Of a stretch of 64,000 nucleotides of DNA, positions 1-64,000 are shown in pieces. Made by a program: the position numbers and the translations under genes. Position 1 is the first letter of the stretch; each line of letters begins with the position of its first letter. Source of the DNA: Pseudomonadota bacterium (GTDB taxonomy: Bacteria > Pseudomonadota > Alphaproteobacteria > UBA2136 > JASBTF01); the NCBI GenBank assembly GCA_030148545.1, contig JASBTF010000002.1, positions 299,218-363,217 of the forward strand. Reading direction: 5' to 3'. The notes under the pieces are model-generated. The model did not search any database and was not told where the DNA came from. It was given only the letters and a program-made list of their open reading frames with translations.

Positions 1-1
1 G

Positions 2-985
2 CCACAATTTACCCTGTCTGAAATGCTGGAAGCTGGTGTTCACTTTGGTCACCGTACTTTCCGCTGGAACCCAAAAATGGGCCCGTACATTTACGGTAGC
101 CGTAACGGCATCCACATTCTGGATCTAGAACAAACTGTACCGTTGATGTACCAAGCGCTGGGCGTTATCCGTAACACCGTTGCACGTAATGGCCGCGTAC
201 TATTTGTTGGTACCAAGCGCCAAGCTCAAAGCATTGTTGCCGAAGCTGCTGAGCGTTGCGGTATGTACTACGTAAACCACCGTTGGTTGGGTGGTACAGT
301 TACTAACTGGAAAACCATTAGTAAGTCTATTAAGCGCCTGAAAGAGCTAGAGCAACAATTTGCCGAAGCTGCTCAACAGAATGAAGAGTACGAGAAGCTA
401 GTAGCCGCTGCCGAAAGCGATGAGGAAAAAGCACTTGTACCTAAGCCAAACAACCGCATGAGCCAGCTCACTAAGAAAGAGCGTCTGATGCAGCAGCGTG
501 AATTCCAAAAGCTGCAAACTGTGTTGGGTGGTATTAAGGACATGGGTGGTATCCCTGACCTGATTATTGTTATGGATGCTAAAACCGAGCGTATTGCAAT
601 TAACGAAGCAAACAACATGGGTATTCCAGTAATCTCCATCGTTGATACTAACGTAAACCCAGATGGTATTACGTATGTAATTCCAGGTAACGATGATGCA
701 AGCCGTGCGCTACGCCTATACACCGGCCTGTTCTCCGATGCAGTGCTAGAAGGTATTGCACAGCAAGTATCTCGTGCCGAGTCCCCAGCTGCTATGCCAA
801 AAATGGCTGCCAAAGGTAGCGATGCATCACAGCGTGAGACCAAGGTAAAGCTATCTCCAAAGGCTGAAGCTGCAGCAAAAGCTGCCGAAGCAGAAGCTAA
901 AGCAGATGCTGAAACCAAGGCAGAAGAAAGCGCAACACCAGCGCCAGAAGCAAAAGCTGAAGAAACAGCTGCTGCCACTGCCTAA
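2..985 (+). CDS. rpsB: 30S ribosomal protein S2, 5' truncated by window edge
   Basis: Frame is open to the window start ([26 protein letters not shown]...); S2 motifs [14 protein letters not shown]; Ala/Glu/Lys-rich C-terminal tail. Confidence 0.97.
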
Positions 986-1003
986 GCAAGCACAAGCTTA
1001 CTT

Positions 1004-1036
1004 AAATCCCCCTGCACACCGCAGGGGGATTTTTTT
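1004..1036 (+). terminator. Rho-independent terminator after rpsB
   Basis: AATCCCCCTGC-ACACC-GCAGGGGGAT followed by T-run. Confidence 0.85.
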
Positions 1037-1085
1037 ATGTATTTACAAAGCGTAAAGAATCGGCTAATTAACTCCCCGTTCCTGT

Positions 1086-1161
1086 GGCGGGCGTAGCTCA
1101 GTGGTAGAGCATCAGGTTGTGGCTCTGAGGGTCGGGGGTTCAATTCCCCTCGTCCGCCCCA
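1086..1161 (+). tRNA. tRNA-His(GTG), encoded CCA
   Basis: Cloverleaf read by hand: G-1, acceptor GCGGGCG/CGTCCGC, D-arm AGCTCAGTGGTAGAGC, anticodon GTG, T-arm GGGGGTTCAATTCCCC, C73 + CCA. Confidence 0.96.
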
Positions 1162-1192
1162 TTATTACTAAATTGAGCAATTTAGTAATAAT
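1161..1192. repeat. Perfect 15-2-15 palindrome directly after tRNA-His
   Basis: ATTATTACTAAATTG-AG-CAATTTAGTAATAAT. Confidence 0.9.
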
Positions 1193-1206
1193 GGGTAGTT
1201 TAGGAA

Positions 1207-1287
1207 CAGCTACATGGTCGGCAAAGCCGCCATGTGCTGCCAAGGGCACCTTGAAACCGCGGCAACCTCGTTGCACTCGGGATGCCG
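1207..1287 (-). repeat. Three-hairpin dispersed element, copy E
   Basis: Reverse complement CGGCATCCC..GGTTGCCG + TTTCAAGGTGCCCTTGG + CATGGCGGCTTTGCCGACCATG matches copies A-D in layout with compensatory changes. Confidence 0.8.
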
Positions 1288-1379
1288 ACAGCAATTCTCA
1301 GCCAAAAAGTAATAATTTTGCTTGACCCAAAGCGCGCCTATCGTTAAAAACGCCTGCACGTTACGTGTAACAACCGTAT

Positions 1380-1456
1380 GGATCTGTAGCTCAGCTGGTT
1401 AGAGCACTGTGTTGATAACGCAGGGGTCGTAGGTTCAAGTCCTACCAGATCCACCA
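1380..1456 (+). tRNA. tRNA-Ile(GAT), encoded CCA
   Basis: Acceptor GGATCTG/CAGATCC, anticodon loop TTGATAA, T-arm CGTAGGTTCAAGTCCTACC, CCA. Confidence 0.96.
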
Positions 1457-1462
1457 TTTAAA

Positions 1463-1485
1463 AATCGCCCGGGGGGCGTTTTTTT
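1463..1485. terminator. Terminator between tRNA-Ile and convergent rlmH
   Basis: AATCGCCC-GGGG-GGGCG then T7; overlaps the 3' end of rlmH. Confidence 0.6.
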
Positions 1486-1930
1486 ATGTTCGGTGGTAGG
1501 GGTGGTTGTTAAGAATTGTGGCGGCACGGTAGAGCTGTTCCAGCAGAAAAACCTTTGCTAAACGGTGAGGGAGGGTAAGCTTGGAGAGTGCCCACAGCTT
1601 ATTTGCGTGTTCTTTTACCGCGGGTGCCAGGCCATCGGTGCCACCAATCAGAATAGCGAGCGTGCCTACACCAGTATTTTGCCATTTTTCCAATTTTTGC
1701 GAGAGTTCAACGGTGGTAAATAATTCACCACGCTCATCCATAACTACAACAGTAGCGCCATTGGCTATAGCAGCCAGCTGTGTTTTACCTTCCTGGTTTT
1801 TGCTATCAGCGGGTTTGAGGTCAACCACAGTGGTGGGAAAATACGGTTGAAGGCGCTTGAGGTATTCCTCTGCCAGCGCTGCCATGTGTGCATCACGCCC
1901 GCGGTCCACCGCAATAATTTGAATTTTCAT
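1484..1930 (-). CDS. rlmH: 23S rRNA (pseudouridine1915-N3)-methyltransferase RlmH
   Basis: MKIQIIAVDRGRD...IGGTDGLAP...LSKLTLPHRLAKVFLLEQLYRAATI..HPYHR, SPOUT/RlmH signature. Confidence 0.95.
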   Translation of the reverse strand: MKIQIIAVDRGRDAHMAALAEEYLKRLQPYFPTTVVDLKPADSKNQEGKTQLAAIANGATVVVMDERGELFTTVELSQKLEKWQNTGVGTLAILIGGTDGLAPAVKEHANKLWALSKLTLPHRLAKVFLLEQLYRAATILNNHPYHRT

Positions 1931-1990
1931 AAGTAAGCTATAGCAGGCTGTGCAGAGCCAAGTAAAGGTCAGCTGTGCTGCTATTAATAA

Positions 1991-2419
1991 TTAACTAGCA
2001 AGTTTGTCAGGAGTCTCGCTGTCGTAAATGATACTTTCATCCTGCCAGCCAGCGTCATCACTCCATAGCTTTTCAAGGTTATAGAGCTCGCGTGCACCGT
2101 TACAGAAAATATGCACCACCACATCACTCGCATCCACTACTAGCCAGTCGCTACCTTGCTCACCTTGTATGGTTACCGTAAGGCCTAGCTGCTGTAGCGC
2201 ATCAAACGCTATTTTAGCTAAAGCTTGGGCATGTGTAGTACTTGTAGCCGTTGCGACCACAAAAGCGTCAGCAAAAACGGTTTTCTGAGTGAGGTTGATG
2301 ATATTAACTGCGTCGGCCTTTTTATCTTCCAGCGCGCGCGCAGCGAGGGTTGAGGCACTAAAGTCTCGTGCCGTATTGATGTTAATAGGTTTTTGGTCGT
2401 TACGGTATTTTACAGTCAC
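1991..2419 (-). CDS. rsfS: Ribosome silencing factor RsfS
   Basis: KKADAVNIINL...DAFVVATATSTTHAQALA...GSDWLVVDASDVVVHIF...YNLEKLW. Confidence 0.94.
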   Translation of the reverse strand: MTVKYRNDQKPININTARDFSASTLAARALEDKKADAVNIINLTQKTVFADAFVVATATSTTHAQALAKIAFDALQQLGLTVTIQGEQGSDWLVVDASDVVVHIFCNGARELYNLEKLWSDDAGWQDESIIYDSETPDKLAS

Positions 2420-2768
2420 GCCTCCTCTAACTCCTTATGTTGGGTCATATTAATCCTGTCCTACACTGTATGCTATGCATAAAACGCGCCAATTTCTGCC
2501 GTTTTTGGCATGTAAGGTGTGCTTTTATACTGTTTTGGTTCAGGAAATCAAGGACTGAGACACCACCCTGTCGGTCAATTTGTGGCCGATTTGGTTGTGC
2601 AACTAAAGTTATATTCAGCACCATATATAGTTATTGTTAGGGGTTTAAATAGCAATTACAAGTATAAATGAGCTTCAAACTACATCCTTTTTAACCACTG
2701 TGTACAAAAAGTAACAGTGTTATTTAATAATGTTTATTTATGCCATTATTTGTTTAGTATGAAAGCAT

Positions 2769-4172
2769 ATGAAACCTAAAACGTACGACAAGCTGAATAG
2801 TCTGTTTCACAATAAGCAGTATAATGAGCTTTTAGGCCAGTGGGACTCATTATCAAAGAGCGAGCAGCAAGGCAAAGAAGAGCAAAATTTATATGCAGCT
2901 ACTTTGCTTATGGTTGGTGACTATGCTAATGCACTGAAAATTTTAGAGCCTTTGGCCGAGGTATATTCAGAAGATGTTCTGGTTCTTTCAAATTTAGCTC
3001 AGGTCTTTCATGGGCTAGACAATATCGACCAAACGCTTTCTATACTAGGGAAAGTTCTTTACCTTGACCCTACCCATGAAAGCTCTTTGCAACTTTATGT
3101 GGCAATACTCATAAAGTTAGGCAGGGTTAATGAGGCGGGACAGCTCTTGCAAAGAAGTATTCAAGCTTTACCTCATTCAGTAATGATTCAGTATAATATG
3201 TCCTTACTGTATTTTAACTTACTCGCGCCTCAGCGTTGGCCGCAGGCATTTGAACTTGTAGCAAGCCCGGGTCAGTTAAGTATATTCCAGCATATTATTC
3301 ATTGCCAACATCAGCTCATTGCTGCATGGGTTGTTCGCGCAGATTTAAAAGAAATTAAGCAAGCTCTGAGTAGTTTGGAGCGAGTGCTGAATCTGGCTGA
3401 GTCATCTGATGAAGTAAGGGAGCAGTTCGCGTTGTCGAAGGATCATCAAGTCACCATAAACTCTGCAAAATCCTATGCTAAAATGTTTCGTCTTTTACTT
3501 GAGCGAGAGCAATGGCCGTTATCTAAAGATGATAAAATTGCTCAGCTATATTTAATTGGAGATAGCCACTCATTGCCAGCGCATGGCCAGAAAGTAAGTT
3601 GGCAAAATAAGCCTTATCAATTAAATACTCTTCCTGTAGTGGGGCTCAAGCTGCATCATATTAAGCCTGACCGAGGTTCATTGCAATATAGCTCTCTGTT
3701 AGCCCGAATAAGTCAAATCCCCAAAAATGTACCTGTTGTATTTTCAGCTGGTGAAATTGATTGCCGTATTCAGCGTGGTATTTGGAGTTATGCCGAAAAG
3801 TCGGGGCGTTCACTAGCACAAGTGATACAAGATACTGTAGAGCCAGCTGTAGTAATGCTGCGCCAACTGGTTGGTGATAGGCCAGCAGCACTATGCGGTG
3901 TTCCAGCGTTAACAAACATTGTTTTTCAAAAGAAAGGTGGAGGAGAAATTACCCCTAAAGATGTGCAGGATAAGTTTGCTAAATTTGTCTATCAGTTTAA
4001 TTTAATTTATCGAGCGGAGGCTCATAAGCACGGTTTTAGCTTTATTGACTTACATGCAGCCACACGAGGAAAGGGCTATTATCATAATGAGCGTGAAACG
4101 CTTGATGGCCGACATTACGATGCAAGTTTTTTACCTGAAATGATTCGTGATTATTGTAGTGACGTAAAGTAG
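2769..4172 (+). CDS. TPR protein with C-terminal SGNH/GDSL-like hydrolase domain
   Basis: N-terminal TPR-like helices; C-terminal LYLIGDSHSLP block and terminal DGRHYD (Asp-x-x-His-type) typical of SGNH hydrolases. Confidence 0.7.
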   Translation: MKPKTYDKLNSLFHNKQYNELLGQWDSLSKSEQQGKEEQNLYAATLLMVGDYANALKILEPLAEVYSEDVLVLSNLAQVFHGLDNIDQTLSILGKVLYLDPTHESSLQLYVAILIKLGRVNEAGQLLQRSIQALPHSVMIQYNMSLLYFNLLAPQRWPQAFELVASPGQLSIFQHIIHCQHQLIAAWVVRADLKEIKQALSSLERVLNLAESSDEVREQFALSKDHQVTINSAKSYAKMFRLLLEREQWPLSKDDKIAQLYLIGDSHSLPAHGQKVSWQNKPYQLNTLPVVGLKLHHIKPDRGSLQYSSLLARISQIPKNVPVVFSAGEIDCRIQRGIWSYAEKSGRSLAQVIQDTVEPAVVMLRQLVGDRPAALCGVPALTNIVFQKKGGGEITPKDVQDKFAKFVYQFNLIYRAEAHKHGFSFIDLHAATRGKGYYHNERETLDGRHYDASFLPEMIRDYCSDVK

Positions 4173-4182
4173 TCAAATGTGA

Positions 4183-4218
4183 AACCAAAAAAAAGCGCCG
4201 AAGCGCTTTTTTTTGGTT
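4183..4218. terminator. Bidirectional terminator between TPR-SGNH gene and flagellin
   Basis: Perfect AACCAAAAAAAAGCGC-CGAA-GCGCTTTTTTTTGGTT. Confidence 0.9.
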
Positions 4219-4253
4219 GTCGTAATTTGCTCGCGTTTAAAACGCGTCGCTAA

Positions 4254-6167
4254 TTACTGGAGCAGACGGAGCAGCAATGATGGCTGCTGGTTCGCCTGAG
4301 CCAGCATAGAAATACCGGCTTGCAGCAGTACCTGCTGGCTGGTGAACTTGGTCATTTCCATAGAAACGTCCGCATCCATCAGCTGAGAACGCGCTGCCTC
4401 AGAGTTTTCAATCGCTACACTCAAGTTAGCACTCGCAAAGTCGAGTCGTGATTGAGCCGCACCAACAGACGCACGAGCGTTGTTCAGTGTGGTAATCGCG
4501 CCGTCAACTGCGGTCATTGCAGCGTTAGCGTTTGTAGCATCACTACCCGTCAGCACAATACCTGTACCCACGCCTAGAGAGTCACGGTCAACCGCGCTCA
4601 CGCTAATGGTTAGGTCATCGTTAGCTGATGTGGTACCGGTACCAACTTTAAAGGTAAAGCTAGTAGAGCTACCGCTAATGGCTTCTGCACCAACAAGTTG
4701 GCCCAGCTCATCAAGCTCAATGCTTAGTGAGTCATCGTTAGCGAACACAGAAGTTACATTGAACTCAAATACCAACTGGTTACCGTTAGCATCTTCCAAT
4801 GTAGCGGTTTTTGTACCAGTGCTGGTCAAGTCAATGTTAGCACCTGCAGTGTTTGTGCTGAAGGCTGTACCATTCAATGTAACACTACCTACAGCAGCGT
4901 TAGCAGCAGTCATGTCGAATGCAATGGTCGCATCATCAATGTCACCAAAGTCGAATGGGTTGGTGCCGTCGATGGTTACGCTCTTCAGGTCAATGCTAGA
5001 AGCTTCAATTGCTGGTGTACGTGCAGCAACTGGAGTGATGGTCAAGGTGTCCCCATTTTCCAGGCCAGCTGTACCTACAGTGGTTTGCAGCGTAAAGCTG
5101 TTCCCTTCGCCATCGGTAAAGGTAAAAGTGTCTGTACCAGTGTCACTCAGGTCTTGAGCATCAGAGGTAAAGGTAACCCCACCAATAGTTACCACAGCAG
5201 TTACAGAAGCTGCAGTGTTAACTTCACCGTCACCGTCACCATCATCGAAGCGGATGGTTTGACCAGCCAGTTGTGAAATCAGCAAGCTGTTATTGTTGCT
5301 ATCGAATGAAGAACCAGTAACACTGGCAGCAACAGTTACACTGTCAGTACCACCACCGGTTTCCTCAGTAAAGGTGATTTCAGAAGCACCAATGGTAAAG
5401 CCTGTTGCCGCATCTACGTCAACACTGGCTACGTTACTGCCAGAAATATTAGCAGTTTTGTCGAAAGCATCGTTCAGTACAATTTCAACACCGATGTCGT
5501 TGAAGTTAACAGTTTGGGTTGCACCTGCAGAAATAGCAGTAGCACCAACTGAAACAGCTTCTTCATCTTCTGTCTCTAGGTTGCGTACAGTCATCACGTC
5601 AGTTGCCTGATCGTAGCTGATCTGAATCGCACCGTCACCGAAGCTGTCACCGAAGTTGATGGAGGTGAAACCTGCACCAATTAGGTTGTCAGCATCGCCA
5701 GAAGCAGCAGCGTTGATGTCGTTAATGTTTGTACCGGTGGAGGTAGAACCGTTAATCAGTGCGTTACCGTTAAACTCGGTGTCAGCAGCAATACGGTCAA
5801 TTTCCTGAGCCAAGGCTTGGAATTCCGTGTTCAGTGTAGAACGCTCAGAGCTGGACAGCTGACCAGAAGCGGCCTGTACAGCCAAAGACTTCATACGTGT
5901 CAAAACGTCACCAACCTGAGACATCGCACCATCTGCAATTTGCAGAAGTGAACCAGCCTGACCGGCGTTAAGTTGTGCCTGCTGCAGACCTGCAACTTCG
6001 GAGCGTAGACGAGAACCAATAGCCAACGCAGCTGCGTCGTCTTTAGCCTGTACAATACGCTGACCAGATGAAATCTTTGCCAGAGCACTAGCAGACCCTA
6101 CAGATGAACCACTCAAGAAACGTTGAGCCGTCATCGCAGAGATGTTTGTATTAATGGATAGACCCAT
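4254..6167 (-). CDS. fliC: Flagellin
   Basis: N-term MGLSINTNISAMTAQRFLSGSSVGSASALAKISSGQRI..KDDAAALAIG and C-term ARASVGAAQSRLDFA...EAARSQLMDADVSMEMTKFTSQQVLLQAGISMLAQANQQPSLLLRLLQ; large central variable domain. Confidence 0.97.
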   Translation of the reverse strand: MGLSINTNISAMTAQRFLSGSSVGSASALAKISSGQRIVQAKDDAAALAIGSRLRSEVAGLQQAQLNAGQAGSLLQIADGAMSQVGDVLTRMKSLAVQAASGQLSSSERSTLNTEFQALAQEIDRIAADTEFNGNALINGSTSTGTNINDINAAASGDADNLIGAGFTSINFGDSFGDGAIQISYDQATDVMTVRNLETEDEEAVSVGATAISAGATQTVNFNDIGVEIVLNDAFDKTANISGSNVASVDVDAATGFTIGASEITFTEETGGGTDSVTVAASVTGSSFDSNNNSLLISQLAGQTIRFDDGDGDGEVNTAASVTAVVTIGGVTFTSDAQDLSDTGTDTFTFTDGEGNSFTLQTTVGTAGLENGDTLTITPVAARTPAIEASSIDLKSVTIDGTNPFDFGDIDDATIAFDMTAANAAVGSVTLNGTAFSTNTAGANIDLTSTGTKTATLEDANGNQLVFEFNVTSVFANDDSLSIELDELGQLVGAEAISGSSTSFTFKVGTGTTSANDDLTISVSAVDRDSLGVGTGIVLTGSDATNANAAMTAVDGAITTLNNARASVGAAQSRLDFASANLSVAIENSEAARSQLMDADVSMEMTKFTSQQVLLQAGISMLAQANQQPSLLLRLLQ

Positions 6168-6199
6168 GATGATTTTTCCCTACTTAGGTTTTTTATTAA

Positions 6200-6241
6200 C
6201 CAGCTACTTGCTGGCATCCTTTGGTAACATGCTAGCAGCAT
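6200..6241 (-). promoter_or_regulatory. Two small hairpins in the putative flagellin 5' leader
   Basis: CCAGC-TACTT-GCTGG (6200-6214) and ATGCT-AGC-AGCAT (6229-6241) just upstream of the flagellin ATG. Confidence 0.4.
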
Positions 6242-6486
6242 AATTACCGGTCTGCAATACCCAAATGGCAAACAGACGCGTGTTTATAAACCAGCGCATT
6301 AATAATTTGCTGACAACATGTTAAGTGTCTGTATTATAATGGGGAAACATTCCTGACAGGATGCTACTATAGATATAGCTAAATTTATACCTATATATAA
6401 TGAGCTATAACTGCCACACTAGGTTGGCCGAGTTTTTGCAAGGCTATCTTACAACGCTAAAAATATGGTAATAATAAGCGGATATT

Positions 6487-8055
6487 ATGGAAAATTTAGC
6501 TCAAGTTTTACAAAAAGTCGGTGTCGGTCGGCTCATTGCACTGGCCGGTGGTATTATGGCCATGATCATTCTATTCAGTATGGCTATGCAGCGGGTGAAC
6601 CAGCCTGCATTAGCTTTGCTTTATGGTGGTTTAAACCTAGAAGAAGCTCAACAAATTAGCACCATGCTCGATACAGAGGGTGTTGCGCACGAAATTCGTG
6701 GTGGTGGTGCTGTGTATGTACCATCAGACAAAGTAGGCGAGCTACGCCTGCGCGTTGCTGGTGCTGGTATGGTGGGGAGCAGTGTGCAAGGGTACGAAGT
6801 GTTCGACCAGTCCAGTAGCTTTGGTACAACCAGTTTTGTACAAAACATTAATGCTCGCCGCGCTTTAGAAGGCGAGCTGGCACGTACAATTGCAACTTTG
6901 CCAGCTGTAACAGGTGCTCGTGTACACCTTGTAGTGCCAGAAGGGCGTAGTTTCCGTCGTGAAGCCCAAACATCCAGCGCTGCAGTGGTACTTAACTTGG
7001 GTAGCCGTCAGCTTGGTAAGGAACAAGCCGCCAGCATTGCACAGTTGGTAGCTGCTGCGGTACCTAACCTGAGCACTGCCGACGTGACCATCGCCGATCA
7101 GCGCGGTGCCATGCTCTACAGTGGTGATGACAGTAGCATCGGCATTGCAACCAAGGCCGATGATTTGCGCCGCGCACTAGAGCAAGACTTTGAGCAACGT
7201 ATTGTACGTATGCTGGAACGTATTATGGGTGCCGGTAATGTGGTGGTGCGGGTAAATGCACAGCTCAATACCGAACAGTTAGAAGAAGAAGCTGAAATTT
7301 TTGATCCAGAAGGCCAAGTTGCCCGCTCAACTCAGACTATTGAGCAAACTGGCAGTAGCCGTGACAGTGCCGGTAGTCCGGCAGTAGGTGCTGCTGGTAA
7401 TGCACCAGCCGTGGGTGAAAATGTATTGGCTGGCAGCCAAGCGAATGACAGCCGTACAGAAGAAATTACCAATTACGAAATTACCCGTACCGTACGCCGC
7501 TTAAGCCGTGCTGGCGGTGAGGTAGAAAAACTTTCTGTAGCAGTGTTGTTGCAATCTGCCGCTGGTGGCGATGGTATTAGCGAAAACCAAAAGCAGGAAA
7601 TTGCCCGTTTGGTGCAAACTGCTATTGGCTATAATGCTGAACGTGGCGACACAGTAGAAGTAGTAGACCTTCCATTTGTAACCGAGCCTGCACCAGAAGA
7701 GCAAAGCCCGCCATTGGTAGAAACCTCACAGTTATTAAAACTAGCCGAGTACGCTATTTTGGGTATTGTTGCGCTGCTAGTAGGACTCTTAGTAGTTAAA
7801 CCAGCGTTTGCAGCACTAGGTAGTGCCACAGGCCGTGCAGCACCCGCTGCAGCTGCGGCTGCTGCACCGGCTGCTGCTGCCGCGCCAGGTGGGGTTGCTG
7901 CACCACCAGAGCCACAAGAGGAAATGGTAGATATTTCTAATGTGGAAGGAAGTGTACGTGACTCAGTTGTGAAAAAAGCTGCCGCCGCAGTAGAGCAATA
8001 TCCTGAAGAAAGCGTTGGTGTTGTTCGCGCTTGGATTGCTGAAGGGGAGGGTTAA
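6487..8055 (+). CDS. fliF: Flagellar M-ring protein FliF
   Basis: TM + ALLYGGLNLEEAQQISTMLD..., LEGELARTIATLPAVTGARVHLVVPE, C-terminal TM and cytoplasmic tail. Confidence 0.95.
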   Translation: MENLAQVLQKVGVGRLIALAGGIMAMIILFSMAMQRVNQPALALLYGGLNLEEAQQISTMLDTEGVAHEIRGGGAVYVPSDKVGELRLRVAGAGMVGSSVQGYEVFDQSSSFGTTSFVQNINARRALEGELARTIATLPAVTGARVHLVVPEGRSFRREAQTSSAAVVLNLGSRQLGKEQAASIAQLVAAAVPNLSTADVTIADQRGAMLYSGDDSSIGIATKADDLRRALEQDFEQRIVRMLERIMGAGNVVVRVNAQLNTEQLEEEAEIFDPEGQVARSTQTIEQTGSSRDSAGSPAVGAAGNAPAVGENVLAGSQANDSRTEEITNYEITRTVRRLSRAGGEVEKLSVAVLLQSAAGGDGISENQKQEIARLVQTAIGYNAERGDTVEVVDLPFVTEPAPEEQSPPLVETSQLLKLAEYAILGIVALLVGLLVVKPAFAALGSATGRAAPAAAAAAAPAAAAAPGGVAAPPEPQEEMVDISNVEGSVRDSVVKKAAAAVEQYPEESVGVVRAWIAEGEG

Positions 8056-8058
8056 GAT

Positions 8059-9081
8059 ATGCCACCAAAGTTAAAAGCCACATCAGCAAATTCTGGTGCA
8101 CGTAAAGCCGCTATTTTGGTTCTAGCCATTGGTGAAGACCGTGCTGGCGATATTTTCAGCGCCATGGATGATTACGAAATCCGCGACCTTTCACGAGAAA
8201 TGGCTTCGTTAGGTAAGCTATCTAGTGAAGAAGTAGAAAATACACTGAACGAATTTACCGATATGTTGGCTGGCGGTGGTGGTGGCCTTGCCGGTGGTTG
8301 GAGCACAACCGAGCGTTTCCTCAAGTCTTTCATGAAAGAAGACCGCGTTAAAGAGCTTATGGAAGAAATGCGTGGCCCAGCTGGGCGTAACGTGTGGGAA
8401 AAGCTAGATAACGTAAGTGAGGATATTCTTGCTGGTTATATTCAAAACGAATATCCACAAACTATTGCGGTTGTTATTAGTAAGCTAAAGCCTGCACATG
8501 CAGCACGCGTGTTTAACATGCTGCCAGAGAAAATCGCTAACGAAGTTATGGGCCGTATGCTGCTTATGGATAACGTAAGCCGTGAAGTGATTGAGTCTGT
8601 TGAAGATTCACTGCGCGGCGAGTTTATGCGTAATTTGGCCGATAGTACTAAGCGTGACAGCCATGAAATGATGGCCGATATTTTTAACAACTTTGACCGT
8701 AGCGCCGAAGAAAAGTTCATGAAATCACTGGAAGATAGTAACCCAGATGATGCCGAAAAAATTCGCGCACTCATGTTCACATTCGAAGATATCCTTAAAA
8801 CCAATGATGCCGGCATGCAAACCATTCTGCGTGAAGTAGATAAAGATACACTATCGTTGGCGCTCAAAGGTGCAAGTGATCAAATGAAAAGCTTTGTTCT
8901 GCAAAACATGTCCGAGCGTGCAGCTAAAATCCTTAACGAGGATATGCAAGCCATGGGCCCTGTCCGTGTGAAGGATGTGGATGAAGCACAGCTGAAAGTG
9001 GTGCAAGTGGCCAAAAACTTGGCAGACCAAGAACGTATTGTGCTTGCTGATGGCGAGGATGAAGAAGAGTTTATTCAGTAG
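8059..9081 (+). CDS. fliG: Flagellar motor switch protein FliG
   Basis: NEYPQTIAVVISKLKPAHAARVFNMLPEKI; MFTFEDILKTNDAGMQTILREVDKDTLSLALKGAS. Confidence 0.96.
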   Translation: MPPKLKATSANSGARKAAILVLAIGEDRAGDIFSAMDDYEIRDLSREMASLGKLSSEEVENTLNEFTDMLAGGGGGLAGGWSTTERFLKSFMKEDRVKELMEEMRGPAGRNVWEKLDNVSEDILAGYIQNEYPQTIAVVISKLKPAHAARVFNMLPEKIANEVMGRMLLMDNVSREVIESVEDSLRGEFMRNLADSTKRDSHEMMADIFNNFDRSAEEKFMKSLEDSNPDDAEKIRALMFTFEDILKTNDAGMQTILREVDKDTLSLALKGASDQMKSFVLQNMSERAAKILNEDMQAMGPVRVKDVDEAQLKVVQVAKNLADQERIVLADGEDEEEFIQ

Positions 9082-9095
9082 TAGGCTGGTGGCAT

Positions 9096-9815
9096 ATGTC
9101 TAAAGCGCTAGATTTACCGGTATTCGAGTCAGTACAAAAAGGGCAGGCACGGCGTGTGCTTACCCGTGCTGATGTAGATGCAGCGGCAACAGAAGCTTTC
9201 CAAAAAGGCTTAGCGGAAGGTGAGGTGGCGGCACAACAAAAGGCCGACCACCGGCTACAGACCGAGCTCAAACCAGTTGTAGATCAAATTCAACAAGCTT
9301 TAAGCCAGCAACAAGCTTGGCAAGAGCAGTTCCAGCCAACAGTGCTTACTATGTTGAGTACGGCCATTCAACGTGTGGCAGAGCATGCCGCACAGCAATA
9401 TCCGGTAGAACTCATGGAAGGGCTGGTTAAAGCCTTGCTCCATGCTGCTGGCGAACAAACACGGTTAACTGTAAGCGTACATTCTCAAACCCGAGATGTA
9501 TTGATGCAGGTCGATCAAGAATTGTTTAATGGCTATAAAATTGAGTTAAAATCTGATGATAAATTACCATTAAGTGGCATACAGGCACAGTGGAAAAACG
9601 GCGGTGCAACAGCGGATCCGAGCATTTTACTGGCTGAGATTCAAACATTGCTAAGCCGTTCGGGTGCCAACCCAGACCAAGTGGCAGAGCTGAGCCAGCG
9701 CAGCGCCGAGGCAACACCCTCTACCACAGAAAATACGGAACAGCCCGCCGAAACATTGCCTGAACAAGAGGAAACAGCTAAGGTAGCCTTACAAGATGAG
9801 AAGGAAGCAGAATGA
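9096..9815 (+). CDS. fliH: Probable FliH-like flagellar export/assembly protein
   Basis: Position between fliG and fliN; coiled/charged FliH-like composition, weak sequence signature. Confidence 0.6.
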   Translation: MSKALDLPVFESVQKGQARRVLTRADVDAAATEAFQKGLAEGEVAAQQKADHRLQTELKPVVDQIQQALSQQQAWQEQFQPTVLTMLSTAIQRVAEHAAQQYPVELMEGLVKALLHAAGEQTRLTVSVHSQTRDVLMQVDQELFNGYKIELKSDDKLPLSGIQAQWKNGGATADPSILLAEIQTLLSRSGANPDQVAELSQRSAEATPSTTENTEQPAETLPEQEETAKVALQDEKEAE

Positions 9816-10132
9816 GCGACGAAAATAAGCCCGATTTGCCAGATTTAGAAGGCGCAGCAGCTGCTGCAGCCGGCGCCGAAGGCTCTGAAGCGGGCCTTGA
9901 AGCTGTATATGATATTCCCGTTACCGTTCGCGCTGTGTTGGGTACAGCAGAAATGCAAATTCACCAATTGCTTAAGCTAGGCCGTGGTGCCGTGGTTGAG
10001 CTAGATCGTAAGGTGGGTGATGCGGTAGATATTTACGTGAACGACCGTTTGGTTGCCCGTGGTGAAGTTGTAATTGTGGAAGATAAGCTCGGCGTAACCA
10101 TGACCGAGATTGTAAAAGCACAAGGAAAATAA
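9812..10132 (+). CDS. fliN: Flagellar motor switch protein FliN
   Basis: YDIPVTVRAVLGTAEMQIHQLLKLGRGAVVELDRKVGDAVDIYVNDRLVARGEVVIVEDKLGVTMTEIV; overlaps fliH by 4 nt. Confidence 0.96.
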   Translation: MSDENKPDLPDLEGAAAAAAGAEGSEAGLEAVYDIPVTVRAVLGTAEMQIHQLLKLGRGAVVELDRKVGDAVDIYVNDRLVARGEVVIVEDKLGVTMTEIVKAQGK

Positions 10133-10145
10133 GGACGCATAACGC

Positions 10146-10910
10146 ATGGATCTCGCCACCCTCATTGGTTTGTTGGTTGGTTTTGGTTTGGTGGCTATGG
10201 CCATCATCATGGGCGGTTCGTTCATGGCGTTTATCAACGTGCCTTCCATTCTTATTGTGGTGGCAGGTACCTTTGCTATTACCACGGTAGCCTTTAGCCT
10301 TAAGGAAGTAATTGGCGGCCAAGGGTTGATTCTTAAAACATTGCTCTTCAGCATGAAAGACCCAATTGACGAAGCTAAAATGTTGATTGAGTTGGCACAA
10401 AAAGCCCGTGCTAATGGGTTACTTTCCATTCAGGGTGATGTCGAAAAAATTGAAGATGAGTTCCTCAAAGTTGGTCTAACTCAGGTGGTAGATGGCGCTA
10501 ACCCCGAAGGTGTGGAAGACGTAATGTCGGCCGACATTGCTAACATGATGCAGCGCCACCAAAGCGGTGTTTCTATTTTCAAAAAATCAGCCGAGGTAGC
10601 ACCAGCAATGGGCCTTATTGGTACGCTGATTGGTTTGGTGCAAATGCTCGGTAATTTGGAAGACCCAAGCGCAATTGGTCCAGCTATGGCGGTGGCGTTG
10701 CTTACCACCATGTACGGCGCGATTATTGCTAACATGTTCTTTATGCCTATGGCCGGTAAGCTAGAGCGTAATAGCGCGGCTGAGGTTATGTTGCGTAAAA
10801 TTTACATGACTGCGGTACTTTCTATTGCGCGTCAGGAAAATCCACGCCAGCTAGAAATGCTCATCAACACGCAGCTGCCACCATCTGCCCGAATTTCAAT
10901 GTTCGATTAA
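10146..10910 (+). CDS. motA: Flagellar motor stator protein MotA
   Basis: Four-TM MotA/TolQ/ExbB family: PAMGLIGTLIGLVQMLGNLEDPSAIGPAMAVALLTTMYGAIIANMFFMPMAGKL. Confidence 0.95.
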   Translation: MDLATLIGLLVGFGLVAMAIIMGGSFMAFINVPSILIVVAGTFAITTVAFSLKEVIGGQGLILKTLLFSMKDPIDEAKMLIELAQKARANGLLSIQGDVEKIEDEFLKVGLTQVVDGANPEGVEDVMSADIANMMQRHQSGVSIFKKSAEVAPAMGLIGTLIGLVQMLGNLEDPSAIGPAMAVALLTTMYGAIIANMFFMPMAGKLERNSAAEVMLRKIYMTAVLSIARQENPRQLEMLINTQLPPSARISMFD

Positions 10911-10973
10911 CCCCGCTGATATGGCCTAGCCATAAAGCTTTCGCTATACACTTGGCGCTAAACGCGCTAAACG

Positions 10974-13199
10974 TTGCCTATGCCAAATAAAAAACCGCCA
11001 CGCCGTGCCCACAAAAGTTCAAAGCCAGAAAATGATCAAAAAACTGGTACAAAACTGAACAAAAAACCGGGTAAAAAGCCTGAACATAAGCAGGAAAAAT
11101 CTGCACGTAAAAAGCCACAAGGCAAAATGCTGAAAAGAAGAACGAGTCAGCATAACAAGGGTGAAAATCGGCACCAAAGTGGCACCAAACGGCATCGTAG
11201 CAGCACGGTTCAGCAGCACCAAATTCGCCCTGAAAGCACCGAGCTAGAACTCGAAATTGTCGGCCTCACAGAAGATGGTGAGCCGTTTGCCATTCCAACC
11301 AACCGAGATTTAGCCGGAGACTACCCACGCATTTTGGTGGACCCAGCAGTAACGGTTTCAGCAGGCGATGTGGTGTGGGCCGTCGTGGTGCCCGATGAGG
11401 CCAATAAGCCCAAACACGGTGGCGCGGTAACGCAATATATTGCGAGCGTGATTGACAAAAGCAGCCCTGAACGTGCCGATACCCATGGCCGCGATAGTTT
11501 TTTAGGTGTGGTGCATTATGAAGGGGCTCATCACTTTGTACGCGCGCTGAATCGCGAGCTTTCTGCCAGCCAGTTTATGTTACCTAAAGGCGATGAAACG
11601 CCAGAGGATAGCGTAGTACGTGTAACCGCAGGCAAGCGCCCTGCTAAAGGGGCAACACCAGTAGCGCTGCAGGAAGTTTTAGGGGCAACGTTAGCAGGCC
11701 ATGAAAGCTTAATTGCAATTGATAACCACAAAATTCCGCACGAGTTTAGCGCTGAAATGATGGCCGAGGCCAAGGCACTACCTGCGTTTAAATGGAACGC
11801 TAAGGAAGGTCGCGAAGATCTGCGCAAAGTGCCAATTGTAACCATTGATGGTGCTGACAGCCGCGACTTTGATGACGCCGTATGGGCAGAAGAATGGGCC
11901 GATGCCCCAGGTGATGCGCATGGTCACCACATTGTTGTGGCCATTGCCGATGTAGCACATTACGTGCAACCGCACAGTGTGCTGGATAAGGAAGGCTTTC
12001 TGCGCGGTAACAGCACTTACTTCCCCGACCGGGTGGTACCCATGCTGCCCGAGCGCTTGAGCAACGATTTGTGCAGCCTAGTACCCAAGCAGGATCGCCC
12101 CGTATTGGCGGTACATTTGTACATTGATAGCAAGGGAACGTTGCGTAAGTTTAAGTTTGTGCGTGCGGTTATCCACTCCCATGCACGGCTTACCTATACC
12201 CAGGTGCAGCAAGCCCTAAATGGCGCACCGGATGACACCACAAGTGCGCTGATGCAAAGCACATTGCAGCCACTTTATGCGGCCTACCAAACTTTGATTG
12301 AGGCACGCAAAGCGCGTGGCGCCTTCGACCTCGACCTGCCAGAGCCATACATTGTGGCAGATGATGATGGCACCATCCACGCGCTGGAATCTCGCGAGCG
12401 GCTAGATAGCCACCGTTTGATTGAAGAAATTATGATTTTGGCCAATGTAGCAGCAGCACGCGCGCTGGGCGAAAAGGGCCGTGGTACGCTGTATCGCATT
12501 CATCCCGAGCCAAGCGATACCAAGCTAGAAACGCTGAATAGTGTTTTAAAAACGCATAATATTAAGTTCACCAATAGTGGTCCAACGGGGCAGGATTACC
12601 AAAAGTTGGTGAACAAACTGCACGGGCATGATGCCGCGCCAATTTTGCTAAAAAGCGTTCTGCAAAGCCAAATGCAGGCCAAATACGACCCCGATAATAT
12701 TGGTCACTTTGGCCTTAACTTGAGCCACTACAGCCATTTTACATCGCCAATTCGTCGGTTTAGCGACCTAATTGTTCACCGCGCGTTGATTAAGCACCTT
12801 AAACTTGCGGGTGAGGGGGGCTTGCCGCCAGAAGATAGCAAACTACAAGGCACAGCTGACCACTTGAACGTCACCGAGCGCCGCTCGCAACTGGCCGAGT
12901 GGGAAGCCCGCGACCGCATGATGGCACGCTTCCGTGAAAGCGAAGTTGGAGACGAGTTTGAGGCCACGGTCATTTCCGTACAGTCGTTTGGGGTATTTGT
13001 AGTATTGGCCGATGGTATGACCGAAGGATTATTGCCGATGCGCCAACTGGGGAACGACTATTACCGCTACGATGAAAAATCCAAAAAGCTGATTGGTCGC
13101 CGTACGCGCAAAATCTTCCAAGTGGGTACCAAGCTGAAGGTTAAGCTGACCGAGGCCGACCCAATTGCGGCACGACTCACATTTGGGTTGGTTAGCTAA
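10974..13199 (+). CDS. rnr: Ribonuclease R-like exoribonuclease with Lys-rich N-terminal extension
   Basis: RNB domain VTIDGADSRDFDDAVWAE, HYVQPHSVLDKEGFLRGNSTYFPDRVVPMLPERLSNDLCSL, HFTSPIRRFSDLIVHRAL; C-terminal S1 domain. Confidence 0.94.
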   Translation: MPMPNKKPPRRAHKSSKPENDQKTGTKLNKKPGKKPEHKQEKSARKKPQGKMLKRRTSQHNKGENRHQSGTKRHRSSTVQQHQIRPESTELELEIVGLTEDGEPFAIPTNRDLAGDYPRILVDPAVTVSAGDVVWAVVVPDEANKPKHGGAVTQYIASVIDKSSPERADTHGRDSFLGVVHYEGAHHFVRALNRELSASQFMLPKGDETPEDSVVRVTAGKRPAKGATPVALQEVLGATLAGHESLIAIDNHKIPHEFSAEMMAEAKALPAFKWNAKEGREDLRKVPIVTIDGADSRDFDDAVWAEEWADAPGDAHGHHIVVAIADVAHYVQPHSVLDKEGFLRGNSTYFPDRVVPMLPERLSNDLCSLVPKQDRPVLAVHLYIDSKGTLRKFKFVRAVIHSHARLTYTQVQQALNGAPDDTTSALMQSTLQPLYAAYQTLIEARKARGAFDLDLPEPYIVADDDGTIHALESRERLDSHRLIEEIMILANVAAARALGEKGRGTLYRIHPEPSDTKLETLNSVLKTHNIKFTNSGPTGQDYQKLVNKLHGHDAAPILLKSVLQSQMQAKYDPDNIGHFGLNLSHYSHFTSPIRRFSDLIVHRALIKHLKLAGEGGLPPEDSKLQGTADHLNVTERRSQLAEWEARDRMMARFRESEVGDEFEATVISVQSFGVFVVLADGMTEGLLPMRQLGNDYYRYDEKSKKLIGRRTRKIFQVGTKLKVKLTEADPIAARLTFGLVS

Positions 13200-13271
13200 G
13201 TATTGAGCACGTAAGCTTTTTGGTATAAAAGGCCGTTACGTATCTACATACTTTTTAGAGGAGGACAGTTT

Positions 13272-13736
13272 ATGTCCGACGAACCTAAACGGCGGAAAAG
13301 GTTTTCGCTGATACCAGATCAACCTGTTGGTCAATCAGAACAACCGGCTTCTATGAAGCCAAAGTTGAATATTTCTCTGTTTCCTGATGGATCAGTTGTT
13401 CTACCAGACTGTGACCAGCTTAAGGCTGATATTCATGCTGGTGGGCAGCAATTTTTTCTGCAGCAGGTGCAGAGTAATTTGCGCACTGCCCAAGATGAGC
13501 AACAAAACCCTAAATTACGTGTAGATCATGCACAGCAGGTAATATTCTATCTCCAAGATGGGTTAGTATCTTTCGATGATTTGGGGGTCACCAAAGATGA
13601 GTTTGATGCGCAGTATCTTGAGCTGTTGTCAGCAGTGGCAAAGCATTATGCAAAAAGTCACCCTGCTTATACCAAGAATTATCAAGAGCAGGCCGATAAA
13701 TTCAGGGAAAAAGGCGGTGTGCAAATTCCCGCATAA
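13272..13736 (+). CDS. Hypothetical protein
   Basis: 154 aa ORF with RBS-like GAGGAGG upstream (GAGGAGGACAGTTTATG); no family recognised. Confidence 0.65.
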   Translation: MSDEPKRRKRFSLIPDQPVGQSEQPASMKPKLNISLFPDGSVVLPDCDQLKADIHAGGQQFFLQQVQSNLRTAQDEQQNPKLRVDHAQQVIFYLQDGLVSFDDLGVTKDEFDAQYLELLSAVAKHYAKSHPAYTKNYQEQADKFREKGGVQIPA

Positions 13737-13742
13737 ATGGCC

Positions 13743-13771
13743 AAGGTCAGCAACACATGTTGCTGGCCTTT
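13743..13771. terminator. Hairpin/terminator downstream of hypothetical ORF
   Basis: AAGGTCAGCAACA-CA-TGTTGCTGGCCTT. Confidence 0.6.
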
Positions 13772-13921
13772 CAGCTTTTGTGGGGGGACATAACTGTGGT
13801 ATTTCTACAAACCTGCAAAATCAAATGTATTCAAGTTCCAGCTTAGGATTTTGATACGCGTTTGTTGGCAGTTATGGTAGAACTGTAGGCCTGTAGTATG
13901 AACAGAGTTAAAGTTAGGTAA

Positions 13922-14968
13922 ATGGCGGATAAAACTGAAGAAGAGTTGTTGCAGGAATGGCAGGACATGGAAGCCAGTGCCGGCCAAGATGACGGCCCTT
14001 CCACCGGTCAACCTGAACGTATTCTCGACCAAAATGAAATTGATTCCCTGCTAGGGACTGATGATGATGATGAGCGCACAGGCGTGCGTATTTTGGTGGA
14101 TTCCAACATTGTTAACTACGAAAAACTGCCGATGTTGGAGGTGGTTTTTGATAAATTTGAACGTTTTCTTTCTACCTCATTACGTCACTTCACTGCGGAT
14201 AACGTAGAAGTAACGCTGATTAACATGACCTCGGTTCGCTTTGGTGATTACTTGAATAACGTGGCATTGCCAGCGGGTATTCAGGTGGTGAAAGCTGAAG
14301 GGCTAGATGACTATGTACTACTGGTGTACCAAAGCCAGCTGATTTACTCAGTGGTGGATATTCTGTTGGGTGGTCGTAAATCTCGCCCGTCTCGGGTTGG
14401 TGACCGTAGCTTTACCACCATTGAACGCAGCATTTTGGATAATATGACCGAGGTGGTACTAAACGACCTGACCGAAGCGTTTTCTAGTGTGTCTCCAGTA
14501 GCGTTTAAAGCCGAGCGTATGGAGGTAAACCCACGCTTTGCCATGATTACGCGTGAGAATAACGCCGCCATTTTGGTAACAATTCGTATTAACTTGGAAG
14601 AGCGGGAAGGTACGCTACAGTTCTGCCTACCTTATGCCACTTTGGAGCCTGTGCGTGACCAATTGCTACAGCAATTTGTTGGGGAAAAACTTGGCCAAGA
14701 CAACATTTGGGAAAACCACTTAGCGCAAGAGCTGTTTAGCACCGGGGTGAAAATGCAAGCCGTGCTAGATGAGTTTCCGATTTCTTTGAGCGATGTTATG
14801 AAGTGGAAAATTGGCGATACGCTACCACTTTCTACAAAATCTGATTCTATTATTGAGCTTGCCTTGGGTGGCCACAGCAAGTTACGCGGTACCATGGGCC
14901 GGGTGATGGACCAAAAAGCAATTATGGTGCAAGAAAACGTGAACGACGTGAATAACGAGGAGTCTTAA
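13922..14968 (+). CDS. fliM: Flagellar motor switch protein FliM
   Basis: ILDQNEIDSLLG (CheY-P-binding EIDALL-like motif), LPMLEVVFDKFERFLSTSLRHFTADNVEV..., FliN-like C-terminus. Confidence 0.96.
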   Translation: MADKTEEELLQEWQDMEASAGQDDGPSTGQPERILDQNEIDSLLGTDDDDERTGVRILVDSNIVNYEKLPMLEVVFDKFERFLSTSLRHFTADNVEVTLINMTSVRFGDYLNNVALPAGIQVVKAEGLDDYVLLVYQSQLIYSVVDILLGGRKSRPSRVGDRSFTTIERSILDNMTEVVLNDLTEAFSSVSPVAFKAERMEVNPRFAMITRENNAAILVTIRINLEEREGTLQFCLPYATLEPVRDQLLQQFVGEKLGQDNIWENHLAQELFSTGVKMQAVLDEFPISLSDVMKWKIGDTLPLSTKSDSIIELALGGHSKLRGTMGRVMDQKAIMVQENVNDVNNEES

Positions 14969-14969
14969 C

Positions 14970-15530
14970 ATGGCATTAGCAGCAGCAATGGATGCACTTT
15001 TAATTGCGACACTCGGCGTGGTGATGGTGATGCTGGTGTGGTTACACCTGCGTTTACAAAACCTGCAAAAAACAGGCGAGCGCTTGCCTCAGCTTTCTAG
15101 TAAATTTGCCCAGCAGCTACTGGATGTACGCCGTGCTTTAGGAGAGGTACAAGCCGTAGCGAGTGATAAAAATATTGCGCGCCAGCTCTCGGAGGCGAGC
15201 AAAACAGCACAGGAACTGAAATTCATGCTCGACCGTGCAGAGAACACCATTCAGCGTTTAGAGCGTGCGTATTCGCGCCCTGTAGCGCCAAGTGGCACTG
15301 CCGATGCAAATGGCGGCCATGTGGAGCAGCAAAGTGCCGATATAATTGATATGCAGCGCCCAGCTAAAGAGCAGCCAGAACAAGTTTTGGCCACACGTAT
15401 GCCAGCACCAGCATCGGCCGCGGCCAGTTATGCCGCAGGTAGCCAGCAAAGCGAAGTACGCCGTGCGCCGGTACAGTCGGCCGCTGAGCAAGCGCTACGC
15501 AAAGCATTACACACCCGTTTGGAGAACTAA
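14970..15530 (+). CDS. DUF6468-like membrane protein of flagellar operon
   Basis: One N-terminal TM and coiled region; directly follows fliM (2 nt apart). Confidence 0.6.
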   Translation: MALAAAMDALLIATLGVVMVMLVWLHLRLQNLQKTGERLPQLSSKFAQQLLDVRRALGEVQAVASDKNIARQLSEASKTAQELKFMLDRAENTIQRLERAYSRPVAPSGTADANGGHVEQQSADIIDMQRPAKEQPEQVLATRMPAPASAAASYAAGSQQSEVRRAPVQSAAEQALRKALHTRLEN

Positions 15531-15533
15531 TAG

Positions 15534-16070
15534 GTGCTGCGTTTATTTGCCCTACTGATGTTGGCGAGTGCCATGCCGGCCCTTGCGCAGGAGGATCAAG
15601 CCCCGCAGGAGGTAGATGTACCGGTAGATATTTCGCCATTGGTGGACCCTGAACGTGAGTATTCACCAGCGGAAATGCGCCTGCTACAGGAGCTAGAAAA
15701 ACGCCGCATTGAACTTGACCGTCGTTCTCAAGCGTTGGATTTGCGTGAGCGTTTGGTGAGCTTGGCGGAGATTCGTGTGGTAGAGCAAAGTGGCCGCTTA
15801 ACAGTGCTGAAAGGTGAGTTAGAACAACTACTTGCCAACCTTTCCAAAAAGGAAGACCAAGAGCTAGAACAACTAGCGCGTATTTATAGCGCCATGAAGC
15901 CAGCATCCGCTGCAGAGGTGTTAAATGGGCTGGATAACACCATTGTTTACGACATTTTTGTACGGATGAAGCAGGCCACAACGGCTAAAATTATTGAGAA
16001 AATGAACCCTTCTAAAGCGCGTATTATTACTCAAATGCTCGCCGAAAAGCAGAAACTGCCTGAGTTTTAA
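15534..16070 (+). CDS. MotE-like (MgtE N-terminal-like) flagellar protein, GTG start
   Basis: Signal peptide, coiled coil, then LARIYSAMKPASAAEVLNGLDNTIVYDIFVRMKQATTAKIIEKMNPSKARIITQML. Confidence 0.75.
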   Translation: MLRLFALLMLASAMPALAQEDQAPQEVDVPVDISPLVDPEREYSPAEMRLLQELEKRRIELDRRSQALDLRERLVSLAEIRVVEQSGRLTVLKGELEQLLANLSKKEDQELEQLARIYSAMKPASAAEVLNGLDNTIVYDIFVRMKQATTAKIIEKMNPSKARIITQMLAEKQKLPEF

Positions 16071-16110
16071 GCTTTATAGCTATTAGCAAAATTGGTGCTG
16101 TGGCCTGTTA

Positions 16111-16194
16111 CCTCGTCATTGCGAGGCCGTAGGCCGTGGCAATCTTGAGGTGAGAGATGTGCTATGGATTGCTTCGTTCCTCGCAATGACGAGG
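16111..16194. repeat. 84-bp inverted-repeat element (CGTCATTGCGAGG type)
   Basis: Perfect 16-bp arms CCTCGTCATTGCGAGG (16111-16126) / CCTCGCAATGACGAGG (16179-16194). Confidence 0.9.
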
Positions 16195-16206
16195 TTTTAG
16201 GTTAAG

Positions 16207-16238
16207 TAGCAAGGGGCGGCTTTGCCAGCACCGAAGCT
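16207..16238 (+). repeat. Three-hairpin dispersed element, partial copy F (right hairpin only)
   Basis: AGCAAGGGGCGGCTTTGCCAGCACCGAAGCTATATT vs copy D AGCAAGCGGCGGCTTTGCCGACCGCGCCGCTATTT. Confidence 0.65.
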
Positions 16239-16241
16239 ATA

Positions 16242-16652
16242 TTAACGAGTGGCAGCTATTTCATCGAGTTCATTTTGCTGCTTTTTGTTGAGCGCTCGGG
16301 CGGCCTCAGTGCGTTTTTGCTCTAGTAAAATTTCATAGCGTTTTTGTTCGGCAAAATGTTCGCGCAATTGGTTACGGGCTAGTGTGAGTTGCTCTGCTAG
16401 CAAACCCAACCCTTTTTGCATTTGTTGAATCTCATCACGCACGCGGTCGCTGTAATTACCAGCTTGCTGCAACATATTCAGGTCATCGTGTGCTGCTGCT
16501 TCTTGCACAACTTTCATCAGCTGTTCGCGCGCGGTGCGTTGGTCATTTTCTAGTGCTTGTTGGGCCGCCATCAACTTAGCAATATCCTGCTGTTTTTGCT
16601 CTACTTTATGTGTAGAGAGCTTTAGGAGCTGTTCAAGCGTTTTGGTGGCCAT
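16242..16652 (-). CDS. fliJ: FliJ-like flagellar export chaperone
   Basis: Short coiled-coil protein immediately downstream of fliI. Confidence 0.65.
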   Translation of the reverse strand: MATKTLEQLLKLSTHKVEQKQQDIAKLMAAQQALENDQRTAREQLMKVVQEAAAHDDLNMLQQAGNYSDRVRDEIQQMQKGLGLLAEQLTLARNQLREHFAEQKRYEILLEQKRTEAARALNKKQQNELDEIAATR

Positions 16653-18013
16653 TAGCCTTCATCAGCTATGGTTGTGTGTGGCGCGGGGGCAGGCTGTGCA
16701 AGCACCGCATCTAGCTGGCCAAAACCATCTGTAATGGTGCTATTTTCTTCTGGTGCTTGGCGCAAAAATGGGTCGAGCAAGTCTTGGTAATGAATCGCTG
16801 CATCCACGCTAGGGTCGCTACCACGAGCATAAGCGCCTAGACGAATCAGCTCAGCCATATCGTTAAATGTGGCCATGTGTTGGCGGGCAGTGTTCACCAG
16901 TACATTTTCTTGCTCAGAGTTACACTGTGGTACCATCCGCGATACGGATTTAAGCACATCAATTGCTGGAAAATGGCCACGCTCAGCTAGGGCACGGGTA
17001 AGAATAATGTGACCATCCACAATACCGCGCACGGCATCGGCTACGGGCTCATCCATATCGCCACCTTCTACCAGCACGGTAAATACAGCGGTAATGGTAC
17101 CTTGTTGCGCGGTGCCTGGGCCAGCACGTTCCAGCAGGCGCGGCAGCTCAGAGAAAACAGATGGGGTATAACCACGGGTGGTTGGTGGCTCACCAGCGCT
17201 AAGGCCAATTTCCCGCTGTGCCATGGCAAAACGAGTGACACTATCCATGAGTAGCAGCACATTTTTACCTTGGTTACGGAAATATTCCGCCGTGGCCATA
17301 GTGGTATAAGCGGCTTGGCGTCGTAGTAGAGCTGGTTGGTCACCAGTGGCTACAACTACAACCGATTTTTGTAGTCCCTCTGGGCCAAGTTGTTCATCAA
17401 TAAATTCACGTACTTCACGGCCACGTTCACCAATAAGGCCAATCACAATGACATCGGCGGTGGTGAACTTGGCCATCATTGCCAGCAGTACAGATTTACC
17501 AACACCAGAACCAGAGAAAATACCCATTCGCTGCCCTAAACATAGGGGGACAAAAGTATTTACAGTGCGCACACCCACATCTAGCTTTGCTCCAACCGCG
17601 GCGCGGGTGCTTGCTTCGGGCGGTGGTGCTTTTAGGGGGACTTCTGCTAAGGGTTCTTGTATGGGGCCGCCATTATCAAGCGGGTTGCCTAAGCCATCTA
17701 CCACGCGGCCTAGTAAATGTGGTCCTACCAATGTGGTGGCATGGTGGCTGAGTGGATAAACTTTACAGCCCGGGCCAATACCTTCTAGTGGAGCAAAAGC
17801 CATGAGCACTGCTGCATCACCATCAAAGCCAACAACTTCGGCCGGTACTTGGTTTTCATGACGATCTATAATGAGGCAGCGGCTGCCTAGTGCTGCATCT
17901 TCTAGCCCTCCAGCCTTAATACTAAGGCCATGAATACCCAGTACTTTACCAAAAGTACGCACACTTGGTACGCTGCTAATGGACCAGTTTAAGTTGGTAA
18001 AAACATCGGACAT
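16652..18013 (-). CDS. fliI: Flagellum-specific ATP synthase FliI
   Basis: Walker A FSGSGVGKSVLL; GLIGERGREVREF; LLLMDSVTRFAMAQREIGL. Confidence 0.97.
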   Translation of the reverse strand: MSDVFTNLNWSISSVPSVRTFGKVLGIHGLSIKAGGLEDAALGSRCLIIDRHENQVPAEVVGFDGDAAVLMAFAPLEGIGPGCKVYPLSHHATTLVGPHLLGRVVDGLGNPLDNGGPIQEPLAEVPLKAPPPEASTRAAVGAKLDVGVRTVNTFVPLCLGQRMGIFSGSGVGKSVLLAMMAKFTTADVIVIGLIGERGREVREFIDEQLGPEGLQKSVVVVATGDQPALLRRQAAYTTMATAEYFRNQGKNVLLLMDSVTRFAMAQREIGLSAGEPPTTRGYTPSVFSELPRLLERAGPGTAQQGTITAVFTVLVEGGDMDEPVADAVRGIVDGHIILTRALAERGHFPAIDVLKSVSRMVPQCNSEQENVLVNTARQHMATFNDMAELIRLGAYARGSDPSVDAAIHYQDLLDPFLRQAPEENSTITDGFGQLDAVLAQPAPAPHTTIADEG

Positions 18014-18128
18014 GTAAGCATTCTAACGCACATAGAGCATGTTAGCCTATAGCTTTATTGCTGCACTGGTGGGCAGTGTGTGCTCTAAGTTATTGCCAAA
18101 GCAGTTTTGTGCGCCTAGAATACCGACT

Positions 18129-18629
18129 ATGAACAATATGCCTGCACAACAAGAACAAGAAACAACTGCAGAAAGTGGCGTAATCCTCCAGCTGGTAACT
18201 TTCCAGCTCATGGGTGAGGTTTTTGGCCTACCAATTCTGAGTGTTCGTGAAATTATTCGCCTGACTGACATTACACCGGTGCCACAAGCACCACCATTCC
18301 TTGAGGGTGTGATTAACCTCCGTGGTCAAATTTTGCCTGTGGTAGATTTACGTAAGCGTTTTGGCCTATCTGGAAACGAGCATACATCCGATACCCGCGT
18401 GGTGATTGCTGAGGTAGGCAAACATTCTATTGGTCTGGTTGTAGATAGCGTAAGCCAAGTAAGCCGTGTACCTGAAAGCACAGTAGCACCGCCACCACCA
18501 TTGGTAGCTGGTGGTATTGGCGCGGAATACATTAAAGGTATCGCGCACCATAATGACCAAATGTTGATTTTGGTTGATCTAGACCGTGTGTTTAATCAGA
18601 ACGAGCTTGAATCTTTGAGTTCGATGTAA
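18129..18629 (+). CDS. cheW: Chemotaxis protein CheW (start trimmed from ORF 18039)
   Basis: LVTFQLMGEVFGLPILSVREIIRLTDITPVPQAPPFLEGVINLRGQILPVVDLRKRFG. Confidence 0.94.
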   Translation: MNNMPAQQEQETTAESGVILQLVTFQLMGEVFGLPILSVREIIRLTDITPVPQAPPFLEGVINLRGQILPVVDLRKRFGLSGNEHTSDTRVVIAEVGKHSIGLVVDSVSQVSRVPESTVAPPPPLVAGGIGAEYIKGIAHHNDQMLILVDLDRVFNQNELESLSSM

Positions 18630-18631
18630 TT

Positions 18632-18676
18632 TTCAAAAAAATGGGCATCAATTGCAGTTGATGCCCATTTTTTTGT
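18632..18676 (+). terminator. Terminator after cheW
   Basis: AAAAAAATGGGCATCAA-TTGCAG-TTGATGCCCATTTTTTT. Confidence 0.9.
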
Positions 18677-18724
18677 GCCTGTGTATCCGCATATAGGGTT
18701 TTTTGGGATTGCTATCTTTAGCGC

Positions 18725-18757
18725 AACAAAAAAAGCGCCGTGGCGCTTTTTTTTGTA
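18725..18757 (-). terminator. Terminator of rpmE
   Basis: AAAAAAAGCGCC-GTGGCGCTTTTTTTT. Confidence 0.8.
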
Positions 18758-18771
18758 AAATATAGTCGAAA

Positions 18772-18984
18772 CTATTTGCGTCCGTAACGCTTGTTGAACT
18801 TATCAACGCGACCTTCAGTATCCAGCATGCGGCGTTGGCCGGTGTAAGCTGGGTGAGATTTACTATCGATCTGAAGGGTCATTACATCACCTTCTTTACC
18901 CCATGTACTGCGGGTTTCAAACTCGGTGCCATCGGTCATTACCACCTTAATGGTGTGGTAATCTGGGTGGATTTCCTGTTTCAT
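18772..18984 (-). CDS. rpmE: 50S ribosomal protein L31
   Basis: [70 protein letters not shown]; longer ORF upstream is not coding. Confidence 0.95.
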
Positions 18985-19138
18985 AATTATGTCCTCAATC
19001 AAATTCTGTTGCGGCGCGGACAATAGGCGATATACAAAATGTGTGCAACCTTTTTCTTCACCTAGCTTATTACGTATTTTTTGCGTAAGGTGTATCCGCC
19101 CACAAATATAGTAATTAGTAGCAGTAATTAAGAGTTTT

Positions 19139-19864
19139 ATGAGCCAAGATCTCGGACCAGAACAGGCACCAGAAGCACCCGATATGGGTACAGTGGTGTT
19201 GATGCTGGGGTTATACCTCATCATTTTGGCATTTTTTATCTTGCTAAATGCAATTTCTGAGGTGTCACAAGAAAAAACCGAATTGGTGCAAGATAGTTTG
19301 GCGGAAGGGTTCTCGTTTACTGACCCGGTTGGAGAGGGCATTCAGCAAGACCCTATTGAGCAAACAGCCCAACCTATTTACGATGACTTTACCGAGGATG
19401 TACAAGGGATTTTGCGCGCACACTTTGTGCAGGAAGAGTACACGCTGCAGCAAGAGTCTGACTATATGAAAGTGATTTTTGAAGTAGAGCGCTTCTTTCA
19501 CCCTGGAGCAAATAAGCTTAAGGCAAATTTAGCATCATTTTTTGATGATATGGCAGTGAGCATGGCAAAAGACCGCCCAGGTACTTTTATGATTGCGCAG
19601 GTGATGATTCGGGCCACCCCTACCGATAATACACAATACGTACCTTATGACCCGGTAGAACTTGCAGGCCGCCGTGCTGCATTGTTTTTGCGGGCATTAC
19701 TAGAGCGTGGCGCGCCAAATACATATACGTCTGCCACAGCGGAGTTAAATAACATTAGCGAGCTTGTCATGAAGTTCCGTGTGGTGGAGGATGACCAAGC
19801 CAAAGAACTGCAAGATGCAGAGCAAAAATATCAAGAAACACATCCTCAACGGGGGGTGCAGTAA
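19139..19864 (+). CDS. MotB-like membrane protein lacking the channel Asp
   Basis: Single N-terminal [27 protein letters not shown] aligning with the MotB TM of the next ORF; periplasmic region with OmpA/MotB-like organisation. Confidence 0.7.
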
Positions 19865-19867
19865 GCC

Positions 19868-20584
19868 ATGGCTAAGAAGAAAAAATCTGTTGCACCACCA
19901 CAGCCAGAGCCACCTAACATGGCGTGGTTGCTTACCTTTGCTGATTTGGTAAGCTTGCTGATTACATTTTTTGTGTTGCTGTATTCCATGAAGCAAACAG
20001 ATTCGCAAAAGTGGGCGCTTATTAACGGCTCCTTCCAAGGGATTTTTGCAGTAGAAAAACCAGTGATTCAAGTACGGCCAGACCAGTTCCAAACGGTTGA
20101 GCGGGTGGATATTATTGCCTCAGACCCACTAAGCTATCTACGTGTGCTGATTGAGCAAACGGTGGATGAAAATACCCAATTGGCAGGCATTACGGTAACG
20201 CGTAATCGGGTGGAAGATACGTTGGTGATTAGCGTGCCATCTAATCTGTTGTTTGTAAGCAGTGGTTCTAACCTAAGCCGCAATGGTGAATACGCCATGA
20301 AAATGCTGATTGAACGCCTACGTAATATTGATAACCGGTTAGAAGTGGTCGCGCATACTGACCCGTTCCCAGTATCTAGTAAAACATACCCAACCAATTG
20401 GGAGCTGGGCATTAGCCGTGCTGTGGCAGTAGGTAAAATGTTAATGGACGCTGGTTTGCCAGGGCCAATACCATTTACAACATTTGCTGACACACGTTTT
20501 GAACTGGCAGACCCCAGTATGTCGCGTGCTGAAAAACTCCAGTATGCACGTCGGGTAGAAATTGTGGTATTTAACGAGAAATGA
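19868..20584 (+). CDS. motB: MotB-like stator protein with OmpA-family C-terminus
   Basis: NMAWLLTFADLVSLLITFFVLLYSMKQ (conserved Asp), C-term LEVVAHTDPFP..NWELGISRAVAVGKMLMDAG. Confidence 0.9.
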   Translation: MAKKKKSVAPPQPEPPNMAWLLTFADLVSLLITFFVLLYSMKQTDSQKWALINGSFQGIFAVEKPVIQVRPDQFQTVERVDIIASDPLSYLRVLIEQTVDENTQLAGITVTRNRVEDTLVISVPSNLLFVSSGSNLSRNGEYAMKMLIERLRNIDNRLEVVAHTDPFPVSSKTYPTNWELGISRAVAVGKMLMDAGLPGPIPFTTFADTRFELADPSMSRAEKLQYARRVEIVVFNEK

Positions 20585-23235
20585 TCACACGTTGCGCCAT
20601 TTTACTCGGTACCCTTATAGGGGGGTTTTTGCCTTTGAGTGCGCTGGCCGCAACGCTGAGCGCTAAAACAGCCGGCCAAAATGTACATTTGGAGCTCACA
20701 CCAGCAGCAGCCGGTGTCTTAGCATTTACCGATGAGCAAAGCTTGTGGGTTGTTTCGGCCGAATCGGCTTTGCAGGTTAGTGTAAGTGCAGCGCAGCAGG
20801 CAGCTTTAGGCGTTACTGGGCTTAATCAGTTGAGTGGTAATGCTGTAGGTGCACGGCTATTTTTCTTAGAGCCAACACAGTTTACTGCCAAGTGGCAGGG
20901 CAATGCTTTACAGCTCATACCAAGCGATAAAAACCAGCCGCTGCCTAATGGTCGTTTTAGTGTTATTGCTACTGCCGAAGGGGTGCGCATTACGGGCCGT
21001 AGCGGTCGCCGTACATTGCGCCAAGTGACAGATAAAAGCAGCGATCAATCTATTGCTTTTGATGTGGCAACACAGCCAGAAAGCTCGCCGTTTAGTGGGC
21101 GTATTGGTTCTGTTCAGCTTATGCCAACATTGGCTGGTATGGCTTTTACCAATGCTGGAGATGCAGCACTGGCTGTTGCCAAACAGGGCGAAAGTTATGT
21201 GATTGCCCATAGCAATGGCAAGCAAGAGATACAAATTGATATTGCGGCGCAATCAGCCCCGGCAGCAGTTGCCGCAGCTGAGCCTGTAAGTGTGAGTGCT
21301 AACCCACTACTAAGCGTAAGCCGTACCGAGCAGTATGATTTAGCAAAACAATCTATCACCGATGCTTTGAGCCTGATTAACCGTATTCCAGTACGTGAGC
21401 TTATTCCACCAGCTGCATTAGCACGTGCGTTGGTTAGTGGCGATGTTTCGGAGAGCTCGCCCTATACCGAGTTAGACCTTGGCACAGCTTTGGCAGCAAA
21501 CCAGGCGCTTATTCCAAGTATGCGGGTGACGCCAGCGGGCTACCACCACCACCGTGCTCGTATTATGACGCAGCTGGCAGAAGCACAAAACGCCGCGCAG
21601 GAAATTGTAGCGCAGCGTCGTTTGGTGGAGCTGGCACTTATTTACCAGCGCCCAGAAGAAGCTTTGGGCCAAATTGGTTTGCTACCAACGCGCCCTAATG
21701 GCACGCCGGTACAAAGTAACGACCGTGTTTTAAAAGCAGTGGCGTTGCTGGCTGTTAACCGTGCGGAGGAGGCTTTGCCACTACTGCAAGAAATAGGCGC
21801 ACCAGCCGAACACCGTTTGTTGTGGATGGCGGTAGCCTTTAGCCAACTTGAGCAAGATTTAAATGAAGCTCTGGGTGTGTTTACACAGCTTGCTAATACA
21901 GCGGATAGTTACCCTTTATGGTTACGTAATATTGTGTGGATTAACCACGGGCATGTGGCGCGTAAACTCGGGAACGTGGCAGCGCTGGAGCGCGCGCTAG
22001 ATGGCTTTGCCAGCTACCCAGATTTTAAACCACCGCTGGACTATACGTATCTTGAAGCACAGTTATCACGCTTGAAAAAGCAGGAGAATAAAGCCGTACG
22101 CTTATTAGCCGAGGTTGCCGACCAAGAGGGTAATGCATTGGCTTACCAAGCTAAGTATGAGTTTATTAAAATTTTGTTAAAACGTGGTGAGCTAGGCGAA
22201 ACACAAGCCATTAGCTTTTTGGAAGATTTGCGTTTTCTGTGGCGTGGTAGCGATTTAGAAGCCGCCATTTTGCTTGATTTAGGCCAGTTATATGTGCGTA
22301 AAAATAATGCGCGTAAAGCGCTAGAGCGCTGGAAAATGCTGACCACATATTTCCCTAATCACCCTGCAGCACCACGGGTAACCAAGCAGATGACCGATAC
22401 TTTCCTCAGTGTGTTTGACCCTGCAAATCTACACAATATGGATGAATTGGGTATTCTCGGTATTTACTTTGATTTCCGTGAGCTGACACCACCAGGCCGT
22501 GCTGGGGACGAGGTGGCACAAGATGTCGCTCGGCGCTTGCGAGAGCTAGGCTTGTTTGACCGCGCTGCACGTATTTTGAAGGATCAAATCCGTTACCGGG
22601 TAAAAGACCCTCGTGAAAAAGGTGAGCTTGGGCTGCTACTTGCTGAGATTAACCGCCTTAATTTTAAACCACAGGCTGGGCTATCTGCCTTGCGCCAAAC
22701 CGATAACTTATTGCTGTCACCAATATTACTAGAACAACGTGAGCTGGAGCGTGTGCGACTGCTCATGTCGCTCGACCAACCATTAAAGGCCGTAGATACA
22801 TTGCTACGTATTGATGAAGGGACTCAAGAACGGTTGTTACAAGCACGTGAGCTGGCGTGGTTTATGGAAGATGACCAAAACATGCTGCTGCTGCCATTGC
22901 CATATGATCCTTCTATTTTAACCCTTAAGCAGCACGCTTTAGCGCTGAGTAATCAGGGTGGTCGTGTTGCGTTGGAGAGCTTTATTCGTGGCCACCAAAA
23001 AACATTACAACAAGAAGGTGCAGGCATTGAAATGGGCCTGCTGACTGCATTTAATGGTGCGGTTAGCCCAACCATGCCATTAACAGGTACAAACGATGCT
23101 ATTAAACAAATAGCCATGGATATGACAGCCGCTAACCAGTTTACTGAGGATTACCGTAAGTTCCGCAAAGTACGTGAGCGCGAACGTCGCCGCCGTGCTG
23201 TTTATGGAGCTATTCAACGCTCACGAGGGAACTAG
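20581..23235 (+). CDS. Large secreted TPR-like protein, translationally coupled to motB
   Basis: Signal peptide MITRCAILLGTLIGGFLPLSALAA, many helical repeats; ATGA overlap with motB stop. Confidence 0.75.
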   Translation: MITRCAILLGTLIGGFLPLSALAATLSAKTAGQNVHLELTPAAAGVLAFTDEQSLWVVSAESALQVSVSAAQQAALGVTGLNQLSGNAVGARLFFLEPTQFTAKWQGNALQLIPSDKNQPLPNGRFSVIATAEGVRITGRSGRRTLRQVTDKSSDQSIAFDVATQPESSPFSGRIGSVQLMPTLAGMAFTNAGDAALAVAKQGESYVIAHSNGKQEIQIDIAAQSAPAAVAAAEPVSVSANPLLSVSRTEQYDLAKQSITDALSLINRIPVRELIPPAALARALVSGDVSESSPYTELDLGTALAANQALIPSMRVTPAGYHHHRARIMTQLAEAQNAAQEIVAQRRLVELALIYQRPEEALGQIGLLPTRPNGTPVQSNDRVLKAVALLAVNRAEEALPLLQEIGAPAEHRLLWMAVAFSQLEQDLNEALGVFTQLANTADSYPLWLRNIVWINHGHVARKLGNVAALERALDGFASYPDFKPPLDYTYLEAQLSRLKKQENKAVRLLAEVADQEGNALAYQAKYEFIKILLKRGELGETQAISFLEDLRFLWRGSDLEAAILLDLGQLYVRKNNARKALERWKMLTTYFPNHPAAPRVTKQMTDTFLSVFDPANLHNMDELGILGIYFDFRELTPPGRAGDEVAQDVARRLRELGLFDRAARILKDQIRYRVKDPREKGELGLLLAEINRLNFKPQAGLSALRQTDNLLLSPILLEQRELERVRLLMSLDQPLKAVDTLLRIDEGTQERLLQARELAWFMEDDQNMLLLPLPYDPSILTLKQHALALSNQGGRVALESFIRGHQKTLQQEGAGIEMGLLTAFNGAVSPTMPLTGTNDAIKQIAMDMTAANQFTEDYRKFRKVRERERRRRAVYGAIQRSRGN

Positions 23236-23258
23236 AGGGAACACGAACAGCATCAACA

Positions 23259-23283
23259 AAAAACCGCCCACTGGGCGGTTTTT
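23259..23283. terminator. Terminator between TPR gene and rpmB
   Basis: AAAAACCGCCCA-C-TGGGCGGTTTTT. Confidence 0.85.
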
Positions 23284-23306
23284 AGATCATCATAGTCTGG
23301 GACTAA

Positions 23307-23621
23307 TTACTTAGCAGCTTCTGCAGCTTTAGCTTCAGCACGCTTGTGAATCACTTTGCGTACGCGTAGAGCGTTAGCGCTAAAGGTTTCAGTTTTACGT
23401 GGCTTCCAGTTCAGCATAAAGCCATCAATGCCGTGGTATTTGTCGATAGTGCGCATTGCAGCGTTGGTTACACGCAGCGCAATGTTCATACCCAGCACAT
23501 CGCTGTAGAATTTCTTGTTTTGCAGGTTTGGCAAAAAGCGGCGCTTGGTGCGATTGTTCGCGTGGGAAACATTGTTACCCACTTGTGCGCGTTTACCGGT
23601 AATTTCACATACGCGTGCCAT
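23307..23621 (-). CDS. rpmB: 50S ribosomal protein L28
   Basis: MARVCEITGKRAQVGNNVSHANNRTKRRFLPNLQNKKFYS. Confidence 0.96.
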   Translation of the reverse strand: MARVCEITGKRAQVGNNVSHANNRTKRRFLPNLQNKKFYSDVLGMNIALRVTNAAMRTIDKYHGIDGFMLNWKPRKTETFSANALRVRKVIHKRAEAKAAEAAK

Positions 23622-23735
23622 TAGTCTGTTCTCTTACTTCTCGTTATAAATTTCGTATTGGAGGCCTCATGTACGCAATTTTGCCGGGTGTGTCAATATT
23701 TAAATTAAGATTTGTATAAATCGTGACCCGTTATT

Positions 23736-23912
23736 CGCCATCCCAAGGTCGAGGAGCGACTTGGTTGGCGCGGGTGACCGAGCTGGTATGGCAAAGCCAT
23801 GAAAAAGGATTAAGTATCCTTTTTAAGCAAGTGTCCCGAAGACTGACCTTTAGGTCATGTCGCAGGAGGGTGCTCCCTGGCAGCAAGTGGCGGCTTTGCC
23901 GACCACGCCGCT
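23736..23912 (+). repeat. Three-hairpin dispersed element, copy A (with internal insertion)
   Basis: CGCCATCCCAAGGTCGAGGAGCGACTTGGTTGGCGCGG ... CTCCCTGGCAGCAAGTGGCGGCTTTGCCGACCACGCCGCT; centre expanded with AAAAAGGAT-TAAGT-ATCCTTTTT and other hairpins. Confidence 0.75.
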
Positions 23913-23926
23913 GTATAGAGATACTT

Positions 23927-24964
23927 TTAATATCGCACGGTAAGCCAGCCATCGCGCTGACCAACAACTTCTGGCGGTACGGTGGGGCTCAGTAAGTTTC
24001 GCCCTTCAGGCAACGCCACGCCCACATTGCGTGGCAATGCCACTTGTGCCGCACAGTTAATGCTGTGGAAAATACCTTTCCATTGGGTAAGGCTCAGTGT
24101 GTCATTGGCAAACTGTAGCTGCATGTTACTTACCGGGGCGCCGTAGGCTTCTAGCTCAACACGTACGGCTAAGTCATCGGCACGGCCTACTTCAATAGTC
24201 TCGCAAGGTAAATCTAGGCGTAGGCGCGTAATGGCCGTATCAGGTTGCCAAAACAGGTTGGTACGAAAATCATTAAAGCCAATCAAAGCGCTTACTGCCA
24301 CCAGCATAAACCCGCCAGTAACATAAGTTGGTACATCGGTATCGTGTTTAATCCAGCGGGTGAGCAACCCTGCAGGCACCAACGTAAACAGTAATGATCC
24401 TATAATATCACTTAAGTAATGGGCACCCAGCGTCATACGCGCAAAGCCCACGCCAAAGCCAGCACTAAGCCCTACGCCTAAAAAGATCCATGCCAAAGGT
24501 TTGCGACGGTTCAGTACAAAAAACGGTACCGCAAAAATAAACCCAATCACCGCGTGCCCACTAGGAAAGCTATTACCATCAATTTGGGCGCTATATTGTT
24601 GTGTGGGTACTTCCTCCAGCAGCACGGTTTGGCGTGGGCGCGGGCGGTCAATAACTTCTTTAACAATAACTTGGTTCATAAGCCCGCCACCAATAATGAG
24701 CGCTACCAACCAAATAGCAGCCATTTGGCGTAGGGTGGGGAACCGTTTGTGCACCCACGGCAACATGAGAAAGATAATGGCTGCAAGGCTAACATACAAC
24801 GCTGGGTAAATGCTCCACTGGCGCATCCACCAGGCCCATGGTGCATCTTGGCTTACAACTTTTTTGGCAAGCCAAGCATCGGCACCGCTGAGCCATAACA
24901 CAGCAATAAGTGCAATTAAAACAAAGCTATAAAACAAAGCAGGGCGCTGGCTAATAAAATTCAT
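23927..24964 (-). CDS. PAP2-family phosphatase with extra C-terminal domain
   Basis: KEVIDRPRP..., SFPSGHAVIGFIFAVPFF, ARMTLGAHYLSDIIGSLL. Confidence 0.88.
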   Translation of the reverse strand: MNFISQRPALFYSFVLIALIAVLWLSGADAWLAKKVVSQDAPWAWWMRQWSIYPALYVSLAAIIFLMLPWVHKRFPTLRQMAAIWLVALIIGGGLMNQVIVKEVIDRPRPRQTVLLEEVPTQQYSAQIDGNSFPSGHAVIGFIFAVPFFVLNRRKPLAWIFLGVGLSAGFGVGFARMTLGAHYLSDIIGSLLFTLVPAGLLTRWIKHDTDVPTYVTGGFMLVAVSALIGFNDFRTNLFWQPDTAITRLRLDLPCETIEVGRADDLAVRVELEAYGAPVSNMQLQFANDTLSLTQWKGIFHSINCAAQVALPRNVGVALPEGRNLLSPTVPPEVVGQRDGWLTVRY

Positions 24965-24987
24965 GAGGCTACTGTACCCAAAAAATA

Positions 24988-25017
24988 ATGACCCGTCAGC
25001 ACAGAACGGGTCATTGA
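24988..25017. terminator. Putative terminator hairpin
   Basis: AATGACCCGT-CAGCACAGA-ACGGGTCATT. Confidence 0.45.
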
Positions 25018-25029
25018 GATAAGTTAAAC

Positions 25030-25722
25030 TTAAGCACTGCTCGGCTTACCATGCAACATGCGCGCGGCAAGGGCATAACGCAGTACCAAGTGCATGTGCC
25101 GTTTAATTTGAGAATCATGCTGCACGGGAGCAAGATGGTGTTGTACTGACACAGCCTGCATCTTACGCACTCCTGCTGTTACCGCATTGGCATAGTCAGG
25201 CAGTGTGCGCTTCCAGTTGAATTCAGCATTACAATTACGACCAATGAAAATATCCATTGCGGTAATGATATGCTCCCATACTGTCTCAAAGTTTACAGGT
25301 TGAGTGATAAGCTCATGCTTGGGCTCGCCGAGAACAATTTTTTTGGGAATAGATGGGTGAATTTTTTTACCATCCTCATGTTCATCATGCTCAAAAAACA
25401 TTAGCCCGTAGTTCATGAATGCATGAATAATGACAGCTGAAGCTTCGGTTAAAAAGCGCAGTGAGCTATCTTGGTTTTTATCAATATTTTCTGCAGCTTG
25501 GTTTTGCAACTCATCGAGCTTCAGTACATAGTGGGGAAGTCTCCATATATTGCCGCGCGCCTGTTCCGTTTTACTGAGGCGATCTAAATGCGTCAAAATA
25601 TGAGGGAGGATGCTATCCAATGGGTAGCAAATACCTTGAGGGAGGGGTTCTTGTGCTGTGGTTGTTGCACAGCGTGTATCAAGCGCGTGAACGCGCTCGG
25701 CAAATTCTTCAGGAATCGTCAT
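25030..25722 (-). CDS. Hypothetical protein
   Basis: 230 aa ORF, no family recognised. Confidence 0.65.
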   Translation of the reverse strand: MTIPEEFAERVHALDTRCATTTAQEPLPQGICYPLDSILPHILTHLDRLSKTEQARGNIWRLPHYVLKLDELQNQAAENIDKNQDSSLRFLTEASAVIIHAFMNYGLMFFEHDEHEDGKKIHPSIPKKIVLGEPKHELITQPVNFETVWEHIITAMDIFIGRNCNAEFNWKRTLPDYANAVTAGVRKMQAVSVQHHLAPVQHDSQIKRHMHLVLRYALAARMLHGKPSSA

Positions 25723-25796
25723 AGGAGATTACTCCGTAAAAGTGTTGGAACAACAAAAAATTTTCGGATGCGTCTAAAATTTGTTAAAGGTATTAC

Positions 25797-27311
25797 ATGA
25801 ATTTGTCAAATCGTTCCCATTTTATTGGCGTGGTGCTGGTGGCTTTAGCGCTGGCTGCGTTACGCTTGCTTTATATTCACCTTGGCCCGCTGGAACTCAG
25901 TCCCGATGAAGCCCAGTACTGGACCTGGTCCCACGCGTTGGACTGGAGTTATTACAGCAAGCCGCCACTTATTAGTTGGCTCATTGCTGGTGGTACCACA
26001 TTAGTAGGCCATACCGAGCTAGGGGTACGCTGGCCAGCTACGCTACTACATGGGGTGATTAGCTTGCTTGGCTTTGCATTGTTATGGCGTTGGCGTGGTG
26101 CGCTGGCAGCATGGCTGGGTTTTGCCTTATTACAACTTACACCGCTGTTTGCCGTAGGTGGCGTGTTGATGACTACCGATGTACCAAGCATTACTGGCTG
26201 GCTCTTGGCGTTATATTTACTCATCCGTGTGGATTGGGAACAGCCAAGCGCTAAAGCACATTGGCCATTGTGGTTGGGTGTTGGTGTGGCCGTGGGTGTT
26301 GCTGGCTTGGCAAAGTACAGTGTCGCGGTGTTTTACCCGCTGCTGTTTCTGTTTTTGGTGCTGGGGCCTAAGCGCCAAAAGTGGCTAGCAATGCCGCAGC
26401 CCTATGTTGCGGGCGTGGTTTCTTTACTGTGCCAGCTGCCAGTACTTTATTGGAACAGCCAAAATGGTTGGGTTGCCTTTAAGCACGTTGCTGGCCAAGC
26501 CAGTGGGGGCGAGGGCAGTGTACCGCTGCTAGAATCTCTTGGCCTGTTTTTTGGCGGTCAGCTGATGGTTGTTGGCCCAATTCTGCTTATTTTGTTGTTT
26601 GTGTTTTGGTTGAGCAGTCGCCGTAATTTTGAAACGCCCGACCACACCGCAGCGCTGCTATGGTGGTTCTCCGCGCCTATTTTTATTGCTTTTTTGTGGT
26701 TGGCTATTGGTGGCAGCAAGGTGCAAGCCAACTGGCCGGTGCTGGGTATGCTTGCCGGTATGTTGGGCACCATTGGTTGGGTTACCCAGCGCACATGGGG
26801 CAAGTGGATTGTGCTGGCAGCATTGGTGCTTAACCTGCCGCTTACCATTGGTATCCACAACACCGAGCTGGTGCGTACGCTAGGTATTAAACTGCCACCC
26901 AAAAATGATCCGTTAAAACCGCTACTGGGCTGGAATGGTTTGGGCAGTGCAGTAGGCGCCTTGAGCGAGCGTGTAGGCGGCGATGTGGTGTACCTAACAC
27001 CGCGTTATCAAACCACCGCAGCGCTGAGTTTTTACATTCCTGGTCAGCCGCAGGTGCTGTATCTTAACCCTGGTAGTAAACGCCAAAACCATTACGATTA
27101 TGTAGATTGGCCGGAGCTAAACAACCGCAGCATTGTAATGTTCATTACCGAAGGGCAGGGCGTGCCTGCAAACGTAATAAACGGCTTCCGCACCTGCCAA
27201 CCGTTTAACCGTGTGGCCAGTACCGTGTGGGAGCGTGTGTATAAGCAAGCTGAGCTGTACTTATGCACTGGTTACCGCGGCATTGAGCGTACTAAGGCAG
27301 ATACGTATTAA
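25797..27311 (+). CDS. GT39/PMT_2-type membrane glycosyltransferase
   Basis: LSPDEAQYWTWSHALDWSYYSKPPLISWLI N-terminal motif of ArnT/PMT_2 proteins; multi-TM. Confidence 0.88.
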   Translation: MNLSNRSHFIGVVLVALALAALRLLYIHLGPLELSPDEAQYWTWSHALDWSYYSKPPLISWLIAGGTTLVGHTELGVRWPATLLHGVISLLGFALLWRWRGALAAWLGFALLQLTPLFAVGGVLMTTDVPSITGWLLALYLLIRVDWEQPSAKAHWPLWLGVGVAVGVAGLAKYSVAVFYPLLFLFLVLGPKRQKWLAMPQPYVAGVVSLLCQLPVLYWNSQNGWVAFKHVAGQASGGEGSVPLLESLGLFFGGQLMVVGPILLILLFVFWLSSRRNFETPDHTAALLWWFSAPIFIAFLWLAIGGSKVQANWPVLGMLAGMLGTIGWVTQRTWGKWIVLAALVLNLPLTIGIHNTELVRTLGIKLPPKNDPLKPLLGWNGLGSAVGALSERVGGDVVYLTPRYQTTAALSFYIPGQPQVLYLNPGSKRQNHYDYVDWPELNNRSIVMFITEGQGVPANVINGFRTCQPFNRVASTVWERVYKQAELYLCTGYRGIERTKADTY

Positions 27312-27349
27312 AAGTTCTCTTGATGGTGATGTATAGTCACCAACGCAAA

Positions 27350-27375
27350 AAAGGCGCTGCATTTGCAGCGCCTTT
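27350..27375. terminator. Bidirectional terminator
   Basis: AAAGGCGCTGC-ATTT-GCAGCGCCTTT. Confidence 0.85.
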
Positions 27376-27386
27376 AATGTCGTTAC

Positions 27387-27788
27387 TCAGCTTTTGATTT
27401 CCCCGCGTAAAAAAGCCAATTGGTAAGCCACATAAACGCGGACAACCGCAGCCGATTTTTCGCCGAAACCGTCAAGGTTAAGCAGTTGCTCTTCTGTGCG
27501 GTTAAGCAATTGGCTCCACGTGTGGATGCCGTTATCTCTCAGCACGCCTTGGCATAGGGTTGTCACATGGGGTGAAAACTGCCCCGGTGCAAGAGGAAAT
27601 TCTGCTACCAGCATGCCTAGGTTAATGAGCGTTTCCAGCCGCTGTGTTTGCTGTGCTTTTTGTGTGAGCTCAGCCATGTTTTTTACATGCTGTTCAAGTG
27701 AGATATCGGTCGGGAACGTTTCCGCAATGCTTGGTTTTGGTGGTGGTGGGTTAACGCCACCAACAAGTGCCAGTTCAGTTTGGGTCAT
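27387..27788 (-). CDS. Hypothetical protein with helix-hairpin-helix-like C-terminus
   Basis: TWSQLLNRTEEQLLNLDGFGEKSAAVVRVYVAYQLA; overlaps upstream ORF by 4 nt. Confidence 0.6.
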   Translation of the reverse strand: MTQTELALVGGVNPPPPKPSIAETFPTDISLEQHVKNMAELTQKAQQTQRLETLINLGMLVAEFPLAPGQFSPHVTTLCQGVLRDNGIHTWSQLLNRTEEQLLNLDGFGEKSAAVVRVYVAYQLAFLRGEIKS

Positions 27789-28246
27789 GGTTCCATCTGG
27801 TTAGCTAAATACTTAACGTAAGCATAAATGAGTGTGAGAGTCTTTTGCCCAATCATGGGAGCGCCATAGAGGTAGTGGCCATACACACATAAATCATGGT
27901 AGTTACTATTTGGTAATCGGCCCCCGTATAATAGAGCATTACGGGCCTGAGAGGCAAAGTGCTTGTTATGACCTTGTGCAAGGATAAAGTCTTGAAAATC
28001 ATCAAAGTCGATATTTTCTTCCAGCTTGCCTTGCGCCTCCAAAATATCATAAAGCTTACGCCTGTTAGCAAGGAAAGTTTCTTCCCAAGCCAGGTCTTTT
28101 TTGCGGTTTTTTACCGTATTTTCAGCACTTTCCAACAGTTGGCGTGCATTACGAATAGCGTTGCCCTCTGTTACGGGGTGTTCAGTATCTTCAGCCATGG
28201 TTTCCTCCCGTGGCGCTAGAATGAGGTAAGAAAGATAAAATTCCAC
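27785..28246 (-). CDS. Hypothetical protein, coupled to the downstream ORF
   Basis: ATGA overlap; [24 protein letters not shown]-terminus. True start may be internal (MAEDTEHP). Confidence 0.55.
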
Positions 28247-28304
28247 TTTTTGTACACAATGGTGTGGCTTGCGTCAAGCCAGTGGTTTGCCTATGGTGCA
28301 GAAG

Positions 28305-28748
28305 ATGACTGACAAAATTACATTAACAACCGATGGTGCTTGTAGCGGCAACCCTGGCCCAGGTGGTTGGGGCGCATTGCTGCGTTGGAACGGGCAGGAG
28401 AAAGAGCTCAGCGGTGGCGAGCCTGAAACCACCAACAACCGCATGGAGCTCACCGCGGTGATTGAAGGGCTCAAGGCGCTTAAGCGTAGCTGTACTGTGC
28501 ATATTGTGACGGATTCTAAATACGTCATGCAAGGTGCTACCGAGTGGGCACCAAAATGGCAAAAAAATGGGTGGAAAAAAGCCGATAAAAAACCCGTTGA
28601 AAACAAAGACCTTTGGCAAAATCTACTGGCCGAGCTAGAACGCCATAACACAAGCTGGGAGTGGGTTAAGGGCCATGCAGGTCATGCCGATAACGAGCGT
28701 GCCGATACTCTTGCCACCACGGCTGCGGCGCAGTACAATGGCAGCTAA
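28305..28748 (+). CDS. rnhA: Ribonuclease HI (start trimmed)
   Basis: [62 protein letters not shown]. Confidence 0.97.
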
Positions 28749-29326
28749 TGAGTCAGAACTACTTTAACCTCGATTCCCTGCAACACCACTTATTGGTCGC
28801 CACCCCACAGCTAGACGATTCTCCGTTTGAGCGCGCGGTTATTTACGTGTGCAACCACGATGATGAAGGCACCATGGGTGTGGTGGTTAACCAGCCATTA
28901 CCAAAGGTAAGTTTTAAGGACATTACCGAGAGCATGGGTATTGAACTAGCACGCCCCGAGCACCTGCCAATTATTTACAAAGGCGGCCCGGTGGAAGAAA
29001 GCCGTGGCTTTGTAATCCACAGCGATGACTATAGCTCCGATGCAAGTATTTTTACTGGCGGCCACGTGTTGATGAGCGCCACAGCCGACATTGTGAGCGA
29101 TATTGCCGCTGGCCATGGCCCACAAAAAGTGAACTTTTGCCTTGGTTATGCAGGCTGGTCACCCGGCCAGCTAGAAGGCGAAATTGCCCGCGATAGCTGG
29201 TTGGTTTTACCAGCTGATGAAGAGTTGATTTTTAACACGCCAGTCAACCAGCGTTATGAGCTGGCGCAGGATAAGCTGGGTATTCACGATTTTACCCAAT
29301 TTCATGATTTAGCTGGCCGTGCATAG
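28748..29326 (+). CDS. YqgE/AlgH family (UPF0301) protein
   Basis: LLVATPQLDDSPFERAVIYVCNHDDEGTMGVVVNQP..., FCLGYAGWSPGQLEGEIARDSWLV. Confidence 0.94.
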   Translation: MSQNYFNLDSLQHHLLVATPQLDDSPFERAVIYVCNHDDEGTMGVVVNQPLPKVSFKDITESMGIELARPEHLPIIYKGGPVEESRGFVIHSDDYSSDASIFTGGHVLMSATADIVSDIAAGHGPQKVNFCLGYAGWSPGQLEGEIARDSWLVLPADEELIFNTPVNQRYELAQDKLGIHDFTQFHDLAGRA

Positions 29327-29347
29327 TGTTTGTGCTATACACACCGC

Positions 29348-30052
29348 ATGACTGAGCGCAAAAAACCCACTGCAATTTCTACCGGGCAAGAGAAAAAGCC
29401 CAAGCTGAAAGGTGCGCACACCAAATTTGCCAACAAGAAAATGAAGGCGAGCTCTAAGGAATATCTTAAGCGCCAGTCTTCTGACTTCTATGTAAAAAAA
29501 GCCCGTCAGGAAGGCTACCGCAGCCGCGCCGCTTACAAATTGTTGGATATTCAGAATAAGGAAAAATTCCTTAAACCGCAGCAAACTGTGGTGGACTTAG
29601 GCGCCGCGCCCGGCGGTTGGCTACAGGTAATTAGCCAGTACCAGCAAGGCCAGGGCACGCTCATTGGTATCGATTTATTACCGGTGCAAGGCATTGCCAA
29701 CGCCACGCTCATTCAAGGTGACTTTACTGAAGATGACGTGCTGGATGATTTGCTAGAACGCGTGCCCAATGGTGTGGATGTGGTTGTATCGGACATGGCG
29801 CCAAGTACCTGCGGTCACGCCGCAACCGACCATTTGCGTAGTATGGCGCTGGTAGAAATGGCGCTGGATTTTGCGATTCAAACACTCAAGCCGGGTGGCC
29901 ATTTTGTGGCGAAGCTTTTCCAAGGTGGTAGCGAGGAAGACCTACGCGCGCTGATGCGCCAGCACTTTAAGGCAACCAAAACCATTAAGCCGCCATCATC
30001 CCGCAGCGACAGCCGCGAAGTTTTCATTATGGGAAAAGAGTTTAAAGGTTAA
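29348..30052 (+). CDS. rlmE: 23S rRNA (uridine2552-2'-O)-methyltransferase RlmE
   Basis: DFYVKKARQEGYRSRAAYKLLDIQ, VVDLGAAPGGWLQV, VVVSDMAPSTCGHAATDHLRS. Confidence 0.93.
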   Translation: MTERKKPTAISTGQEKKPKLKGAHTKFANKKMKASSKEYLKRQSSDFYVKKARQEGYRSRAAYKLLDIQNKEKFLKPQQTVVDLGAAPGGWLQVISQYQQGQGTLIGIDLLPVQGIANATLIQGDFTEDDVLDDLLERVPNGVDVVVSDMAPSTCGHAATDHLRSMALVEMALDFAIQTLKPGGHFVAKLFQGGSEEDLRALMRQHFKATKTIKPPSSRSDSREVFIMGKEFKG

Positions 30053-30076
30053 GCTAAGTCAGTTAAACTGCCAACC

Positions 30077-31654
30077 ATGTCTATATTAGATATTCAAAAT
30101 TTACATATAACCGTTGGTAGCCAAACCTTGGTGGATGGTGTTTCTCTGCAGTTAGAGGCAGGCCAAACGCTGTGCTTAGTGGGGGAAAGCGGTAGTGGTA
30201 AAACGCTAAGTGGCCTGAGTGTTATGGGCTTATTGGCGCCAGAGCTAAGCGCCAAAGCAGACGTGCTGAAGTTTGAGGATTATGATATTTTAAGCCTCAC
30301 GCCCAAGCAGCACCGCAAATTGCGCGGTGCACAAATGAGCATGATTTTCCAAGAACCGTTGAGCGCTTTAAACCCGGTGATGAAGGTGGGCGAGCAAGTG
30401 GCTGAGGTGTTTAAAATTCACACCAACCTCAACAAGCGTGAACGTTTTGCCAAGGTGGTGGGGCTGTTTGAAAAAGTTCAGCTCGACAACCCGGCTGAGC
30501 GCTACCACCAGTACCCACATCAGCTGAGCGGTGGTCAACGCCAACGGGTGATGATTGCCATGGCGCTGGCATTGCAGCCCAAGTTACTGATTGCCGATGA
30601 GCCAACAACAGCGCTGGATGCCACGGTACAAGGCGAGATTTTGAAGCTGATTAAAGAGCTTCAGCAGGAATTTGGCACGGCAGTATTGTTCATTACGCAC
30701 GATTTTGGCGTGGTACAGCACATTGCCGACCATGTAGCGGTAATGGAACACGGCAAATTGGTGGAGCACGGCACCGCTAAGCAGGTGTTGGGCAAGCCAC
30801 AGCATGCCTATGCCAAGCGTTTGCTCAAAGCGAGCCCTAAGCTGAACACCAAGCGTAAAGCAGCAGTAAAAGGTGCTGAATTACTCACTGCCACAACTGT
30901 GCAAAAAACATTCACCCGCAGTGGTGGGTTGTTCCAGCGGAAGGGTCCACTAGTAGCCGTCAACAACGCCAGCTTTGTACTTAAGGAAGGTGAAACACTG
31001 GGCATTGTTGGCGAGAGCGGCAGCGGGAAGTCTACCCTCGCGCGTTGCATTATGCGCCTTTACGACCCTGACACAGGCGTGGTTCAGTTTGGTGCACACG
31101 GCAACATTGCCAACCTAAAAGGCAAACCGCTTAAGGCGATGCGTCGTGATATGCAAATGGTATTTCAGGACCCGTTTGCCAGCCTAAATCCACGTATGAA
31201 AATTGGCCCCGCCGTGCGTGAAGGGCTAGACGCACACAACATTGGCACCAAGCAAGAACGCGATGAAACCGTACAACAATTGCTTAAAGCGTGCGGTCTG
31301 CCGGAAGATGCAGCGCAGCGCTACCCACACCAATTTAGTGGTGGCCAGCGCCAGCGCATTGGTATTGCGCGCGCCTTGGCGCTTAATCCAAAACTATTGG
31401 TGGCGGATGAACCTGTCGCCTCGCTCGATGTTTCGGTACAGGCACAAATTTTGGAGCTTTTAGCACAGCTGAAAAAAGACTATCAGCTGAGCATGATTTT
31501 CATTTCGCACGATTTGCGGGTGGTAAGCCAAGTGGCCGATACCGTGGCGGTAATGCGCCATGGCCAAATTGTAGAGCATGGCCCCGTGCACGAGGTGTTT
31601 GAAAACCCGCAGCAGCCGTACACCCAGCAACTGCTGGACGCATTGCCAAGTTAG
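30077..31654 (+). CDS. ABC transporter ATP-binding protein with two ABC domains (YejF/oligopeptide type)
   Basis: Two Walker A (GESGSGKTLSG, GESGSGKSTLA) and two LSGGQRQR/FSGGQRQR signatures. Confidence 0.92.
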   Translation: MSILDIQNLHITVGSQTLVDGVSLQLEAGQTLCLVGESGSGKTLSGLSVMGLLAPELSAKADVLKFEDYDILSLTPKQHRKLRGAQMSMIFQEPLSALNPVMKVGEQVAEVFKIHTNLNKRERFAKVVGLFEKVQLDNPAERYHQYPHQLSGGQRQRVMIAMALALQPKLLIADEPTTALDATVQGEILKLIKELQQEFGTAVLFITHDFGVVQHIADHVAVMEHGKLVEHGTAKQVLGKPQHAYAKRLLKASPKLNTKRKAAVKGAELLTATTVQKTFTRSGGLFQRKGPLVAVNNASFVLKEGETLGIVGESGSGKSTLARCIMRLYDPDTGVVQFGAHGNIANLKGKPLKAMRRDMQMVFQDPFASLNPRMKIGPAVREGLDAHNIGTKQERDETVQQLLKACGLPEDAAQRYPHQFSGGQRQRIGIARALALNPKLLVADEPVASLDVSVQAQILELLAQLKKDYQLSMIFISHDLRVVSQVADTVAVMRHGQIVEHGPVHEVFENPQQPYTQQLLDALPS

Positions 31655-31705
31655 TAGAAATACGTTAAAAACGCACAGTTAAACAAAGAATAGATAGAGA
31701 TTCCC

Positions 31706-32431
31706 ATGGCTCAAGCAAAACGCAAAACCACGCCAAAACAAGCACCAAAGCCACAACCGACCGAACCTTCAGCTGAAGAACGCGCCGCTACCGTACTGGT
31801 ACACGAGGTAGATGAATTTCTACGCGAAGAGCGTTTGGCAGAATTTTGGCGCAACTGGCGTGCTGCTATTATTGGCGGTATTGCAGCTATTTTTGCTGTT
31901 GCTATTGGCTGGGAAGGGTACCAAGCAATGCAACAAGGTCAGCGCAACCAAGCGGCCGAGGCTTGGGGCAGTATCACCACCGGTAATGTGGAAGATGCAA
32001 ACAGCGCGCTGAGCGAGCTGGTACAAACAGCACCACAAGGTTATCAACTGCTGGCTGGCTTAGAGCTGGCACAACGCTTTGCTACCAATAACGATGTGGC
32101 ATCAGCAATTCAGGTTTACACCGCATTACTGCAACAAAGCTTAGACCAACACTGGCAAGATTTTGTACGCCTGCAACGTGCGACGTTGTACCTACAAACC
32201 GATGTATCCGCGGCAACGCAAGACCTACAAATACTGGTAGATAGCAATGCTGCCGTAGCGCCACTAGCGCAAGAGCAGCTGGCATGGCTGCAAGAAACTG
32301 CGGGTGATATTCCTGCTGCTATTAAACTTTATGAATCTATTGTAGAGCGTTTGGATGTGCCAGCAACATTGCGTGAGCGTGCCCGTGTGCGACTACAATT
32401 CCTTACCAACCAAGCCGGTGTTATAAATTAA
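31706..32431 (+). CDS. YfgM-like TPR_21 membrane protein
   Basis: N-terminal cytoplasmic tail, single TM (AAIIGGIAAIFAVAIGWEGY), TPR-like; immediately upstream of bamB and near der as in E. coli yfgM-bamB-der. Confidence 0.78.
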   Translation: MAQAKRKTTPKQAPKPQPTEPSAEERAATVLVHEVDEFLREERLAEFWRNWRAAIIGGIAAIFAVAIGWEGYQAMQQGQRNQAAEAWGSITTGNVEDANSALSELVQTAPQGYQLLAGLELAQRFATNNDVASAIQVYTALLQQSLDQHWQDFVRLQRATLYLQTDVSAATQDLQILVDSNAAVAPLAQEQLAWLQETAGDIPAAIKLYESIVERLDVPATLRERARVRLQFLTNQAGVIN

Positions 32432-32432
32432 T

Positions 32433-33731
32433 ATGCGTTATACCGTTCTTTTTGCCCCTGTTATTGCGCTTGTACTTAGCGCATGTAATTCACCAGATAA
32501 GGCTCCGCCGCTGGAAGGTAAACGGCTGAGCATTTTGGTAGAACGGTTAGATTTGGCAGTACACCCCGAAGCTGAGCGTTACCCGCTAGATATTGGCCCT
32601 GCCTTGCGTAATAGCCGCTGGGTGCAGCTGGGTGGCACGCCCGACCACGCACCAGGACACTTATACCTGCCAGAAGCAGTGGGCCGTGCTTGGACAAAAT
32701 CTTTAGGTGCCCAAGGCGATGCAACGGTAATGAACCCACCAGTGGTGGATGGCGAGCGCGTGTTTAGCAAAATTGGTAAAGACCGTGTGGTTGCGCTGGA
32801 CATGCAAAGTGGTAAAGAAATTTGGAACACCAAACTAAAGCTGAAAGAAGATGACCAAGCTGGTGTTTCTGGCGGTTTGGCGGTATCTAGCGGTAAGGTA
32901 ATTGCCACCACCGCAACGGGTGAAATTATTGCGCTGAATACCGAGAATGGTGAGGAAGTATGGCGTACCGATGTGCAGTCTCCATTGCGGGTGGCACCAG
33001 CGGTAACGGAAGATAAAATTTATGCGCTCAGCTACGATAACCGCCTGTTTGCGCTGAATGCCGAAGATGGCCTACTGCAATGGACACATACTGGCTTGCC
33101 TGAGAGTTTGGCGGTATTGGGTGGTTCTCCCCCAGCTATTAGTGGTGATTTTGTGGTAGCACCATATTCCAGTGGAGAAGTTTTTGTACTGGATGCTAAA
33201 GACGGTAGCTACATTTGGCACGATGCGTTGCCACGCCAAAAAGCGAGTGGTCGTTTTAACCGCCTGACCGATATTAACGCCGCACCCGTTACTGCCGATG
33301 GTGTGCTTTACGCCGTTGGTAGCTCTGGCTTGCTAACAGCTTACAAAGTGTTTGATGGTTCCCGATTGTGGAGTGTGCCAATTAATACCTCCCAAACACC
33401 ATGGGTAGCTGGTAGCATGATTTATGTCCTAACCGACGAAGGTAACCTGGTGGGTATTAACCGCACTGGTGGCCGTGTGCGTTTCATTACTGATTTAAAC
33501 CGCGAGGTACCAAGCCGTGCGGAAGACCCACGCCGCTGGCATGGCCCAGTACTGGCTGGTGGTCGTTTAATGGTCGCAAGCTCCGATGGTTATGCGCTAT
33601 CACTCAGCCCAACCGATGGCGCGTTGCTTAAAGCGGCTAAGCTCCCTGCCGGTGCAGCAACAATGCCTGTGGTTGCTGGTAGTGCCTTATACTTCCTGCT
33701 TAACGACGGCCGCTTAATTCAATTCCGCTAA
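32433..33731 (+). CDS. bamB: Outer membrane assembly lipoprotein BamB-like (PQQ/beta-propeller)
   Basis: Lipobox LVLSAC; repeated PQQ blades VVALDMQSGKEIWNTKL, IIALNTENGEEVWRTDV, LFALNAEDGLLQWTH. Confidence 0.9.
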   Translation: MRYTVLFAPVIALVLSACNSPDKAPPLEGKRLSILVERLDLAVHPEAERYPLDIGPALRNSRWVQLGGTPDHAPGHLYLPEAVGRAWTKSLGAQGDATVMNPPVVDGERVFSKIGKDRVVALDMQSGKEIWNTKLKLKEDDQAGVSGGLAVSSGKVIATTATGEIIALNTENGEEVWRTDVQSPLRVAPAVTEDKIYALSYDNRLFALNAEDGLLQWTHTGLPESLAVLGGSPPAISGDFVVAPYSSGEVFVLDAKDGSYIWHDALPRQKASGRFNRLTDINAAPVTADGVLYAVGSSGLLTAYKVFDGSRLWSVPINTSQTPWVAGSMIYVLTDEGNLVGINRTGGRVRFITDLNREVPSRAEDPRRWHGPVLAGGRLMVASSDGYALSLSPTDGALLKAAKLPAGAATMPVVAGSALYFLLNDGRLIQFR

Positions 33732-33743
33732 CATTAGCCCTGC

Positions 33744-33826
33744 GGCGATTTATCTACACCGCTTTGTGGTTCACACTCCTCGTGTAGGATTTAACTACGC
33801 GTCGTCGTGTTCACCACGGCAGCAGC
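33744..33826 (+). repeat. Possible second intergenic repeat family, copy 1
   Basis: GGCGATTTAT-(29 nt)-TGTAGGATTTAACTAC...; same layout at 58468. Confidence 0.4.
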
Positions 33827-33905
33827 GTACCTAAATACACCGCAAGACTAATGTTATAATTTTTGGCGTACTTGCCAGTGAGCACTTTTTCCCCTACATA
33901 AAGAA

Positions 33906-34367
33906 CATGGTTTGTTGGGCTGTTGCGTGCATCTAGCTTTTTAACTTATTAAAAAGTTAGTGCCAGCTGCGAATGCAGATGGCCAAACGTGAAGCGCCGC
34001 AAAGGCTTTGCCTTTGTTAGCTGAGCGAGTTGTAATGAGTAAGTTACATGTACGAGGAAAGTCCGGGCACCAAAGAACACGTCGCCAGGTAATGCCTGGG
34101 CATCGTAAGGTGACAGTAGGGGCAACAGAAAGTAAACCGCCTGCGTAAGTAGGTAAGGGTGAAACGGTGGGGTAAGAGCCTACCGCACTGCTGGTAACAG
34201 CGGTGGCACGGTAACCCCCGGCGGGTGCAAGCTCAAATAGGGACGTTAAGGCTGTCCGCCTTGTTCCAGGTAGAGCGCACGAGCGTTGCGGTGACGCAGC
34301 GCCTAGATGAATAACAGCCGAAACCAGCACGCTGGTGGAACAAAACCCGGCTTATAGACAGACCAGA
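33906..34367 (+). ncRNA. rnpB: RNase P RNA (bacterial class A)
   Basis: Conserved GAGGAAAGTCCGGGC (34054), ACAGAAAGTAAACCGCC, GGTAAGGGTGAAACGGTGGGGTAAGAGCCTACCGC, AGATGAATAACAGCCG, ACAAAACCCGGCTTATAGA. 5' boundary inferred from P1 pairing TGGTTTGT/ACAGACCA. Confidence 0.93.
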
Positions 34368-34438
34368 GCATGAGATAAACCCCTGTTTACGCAGGGGTTT
34401 ATGCTTTTGTTGTGAGTAATTAATTTATCGCCATCCCT
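34359..34438. repeat. 80-bp direct repeat, copy 1 (rnpB 3' end and terminator)
   Basis: CAGACCAGAGCATGAGATAAACCCCTGTTTACGCAGGGGTTTATGC...ATCGCCATCCCT; one mismatch to copy 2. Confidence 0.95.
34375..34402 (+). terminator. rnpB terminator 1
   Basis: ATAAACCCCTG-TTTACG-CAGGGGTTTAT followed by GCTTTTGTTG. Confidence 0.8.
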
Positions 34439-34516
34439 AGCTCGCGTAAGCGAGTAGGTTGGCGCGGTTCCAAGGTGTCCTTGGTAGCAAGCTGCGGCTT
34501 TGCCGCCAGCGCCGCT
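34429..34516 (+). repeat. Three-hairpin dispersed element, copy B
   Basis: CGCCATCCCTAGCTCGCGTAAGCGAGTAGGTTGGCGCGGTTCCAAGGTGTCCTTGGTAGCAAGCTGCGGCTTTGCCGCCAGCGCCGCT. Confidence 0.85.
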
Positions 34517-34527
34517 ATACAAAAAAC

Positions 34528-34607
34528 CAGACCAGAGCATGAGATAAACCCCTGTTTGCGCAGGGGTTTATGCTTTTGTTGTGAGTAATTAATTTATCGC
34601 CATCCCT
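34528..34607. repeat. 80-bp direct repeat, copy 2 (second terminator 34544-34571)
   Basis: Same sequence as 34359-34438 at an offset of 169 nt, A/G difference in terminator loop. Confidence 0.95.
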
Positions 34608-34687
34608 CTTTTTGACAGTTTTACTGATCAAGAAGTTTATAATTTGTATTCACTTGCCATAACCAGTTAAAAACGTTACATACGCGC

Positions 34688-36115
34688 ATGGAACAAAATC
34701 GCCAACGTGTCACTTTGGTCGGCCGCCCCAATGTGGGTAAGTCGACAATATTTAACCTACTTGCTGTGGGTCAAAAAGCTATTGTGGCACCGCAGCCGGG
34801 CGTAACACGAGATGCACGCACCAGCCCTGGCCGCTTGGGCGAGCTAGAATTTGTCCTAGTAGATACTGCGGGGCAGGAGCCAAACCAACCCAGCGATGCC
34901 ATGGCACGTGACCTAACTAAGCTGGCGCAGCGTGCATCGCAGCAGGCGGATATTTTAATTTATGTGATTGATGGGCGCGATGGTGTGTTGCCAGCCGATG
35001 AAGAGCTTTCCCGCCAGCTACACCGTTTGGATAAGCCGGTTATTCCTATCATCAACAAAGCTGACGTAAAAACAGCGGAAGATGTGCAAGATGATGCCAT
35101 TGCATTGGGCTTAGGTACGCCACTACTGCTAAGTGCCACCCATAACAGCGGCTTGCCAGAGCTGGAAGAAGCGTTGGAAGAGTTCATCAGCCCACGCCCG
35201 GAAGAGGAGGAAGCGCCAGAGGCAGAGTTTGTTGCTGATGAAGATATGACAGAAGAGGTGGAAATTTTTACCCCCGATGCACCACTGCGCATGGCTATTG
35301 TTGGCCGCCCTAATGTGGGTAAATCTACTTTAGTGAATGCGCTACTGCGTGAGGAAGCTATGCTTGCAGGCCCAACGGCTGGACTTACGCGGGAGAGTAT
35401 TCGTCACCAATGGCAAGTGGGTGACCACACCATTGAGCTGATCGATACTCCAGGTTTGCGCAAAAAAGCCAAAGTGCACGAAAACGTTGAGCAAATGAGT
35501 GTGGGTGATGCGCTGGACGCGACCGATAAAGCAAACGTGGTAGCCCTTGTGCTAGACAGTACCCATTTTTATTACGATCGCGGTATCTACAATATCTTCG
35601 ACCAACAGGATATGGCCATTGTGGACCGTGCCTTACGCCGTGGTACGCCATTGGTTGTGGTACTGAACAAGTGGGATGATGTGAGCGATGCAGAACAAGC
35701 CTTGGGCGAAGCACGTGCTCAGCTAAACGAGCGTTTGTCCGCCGTGCGTAATGTACCAATTGTAACTATCTCGGCATTACACAAAAAAGGTCTGCAACAT
35801 ATTTTCCCTGCAGTGCTGGATGTTTATCGCCGTAGCCACACCCGTGTTGCAACGTCGGCATTGAACCGTTGGATGGAGAATATCACCAGTCATAACCCAC
35901 CGCCTTTATATAAAGGGAAGGGTGTTAAGCTGAAATTTATGGCGCAAAAAGGTGTGCAACCGCCTACGTTCCATATTAACACCAACCGCCCGAAGAACAT
36001 TCCCGCGCACTACAAGCGTTACTTGCTTAACCAGCTACGCGATATGTTTGATTTGGATGGCGTGCCACTGAAAATGATTTTCACACAGTCCAAAAACCCG
36101 TTTTTGCGCTCTTAG
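34688..36115 (+). CDS. der: GTPase Der (EngA)
   Basis: Two G domains: VTLVGRPNVGKSTIFNLL, MAIVGRPNVGKSTLVNALL; KH-like C-terminus. Confidence 0.97.
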   Translation: MEQNRQRVTLVGRPNVGKSTIFNLLAVGQKAIVAPQPGVTRDARTSPGRLGELEFVLVDTAGQEPNQPSDAMARDLTKLAQRASQQADILIYVIDGRDGVLPADEELSRQLHRLDKPVIPIINKADVKTAEDVQDDAIALGLGTPLLLSATHNSGLPELEEALEEFISPRPEEEEAPEAEFVADEDMTEEVEIFTPDAPLRMAIVGRPNVGKSTLVNALLREEAMLAGPTAGLTRESIRHQWQVGDHTIELIDTPGLRKKAKVHENVEQMSVGDALDATDKANVVALVLDSTHFYYDRGIYNIFDQQDMAIVDRALRRGTPLVVVLNKWDDVSDAEQALGEARAQLNERLSAVRNVPIVTISALHKKGLQHIFPAVLDVYRRSHTRVATSALNRWMENITSHNPPPLYKGKGVKLKFMAQKGVQPPTFHINTNRPKNIPAHYKRYLLNQLRDMFDLDGVPLKMIFTQSKNPFLRS

Positions 36116-36230
36116 TAAGCCATACAGTTTTAAAGTGTGCTGTTGGGATAAACACTTGTGCCCTTGAAGTGTGTGGTGTAGTAATTAACTTACCAAATTT
36201 ATTGCGTTTTCTTTTTATGAGGTGCCAGCA

Positions 36231-36611
36231 ATGGAAACTAAAAAGATTCTCTATGTTGAGTCGCGTGATGGCATTACAACTAAAGTTGGTGGTGTGTTGA
36301 GAACAGTCGCTCAGCGTACTAATCATCAGATTGTAGTGATTCAGCATCTAGGTGAATTGCAAAAACTACAAGATACCAATGTTGAGCTTATTATTGTAGG
36401 GCAATTGGCTGGTATCCCTTGCAATCAAATGGTAGCTATAATGCATACGCTTAAGGTAGAAGTGCCTGTAGCTATATTGCGTAGTGAAGCAACCGCAGAA
36501 ATTCCAGTTTATCAGCCTAGTAGTAGTCCATTTGAACTGGATATGATTTCTACGCGAACGAAAGATCTACCACGGCAATTGGAAATGGCAGTTGCATTTT
36601 TGCTTTCATAA
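36231..36611 (+). CDS. Hypothetical protein, possibly receiver-like
   Basis: METKKILYVESRDGITTKVGGVLRTVAQ...; start trimmed from 36222. Confidence 0.5.
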   Translation: METKKILYVESRDGITTKVGGVLRTVAQRTNHQIVVIQHLGELQKLQDTNVELIIVGQLAGIPCNQMVAIMHTLKVEVPVAILRSEATAEIPVYQPSSSPFELDMISTRTKDLPRQLEMAVAFLLS

Positions 36612-36649
36612 TTTAAAAAAGTAGCGGTCACCTCGTGTGGCTGCTTTTT

Positions 36650-37006
36650 TTATGCCACTAAATCCTTTTGTTTGCGTAGGTAAGCAAGCACGCCTGGCAG
36701 CATAATTAGCAAGCTAAGTGCTAGCCATGTGGCGTAAAACTCCCAGCTTTGCCATGCACTATGGGGCTTAAGGTAGGTTTGCCGATCCACAAAATAGCCC
36801 AACCCCAATAGCAGTGGTAAACGCCATAGAAGCTCTGCACAGCGCCAGCCGAGTGTGTCGCCACACAGTTTAGCAAAGGGAGTAAAAGCTTTGGGTGCCA
36901 AAAAAGCGCTGTTGAGTAACACAACCCAAGTAAGTAAGTAGGTGATTGCTAAAGTTACCATCGGTATTGCTCCGGTAATATGTTTGTTGGGTCGCGCTCC
37001 AGCCAT
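36650..37006 (-). CDS. Hypothetical membrane protein
   Basis: Several hydrophobic segments; overlaps the upstream ORF, true start likely MVTLAITYL at about 36961. Confidence 0.5.
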   Translation of the reverse strand: MAGARPNKHITGAIPMVTLAITYLLTWVVLLNSAFLAPKAFTPFAKLCGDTLGWRCAELLWRLPLLLGLGYFVDRQTYLKPHSAWQSWEFYATWLALSLLIMLPGVLAYLRKQKDLVA

Positions 37007-37605
37007 TCCAAGTTTGCAGGCAGCGCAGGCTCTGTGCCAGTTTCTGGGTCGCTATGCCATTTGTTATATTCTACGGCACCATGCTCTACCATATCATGAT
37101 AAATAGCGTCGCTTAATGCTGCGATGCCGTCTACCACCCAAGCGCCACGAAACTCAGCCGGTATAGCTGCCAAGCGGTCGGCATATGGTGTGTTAATGGC
37201 CCAATGGAGGTGAAAGGTGAATAGCGCTAGCGTAATTTTGCCCACCGCCAGCATGGCACCAGCCCAGCGGCGCCAGCGTGGGGCATCGGGCAGTTGCCAG
37301 CTAAATACCAATAACCGAGGTACAGCAAATACAATAAGTGAGGCAGCTACATAGCTCATCAACAGCGTTTTAACAGCTTGCCAAACCAAAGCCGGATTTT
37401 GGGAAGCATCGGCACCCAGCAGGGGGGATGTGGTGTAAAGCGCAATGCTACTAGCAAATCCCCACACCAGCGTGTGCAGCATCTCGCGCCCAATGGCACG
37501 GCGCCAGCCTGCCCAAAACAGGTACACAGCAATAATAATGGTGGCAAAATTAAGCAGCAGAGCCATAGCATACTTTATAGCACATAACCTTGCCGCTGCC
37601 GCCAA
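36955..37605 (-). CDS. Hypothetical membrane protein
   Basis: Multiple TM segments; start uncertain (MALLLNFATII or upstream). Confidence 0.5.
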   Translation of the reverse strand: MAAAARLCAIKYAMALLLNFATIIIAVYLFWAGWRRAIGREMLHTLVWGFASSIALYTTSPLLGADASQNPALVWQAVKTLLMSYVAASLIVFAVPRLLVFSWQLPDAPRWRRWAGAMLAVGKITLALFTFHLHWAINTPYADRLAAIPAEFRGAWVVDGIAALSDAIYHDMVEHGAVEYNKWHSDPETGTEPALPANLEWLERDPTNILPEQYRW

Positions 37606-37660
37606 ATTTCGCTATACCAGCGTCACCAAATTCTGTTTACACGGCACATGGGGGGACCAC

Positions 37661-37864
37661 ATGCCGGAACGCACACATCAACAGCAGGCAAAACTTGCTG
37701 TTTACCTACGCCGCGGCATGTATGCGGCAATAGTTATATTTTTTACATGGCCATGGTGGAGTGCCGTTATTGCTTTGCCAGAGAATATTCGATTCTTTTT
37801 GTCTTCTGCATTAGCTGTTTCCACATTTTTAGGCAGCTACATCATTGGTCGTTGCCGGTTTTAA
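37661..37864 (+). CDS. Small membrane protein
   Basis: MPERTHQQQAKLAVYLRRGMYAAIVIFFTWPWWSAVIALPENIRFFLSSALAVSTFLGSYIIGRCRF, followed at once by a terminator. Confidence 0.45.
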   Translation: MPERTHQQQAKLAVYLRRGMYAAIVIFFTWPWWSAVIALPENIRFFLSSALAVSTFLGSYIIGRCRF

Positions 37865-37891
37865 CCCCCACCCATTCGGGTGGGGGTTTTT
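37863..37891 (+). terminator. Strong terminator upstream of the dcw cluster
   Basis: AACCCCCACCC-ATTC-GGGTGGGGGTTTTT. Confidence 0.92.
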
Positions 37892-37917
37892 GCGTGCAGT
37901 AAACATCTGCTCACTGG

Positions 37918-38124
37918 TGGGACGGTATGGGAAAATCCATGGGACAGTATGGGAGCGCTTACTGAATGCCTTGCTCACATTGACAAACCCACTGTTGCAA
38001 ATTGGTTTTCCACCAAGTTATCCACAGCCATTTTGCAGGCTCAGTATAAAAAAATGCACTTTTGGTGTTGCGTTATCCCATGCTTTCCCATAAGATACCA
38101 ACGTGTCCCAGGTGCAACCATGGG
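37918..38124 (+). promoter_or_regulatory. Putative MraZ operator region upstream of mraZ
   Basis: TGGGA at 37918, 37928, 37940, 37950; TCCCA (opposite strand) at 38076, 38086, 38106; TGGGC at 38120. Confidence 0.75.
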
Positions 38125-38194
38125 CGGGAACAAATGAGACACGTAGCAAACGCGCAGAGAAAGCGCATAACGGTACGAAAGAGCGGGGGCAACA

Positions 38195-38653
38195 ATGACG
38201 GTATTTCTGTCAGCCTACACAAACGGGGTCGATAAGAAGGGGCGCGTCAGCGTCCCCGCTCCTTTTCGTGCAGAGCTTGCCACCCATTCACGCCAAACCG
38301 TTGTTGTTTACGCCGCACCAAACGAGCCTTTCCTGTACGGTTGGGGCTACGATGACTTTGTAAAATTCACCGAAAAAATTATGCAATTGCCACCAATGAG
38401 CAAAACCCGCCAACGCTTGGCGCGTACCATTCTGGCTGCTGCTCAACCACTCTCGTTCGACGAGAATGGCCGTATCTTGCTGCCTGAGCGTTTCTTGAAG
38501 TCAGCAGATATCCAAACCAAAGCAACCTTCGCCGGGCAGGGGGATTTCTTCACCATGTGGAACCCAGATGCTTACGAAGCAACGCTGAATGCAGACCAAG
38601 AGCACTTTGATGACGATTGGGAAGCACTCACCGAAAACGGCTGGGGGCTGTAA
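38195..38653 (+). CDS. mraZ: Transcriptional regulator MraZ
   Basis: AYTNGVDKKGRVSVPAPFRAEL..., SFDENGRILLPERFL, AFAGQGDFFTMWNP. Confidence 0.95.
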   Translation: MTVFLSAYTNGVDKKGRVSVPAPFRAELATHSRQTVVVYAAPNEPFLYGWGYDDFVKFTEKIMQLPPMSKTRQRLARTILAAAQPLSFDENGRILLPERFLKSADIQTKATFAGQGDFFTMWNPDAYEATLNADQEHFDDDWEALTENGWGL

Positions 38654-39594
38654 TGCCAGCACCTATTGCCACCCAAGAAGTTTCATCAACCGCCACTGTT
38701 CACGTTCCTGTCATGCTGTCCTCTGTTTTGGAGTTGGTGCAGCCTAAAGCAGGTGACGTGTACGCCGATGCCACATTTGGTGGCGGCGGTTATACCCAAG
38801 CTTTGCTGGAAACAGGCGCTAGTCGTGTACTAGCGGTGGATCGTGATGCCCGCGCTATCGAGCGTGGTCAAAGCCTGTGCCAGCAATATCCTGACCAACT
38901 CACCTTGGTTGAGAGCAATAATAATAATATAGGGGAAGTGTGCCATGCTCATGGTTTCAGCAGTTTTAACGGTATTGTCGCTGATCTTGGTTTATCTTCA
39001 GACCAACTAAACGACGCCGAGCGAGGGTTTTCGTATCAAAATGATGGCCCGCTCGATATGCGCATGCAAGATCATGGTCCAACAGCTGCGGAGGTACTTA
39101 ACCGCCGTAGCGAGCCCGAGTTGGCCGATATCTTTTACTACTATGGCGAAGAACGTAGCAGCCGCAAGCTGGCGCGTGCCGTGGTGGAGCATCGCAAAAA
39201 AGAAAAATTTGCCACCTCACACCAGTTCCTTGAACTGATTGAACGTGTGTTTCCCGCCATGCTAGGCCGTACCAGCAAGCGCCACCCCGCACAGCGTTTG
39301 TTCCAAGCGTTACGGATTGAAGTAAATGGCGAGATGGATGACCTGAAAGAGTTTTTGCCCCAAGCCCTTAACTTGCTTGCTGTGGGTGGTCGCCTTGTTG
39401 TGGTGAGCTTCCACTCGCTAGAAGACCGTGTGGTGAAAAACATATTCCGCGACGCTGCTAAAGATGGCCTGTTAGGCAGCAAAGCTGAATTTAAACTGAT
39501 TACCAAAAAACCGTTAGAGCCAACCGAAGAAGAGGTTGAGGCCAATATTCGTGCCCGTAGTGCCAAAACCCGCGCTATTGAACGGGTGGCCTAA
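38653..39594 (+). CDS. rsmH: 16S rRNA (cytosine1402-N4)-methyltransferase RsmH
   Basis: HVPVMLSSVLELV, YADATFGGGGYTQALLE, IVADLGLSSDQLNDAERGFSYQNDGPLDMRM; TAATG overlap with mraZ. Confidence 0.96.
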   Translation: MPAPIATQEVSSTATVHVPVMLSSVLELVQPKAGDVYADATFGGGGYTQALLETGASRVLAVDRDARAIERGQSLCQQYPDQLTLVESNNNNIGEVCHAHGFSSFNGIVADLGLSSDQLNDAERGFSYQNDGPLDMRMQDHGPTAAEVLNRRSEPELADIFYYYGEERSSRKLARAVVEHRKKEKFATSHQFLELIERVFPAMLGRTSKRHPAQRLFQALRIEVNGEMDDLKEFLPQALNLLAVGGRLVVVSFHSLEDRVVKNIFRDAAKDGLLGSKAEFKLITKKPLEPTEEEVEANIRARSAKTRAIERVA

Positions 39595-39857
39595 TGCGTT
39601 GGCAAACCGGAGCTCTTCTTACCAGTTGTGCTGTCCTCGCCATTGGCGGGATGATCCAAACCCGCACCAGCCTTACCGAACTTAAGCGCGAACGCCGCGC
39701 CCTACAAACCGAACAAGCGCAAATGCGCGAAGCCCTTACCATTCTGCGTGCCGAATATGCACACCTTACCAACCCACAACGGTTAGAGCGTTTGGCTACC
39801 AGTTTTAAGCTCACGCCGCTTATGCCTAAGCAACTTTCTAGTTGGGAGGCGTTATGA
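39594..39857 (+). CDS. ftsL: FtsL-like cell-division protein
   Basis: Small protein with N-terminal TM and coiled coil, HLTNPQRLERLATSFKLTPLMPKQL, between rsmH and ftsI. Confidence 0.8.
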   Translation: MRWQTGALLTSCAVLAIGGMIQTRTSLTELKRERRALQTEQAQMREALTILRAEYAHLTNPQRLERLATSFKLTPLMPKQLSSWEAL

Positions 39858-41596
39858 TCAAGCAGCGTCGCCCAAGCCGTAATTATAAGCCACGTCGCAG
39901 CATGCGCGCGCGTCGCCAAACTCAGCTTACTAGCAGTAATAACGGCATGCTGCGCTCACGCCTTGTATTGGTAATGGCTGTATTGCTGTTTGCTGTGGGT
40001 GCCATTGGTGGTCGTTTGGCTTGGGTGGCTACCGTACCTGCGCCGGAGCACCACAGCCGCAGCGCTAGCGCTGCCAAACCTATTCGTGGAGATATTACCG
40101 ACCGTGATGGTCGCCTACTTGCCACTACCGTTACCGTGCCATCGCTTTATGCCGACCCAAAATATGTACTAGATGCCCGCCAAACAGTGCGTAAGCTCAA
40201 GCAAGTTTTGCCAAGTGTAAAAAGCAAAGAGTTACTTGCTCGGCTGCAGCAGCCGGGCCGCCGCTTTGTGTGGGTGGACCGCCAGTTGACTCCAGCCCAA
40301 GCGCAAGCGGTGAATAATTTGGGTTTGCCAGGTATTTATTTCCGTGATGAGCAGGTGCGCCTGTACCCACAAGGCAGTTTGTTTAGCCATTTGCTTGGCG
40401 GTGCCAGTGTGGATGGACGTGGTCTTGCTGGTATTGAAGCGGGCATGAACCAAACGCTCAGTAAGGGTGAAACAATTGAGCTCACGGTAGATAGTCGCCT
40501 GCAACAAGCGCTGCACAGCACCTTGGCCGAGACTATTGAAAGCACCAATGCCAATGCTGCATGGGGCGTGGTGATGGACCCGTGGACAGGGGATATTATT
40601 GCCGCCGCCAGCTTGCCAGATTACAACCCGCACCAGCTTGGTAGCGCTGCTAAGGATGCACGCCGTAACCGCTTTAGTCACGGTAGTTACGAGATGGGCA
40701 GTACCTTTAAAATGCTTACCGCCGCCCTGGCTATGGAGCAAAATGCCTTTGAGCCCGATAGCGTGATTGATTGCACCGACCCTATTAAAATTGCCGGTTT
40801 TACCATTCGTGATTACAAACCAAAAGCACGTCCACTTACCTTAACCGAAGTATTGCGCTATAGCTCCAACATTGGGGTGGCACAAGTTGGCGATGCATTG
40901 GGCTCGCAAGCGTTGCAAGATTTCTTCGGCCAACTACACCTGCTAGATACACCTAATTTGCCATTGCCAGAAGTAGCGCAAAGCCAATACCCACAAACGC
41001 AGTGGGGCCGCGTACACGCCATGACTATGAGCTTTGGCCACGGCATTGCCATTACCCCTGTGCAGCTGGCCGCAGCCTACAGCGCCTTGGTGACCGATGG
41101 CCACTACCGCCAACCGGTGTTTGATGCAGCGGACCGCTACCGCGAAGAAGTACCCGTTATTTCTGCCGATACAATTGAAAAGCTAAAAGGTCTCATGGCA
41201 AACGTGGTGGCCGAAGGTTCGGGCCGTGGTGCGCGCATTGCTGGCATGCCCATTGGTGGCAAAACTGGTACCGCGCAAAAGCAGGTGAATGGTAAATACA
41301 TTAAGGGTAAAAACGTGGTGTCGTTTATTGGTGCAGCTCCGTTGGATAACCCGCAACTGGTAGCATTAATAATGGTAGATGAGCCCAAAAAAGGCCGTGC
41401 ACTTGGTGGTGCAGTGGCGGCGCCAGCATTTAAAAAATTCATGCAGCGCGCCATGCCGGTGTTGGCTTTGGCACCTCAGCCAGAACAGCCAAAAACGCAA
41501 TTAGCAAAGCGCAAAGCACCCTTGGCAGAACGCACAAAACCCACTACAGTGCTGGCTAATGCGCCTATCACAACTGCTACAACAGCCCACCGCTGA
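39854..41596 (+). CDS. ftsI: Division transpeptidase FtsI/PBP3-like
   Basis: SYEMGSTFKMLTAALAM (SxxK), YSSNIG (SxN), GGKTGTAQK (KTG). Confidence 0.94.
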   Translation: MIKQRRPSRNYKPRRSMRARRQTQLTSSNNGMLRSRLVLVMAVLLFAVGAIGGRLAWVATVPAPEHHSRSASAAKPIRGDITDRDGRLLATTVTVPSLYADPKYVLDARQTVRKLKQVLPSVKSKELLARLQQPGRRFVWVDRQLTPAQAQAVNNLGLPGIYFRDEQVRLYPQGSLFSHLLGGASVDGRGLAGIEAGMNQTLSKGETIELTVDSRLQQALHSTLAETIESTNANAAWGVVMDPWTGDIIAAASLPDYNPHQLGSAAKDARRNRFSHGSYEMGSTFKMLTAALAMEQNAFEPDSVIDCTDPIKIAGFTIRDYKPKARPLTLTEVLRYSSNIGVAQVGDALGSQALQDFFGQLHLLDTPNLPLPEVAQSQYPQTQWGRVHAMTMSFGHGIAITPVQLAAAYSALVTDGHYRQPVFDAADRYREEVPVISADTIEKLKGLMANVVAEGSGRGARIAGMPIGGKTGTAQKQVNGKYIKGKNVVSFIGAAPLDNPQLVALIMVDEPKKGRALGGAVAAPAFKKFMQRAMPVLALAPQPEQPKTQLAKRKAPLAERTKPTTVLANAPITTATTAHR

Positions 41597-42974
41597 CGAT
41601 ATCCAAATCACCCAAGTGGTGGATGATTCTCGCGCCGCTGCACCCGGCGTGCTGTGCGTGCTGGATGCACGTAACCACCCCAATACGGCTGATTATGCCG
41701 CTAAAGCTGCCGCAGCGGGTGCTACTGTAGTTGCCAATATTGAGGCGGAAAACATTATTTACCACCCCACACCGGGCGCTGTTTTGGCGCGCTGGGCAGT
41801 GGCACAACACCCCAAGCAGCCTGTGCACCGCGCTGCGGTTACCGGTACAAATGGCAAAACATCGGTAGCGTGGTTTTACCAGCAGTTGGTGCAAAACAGT
41901 GCCTCTATTGGCACGTTGGGCGTTTACCAAAATAATCAACAAAGCGTTTATACCGGCTACACCAGCCCTACTGCGCTTAAGCTACACCCCATTTTGCACG
42001 AGCTAACCGAGCAAGGCGTAACGCATGTGTGTTGCGAAACATCTAGCCATGCGCTGGATATTCACCGGCTCGATGGCATGACTTTTCAAGCCGCAGCACT
42101 CACCAACATCACGCAAGACCATTTGGATTATCACGGCACGATGGAAGCCTACATCGCCGCTAAAATGAAGCTGTTTACTGAACGGCTAGATAAAGACGGC
42201 ACGGCGGTAATTAACATCCAAAATCCAGCCAGTTGGCCGGTGTTGAGTCTGTGTAAGGAGCAGGGATTTAACATAATTACTACCGGTAGTGCCAATGCCG
42301 AGTTGGTGGTGGACGTGCAAAATAGCTCCACCACAGGCATGGAACTGTTGGTGAAGGCGCCACAAGGCCAAACCACCGTGCAGTTGCCATTGTTGGGGGC
42401 GTTCCAAGCACAAAACATTGCCACTGCCTTGGGGTTGGCAATGGGCACAGGCGTAGCATGGGAACAATTGGTAGAAAACTTACCAAAACTAAGCGGCGTG
42501 CCCGGCCGTATGGAGCTTTTTACCGCAACAGATAAGCCAAGCGTGGTGGTGGATTATGCCCACACGGCCGATGCTTTGGCCACAGCGCTTGCCGCACTTA
42601 AGCCGCTAACACAACAAGCGCAAAGCAAGTTGTGGGTGGTGTTTGGTGCCGGGGGCGACCGTGACCCGGGTAAGCGTCAGCCTATGGGTGCGGCCGCACA
42701 AAAATATGCCGACGAGGTAATTGTAACGGATGACAACCCACGCACTGAGGACGCAACAAGTGTGCGTCAGCAAATTTTGCAAGGTTGCCCAAAAGCACAG
42801 GAAATTGCCGACCGTGCTGAAGCCATAGCACACGCTACCAGCCACGCAAGCCCGAACGATATTGTATTGGTTGCTGGCAAAGGGCACGAGGAAGGCCAAA
42901 TTATTGGTACCGAAACGCATCCTTTTAACGACCGTACGGTTGTACAAGCTTTGCTCAAAGCAAGGGCAGCGTAA
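41559..42974 (+). CDS. murE: UDP-MurNAc-tripeptide synthetase MurE
   Basis: VTGTNGKTSVAWF, CCETSSHALDIHRLDG, NITQDHLDYHGTMEAY, VVFGAGGDRDPGKRQPMG, TDDNPRTE. Confidence 0.95.
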   Translation: MRLSQLLQQPTADDIQITQVVDDSRAAAPGVLCVLDARNHPNTADYAAKAAAAGATVVANIEAENIIYHPTPGAVLARWAVAQHPKQPVHRAAVTGTNGKTSVAWFYQQLVQNSASIGTLGVYQNNQQSVYTGYTSPTALKLHPILHELTEQGVTHVCCETSSHALDIHRLDGMTFQAAALTNITQDHLDYHGTMEAYIAAKMKLFTERLDKDGTAVINIQNPASWPVLSLCKEQGFNIITTGSANAELVVDVQNSSTTGMELLVKAPQGQTTVQLPLLGAFQAQNIATALGLAMGTGVAWEQLVENLPKLSGVPGRMELFTATDKPSVVVDYAHTADALATALAALKPLTQQAQSKLWVVFGAGGDRDPGKRQPMGAAAQKYADEVIVTDDNPRTEDATSVRQQILQGCPKAQEIADRAEAIAHATSHASPNDIVLVAGKGHEEGQIIGTETHPFNDRTVVQALLKARAA

Positions 42975-42977
42975 GTT

Positions 42978-44102
42978 ATGCAACGTCTTCTGCGCGCGTT
43001 TAAACGGCACCTCACTCGGCACGATGCCATTTTGGTTATCGGCTTTTTAGCGCTGTTGTTAGGCGGGTTGTTGGCGCAGTCCAGTGCATCGCTCGCTGTG
43101 GGGCCGGAATATGGCGTGGGTAGTTATTATTTTTTCCAACGTCAGCTGATGTTTGCTTTGTTGGGCTTGGTGCCCGCTACGGTGTTGGCGCTGCTACCGC
43201 ACCGTTGGCTCAAGTGGTTGTGTGTGCCGGGTGTGGTTGTTGGATTTGCCCTGCTGGTGGCTACGTTGTTTATGGGGAGCAGTGCCAAAGGCGCATCTCG
43301 CTGGTTGGATTTTGGCTTTTTTAATTTACAACCGTCGGAGCTACTCAAGCCATTCCTGTTTCTTGCTGTTGCGTTAGTTTTGCAAAGCCCAAAAATACCT
43401 GCCCAACGGCGTGGTTTGGTTATTAGCTTAGGGCTGCTTGCTATGGTGCTGGGTGTGCTGGTATTGCAGCCCGATGTTTCTACAGGCTTGCTCATTGTTG
43501 TTGCTGGTGGCGCCCAGTTGTGGGTGGGTGGCTTGCCGTGGTTATGGTTGTTTGGCCTGCTTGGTTTGGGCGGTGGTGTTGGTTTTGCGCTGTATTCGTT
43601 ATTGCCGCACGTTGCCAGCCGTGTAGAACGTTTTTTAAACCCCGAGAGTGGTGATACCTACCAAATTGATGCCGCACGGGAGGCGTTCCTCAACGGTGGT
43701 TTGTTTGGCACTGGCCCGGGCGCTGGTACGGTAAAACACATCTTGCCCGATGCTCATACCGATTTTATTTTCGCGGTAATTGGTGAGGAGTTTGGGATTC
43801 TCATTGCTTTGCTATTACTTGTTGGCTTTTTGTTTGTGCTTGGCCGCGGCTACGTTTTGCTGTGGGCACGTGCCGAGCAACGCCAAGCAGACCGGTTTAT
43901 TATTGTTGCTGGTATTGGTCTGCTCACGGTTCTGTCGCTACAAGTTTTATTGAATATTGCCGTGGTGCTACACGTGATACCCACTACCGGTATGCCACTA
44001 CCATTCTTCAGTTATGGGGGTAGTGCGTTGTGGGGAAGCTTGCTAAATGCTGCATTGGTGATAAATTTAACCCGTGAAGAATCTCGACGTGTCCACCGAT
44101 AA
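42978..44102 (+). CDS. ftsW: SEDS-family peptidoglycan polymerase FtsW
   Basis: GSSAKGASRWLDFGFFNLQPSELLKPFLFLAVA, PTTGMPLPFFSYGGSALWGSLLNAALVIN. Confidence 0.94.
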   Translation: MQRLLRAFKRHLTRHDAILVIGFLALLLGGLLAQSSASLAVGPEYGVGSYYFFQRQLMFALLGLVPATVLALLPHRWLKWLCVPGVVVGFALLVATLFMGSSAKGASRWLDFGFFNLQPSELLKPFLFLAVALVLQSPKIPAQRRGLVISLGLLAMVLGVLVLQPDVSTGLLIVVAGGAQLWVGGLPWLWLFGLLGLGGGVGFALYSLLPHVASRVERFLNPESGDTYQIDAAREAFLNGGLFGTGPGAGTVKHILPDAHTDFIFAVIGEEFGILIALLLLVGFLFVLGRGYVLLWARAEQRQADRFIIVAGIGLLTVLSLQVLLNIAVVLHVIPTTGMPLPFFSYGGSALWGSLLNAALVINLTREESRRVHR

Positions 44103-44103
44103 A

Positions 44104-45213
44104 ATGCAACAGCCAACCGTAATTTTGGCCACAGGCGGCAGTGGTGGCCATATTTTCCCAGCGCTAGCTGTGGCGGAGGAGCTGCGTGAGCGTGGCTGGC
44201 AGTGCCAGTTTTTGTTGGGCGGTAGCAAGTTTAGTAATTTAGTTGAGCAAGCTGGCTTTCCGTATCATTCGCTCCCTGCGGCTAAATGGAGTGGGCGTAA
44301 TATTTTTATTAAAGCATGGTCACTCGTGGCGCTTACCCGTGCTGTGCTTACCGCTATTGGGCTTATTCACCAGCATCGTCCTACTGCTGTATTAGGTTAC
44401 GGTAGCTTTGCAACAGTAGCGTCTATTTTTGCAGCTAAGGTAACGGGCGTTGCCACGCTTATCCACGAGCAAAATGTATTGCCCGGTCGTGCCAATACGC
44501 TGCTTGCACGTGTGGTGGACCGTATTTTGGTGGCACACCCTGCTACCCAAACCCGTTTTAGCAAATCGCAGCAGCCACGGTTGCGTGTGGTGGGTAACCC
44601 TCTACGGCAAGATGTTGTGGGCGCAATTCCCCTAAAACGTAGCGAAAAACCACGCCAGTTGATGATTCTTGGTGGTAGCCAAGGTGCACGTATTCTTAGC
44701 CAAACGGTGCCACAGGCGGTGGCGCAGCTACCAGCAGAGGTACAACAAAATTTGGTGGTGGTACACCAAGCACGCCCCGAAGATGTGGAAGCCACGCGTG
44801 AGGCTTATGCCAATGTGCAGCTCGCCAGCTGCGTGGTGGAAAGCTTTTTTGATGATTTGCCACAGCACTTAGCACGCACGCACATTTTGGTGTCTCGCGC
44901 CGGTGCCCTTACAGTGAGCGAGGCAGCCAGCTTTGGTATTCCTAGTATTTTTGTACCGCTTAAATTGGCCGATAATCATCAGCAATTTAATGCCCAATTG
45001 TTTGAGGACGCAGGCGCCGGTGTGGTGCTAGACCAAGCTATGTTTAATGCTGAAACGCTGCTGCCGCACTTGCAGGCCTTGCTGACCGATGATGATCGTT
45101 TGAAAGACATGAGCAAAGCCGCCCACCGTTTAGCTGTGGTAGATGCTGCTGGCGCTGTGGGCGACGTGGTCGAGCGCGTTGCCGGCCGCGATATCTTCAG
45201 CCAAGCAGCATAG
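44104..45213 (+). CDS. murG: UDP-GlcNAc transferase MurG
   Basis: ILATGGSGGHIFPALAVAEEL, VLGYGSFATV, LIHEQNVLPGRAN, LILGGSQGAR-like, SRAGALTVSEAASFGIPSIFVP. Confidence 0.95.
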   Translation: MQQPTVILATGGSGGHIFPALAVAEELRERGWQCQFLLGGSKFSNLVEQAGFPYHSLPAAKWSGRNIFIKAWSLVALTRAVLTAIGLIHQHRPTAVLGYGSFATVASIFAAKVTGVATLIHEQNVLPGRANTLLARVVDRILVAHPATQTRFSKSQQPRLRVVGNPLRQDVVGAIPLKRSEKPRQLMILGGSQGARILSQTVPQAVAQLPAEVQQNLVVVHQARPEDVEATREAYANVQLASCVVESFFDDLPQHLARTHILVSRAGALTVSEAASFGIPSIFVPLKLADNHQQFNAQLFEDAGAGVVLDQAMFNAETLLPHLQALLTDDDRLKDMSKAAHRLAVVDAAGAVGDVVERVAGRDIFSQAA

Positions 45214-45244
45214 GCATTCTATTCAAAGAGTTGGTTTTTTACTG

Positions 45245-45328
45245 CGCCATCCCAAGGTCGCGGAGCTGCTTGGTTGGCGGAGATCCAGGACACTTCCTGG
45301 TGCCAAACACTGGCTTTGCCAGTGTTTG
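45245..45328 (+). repeat. Three-hairpin dispersed element, copy C
   Basis: CGCCATCCCAAGGTCGCGGAGCTGCTTGGTTGGCGGAGATCCAGGACACTTCCTGGTGCCAAACACTGGCTTTGCCAGTGTTTG; perfect 11-bp terminal hairpin. Confidence 0.85.
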
Positions 45329-45335
45329 AGCATTC

Positions 45336-45653
45336 TTAAAGTTCTTCTTCGTCAAGGTGAGGTTGGTGGCGTGTGGTGTAACAGCTTTCGTGCTCGGTCG
45401 TAACGGTGAGCTCCATCGCAATCGGCAGTACCGTATCGTAAAACACATCGCTCACCGTTGCAGCCCAGGCAGGCCAACCGGTGGTGTCGTCTACCCCCAC
45501 GCTTTCTAGCCATTGCTGAAAGTGAACAGGCTCCACCGTGGCGCGGTCGGGCGCGTAAACCAGTTCTACAGCTGTGCCGTGGTCTAGCGTGTAAGCCAAC
45601 GTAACCGATTGCTCAGATTCACTTGGCGGAAACGGGCGTGCTGTAAGCTTCAT
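45336..45653 (-). CDS. Hypothetical protein downstream of fliP
   Basis: 105 aa, starts 4 nt after the fliP stop; acidic C-terminus. Confidence 0.6.
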   Translation of the reverse strand: MKLTARPFPPSESEQSVTLAYTLDHGTAVELVYAPDRATVEPVHFQQWLESVGVDDTTGWPAWAATVSDVFYDTVLPIAMELTVTTEHESCYTTRHQPHLDEEEL

Positions 45654-45657
45654 AAGG

Positions 45658-46428
45658 TTAAACTCTAAATGAGCCGACGAGTGCTTCGCTCAACAAATGC
45701 CAACCATCCACCAGTACAAAGAAGATGATTTTAAACGGCAGCGAGATAATCACCGGCGGTAGCATCATCATCCCCATCGACATGAGGATACTGGCCACTG
45801 TGAGGTCAATAATGAGGAAGGGCAGGAACAGCAAAAAGCCAATTTCAAACGCACGGCGCAGCTCGCTGATCATAAACGCTGGCACCAGTGCTTGTAGTGG
45901 CACCACTTGCAGAGCATCGCGGTCTTGGTCGCGTATTTCAGCAGCGCTGGCAGGGGCATCGCTGCTTTCTGGCATCATGCCCAAAAATAGGTCTAAGTCA
46001 CGTTCGGTAACATTGTCTAGCATGAACCCTTTAAACGGCGCCACGGTAGCGCTAAAGGCAACATCTTCGCTAATATCACCTTGCAGATAAGGGCCAATAC
46101 CACTGCGGTAGGCCGCTTCAAACGTGGGGGCCATAATAAAAGCTGTGAGGAACAATGCCAAGCTCACCATCACGGTGTTTGGTGGCGTGGTTTGCAGCCC
46201 CAAGGCGCTTCGCAAAAACGAGAACACCACCACAATACGGGTAAAGCTGGTCACCATCATCAGCACCGATGGCGCCAGAGACAGCACGGTAAGCAGCGTA
46301 ATCAGCTGGAAAATACGTTGCGGGCTCAACAGGTCGTCGGTAAGTACCAAGTTGAGCGGCCCAGCATCCTGCGCTATGGCACCAAGTGGTGTCATCAGTA
46401 ACATGGCAAGTAACAGGCGCAACATCAT
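45658..46428 (-). CDS. fliP: Flagellar export apparatus protein FliP
   Basis: SLAPSVLMMVTSFTRIVVVFSFLRSALGLQTTPPNTVMVSLALFLTAFIM; FLPFLIIDLTVASILMSMGMMMLPPVIISLPFKIIFFVLVDGW. Confidence 0.97.
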   Translation of the reverse strand: MMLRLLLAMLLMTPLGAIAQDAGPLNLVLTDDLLSPQRIFQLITLLTVLSLAPSVLMMVTSFTRIVVVFSFLRSALGLQTTPPNTVMVSLALFLTAFIMAPTFEAAYRSGIGPYLQGDISEDVAFSATVAPFKGFMLDNVTERDLDLFLGMMPESSDAPASAAEIRDQDRDALQVVPLQALVPAFMISELRRAFEIGFLLFLPFLIIDLTVASILMSMGMMMLPPVIISLPFKIIFFVLVDGWHLLSEALVGSFRV

Positions 46429-46982
46429 GAGAGAGACTCTATCGTATAGTTACCATTTTGGTAACGGAAAATATGCGGTACGCAATTTTCTAGACCCGGG
46501 TTAATAGTGTCTAATGCCTCGGCCAATGCGCGAGAAAAGCCACCATGACCAACAAAAAGAACATTACCTTCGTACTGTGATAAGCCATTTTTAATGGTGC
46601 TACCAGCGCGCGCAACAAGGGTGTCCCATGGTTCTACACCCAGTCCCGTGCTGCGGTGGGCATCTTGCACTTTTGCAAAATTATATTTTTTGAGGGTATC
46701 GGCAATAAGCTGCCCTTCTAACTCCCCGCGTGACGCTTCTTGCAAGTTCTCTTCAACAGTAACAGGCATGTTTTTTAGCTCAGCAATGTGCTGCGCCGTG
46801 GTGAGAGCACGTTGCAAAGGGCTACTAATAATATGGTCAATCGCAATGCTTTGCAGTTGTTGTGCAGCCTGTTGGGCTTGTTGAATCCCTGTGGTGTTTA
46901 GCGGAATATCACTTTGGCCTTGGCAGCGACGTTCTACATTCCAGTCGGTTTGGCCGTGGCGAATGTAATAAAAGCTACGCAC
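46425..46982 (-). CDS. Histidine phosphatase (phosphoglycerate-mutase-like), GTG start proposed
   Basis: VRSFYYIRHGQTDWNVERRCQGQSDIPLNTTGIQQAQ (RHG motif); 46980-46982 GTG overlaps the end of fliO. Confidence 0.88.
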   Translation of the reverse strand: MRSFYYIRHGQTDWNVERRCQGQSDIPLNTTGIQQAQQAAQQLQSIAIDHIISSPLQRALTTAQHIAELKNMPVTVEENLQEASRGELEGQLIADTLKKYNFAKVQDAHRSTGLGVEPWDTLVARAGSTIKNGLSQYEGNVLFVGHGGFSRALAEALDTINPGLENCVPHIFRYQNGNYTIESLS

Positions 46983-47265
46983 CTTTTTTGCCTTTCGTGT
47001 GGCTGAGCTGTACAGGGCTTTGGCCGCCCAAAATAATAAGGTGTTCTTCTGTGTCGCAAGCCAACAGTACCGCGCGGTGTTTGCCATCAATCAGGCGAGT
47101 TTCCAGCACACGCAAGCGCTTGTTTTTTACCTCGCCAGTGCCGGGCAGGGTGCCGCCACGCGCCTGCCACCATTTAAGCGTGGCCAAAAAAGCCAACAGC
47201 AAACCAGCAATAGCTAACAAACCACCAAGCCAGCGGATGAGTAGGTCGGGTGTTATTAAATCCAT
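46975..47265 (-). CDS. fliO: FliO-like flagellar biosynthesis protein
   Basis: Single TM then KNKRLRVLETRLIDGKHRAVLLACDTEEHLIILGGQSPVQL. Confidence 0.8.
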   Translation of the reverse strand: MDLITPDLLIRWLGGLLAIAGLLLAFLATLKWWQARGGTLPGTGEVKNKRLRVLETRLIDGKHRAVLLACDTEEHLIILGGQSPVQLSHTKGKKGA

Positions 47266-47271
47266 GTGTTG

Positions 47272-47586
47272 TTACTTCCGGTTTTGTACGGTGCCATAGG
47301 CTTGTGCTGCCTGTAGTGTTTTAAGTACTTTGGTGTGGTTACCGCTTAAGCCTTGTTGAGCATTTTGCAGTGCTGTGGTTGCACGGGTAATACGCTCCAG
47401 CACTTTGGGCAGTTGTGGCGCTAAGGTGTTTTGTTCAGCCTCGGCCAGTTCAGTAAAGTTCTGTTGGCAATTTTGCAGCTGTGTTACCGCTTGTTCTAGC
47501 TGTTCGGCAGTTGTTTCTTTACCAGTTTGCTCCAGCACATTTAGCGCTTGGTCTACAGTTTCTAGCCATGTGGTTGCAGTGCTCAT
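47272..47586 (-). CDS. Hypothetical helical protein in flagellar operon
   Basis: 104 aa helical ORF, overlaps FlhB-C gene by 4 nt. Confidence 0.6.
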   Translation of the reverse strand: MSTATTWLETVDQALNVLEQTGKETTAEQLEQAVTQLQNCQQNFTELAEAEQNTLAPQLPKVLERITRATTALQNAQQGLSGNHTKVLKTLQAAQAYGTVQNRK

Positions 47587-47870
47587 GTAGTGGCTTTTCT
47601 ATTATTGTTTACTTTATATAGGTAAGCGAAAATTTCGGCGACAACGGCATAAAGTTCAAGCGGAATATGCGTATCTAGTTCTACTTTTTCCAACAAATCT
47701 ACTAAGTCAGCATCTTTATGGAGCGGAATGTCGTGCTCTTGCGCTAGCTCAATAATGCGTTCTGCTAAGTCGCGCTTACCCTTGGCACTCACGCGTGGTG
47801 CTGGGTCGGTCTCCCTATCAAATGTAAGGGCAACAGCTTTGCGAATAACAGGTGTTGTCATGCTTTGCAT
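47583..47870 (-). CDS. Stand-alone FlhB C-terminal-domain-like protein
   Basis: AVALTFDRETDPAPRVSAKGKRDLAERIIELAQEHDIPLHKDADLVDLLEKVELDTHIPLELYAVVAEIFAYLYKVN. Confidence 0.88.
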   Translation of the reverse strand: MQSMTTPVIRKAVALTFDRETDPAPRVSAKGKRDLAERIIELAQEHDIPLHKDADLVDLLEKVELDTHIPLELYAVVAEIFAYLYKVNNNRKATT

Positions 47871-47998
47871 TGTACATGTTCCAGAAAGTTAAGCAAATCC
47901 AACAAATGGCACAGTTGATGCATCTAAAAAATCATATTTCTGCGCGAAGGGGAGAGCGTGCGGCAATAATAAATTAGATAACAGAGAGCTGATTTAAG

Positions 47999-49747
47999 AT
48001 GACTGCTGCCCCAACTACCGTGCCTTCTAGTGCTATTCCAGGACAATTTGCTAGCCAACAAGCAGCAGGCACCAGTGCGGTTTTTGGTGGTGGTCGTGGC
48101 CAACCTGCACTACCTGGTTTGGGCGGGTTGCTAGGTCAGTTTTTGGCTGTTTTGCAGGCACGCTTAGGCACACCAGCCGAAGGTGCATTGCCAGCCAACG
48201 GCCAGCAACCACTGTTACCACATGGCCAACAACCGCTCGATATGGCAGCGCTGCCTTTGCAGGAAGGCCAATTGCCACTGCCAGCGTTGGACCAAGATTT
48301 ACTAAGTAAGCTATTCCCTGAAGGTGTAGACCTAAGCGCCCTAATGGGTGAGCAAGGTGCAGGTGCCCAAGCCGAGGCATTGCAAGTTGCGCATACTCAG
48401 TTGAGTGTGGTGATTACCGAAATTGAAGTTGCCATTACCCAGCTGCAAGAGCAGGGCATTAGTTTGGAAGTATTTGGCGATGCTAAAGAGCTTGCCGGTG
48501 CGCTAGAAAACTTGGGCATGCCAAGTAAGGATGCGCAAATCCAAGCCGTACGCATGACCGCCATGCTCGATGCTGTCGCCATTCAGTTGAGCGAAAAGGG
48601 TGGCGCGCAAGATCTACCATCGCTATTGCAGGCCGCTAAAGTAAGCGTGCAGCCGCAGGCTATTAAGTCGGTTCAAAAAGTTATTCATTACCGCCAAGTA
48701 AGCGTGCAGTACCAACAGGTGCAGCAGCAACAACCTATTGATGTGGTGGCGCAAGTACAGCGTGGTGAGCCGCTCATGGCAACATCCAGCTTGCAGCCAG
48801 CACCACAGGTTATGGCGCAACAAGCTGCGCCAGCAGTGGCCCAAGTGGTGGCCGATGTGGCAAAGCCAGTGCTACCAAATGGCCAGCATGCAAATGGCAT
48901 TGAATTTAAAGCACCGGTGGGTGAACAGCCGCAGTTGTCACAGGCACGTGCGGTGGAGCCAGTGGTGCCAAGCGTGGCGCAAACAGCAGCAGCCGATGTG
49001 GTGAAGCGCCCGGTAGACCCCATGGTCATGGAAAATGATTTTGTTAACATAACGCAGGCCCAAGCAAGCCCAGCAGGCCGTGTGGGTGAGATAAGCACCA
49101 ACCCAATTCAAATCGGTAATGGCGTAGAAGTTTTCCGCTGGACCAGTAACGCCCGTGGCATGGAGTTTTTACAGCGCGTAACCCCGCAAGAAGCATTGCC
49201 ACAAGCAGCGTTGGATCCAAACTTACAACAGCTAGAAGCCGAAGGTGATGCCGCACAAAGTAGTGGCGCAACATCTGCCATGGGTAACGCTAGTGCACGT
49301 ACCGCACAGGGCAGTACGCAGGTGAGCTTTAGCCACCTAATGAGCCGCGCTAACGTGGGTGGTCAGGTGCAAGTGAACATTCGTAACTTGGCACAACAAG
49401 GTGGTGGTGAAGTTAAAATTCAGCTCGATCCGCCAGAGCTTGGCCCAGTGAAAATTTCGCTACAAATTATTGATGGTTCCGTAAAAGGTATGATCTCCGC
49501 GACAAACCCAGATGTGATTGAACAAATGGCACGCGAATTGCACCATCTAAAACAAGGTTTGACCGACGCCGGACTTAACCTCGACCAAGAAGGTATTAGC
49601 TTCATGGTAGCCGAGGATGATGGCGACCAAGGCGGCCAGCAACAAGAGCAAGCAGAACAAAGTGATGCCGAAGCTCTACTAGCTGAAGCCGAGGAAAATG
49701 GCGAACCATGGCGTGACCCAGAACGTTTGCTGGACACCCACGCCTAG
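47999..49747 (+). CDS. fliK: Flagellar hook-length control protein FliK-like
   Basis: Q/A-rich N-terminus, C-terminal Flg_hook domain VKIQLDPPELGPVKISLQIIDGSVKGMISATNPDVIEQM. Confidence 0.88.
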   Translation: MTAAPTTVPSSAIPGQFASQQAAGTSAVFGGGRGQPALPGLGGLLGQFLAVLQARLGTPAEGALPANGQQPLLPHGQQPLDMAALPLQEGQLPLPALDQDLLSKLFPEGVDLSALMGEQGAGAQAEALQVAHTQLSVVITEIEVAITQLQEQGISLEVFGDAKELAGALENLGMPSKDAQIQAVRMTAMLDAVAIQLSEKGGAQDLPSLLQAAKVSVQPQAIKSVQKVIHYRQVSVQYQQVQQQQPIDVVAQVQRGEPLMATSSLQPAPQVMAQQAAPAVAQVVADVAKPVLPNGQHANGIEFKAPVGEQPQLSQARAVEPVVPSVAQTAAADVVKRPVDPMVMENDFVNITQAQASPAGRVGEISTNPIQIGNGVEVFRWTSNARGMEFLQRVTPQEALPQAALDPNLQQLEAEGDAAQSSGATSAMGNASARTAQGSTQVSFSHLMSRANVGGQVQVNIRNLAQQGGGEVKIQLDPPELGPVKISLQIIDGSVKGMISATNPDVIEQMARELHHLKQGLTDAGLNLDQEGISFMVAEDDGDQGGQQQEQAEQSDAEALLAEAEENGEPWRDPERLLDTHA

Positions 49748-49775
49748 AACAAAGAATTAACGAGAGAGCAAAGTA

Positions 49776-50477
49776 ATGACTGCTGTATCAAACCAAACAC
49801 CAAGTGCTGGCTCTGGCCTGTCTCAAGCGCAAAGCAGTGCTGCACTTCAGTCGGTAGACTTTGATACCTTTATTAAGTTGCTTGTGGCACAGCTGGAAAA
49901 CCAAGACCCACTAAACCCAATGGATGGTACTGAGTTTACTGCACAAATGGCTCAGTTTGCACAAATCGAACAACAGCTTTCTGCCAACAATTACTTAGAG
50001 CAAATTTCTCAACAGCAAAACTTTGGCGCCCAAACATTGGCGACCAGTTACATCGGTAAAGATGTATTGGCACCCGGCCATGAGTTCAGCATGACCGAAG
50101 GTGGCGGGCTAGATTTTGCTTACGACTTAGAAGCCGCCGCTTCTGATGTTCAAATTGAAATTTACACGCAAGATGGCACCTTGGTGAAAACCATTGATGG
50201 CGATAATGCGCCAGGCGTGAACTACATGAGCTGGGATGGCTTGGATGAAGATGGTAATCCAGCAGCCTCCGGTGATTACAAAATGATTCTTTCTGCTGTA
50301 GATGGCGAAGGGGAAAAACTCGTAGCTGAACCATATGTGTATGGCTATGCCCTAGGTGTATCTGGCGGTGCAGGTAATTTGCAACTCAGCTTGGCCGATG
50401 GCCGCGATGCAGATTTTGAGGATATCGTCTCGGTACGTGTGCGCTTTGTACAGTCCGGCGGCGAGAGTGAAAGTTAA
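49776..50477 (+). CDS. flgD: Flagellar hook assembly protein FlgD
   Basis: VDFDTFIKLLVAQLENQDPLNPMDGTEFTAQMAQFAQIEQ; VNYMSWDGLDEDGNPAASGDYKM. Confidence 0.95.
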   Translation: MTAVSNQTPSAGSGLSQAQSSAALQSVDFDTFIKLLVAQLENQDPLNPMDGTEFTAQMAQFAQIEQQLSANNYLEQISQQQNFGAQTLATSYIGKDVLAPGHEFSMTEGGGLDFAYDLEAAASDVQIEIYTQDGTLVKTIDGDNAPGVNYMSWDGLDEDGNPAASGDYKMILSAVDGEGEKLVAEPYVYGYALGVSGGAGNLQLSLADGRDADFEDIVSVRVRFVQSGGESES

Positions 50478-50514
50478 ACCAACGTAAAATAATTAACGAA
50501 AAGGGAGCAATATC

Positions 50515-52467
50515 ATGAGTGGTCTGTTTGGTTCTATGACAGCGAGTGTATCAGGTTTGCGGTCGCAATCTGAGGCAATTAGCGTGATTTCCGATAACTT
50601 GGCAAACGCAAACACTATTGGTTACAAAAACGCACGGGCATTGTTCTCGCAGTTGGTGACCAGTTCTGGGGTTAGCGGTACGCTGTTTAACGCGGGTGGT
50701 GTGCAGTCCGATGTTTTGCGTAACCAAGCGTCTCAAGGTACGTTTTTGAGTACTTCTTCAACAACTGACTTAGCGTTGTCTGGTAATGGTTTCTTCATGG
50801 TTTCCGATAACAGCGTTATTAATAACGATACTGGTATTTTCTATACTCGTGCTGGTGCCTTTACCGAAGATAAAGATGGTTTCCTCGTATCACCAGGTGG
50901 TAACTACCTGCAAGGTTGGGAGCTAGATGGTGACGGTAATATTATTGACCTGCAAAACCCAACAAGTATTGAGCTGCGCTCAGTAGGGGTATCTGCAGCG
51001 GCAACAGGTAACCTAAGCTTTGGTGTGAACGTAAGTAGTGAAGAAACTGTTCACGGTTACGACACAACCACCACACGTTTGGCAAACTTGAACACTGTTG
51101 TTGGCTCACCAACCACAGCGGACTACCTAACCGATATGCGTGTTTACGATGCGCAAGGTACCGCGCGTGACGTGACCATGGCATTTACCAAGCGTAGCGA
51201 CAACATGTGGGACTGGACTCTATACACCGATGGCGCCAACCTTGTGGGCGGTACTACTGGTACAGACGCGCGTATCTCCGATGGTGTGGTGGAGTTTAAC
51301 TCCGACGGTACGCTAAAACGTGTTACCAACAAAACCGTAACGGCCAACTGGTCCGGTGGTGTGCCAATTGGTACTATCGATATAGATTTTGGTGATGAAA
51401 CAGGTGGTTTCTTCTTTAACACCATTCCAGCGTCACTAGATTTCGACACCGGCAATGCCGCAGATGACGAAGCAGATGCCAACGGTTCTAACTTCAGCAC
51501 TGAAGCAACCATTACACCAACCACAGCGGCACAAGTGGGTGACTACACATTGGCCTTTAACAACGGTACCAACACCTACACACTCACAGCGCCAGACACA
51601 AGCACACAAGCTATTGTAGACGCTGGTGGTTACCCTAAAACGTTGAACTTCTCAACGCTGGGCATCTCAATGGACCTATCAGCGGCGTTTAACGACACAG
51701 GTGCTACACAAAACATTGGTACATTTAACATTGCCCGTACTGGTAACATTCTTGGTACCACGTTCGATGCGACTAAGTACGCAGCGGTACACGGTAGTAC
51801 AGCATCACCAGTAGGTAACTTTGCCGTATCTTACGATGTATCCGACGGTGAAATGGACATTACCGACCCAGCAGGTTCTACGTACTCAGTAGCTGTGCCT
51901 GCTACAGCGGCAACCCGTACGCTAGAATTTGGTAACGGTGTAACCATGACACTAAGTGCCAACTGGACAGCTCCAACCGACGATTACAGCTACGGTAACT
52001 TGGTAATTTCTACACCAGCCAGCGCTGTAGGCGATGGTGACGGTAGTGGCGGTATTGTACAGTTTGCAACCAACTACAACACCAGCTTTGTAAACCAAGA
52101 TGGTTTCGCCTCCGGTAACTTGTCTTCTGTAACAGTAGATGGCGAAGGTTTCGTATCGGGTAGTTTTACCAACGGTGAAACAAAACAGCTGTGGAAAATT
52201 GCAATTGCGGTATTCCAAAACCCATCCGAGCTAGACCCAGTAAACAACAGCTTGCTGCGTGAGACCGACGCCTCAGGTGCCCCACTGCTTAAAGAAGCGG
52301 GTGTGGCCGGTACTGCATCGGTAGAGAGTGGTGCTCTAGAGCAATCCACCGTGGACGTAGCGAACGAGTTTAGCCAAATGATCGTGACACAGCGTTCATA
52401 CCAGGCGAGCTCCACCGTGGTATCTACCGTGGACCAAATGCTGAACCAGCTGATGCAGCTCCGATAA
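50515..52467 (+). CDS. flgE: Flagellar hook protein FlgE
   Basis: MSGLFGSMTASVSGLRSQSEAISVISDNLANANTIGYKNAR; C-term LEQSTVDVANEFSQMIVTQRSYQASSTVVSTVDQMLNQLM. Confidence 0.96.
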   Translation: MSGLFGSMTASVSGLRSQSEAISVISDNLANANTIGYKNARALFSQLVTSSGVSGTLFNAGGVQSDVLRNQASQGTFLSTSSTTDLALSGNGFFMVSDNSVINNDTGIFYTRAGAFTEDKDGFLVSPGGNYLQGWELDGDGNIIDLQNPTSIELRSVGVSAAATGNLSFGVNVSSEETVHGYDTTTTRLANLNTVVGSPTTADYLTDMRVYDAQGTARDVTMAFTKRSDNMWDWTLYTDGANLVGGTTGTDARISDGVVEFNSDGTLKRVTNKTVTANWSGGVPIGTIDIDFGDETGGFFFNTIPASLDFDTGNAADDEADANGSNFSTEATITPTTAAQVGDYTLAFNNGTNTYTLTAPDTSTQAIVDAGGYPKTLNFSTLGISMDLSAAFNDTGATQNIGTFNIARTGNILGTTFDATKYAAVHGSTASPVGNFAVSYDVSDGEMDITDPAGSTYSVAVPATAATRTLEFGNGVTMTLSANWTAPTDDYSYGNLVISTPASAVGDGDGSGGIVQFATNYNTSFVNQDGFASGNLSSVTVDGEGFVSGSFTNGETKQLWKIAIAVFQNPSELDPVNNSLLRETDASGAPLLKEAGVAGTASVESGALEQSTVDVANEFSQMIVTQRSYQASSTVVSTVDQMLNQLMQLR

Positions 52468-52568
52468 GCATTAACACTGTTACCTGACGGGAGAGACAGG
52501 TAACAAACTCCGACAAAGTTGCGGCCGGAATGTTTCTCTCCCCCTAACAGCCTTCTGGTCGTAACACA

Positions 52569-52592
52569 AAGCCCCCTTAACGGGGGCTTTTT
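52569..52592 (+). terminator. Terminator downstream of flgE
   Basis: AAAGCCCCC-TTAAC-GGGGGCTTTTTT. Confidence 0.88.
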
Positions 52593-52617
52593 TATGCAGT
52601 AGTGCGAAAAAGGTTTA

Positions 52618-53505
52618 TTAAGGATGCAAATTCCAGTGGTGGAGGGGGTGGCTCTGTTGGGTACAGGCGGCGTCTACCAAATTGGTCATCAAGCTTGCAA
52701 CAGTCATGGGGCCTACACCACCTGGTACAGGGGTAAGCAAGCTTGCTACATTGGCCACATCAGGGTGCACGTCGCCACGTAGTTCGCGTTTGCCGGTGCG
52801 TGGGTCGGTGTCGCCGTGGCGGGTGCCCACATCAATCACTACGGTGTTTGGGCTCACCATATCTTCAGTAATTAAATCAATACGGCCGGTGGCACTCACT
52901 AAAATTTCAGCCTGCTTGGTGTGGTAGGCTAAGTCTTCAGTTTCAATATGGCAGTTGGTTACGGTGCAATCATGCTGTTGCAGCATGCACGCCATTGGCC
53001 AGCCAACCAAACCACTGCGACCAACCACCACCGCACGTTTACCAGCTAGTGTTAGCCCGGCCCACTGTAGTAAGCGGATAATACCCAGTGGTGTAGCGGG
53101 GCGCAGCCCTGGTTTGCCTAAATGCAAACGGCCAACATTGGTGGTGCACAGGCCATCAACATCTTTAGCAGGGTCAATAGCGTCTAAAATAGGTTGTTTA
53201 TTCAGCCCTTCTGGCAGCGGCAATTGCAGCAAAATACCATGTACTTCAGCATCGTTATTCGCTGTATCAATGTGCTGTAGCACAGTTTCGGCGCTGGTGT
53301 GTGCGGGTAAATGTGTAATGTCGCACGCAAGGCCAATGGTTTCGGCAGCTTTTTTCTTAGCCCGAACATAAGTTTGACTGGCGCTGTTATCACCCACCAA
53401 AATCACCTGTAGCTTAGGCGTAAGTGCCAGCTGTCTAGCCACATCATGCGCTTGTTGGCGCAGGTGGTTAGCCAGTGGCTTGGTTGGGCGTAATACAGTA
53501 GTCAT
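52618..53505 (-). CDS. folD: Bifunctional methylene-THF dehydrogenase/cyclohydrolase FolD
   Basis: VGDNSASQTYVRAKKKAAETIGL, GILLQLPLPEGLN, DPAKDVDG, VVVGRSGLVGWPMA, GGVGPMTVASLM. Confidence 0.96.
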   Translation of the reverse strand: MTTVLRPTKPLANHLRQQAHDVARQLALTPKLQVILVGDNSASQTYVRAKKKAAETIGLACDITHLPAHTSAETVLQHIDTANNDAEVHGILLQLPLPEGLNKQPILDAIDPAKDVDGLCTTNVGRLHLGKPGLRPATPLGIIRLLQWAGLTLAGKRAVVVGRSGLVGWPMACMLQQHDCTVTNCHIETEDLAYHTKQAEILVSATGRIDLITEDMVSPNTVVIDVGTRHGDTDPRTGKRELRGDVHPDVANVASLLTPVPGGVGPMTVASLMTNLVDAACTQQSHPLHHWNLHP

Positions 53506-53560
53506 GAGCCGTAATGTCGTTTTGTTTCATAATATTGTCAACTCTGTTATGGTGTTGCCC

Positions 53561-54709
53561 ATGGCAGAACAGGTAGATGCAATTGTTATTGGTGGCGGTA
53601 TTGTTGGGCTATTTACGTCCCTGCAGCTTGCCCGTGCTGGTAAAACAGTACGTCTGATCGATAAAACCCACGTTGGCACTGCCCGCCACAATACTGGCGC
53701 CATGATTTTACAAGGCCGCCGCCCAGAGTGGCACCAGCTTATGCAATTCACCCATGAGCGTTGGCAAAAAACAGCCGAGGAACTGGGCAGCTCACTTGGT
53801 TTTGAACAATGCGGTAGTGCTATTTTAAACTTTACCGAGGATGCCGCAGCACAGCTAGCACAAGTGAGCGCACCAAATGGCGACTACGAGCGTCATGTGG
53901 TGACCGATATTGCCGAAATTGGCAAAGTGTTTGGCGACGGCGTTAAGGTACCAGAAAAACTCTCTGGTATTAGCCATGCCCCTATCGATGCCTCGCTAGA
54001 AACCTCCCAAACGCTGGACCATCTGCGCCGTGCTGCTGTACAAGCTGGCGTACGTATTTGGGGTAGCGATACTGTAACCGAGCTCATGGTGGATAATGGC
54101 CATGTTAAAGGTGTTAAAACCGACAGTGGTGATGTGAGCGAAGCACCATACGTTATTTTGGTTGCTGGGGTGTGGAGCAACAAAATCCCGCTGCCCGAAA
54201 CAGCAAAACTGCCGCTGCGCCCAGCACGTTGCCACCTTATCGAGATGATTCCGCACGGCAATATGCCCACTCCTGTACTGATTTTACCAACACCGTTTGG
54301 CGAGGTGATTATTCACCGCCAGCGCAGTGGGCGCGCCATGGTTGCCTACACCGGGGTGATGGATAAACACCAAGCCACATGGTCCACCATACCGCGCCCA
54401 CAAACAGTAGAGTGGCTTAAAAATTTAGCAGGCGTGTTGCTCCCTGCGCTAGGTAACGCGCGCATAGCGGGTGACCCACGCTGTATTTCATTGGCCGTAA
54501 CGCCCGATAATATGCCCTACATTGGCCCGTTTGAAGGGTTAAGCGGTTTGCTCGTTGCTAGCGGCCTTAGCGGCCAAAGTTATGCTATGGCGGCCGGCGT
54601 TGCCGATATTATGACCGCCTACGTCACCGGGCAGGATATCCCGCTAGACCTAGGCGCGTTTGCACCGGCACGTTTCAGTGCCAAACCTGCTGCTGACAAC
54701 GCTGCATAA
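53561..54709 (+). CDS. FAD-dependent (DAO-family) oxidoreductase
   Basis: VDAIVIGGGIVGLFTSLQLARAGKTVRLIDK Rossmann motif; C-term GLLVASGLSGQSYAMAAGVADIM. Confidence 0.88.
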   Translation: MAEQVDAIVIGGGIVGLFTSLQLARAGKTVRLIDKTHVGTARHNTGAMILQGRRPEWHQLMQFTHERWQKTAEELGSSLGFEQCGSAILNFTEDAAAQLAQVSAPNGDYERHVVTDIAEIGKVFGDGVKVPEKLSGISHAPIDASLETSQTLDHLRRAAVQAGVRIWGSDTVTELMVDNGHVKGVKTDSGDVSEAPYVILVAGVWSNKIPLPETAKLPLRPARCHLIEMIPHGNMPTPVLILPTPFGEVIIHRQRSGRAMVAYTGVMDKHQATWSTIPRPQTVEWLKNLAGVLLPALGNARIAGDPRCISLAVTPDNMPYIGPFEGLSGLLVASGLSGQSYAMAAGVADIMTAYVTGQDIPLDLGAFAPARFSAKPAADNAA

Positions 54710-54730
54710 AGTACGTATAAAGGAACCATT

Positions 54731-55858
54731 ATGGAACAGTTGAACGAAGTTTTTAGTGTCCTGCAAGAAGTGTGGGAACAGGGTGTTTATGGCCTCAACT
54801 TAGGCCAATGGCTGGCAGCACTTGTTATTGCTGCTGTGGCGTGGTTAGGGCGTGGCATGCTTAGTCGTGGCCTAGTTGGCTTTTTGCGTTTGTGGGTGCA
54901 TGGCACCAAAACCGAGCTGGACGACAAACTGTTCGAAGCGTTTCAAGGTCCCTTTACCTTACTGCCGCTCATTATTGGCGCCGCGTTAATTGGCTTAGTG
55001 CTCAACTTAAACGACCACGCACAACAAGTGGTAGACCAAACCATGCAATCGCTTTTTGTGGCGCTGCTATTTTGGGGTTTCCACAACAGTATTGGCATGT
55101 TTACCGGCACACTACGTAAGCTGGAAAAACTGCTGAACCCACTACTGGTAGACTGGCTGCTACGTGCGCTAAAAATTATTCTTATCTTCCTTGGTGCTGC
55201 CATCACGCTAGAACTTTGGGGCATCGAGGTCGCACCACTGTTAGCTGGTTTGGGCTTGTTTGGGGTAGCCGTGGCCCTTGGTGCGCAGGATATGTTTAAA
55301 AACTTCTTTGCAGGTTTGCTGATTATCTCCGAAAAACGCTTTGCCAAAGGCGACTGGATTAAAGCCCCCAGCGTGGAAGGTACGGTGGAGAACATTGGTT
55401 TCCGCTCCACGCAAATTCGCCAGTTTGATAAAGCGTTGGTGTACGTACCAAACGTGCAGCTGGCCGATGCCGCAGTCGTGAACTTTAGCGAGATGACCCA
55501 CCGCCGCATTTACTGGCACATTGGGGTGGAATACCGCACCACGTCTGAACAATTGCGCCAAATTGTAAACAACATTAACGACTATATTATGTTAAATGAT
55601 AAATTCGCCAAGCCAGATGAGGTAAGCACTTTTGTACGTATCGACCGCTTTGCCGCCTCCAGTATCGATATCATGTTGTACTGCTTCACCAAAACAACCG
55701 ACTGGGGCGAGTGGCTACAAATTAAGGAAGAGTTAGCCCTGAAAATTAAGGAAATTGTGGAACAAGCCGGTACTGGCTTTGCCTTCCCCAGCCGCACGGT
55801 GTATGTGGAGCCCACCACCACCGATGCAGAGGCCTTTGTTCTGCCTGCGGCAGAGTAG
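54731..55858 (+). CDS. MscS-family mechanosensitive channel
   Basis: LLAGLGLFGVAVALGAQDMFKNFFAGLLIISEKRFAKGDWI...GTVENIGFRSTQIRQFDKALVYVPNVQLADAAVVNFS. Confidence 0.94.
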   Translation: MEQLNEVFSVLQEVWEQGVYGLNLGQWLAALVIAAVAWLGRGMLSRGLVGFLRLWVHGTKTELDDKLFEAFQGPFTLLPLIIGAALIGLVLNLNDHAQQVVDQTMQSLFVALLFWGFHNSIGMFTGTLRKLEKLLNPLLVDWLLRALKIILIFLGAAITLELWGIEVAPLLAGLGLFGVAVALGAQDMFKNFFAGLLIISEKRFAKGDWIKAPSVEGTVENIGFRSTQIRQFDKALVYVPNVQLADAAVVNFSEMTHRRIYWHIGVEYRTTSEQLRQIVNNINDYIMLNDKFAKPDEVSTFVRIDRFAASSIDIMLYCFTKTTDWGEWLQIKEELALKIKEIVEQAGTGFAFPSRTVYVEPTTTDAEAFVLPAAE

Positions 55859-55861
55859 AAT

Positions 55862-56350
55862 ATGTCGGTTATTCTCGGCATTGACCCTGGCTTGCAGCAC
55901 ACTGGTTGGGGTGTGGTGCGCCAACAAGGTAGCCAATTGAGCTACATTGCCGGCGGCGTTATTTCCACCACCCCCAAAACACCGGACGATGCTCGTCTGG
56001 CCGAAATTGCAAACGGCTTGGCCGAGGTGGTACAGCAATATCAGCCCAATGGCGCAGCGGTGGAGGAGGTATTCCTCAACGTAAATCCCAAAACCACGCT
56101 CAAGCTGGGGCAGGCGCGCGGTGTGTGCCTCATGGTACCGCGCCAACATGGGCTACAGGTTGCTGAGTACAGCGCGCGTTTGGTAAAGCAAAGCGTGGTA
56201 GGCACTGGCGCCGCCAGTAAAGAGCAGGTGCAGCACATGGTTAAAATTTTGCTCCCCACCGCCAGCTGGAAAAAGGCCGACACAGCCGATGCCCTAGCAG
56301 TAGCAATTACTCATGCACACCATGCCACAATGCTGGCCAAAACCGCTTAA
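55862..56350 (+). CDS. ruvC: Holliday junction endonuclease RuvC
   Basis: MSVILGIDPGLQHTGWGVV, AAVEEVFLNVNPKTTLKLGQARGV, KKADTADALAVAITHAH. Confidence 0.96.
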   Translation: MSVILGIDPGLQHTGWGVVRQQGSQLSYIAGGVISTTPKTPDDARLAEIANGLAEVVQQYQPNGAAVEEVFLNVNPKTTLKLGQARGVCLMVPRQHGLQVAEYSARLVKQSVVGTGAASKEQVQHMVKILLPTASWKKADTADALAVAITHAHHATMLAKTA

Positions 56351-56368
56351 CTCCGCTATGTTGCGTAC

Positions 56369-56977
56369 ATGATTTGTTTCCTCAAAGGTCAAGTGGCAGA
56401 TATCGGCGCAGATTATGTTGCGCTGGATGTGAATGGCGTAGGCTACCAGCTGTTTTGTAGTGCGCGCACATTGGGTCAGCTAGAGCCGGGGCATTCTGCC
56501 GAGGTGCACACGCACTTGCATGTCCGTGAGGATCAAATGACCTTGTTTGGCTTTGCCGACACTGCGGAGAAAGAGCTATTCCTACAACTTACCAGCGTTA
56601 ACGGTGTGGGCGTAAAAGTAGCGCTAGCATTGCTCAGCAGCATTTCCCCACGTGATTTAGTACTGGCAGTAACTCAGCAGGATGCAGCGGCACTTACTCA
56701 AGCCCCAGGCGTGGGTAAAAAGTTAGCGGAGCGCTTGGTGCTGGAGCTGAAATCTAAACTTGGCAGCTTGCCAATTGGCATGGCCAACGGGGCGGAAATC
56801 AGCAGCACTGGTGCAGCATTGGCTGGTGGCGTGGTTGCCGATGTACGTAGTGCATTGTTCAACCTCGGTTACAAACCACAACAGGCCGACCGTGCGTTAG
56901 AGCAGGTCATGAACGCCGACACTCCACCACAAGAATTCGACGATCTTCTTAAAGCAACCCTTGCTGCCCTGCGTTAA
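56369..56977 (+). CDS. ruvA: Holliday junction helicase subunit RuvA
   Basis: MICFLKGQVADIGADYVALDVNGVGYQLF, TSVNGVGVKVALALLS, APGVGKKLAERLVLELKSKL. Confidence 0.96.
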   Translation: MICFLKGQVADIGADYVALDVNGVGYQLFCSARTLGQLEPGHSAEVHTHLHVREDQMTLFGFADTAEKELFLQLTSVNGVGVKVALALLSSISPRDLVLAVTQQDAAALTQAPGVGKKLAERLVLELKSKLGSLPIGMANGAEISSTGAALAGGVVADVRSALFNLGYKPQQADRALEQVMNADTPPQEFDDLLKATLAALR

Positions 56978-57053
56978 CCCTTTAGCATTTGACATAATGT
57001 TGTATACTCTATAGTCTAAGAGAATAATCACTCTTTCCGTTGGAGATATAGAT

Positions 57054-57380
57054 ATGCACAATGCTATCACGGCTCAATCTACAAGCTTACCCAGTAAGGC
57101 TTTGCTGAAAAAATGGGTAGACTTTATTCGTAAAGTTTCTACTTGTAATGCTCGTGCTTGCACAGCTCAATCTACTGTTGATTTGCCAACAGAGCTGAAA
57201 ATTAATGGTCTGGATATTAAAGCCCAGCAAGCTGCTTATCACAATTTGCTTAATTCTTGTCGCAAAGTTTTGAGCAAAAAGAACTTAGCTGGTCGCATTA
57301 GTATCAAACTTATTGATGTTGATCATGTTGCTGGTTACCACCCAGCTTTGCAGGTTCAATTGCATGATGTGAGAGCCTGA
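57054..57380 (+). CDS. Hypothetical 108-aa protein between ruvA and ruvB
   Basis: Complete ORF with GGAGATATAG upstream; no recognised family. Confidence 0.6.
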   Translation: MHNAITAQSTSLPSKALLKKWVDFIRKVSTCNARACTAQSTVDLPTELKINGLDIKAQQAAYHNLLNSCRKVLSKKNLAGRISIKLIDVDHVAGYHPALQVQLHDVRA

Positions 57381-57402
57381 GTAATGAAAAATATAAAAGA
57401 AA

Positions 57403-57430
57403 GTAGGCGCCCTTGCGGCGCCTCTTTTCT
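57403..57430 (+). terminator. Terminator after hypothetical ORF
   Basis: AGGCGCC-CTTGC-GGCGCCTCTTTTCTTTTT. Confidence 0.65.
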
Positions 57431-57460
57431 TTTTGTGCGGTTGCAGGCATACTGCGCAGG

Positions 57461-58459
57461 ATGACTGACCCAATTCCAATGACCGACCGCATTATAGACG
57501 CTGCCCCACAAGAGGTAGATACGCTGGAGAATACTCTGCGCCCGCAATCACTGGCAGATTTCACCGGCCAGCCTAAGCTGAAAGAGAATTTCACCGTATT
57601 TATTGAAGCCGCCAAAACCCGCAGCACCGCGCTGGACCATGTGCTGCTCTATGGCCCTCCAGGCTTGGGTAAAACCTCGCTCGCGCATATTATTTCTAAG
57701 GAGCTGGGCGTGGGCTTTCGCTCCACCAGTGGCCCCGTGATTGATAAATCCGGCACGCTGGCCGCCATCCTCACCAGTCTCGAACCGCACGATGTACTGT
57801 TCATCGATGAAATTCACCGCCTTAGTCCACAAGTGGAGGAGGTGCTCTACCCAGCCATGGAAGATTTTAAGCTGGATATTGTGATTGGCGAAGGCCCAGC
57901 CGCCCGCACCGTAAAGGTGGATGTACCGCCATTTACCCTAGTGGGCGCCACCACGCGCGCCGGTTTGCTGACCAATCCATTGCGTGACCGTTTTGGCGTA
58001 CAAGGCCGTTTGGAGTTCTACAACGCGGCAGACCTGCAAAACATTATTGAGCGTGCGGCCAACCTGCTCGGCGCACCAATTGAACAAGCCGGCGCTTTTG
58101 AGATTGCGCGCCGCAGCCGCGGCACACCGCGTATTGCCAACCGTCTGCTCAAACGCGTGCACGATTTTGCCGTGGTCGCTAAAAGCGATGTTATTACGGC
58201 CGACATTGCGGTAGACGCCCTAAAACGCCTAGAGGTAGACGACTACGGCCTAGACCGCAACGACCACCGCTATTTGGATGCGCTGGTAAACAAGTTCGAC
58301 GGCGGCCCCGTGGGACTAGAAACATTGGCCGCCAGCATTGGCGAATCCCGCGACACGATTGAAGATGTCATTGAACCCTACCTACTGCAAGAAGGCCTTA
58401 TTCAACGTACGCCAAAAGGTAGAACCATCACCATCACCGGCCGCAAAGCCGCTGAATAA
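57461..58459 (+). CDS. ruvB: Holliday junction helicase RuvB (start trimmed)
   Basis: [62 protein letters not shown]. Confidence 0.97.
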
Positions 58460-58467
58460 TCCTCTTT

Positions 58468-58548
58468 GGCGATTTATAGTCGTTTTTTGGAGCCTGCGCT
58501 CCGCATGTAGGGTTCCCTATCTACACTTACGGTGCTCGGCTCTGGCAA
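58468..58548 (+). repeat. Possible second intergenic repeat family, copy 2
   Basis: GGCGATTTAT-(28 nt)-TGTAGGGTTCCCTATCTACA...; outer arms CGTTTTTTGGAGCC/GGCTCTGGCAAAAACG. Confidence 0.45.
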
Positions 58549-58627
58549 AAACGCCTCTAAATGCACCAAAGTGAACTATTCAGTATTTCTAGCCATTGAA
58601 CAGTGCGTAAAAATAGGTTTTGTGGGC

Positions 58628-58715
58628 CGCCATCCCCAGCTCGCAGCGCGAGTGGGTTGGCGGAGGTCCAGGATACTTCCTGGTAGCAAGCGGCGGCTTT
58701 GCCGACCGCGCCGCT
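58628..58715 (+). repeat. Three-hairpin dispersed element, copy D
   Basis: CGCCATCCCCAGCTCGCAGCGCGAGTGGGTTGGCGGAGGTCCAGGATACTTCCTGGTAGCAAGCGGCGGCTTTGCCGACCGCGCCGCT; overlaps the tolB stop codon. Confidence 0.85.
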
Positions 58716-60042
58716 ATTTAAGCAACGGCGACCAAGCGGGGTCGCTGGCATTGCTTGGGGTTTCCACCTTACGCAAGTTATAACCAGTCAGGTCAATGGT
58801 GTAGATATGGGTATCGTTACCTTCCTGACGGGCGAAGGAAATCACACGACCATTTGGTGACCACGTTGGTGATTCATCGAGGAAACTATCGGTCAGCAGG
58901 CGCTCTTCGCGGCCTTCAGGGTCAATCACCCCAATGTGGAAGGTGCTGCCAAGTTGCTTCACAAACGCAATCAGGTCGCCACGTGGGCTCCACACCGGTG
59001 CGTAGTAACGGCCTTTACCATAGGTCAGGCGGCGCACGCGGTTACCATCGGCATCCATAATGTACAGCGCAGGGCGGCCTCCACGGTCGGAGTTAAACAC
59101 AATTTGCTTACCATCGGGGCTAAAGCTTGGTGAGGTATCAATCCCGCGGTGGAAGGTCAGGCGCGTCAGCTGCTTGTTCTTCAGGTTCATGCGGTAAATT
59201 TCGCTATTGCCTTCATGGCCTTTGGTGAGTGTCATCACCACGTTTTTACCGTTTGGCGCAAAACGAGGAGAACTATTCAAGCCTTCAAAATCACCGACCA
59301 AACTTTGTTGACCCGTTGGCAGGTCTAGCAGGTATAAGCGCGGGAAACCGTTGGCATAGCTCATGTAAATAATCTTCTGCACATTCGGGTTAAAGCGCGG
59401 GGTGAGCACCAAGTGGCTACCATCGGTCAGGCATTGGTAGTTGCCACCATCTTGGTCCATCACGCACAGGCGTTTGCGGGTGTGGCCATTGGCTGCTGGC
59501 TCTTCACCAATATGCACAATACGCGTGGTAAAGTGGCCTTTTTCACCGGTTAAAGCTTCATAAACATCGTCGGAAATACGGTGCGCAATGTGGCGCCAAA
59601 ACTGGGCCGAAACCGTATAGCGGCGGCCTACCAGTTGCTTTTCGCCATGCACATCAAACAAGCGGTACTCTACCCGAATTTGCGGCTGGCCATCGGCACC
59701 ATACAACACCTGTACGTTACCGGAAATAAGCCCAACCACGTTAATCAACCGCCAATCAGCAAACTGTGGCCCTTGTTGAGCAACGGACTCAGCCGATTGC
59801 AAATACGCCTGCTGGTCGGTTACATCAAACAGGGTGGAGTTCAGCAAGTTGTTGGCCACTACTTGGCGCAGTTGCTCGCCCACTTGTTTGGCTTGGTCAG
59901 TATCGCCATAAAAGTCCACCAACGCCAGCGGCATTGGGTCGGTATTTGGGTTGTTCAAATCAATACGAATGCGCGCTTCGGCCGCAAGTGTGGAGCAGAG
60001 AATAAGTAGTGTAGAGAGAGCAATGCGTATCATGGTGAGCAC
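58714..60042 (-). CDS. tolB: Tol-Pal system protein TolB
   Basis: Signal peptide; propeller repeats SPRFAPNGKNVVMT, SPSFSPDGKQIVFNSDRGGRPALYIMDADG. Confidence 0.96.
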   Translation of the reverse strand: MLTMIRIALSTLLILCSTLAAEARIRIDLNNPNTDPMPLALVDFYGDTDQAKQVGEQLRQVVANNLLNSTLFDVTDQQAYLQSAESVAQQGPQFADWRLINVVGLISGNVQVLYGADGQPQIRVEYRLFDVHGEKQLVGRRYTVSAQFWRHIAHRISDDVYEALTGEKGHFTTRIVHIGEEPAANGHTRKRLCVMDQDGGNYQCLTDGSHLVLTPRFNPNVQKIIYMSYANGFPRLYLLDLPTGQQSLVGDFEGLNSSPRFAPNGKNVVMTLTKGHEGNSEIYRMNLKNKQLTRLTFHRGIDTSPSFSPDGKQIVFNSDRGGRPALYIMDADGNRVRRLTYGKGRYYAPVWSPRGDLIAFVKQLGSTFHIGVIDPEGREERLLTDSFLDESPTWSPNGRVISFARQEGNDTHIYTIDLTGYNLRKVETPSNASDPAWSPLLK

Positions 60043-60071
60043 TTTAGCCTTTTTTATGTTTTATATCTAGG

Positions 60072-60443
60072 TTAGCCTGAGAAGTATAAATCAAGCAGTT
60101 TAAATTTTTCGTATTTATCGCTCGGGATAGGCAGTGGAATTGCCTTACGCACCGCCCGCAGGATCGAGTTATCATAAAATTGATGGCCGCTGCTTTTTAC
60201 TATACGTAAACTTTTAATGGTACCGTCACGTTTTAGCGTCAGTTTTACCCGTGCCTTCAGCTGTTCGATGTTTGAAATTCCTGGCGGGCGAAGCCAATGG
60301 CGCTCAATATGCTGTTTAATAGCTTGTGTAGTTGTCACTATATCAATATTAGGTTGATTCAAATCAGGGTGAACCTGTGTCTCAGCAGTTACTGAAAAGA
60401 ATAATAGTGGAGTAATAAGTAAGTATTTTAACATGATTATCAA
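60072..60443 (-). CDS. Secreted stand-alone TolA C-terminal-domain-like paralogue
   Basis: Signal peptide MLKYLLITPLLFFSVTA, then IKQHIERHWLRPPG...YEKFKLLDLYFSG matching the TolA C-terminus of the upstream gene. Confidence 0.88.
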   Translation of the reverse strand: MIIMLKYLLITPLLFFSVTAETQVHPDLNQPNIDIVTTTQAIKQHIERHWLRPPGISNIEQLKARVKLTLKRDGTIKSLRIVKSSGHQFYDNSILRAVRKAIPLPIPSDKYEKFKLLDLYFSG

Positions 60444-60452
60444 CGTATATAG

Positions 60453-61346
60453 CTACCCAGCAAAATAAAGATCCAATAGCTTAAATTTTTCATATTTTTC
60501 GGTAGGAATTGGTAATGGCACTGCTTTACGCACCGCACGCAACAAAGATTTGTCATAAAATGGCTGACCACTTCCTTCTAATAAACGTAAACTTTGAATG
60601 GTGCCATCGCGGTTTAGCACTACCTCCACACGTGCCCGCAGCTGGTCACTGTTCAACAACCCCGGTGGGCGGTACCAATGGCGCTCAATATGCTGTTTAA
60701 TAATAGCCACCTCAGCCATTTCTGCCACGGTGAGCTGGCCCACAGGGGCATCGGCCACTACAGGTTTGGCAGCTACCTCGGCCTTGGCAGTATTTTCTTC
60801 TTCTAGGTTCTTAATAAAATCCAACGCAGCAAGAAAATCATCCGGGTTTTGCACCACCTTAGCCTCATCATCAACACTGCTAATCACCGCTTCTTTATCG
60901 GGTGTTTTATCCAGTTTTTCGGGGCGGCTTTCTTCAATTACTGGTGCAGGCTTAGGCTCAGGCTTTGGTTCTGGTTTGGCCGGTACCGGTTCGGGCTTGG
61001 TAATTTTTGGCGCTTCTGGCTTGCTTTCTGGCGGTGTAATAGCCTGTACCTCTGCTTTTGGTTCTTGCTTAACAGGCTCAGGTTTAGGCTGAGGCTTTGG
61101 CGCCTCCTTAGGTGCAGCACTGCTTTGCGTGCGCACAGGCTGTGGTGGGGTAGGCGGCTGCTTGGGCTGAGGCTTTGGCTCGTCGGGCGCTTTCTCGGTT
61201 ACCAAGCGCACGGTAATGGCTTTCACCTCTGGTTCAGGGAATAGCTCGGGGAACTGCACCATCAAAAATACCAGCATGGCGCCATGCAACAAAAGCGAAA
61301 AGATAAAGCCTTGGCGCATGGGGGTGGCTTGTGGAGTGTGGTACAT
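60453..61346 (-). CDS. tolA: TolA-like protein (TonB/TolA family)
   Basis: N-terminal TM, long Pro/Lys/Glu-rich linker, C-terminal TolA-III-like domain; downstream of tolR. Confidence 0.9.
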   Translation of the reverse strand: MYHTPQATPMRQGFIFSLLLHGAMLVFLMVQFPELFPEPEVKAITVRLVTEKAPDEPKPQPKQPPTPPQPVRTQSSAAPKEAPKPQPKPEPVKQEPKAEVQAITPPESKPEAPKITKPEPVPAKPEPKPEPKPAPVIEESRPEKLDKTPDKEAVISSVDDEAKVVQNPDDFLAALDFIKNLEEENTAKAEVAAKPVVADAPVGQLTVAEMAEVAIIKQHIERHWYRPPGLLNSDQLRARVEVVLNRDGTIQSLRLLEGSGQPFYDKSLLRAVRKAVPLPIPTEKYEKFKLLDLYFAG

Positions 61347-61364
61347 GGCGTGTGTTGTAGTAGC

Positions 61365-61802
61365 TTACTTTGGCGGAATCGTCACCAAGCCAATGTCGGT
61401 CAAACCTGCGGTTTGTAGCGCGCTCATCACTTGCATCACGCGACCGTAGGCAACACCTTGGTCGGCACGTAGCATAATGGCAGCGTTAGGCCGCACGTTA
61501 CGAATCGCCTGTAAGCGCTTGCCCAAATCAGCTTCATCCACCGGCTGGGTTTGCAAGTAAACTTCCCCGCCTGATTTAATACTTACCTGAATCGGCTCTT
61601 CAGTATCAGGCAGCGGTTTGTTCGCCGCTTCTGGCAGGTCAATGTCCACACCTTGGGTCAGCATGGGCGCGGTGATCATAAACACCACCAGCAATACCAA
61701 CATAACATCCACAAACGGCGTAACGTTAATGTCGCTCATTTGTGGTTTGCTGTAGCGAGAGCGGCGCCCACCGCGCCCGCCAGAAAGTAAAGGCCCAGCC
61801 AT
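61365..61802 (-). CDS. tolR: TolR/ExbD-family protein
   Basis: [38 protein letters not shown]. Confidence 0.96.
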
Positions 61803-62536
61803 TAAGCTGCCTCCTTTTTAGCGCTCGTCTTTTTTAGGCTTTTTACGTCGGCACCTTCATGCTGAATTTGCATGGCGGCCAAAAATTCATCGCAGAATGC
61901 TTCCAAACGTGCGCTGTAACGGCCCAAACTACTCGATAGACGGTTATACGCAATAACAGCAGGAATCGCTGCAAACAAGCCAATCGCCGTCGCAAGCAAA
62001 GCCTCGGCAATACCCGGTGCTACAACCGCCAAGCTGGTGTTGTTGGTAGCCCCAATGTTCTGGAAACTATTCATAATACCCCACACAGTACCCAGCAAAC
62101 CAATAAACGGCGCGCTAGATGCCACAGTGGCAAGGAAAGGTAGGCCTTTTTCCAAGTTTTCCATGTCGCGCGTCATCGCTGCGTCCATTAGGCGGCGGGC
62201 ACGCTCAATACCACTCACATGCAGCTGTACTTCGCCAGTGTCTACTGTGGCTTCGCGCTTGGCCTCCTGTGTGCCAATAATAAACAACCGCGCCAAAGCA
62301 TGGTCGGCATGTTCAGGTTTGGTATCTTGGTAGCTTTGGGCCACGCCACGGTTGTTCCAAAAGGCATCTTCAAATGCGCTTGCTTGCTTGTGCGCTTTGC
62401 CTAGTTGGCGGCCTTTGCTGAACCACATGCTCCATGCCCAAACGGACATACCCAGCAGCACCAACATCACTCCTTTAACAAAAATATCGGCTTGTAAAAA
62501 CAGACTCAAAATTGACAAATCGGTGGAGTGATCCAT
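61802..62536 (-). CDS. tolQ: TolQ/ExbB-family protein
   Basis: LATVASSAPFIGLLGTVWGIMNSFQNIGATNNTSLAVVAPGIAEALLATAIGLFAAIPAVIAYN. Confidence 0.96.
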   Translation of the reverse strand: MDHSTDLSILSLFLQADIFVKGVMLVLLGMSVWAWSMWFSKGRQLGKAHKQASAFEDAFWNNRGVAQSYQDTKPEHADHALARLFIIGTQEAKREATVDTGEVQLHVSGIERARRLMDAAMTRDMENLEKGLPFLATVASSAPFIGLLGTVWGIMNSFQNIGATNNTSLAVVAPGIAEALLATAIGLFAAIPAVIAYNRLSSSLGRYSARLEAFCDEFLAAMQIQHEGADVKSLKKTSAKKEAA

Positions 62537-62632
62537 AGGGTTCCCTAATCCTTATTGGTTGTGTGATCAAATATGGTCATGTTTATACCAAAGCTTACAC
62601 TTAAATACCACGACAATAACCCCTTGAAACGT

Positions 62633-62662
62633 CGAAAGGGAGAGCTTTAGCTCTCCCTTTCG
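62633..62662 (-). terminator. Perfect 13-bp hairpin downstream of the 62671-62976 lipoprotein gene
   Basis: CGAAAGGGAGAGC-TTTA-GCTCTCCCTTTCG. Confidence 0.7.
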
Positions 62663-62670
62663 TAATCAGT

Positions 62671-62976
62671 TCATGCCGGCAGCGGCACATCGTGAATGAT
62701 ACGGCCATTATGGTCGTGCACCATCACGCGATTACCGCGAATAGTAACCCACAGGTCATGTTCGCTGGCATCTTGCAGCACACGAGCTAGCCGTGTGTCT
62801 ACGTTGATGATGCGTGATCCTTGGCGCTCGCTAAACAGTGTAGCCTGACCATTGCTGAGGAAAGTTACTTCCCCAGTGTAGTTATAGCTACGCAGTTCGC
62901 CAGTCGTGCCACAAGCAGTGACAGATACAGCCAACACGGCCACAGCGACGATTTTTTGAATTTTTTTTGTAAGCAT
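62671..62976 (-). CDS. Small putative lipoprotein
   Basis: Signal peptide with lipobox AVSVTAC. Confidence 0.65.
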   Translation of the reverse strand: MLTKKIQKIVAVAVLAVSVTACGTTGELRSYNYTGEVTFLSNGQATLFSERQGSRIINVDTRLARVLQDASEHDLWVTIRGNRVMVHDHNGRIIHDVPLPA

Positions 62977-63110
62977 TTTACTTCTCCCAATGCCTCCATG
63001 TCTTCAATCCCCACATTCTGTGGATTGTGAAAACGGGAAGGCCCACGCATTTTGCGGGGCAGGGGTAGTCTTGTATAAATAAGTAGGGCGCGTTTTGCGG
63101 ATTACAAGTG

Positions 63111-63518
63111 TTAACTCGTAAAAATAGGTGGTAGCTTGGCAATCAGTCGCGTTTGCAAACTTTCAGGCCGTTCCTTTTTAGCAATAGCACCATGTGTATT
63201 GGCCTTAAACTGCTGCGCAAATTGGAGCACATCCGGCACATGCTCGGGCAATACATCGGCAAATACGTAGCTGTGCTTACCCGGTGTAGCAATGGTGAGG
63301 GTCGCAGGGCGCTTGCACACGCCATGGCAGCCAGCTTGGCGCAGGCGAATATCCACCGCTATGTCAGCCTGTTGTAGCAGCGCGTGCTGCAACGCTTTAA
63401 ACAAATCTGGGCCCGGTGTGTCGCCAGTATTTTCGGTTGGTTTGCACTTACCACACACAAAAATTTGCACCGTTTGCGCGTTTAAAGTTTCTGCTGTGGG
63501 GGTAATTTCAACCGGCAT
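63111..63518 (-). CDS. DUF1636-like Cys-containing (metal-binding) protein
   Basis: VQIFVCGKCKPTENTGDTPGPDLFKAL...VDIRLRQAGCHGVCKRPATLTIATPGKHSYVFADV. Confidence 0.75.
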   Translation of the reverse strand: MPVEITPTAETLNAQTVQIFVCGKCKPTENTGDTPGPDLFKALQHALLQQADIAVDIRLRQAGCHGVCKRPATLTIATPGKHSYVFADVLPEHVPDVLQFAQQFKANTHGAIAKKERPESLQTRLIAKLPPIFTS

Positions 63519-63561
63519 GGCGTTAGATTAACAAATTTATCGCCCAGCACTACCAAAATTA

Positions 63562-63960
63562 TTGACGTTACCGGCAAACAGTCGCATTGTGCCGCAACTA
63601 TTCAGTCCTTTTTGTCAGGGAGAGACACCCGTGATTCTTTTTTTAGCGCCCAAACAGCGCCTAATTACTGCTCTGATCACAGGGTCTGCACTGGTTCTTG
63701 CGCCTCTTGCTATGCATGAAACTGTCATAGAGCGTTACGCCGACATGATTCCCGCAAGCTGGGGTGATGTAATTAGCGCGCGCGAAGGTGAAGATGACCA
63801 AGGCCGCTATACCGTGTGGTTCACGCTGGCCAATGGCTGGGTTATTCCGGTTTGCTGCCAACCACGCCCACCGGGTGAACGGCAAAATAGCCAACCACCG
63901 TGGTGGCGTGACCGTAAACGTTTGCTGAAGAAAGTACTTGGCACGCCCGGCCTTGCTTAA
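63562..63960 (+). CDS. Hypothetical protein
   Basis: 132 aa ORF near the window end; start uncertain. Confidence 0.45.
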   Translation: MTLPANSRIVPQLFSPFCQGETPVILFLAPKQRLITALITGSALVLAPLAMHETVIERYADMIPASWGDVISAREGEDDQGRYTVWFTLANGWVIPVCCQPRPPGERQNSQPPWWRDRKRLLKKVLGTPGLA

Positions 63961-63964
63961 TACC

Positions 63965-63993
63965 CAACACCCCTGCTTTGCGGGGGTGTTGGC
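63965..63993 (+). terminator. Hairpin/terminator-like
   Basis: AACACCCCTGCTTTGCGGGGGTGTT. Confidence 0.55.
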
Positions 63994-64000
63994 GCCTTTT

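Follow-up and report, generated by a model that had tools for sequence, protein, structure and literature searches.

The tol operon of this alphaproteobacterial genome (G000) contains, between tolA and tolB, a short gene for a predicted secreted protein that combines a signal peptide with TolA domain III (TolA-III); the gene very probably arose by one tandem duplication, as a chimera of the start of tolB and the end of tolA, and there is good reason to regard it as maintained by selection. It belongs to a grouping proposed here as secreted TolA-III solos, which have a signal peptide or lipobox and TolA-III only, and whose genes adjoin tolA. In the window, that is, the whole stretch of 64,000 nucleotides that was analysed, Pfam assignments give the operon order tolQ-tolR-tolA-solo-tolB on the minus strand, with the following features:

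61802 to 62536, minus strand: tolQ, MotA/TolQ/ExbB family (Pfam)
61365 to 61802, minus strand: tolR, ExbD/TolR family (Pfam)
60453 to 61346, minus strand: tolA, 297 aa, with a transmembrane segment containing SLLLH, a P/K/E-rich domain II, and domain III
60456 to 60701, minus strand: TolA-III of tolA, probable donor of the duplicated 3' part (BLASTP, repeat search)
60072 to 60434, minus strand: solo gene, coding for a 120-aa protein with TolA-III from the ATG at 60434; secretion predicted from sequence
60384 to 60434, minus strand: signal peptide MLKYLLITPLLFFSVTA of the solo, with probable SPase I cleavage after VTA, as read from the letters
60342 to 60434, minus strand: probably TolB-derived N-terminus of the solo (signal plus ETQVHPDLNQPNID), homologous to the N-terminus EARIRIDLNNPNTD of the neighbouring TolB
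60075 to 60320, minus strand: TolA-III (TonB_2) domain of the solo (BLASTP, Pfam; model pLDDT 80, best fold match PDB 6s3w)
60081 to 60116, minus strand: C-terminal edge strand KYEKFKLLDLYF of the solo, the expected TolB-docking edge (PMC7391070, PMC4339652)
58714 to 60042, minus strand: tolB, TolB_N plus beta-propeller (Pfam)
59938 to 60042, minus strand: 5' end of tolB (signal plus TolA-box region), probable donor of the solo N-terminus (protein alignment, repeat search)

The ATG at 60434 is a more plausible start than the alternative TTG at 60443, which would give 123 aa (ORF 60072-60443, minus strand); the gap between tolA and the solo measures 18 nt with the former and 9 nt with the latter. 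The sequence shows no clear promoter or ribosome-binding site that would serve the solo separately, and the gene may be translated through coupling to tolA. The signal is of Sec type (MLK-YLLITPLLFFSV-TA) and the remainder of the protein is TolA-III plus a short N-terminal stretch, from which we infer export as a free periplasmic TolA-III; the initial annotation had proposed such a secreted, free domain next to tolA, and the predicted signal together with the TonB_2 domain agrees with it. Its manual count of about 59 identical residues in 82 was reproduced exactly by BLASTP (59/82 identical, 73/82 positive, E=2e-45, solo against TolA C-terminus), and the further statement that the short protein has neither membrane anchor nor P/K/E-rich segment was confirmed in the sequence: the N-terminal transmembrane helix and the motor-binding SxxxH/SHLS motif (PMC12204202), which the neighbouring TolA carries as SLLLH, are both missing, as is the P/K/E-rich, periplasm-spanning domain II, and only about 21 residues separate the signal from domain III. 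The C-termini of solo and TolA both fall within the Pfam family TonB_2 (3e-16 and 2.5e-14), with a weak match to the TolA family. The solo passes the TonB_2 gathering cut-off (59.7 bits against 22 bits) and stays below the NCBIfam tolA_full equivalog cut-off of 59.45 bits with 49.9 bits, as does the intact TolA of this operon with 59.3. A structural model of the solo predicted from seven sequences has a mean pLDDT of 80, with low confidence in the N-terminal 25 residues, and its best fold match, 6s3w, is a TolA-III bound to a TolB peptide.

The solo lies in the middle of a 715-kb contig (contig 1) and differs from its tolA copy at 66 of 246 sites, which rules out an assembly artefact. The Tol-Pal set of the genome is complete; pal and cpoB reside elsewhere in the assembly (contig 3, L080:1249-2707, plus strand), apart from tolQRAB and unlike the usual contiguous tol-pal operon. 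The genome, which is 86% complete, yielded neither TonB nor any further TonB_2 domain, and this leaves TolB as the obvious partner of the solo. Just upstream of tolQ, the window also encodes a 101-aa putative lipoprotein (62671-62976, minus strand; lipobox TACG) with no Pfam match over cut-off, and a 108-aa ORF (57054-57380, plus strand) lies between ruvA and ruvB.

An independent repeat search gave two direct repeats, the second of which the initial annotation had missed. The first repeat, 249 nt of TolA-III with 73% identity and a spacing of 381 nt, bears out the earlier description of the gene as a tandem paralogue of tolA; the second connects the 5' end of the solo with that of tolB (20 nt, 80% identical, spacing 404 nt), and the 23-nt difference in spacing is explained by one codon together with a spacer that is 20 nt longer ahead of tolB. 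At the protein level, the first 31 residues of the solo (MIRIALSTLLILCSTLAAEARIRIDLNNPNTD) align with the first 32 of TolB from its ATG (MLKYLLITPLLFFSVT-AETQVHPDLNQPNID) with a score of 53-55 that was reached in 0 of 5000 shuffles, a result that also holds for the mature part alone; the homology covers the signal plus about 14 mature residues. Among 997 ORF starts (first 50 residues; window and loci under comparison), the neighbouring TolB was the best match to the solo N-terminus, and the next-best matches were mostly TolB N-termini as well. On DNA, the tolB part by itself gives a modest signal (3/5000 codon shuffles, with two unrelated regions of the window scoring equally), so that the tolB derivation rests on protein similarity and on the register of the repeats. 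The TolB-like N-terminus and the repeats in register together indicate one tandem duplication of about 0.4 kb across the tolA/tolB junction; the duplicated segment would have extended from the start of TolA-III through the intergenic gap to about codon 35 of tolB, and would have left an intact tolA, a fusion of tolB 5' and tolA 3' ends, and an intact tolB, in this order. The solo is thus more than the TolA reduced to its C-terminal domain that the initial annotation described; the domain stems from tolA, and the N-terminus was most likely contributed by tolB. A mobile-element or phage origin was rejected: no phage homologue matched, and there was one weak plasmid TonB match. A viral fold library returned nothing significant.

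Selection on the solo was assessed from the paralogue pair of solo and TolA-III (dN=0.18, dS=1.38, ratio 0.13), with dS near saturation. Relaxed selection with dN/dS near 1, which the initial annotation had named as evidence against its proposal, is not what was found; the ratio of 0.13 points to purifying selection and rules out a pseudogene. No ortholog of the solo was found in the searched genomes, which include none of its own genus or family. Solo and TolA are equally distant from about 28 other TolA proteins, which argues that the solo is not evolving faster than TolA, and the solo retains all 12 columns that are invariant in the TolA-III alignment of the sampled members of its order. 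The C-terminal edge strand KYEKFKLLDLYF is identical between solo and TolA at 12/12 residues, with synonymous changes in seven codons, while other parts have diverged more (beta1 4/8 and beta2 4/9 identical); this pattern suggests that the TolB edge is the part that was retained. Strand addition by TolB in E. coli and P. aeruginosa takes place at beta3, close to the C-terminal end of TolA, and that by colicin A at beta2 (PMC7391070). In E. coli TolA, replacement of residues near this end by proline (D418P, K420P) causes a tol phenotype, which was read as loss of the TolA-TolB complex (PMC4339652). As a caveat, gene conversion can mimic constraint, and a 27-nt identical run shared by solo and tolA (118/20000 shuffles, p=0.006) suggests some conversion between the two genes. 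Outside this conversion-like tract, dS is about 1.7 and dN 0.20, with no stop codon; since synonymous sites are nearly saturated while dN stays low, conversion cannot account for the conserved protein.

Proteins that correspond to the solo definition occur in other lineages as well (G012, G001, G213, G305, G402, G099 and G400, in addition to G000), with a three-domain form in G407 and G413. The initial annotation had suggested a search for the same tandem architecture in relatives, and comparable arrangements were found directly after tolA in two genomes of the same order, with a 118-aa solo (G012; lipobox SAGC) and a 115-aa solo (G001; lipobox IGGC); presence in the order is patchy (4 of 18 genomes). 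A third genome (G009; L033:4291-4722, minus strand) encodes, at a site outside the tol operon and beside an sdhB-like gene, a 143-aa secreted TolA-III/TonB_2 solo. In a genus of a distant alphaproteobacterial family (g92 in f88), five of the seven genomes examined show the order tolA-solo-tolB (G213, G305, G402, G099, G400), with three Sec signals, two lipoboxes, and a 4-nt overlap between solo and tolB; these solos are overall unlike TolA (dN 0.67-0.84), and the strand that faces TolB has diverged too. In four solos there is a lipobox whose Cys is not followed by Asp. Where computable and unsaturated, dN/dS between orthologs in the other lineages ranges from 0.10 to 0.28. The solos of different lineages may not share one common function. 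In G407 and G413, which belong to a different class and to a genus that we take to be Magnetococcus-like, a secreted protein of 420-445 aa with three TonB_2 domains is encoded between tolA and tolB (E=5e-65 and 1e-53):

L084:1715-2977, minus strand: signal peptide plus three TonB_2/TolA-III domains
L085:1407-2744, minus strand: signal peptide plus three TonB_2/TolA-III domains

Among the matches listed, this three-domain protein was not seen in the other 46 searched genomes of that class. For solos in tol operons generally, no further arrangement of the kind was noticed among the listed matches from evenly drawn sets of 385 genomes at class level and 398 at phylum level, a survey by domain matches that would miss divergent domains; no description of a three-domain secreted TolA-III protein was found in the literature searched.

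The phylogenetic tree requires five label changes for the solo state, four of which are forced by well-supported branches, and a single clade of all solos was rejected (AU test, p=1e-4). Gene conversion could produce a false appearance of multiple origins in such a tree, and in the same-order genome G012 (L034:3645-4825, plus strand) tolA and its lipoprotein solo share a nearly identical final stretch of ca. 110 nt, with upstream parts of the domain diverged; the 3' tract of 83/90 identical nt was matched in 1 of 20000 shuffles and is conversion-like. This was tested by cutting away the tract, after which one origin of the order's three solos was still rejected (p=0.023); for G000 and G012 alone it was not (p=0.17). 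A TolB-like N-terminus found no support in the other solos when compared to their own TolB, where available (the TolB of G012 was not located); that it occurs only in the G000 solo favours a separate birth of this gene. TolA-III is the force-delivering tip of the Tol machine, which holds the outer membrane together, and the recurrence of free tips with several independent origins makes it probable that solos do something useful, most likely tuning this machine. A different kind of duplication occurs in G201 (L078:2701-5128, minus strand), where two full-length tandem tolA genes (474 and 329 aa) precede tolB, with C-terminal domains identical over 89 residues; the pair was either kept alike by conversion or is very recent.

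For the solo described here, competition with TolA for TolB is the most likely function, held with somewhat less than even confidence; combined with the chimeric birth, competition by a free TolA-III for TolB comes close to an even chance and forms the best explanation overall. In E. coli, TolA-III pulling on TolB frees Pal, the complex is weak (40-200 uM), and TolB binds TolA-III by strand addition (PMC7391070). The initial annotation had listed TolB and Pal among the partners of E. coli TolA-III; TolB binding stands, whereas direct binding of Pal is disputed (PMC7391070). The solo retains the domain's fold together with its C-terminal edge strand, where the N-terminal TolA box of TolB is added; being detached from the TolQ-TolR motor, it is expected to bind TolB but not to pull on it. 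At a comparable level it would occupy the box of TolB and slow the mobilisation of Pal, and in this way could temper or pace the force-driven release of Pal from TolB, and tune outer-membrane constriction and vesiculation. Co-expression of a signal-peptide::TolA-III fusion is an established route to release periplasmic protein from E. coli (PMC6195910), which indicates that the envelope is affected by TolA-III when it is free in the periplasm. This weakening of the envelope by forced export speaks against a helpful accessory role, in which the solo, bound to TolB (or CpoB), would support the cycle by maintaining TolB in solution, close to the outer membrane or free of Pal; such a role appears rather unlikely, in spite of the position of the solo beside tolB, the 4-nt overlap in g92 that would be expected for coupled, roughly balanced production, the three domains of the Magnetococcus-like version, and the lipoboxes without Asp, which are consistent with outer-membrane anchoring. 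The lipoprotein solos elsewhere hint at such anchored forms providing an outer-membrane parking site for TolB.

That the solo is a functionless by-product, a tolerated tandem duplication kept similar by conversion with tolA, would fit the duplication in register, the identical tracts in G000 and G012, and the patchy presence in the order; yet conversion leaves the low dN of the remaining domain unexplained, the solo does not evolve faster than TolA, its signal peptide is intact, and solos recur across several lineages, so that this reading is distinctly unlikely. It is improbable that the solo acts as a decoy, as the initial annotation had considered, by which a free periplasmic TolA-III captures phages or bacteriocins before they reach the energised TolA. 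The g3p protein and colicins do bind E. coli TolA-III via strand addition (PMC7391070), and the lipoprotein versions elsewhere could sit at the outer membrane; but the colicin A edge (beta2) has diverged between solo and TolA while the TolB edge is conserved, no phage homologue was found, no defence genes were recognised in the tol operon, and the decoy idea has no specific support here. PADLOC gave no match, and a defence system was rejected. Finally, the solo could have left the Tol system and serve a different partner, such as an outer-membrane transporter to which it would offer a TonB-like C-terminal domain; TolA-III is homologous in fold to the C-terminal domain of TonB, and the solo-like protein of G009 is encoded off the tol operon. 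This is most improbable, as a transporter could not be energised without a motor anchor, no TonB was found in the genome, and the solo retains TolA-specific residues and the strand.

A natural, repeatedly evolved free TolA-III would be a candidate regulator of force transduction by Tol-Pal, and it has been suggested in a review that vesicle production could be controlled by modulating the interactions of TolB with Pal or TolA (PMC7391070). More tentatively, Tol-Pal systems may repeatedly evolve a secreted, un-energised TolA-III regulator, which here would have taken the form of a tolB::tolA chimera acting as a competitive brake on Pal mobilisation. The locus also shows in readable form how a new secreted gene could arise in one step when a tandem duplication spans the boundary of two genes, with one parent giving the export signal and the other the domain. 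The domain family is known; the arrangement, the chimeric birth and the recurrence appear to be new, and the literature searched, which left most subscription journals outside its coverage, yielded no account of a free TolA-III encoded naturally within a tol operon.

Among known systems, the solo shares fold and family with TolA domain III of E. coli and P. aeruginosa (PDB 1LR0, 6S3W), whose C-terminal edge strand binds TolB; it differs as a free, predicted secreted protein with no domains I and II and a probably TolB-derived N-terminus. Its signal and first mature residues are homologous to the N-terminal TolA box of TolB, yet the strand-forming RIRID has become QVHPD, with a proline, and the propeller is missing; binding through this TolA-box-like segment of the solo is doubtful. 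The solo falls within the domain families of TonB C-terminal-domain proteins (Pfam TonB_2/TonB_C; NCBIfam TIGR01352), from which it is set apart by the lack of an inner-membrane anchor and a proline-rich segment, and by the location of its gene between tolA and tolB. The closest layout, a Sec signal followed by TolA-III, is that of the engineered RBP signal-TolAIII plasmid pTA3Y (Wan and Baneyx, 1998; cited in PMC6195910); pTA3Y is a laboratory construct for overproduction, whereas the solo is natural, located within the tol operon, and apparently constrained by selection.
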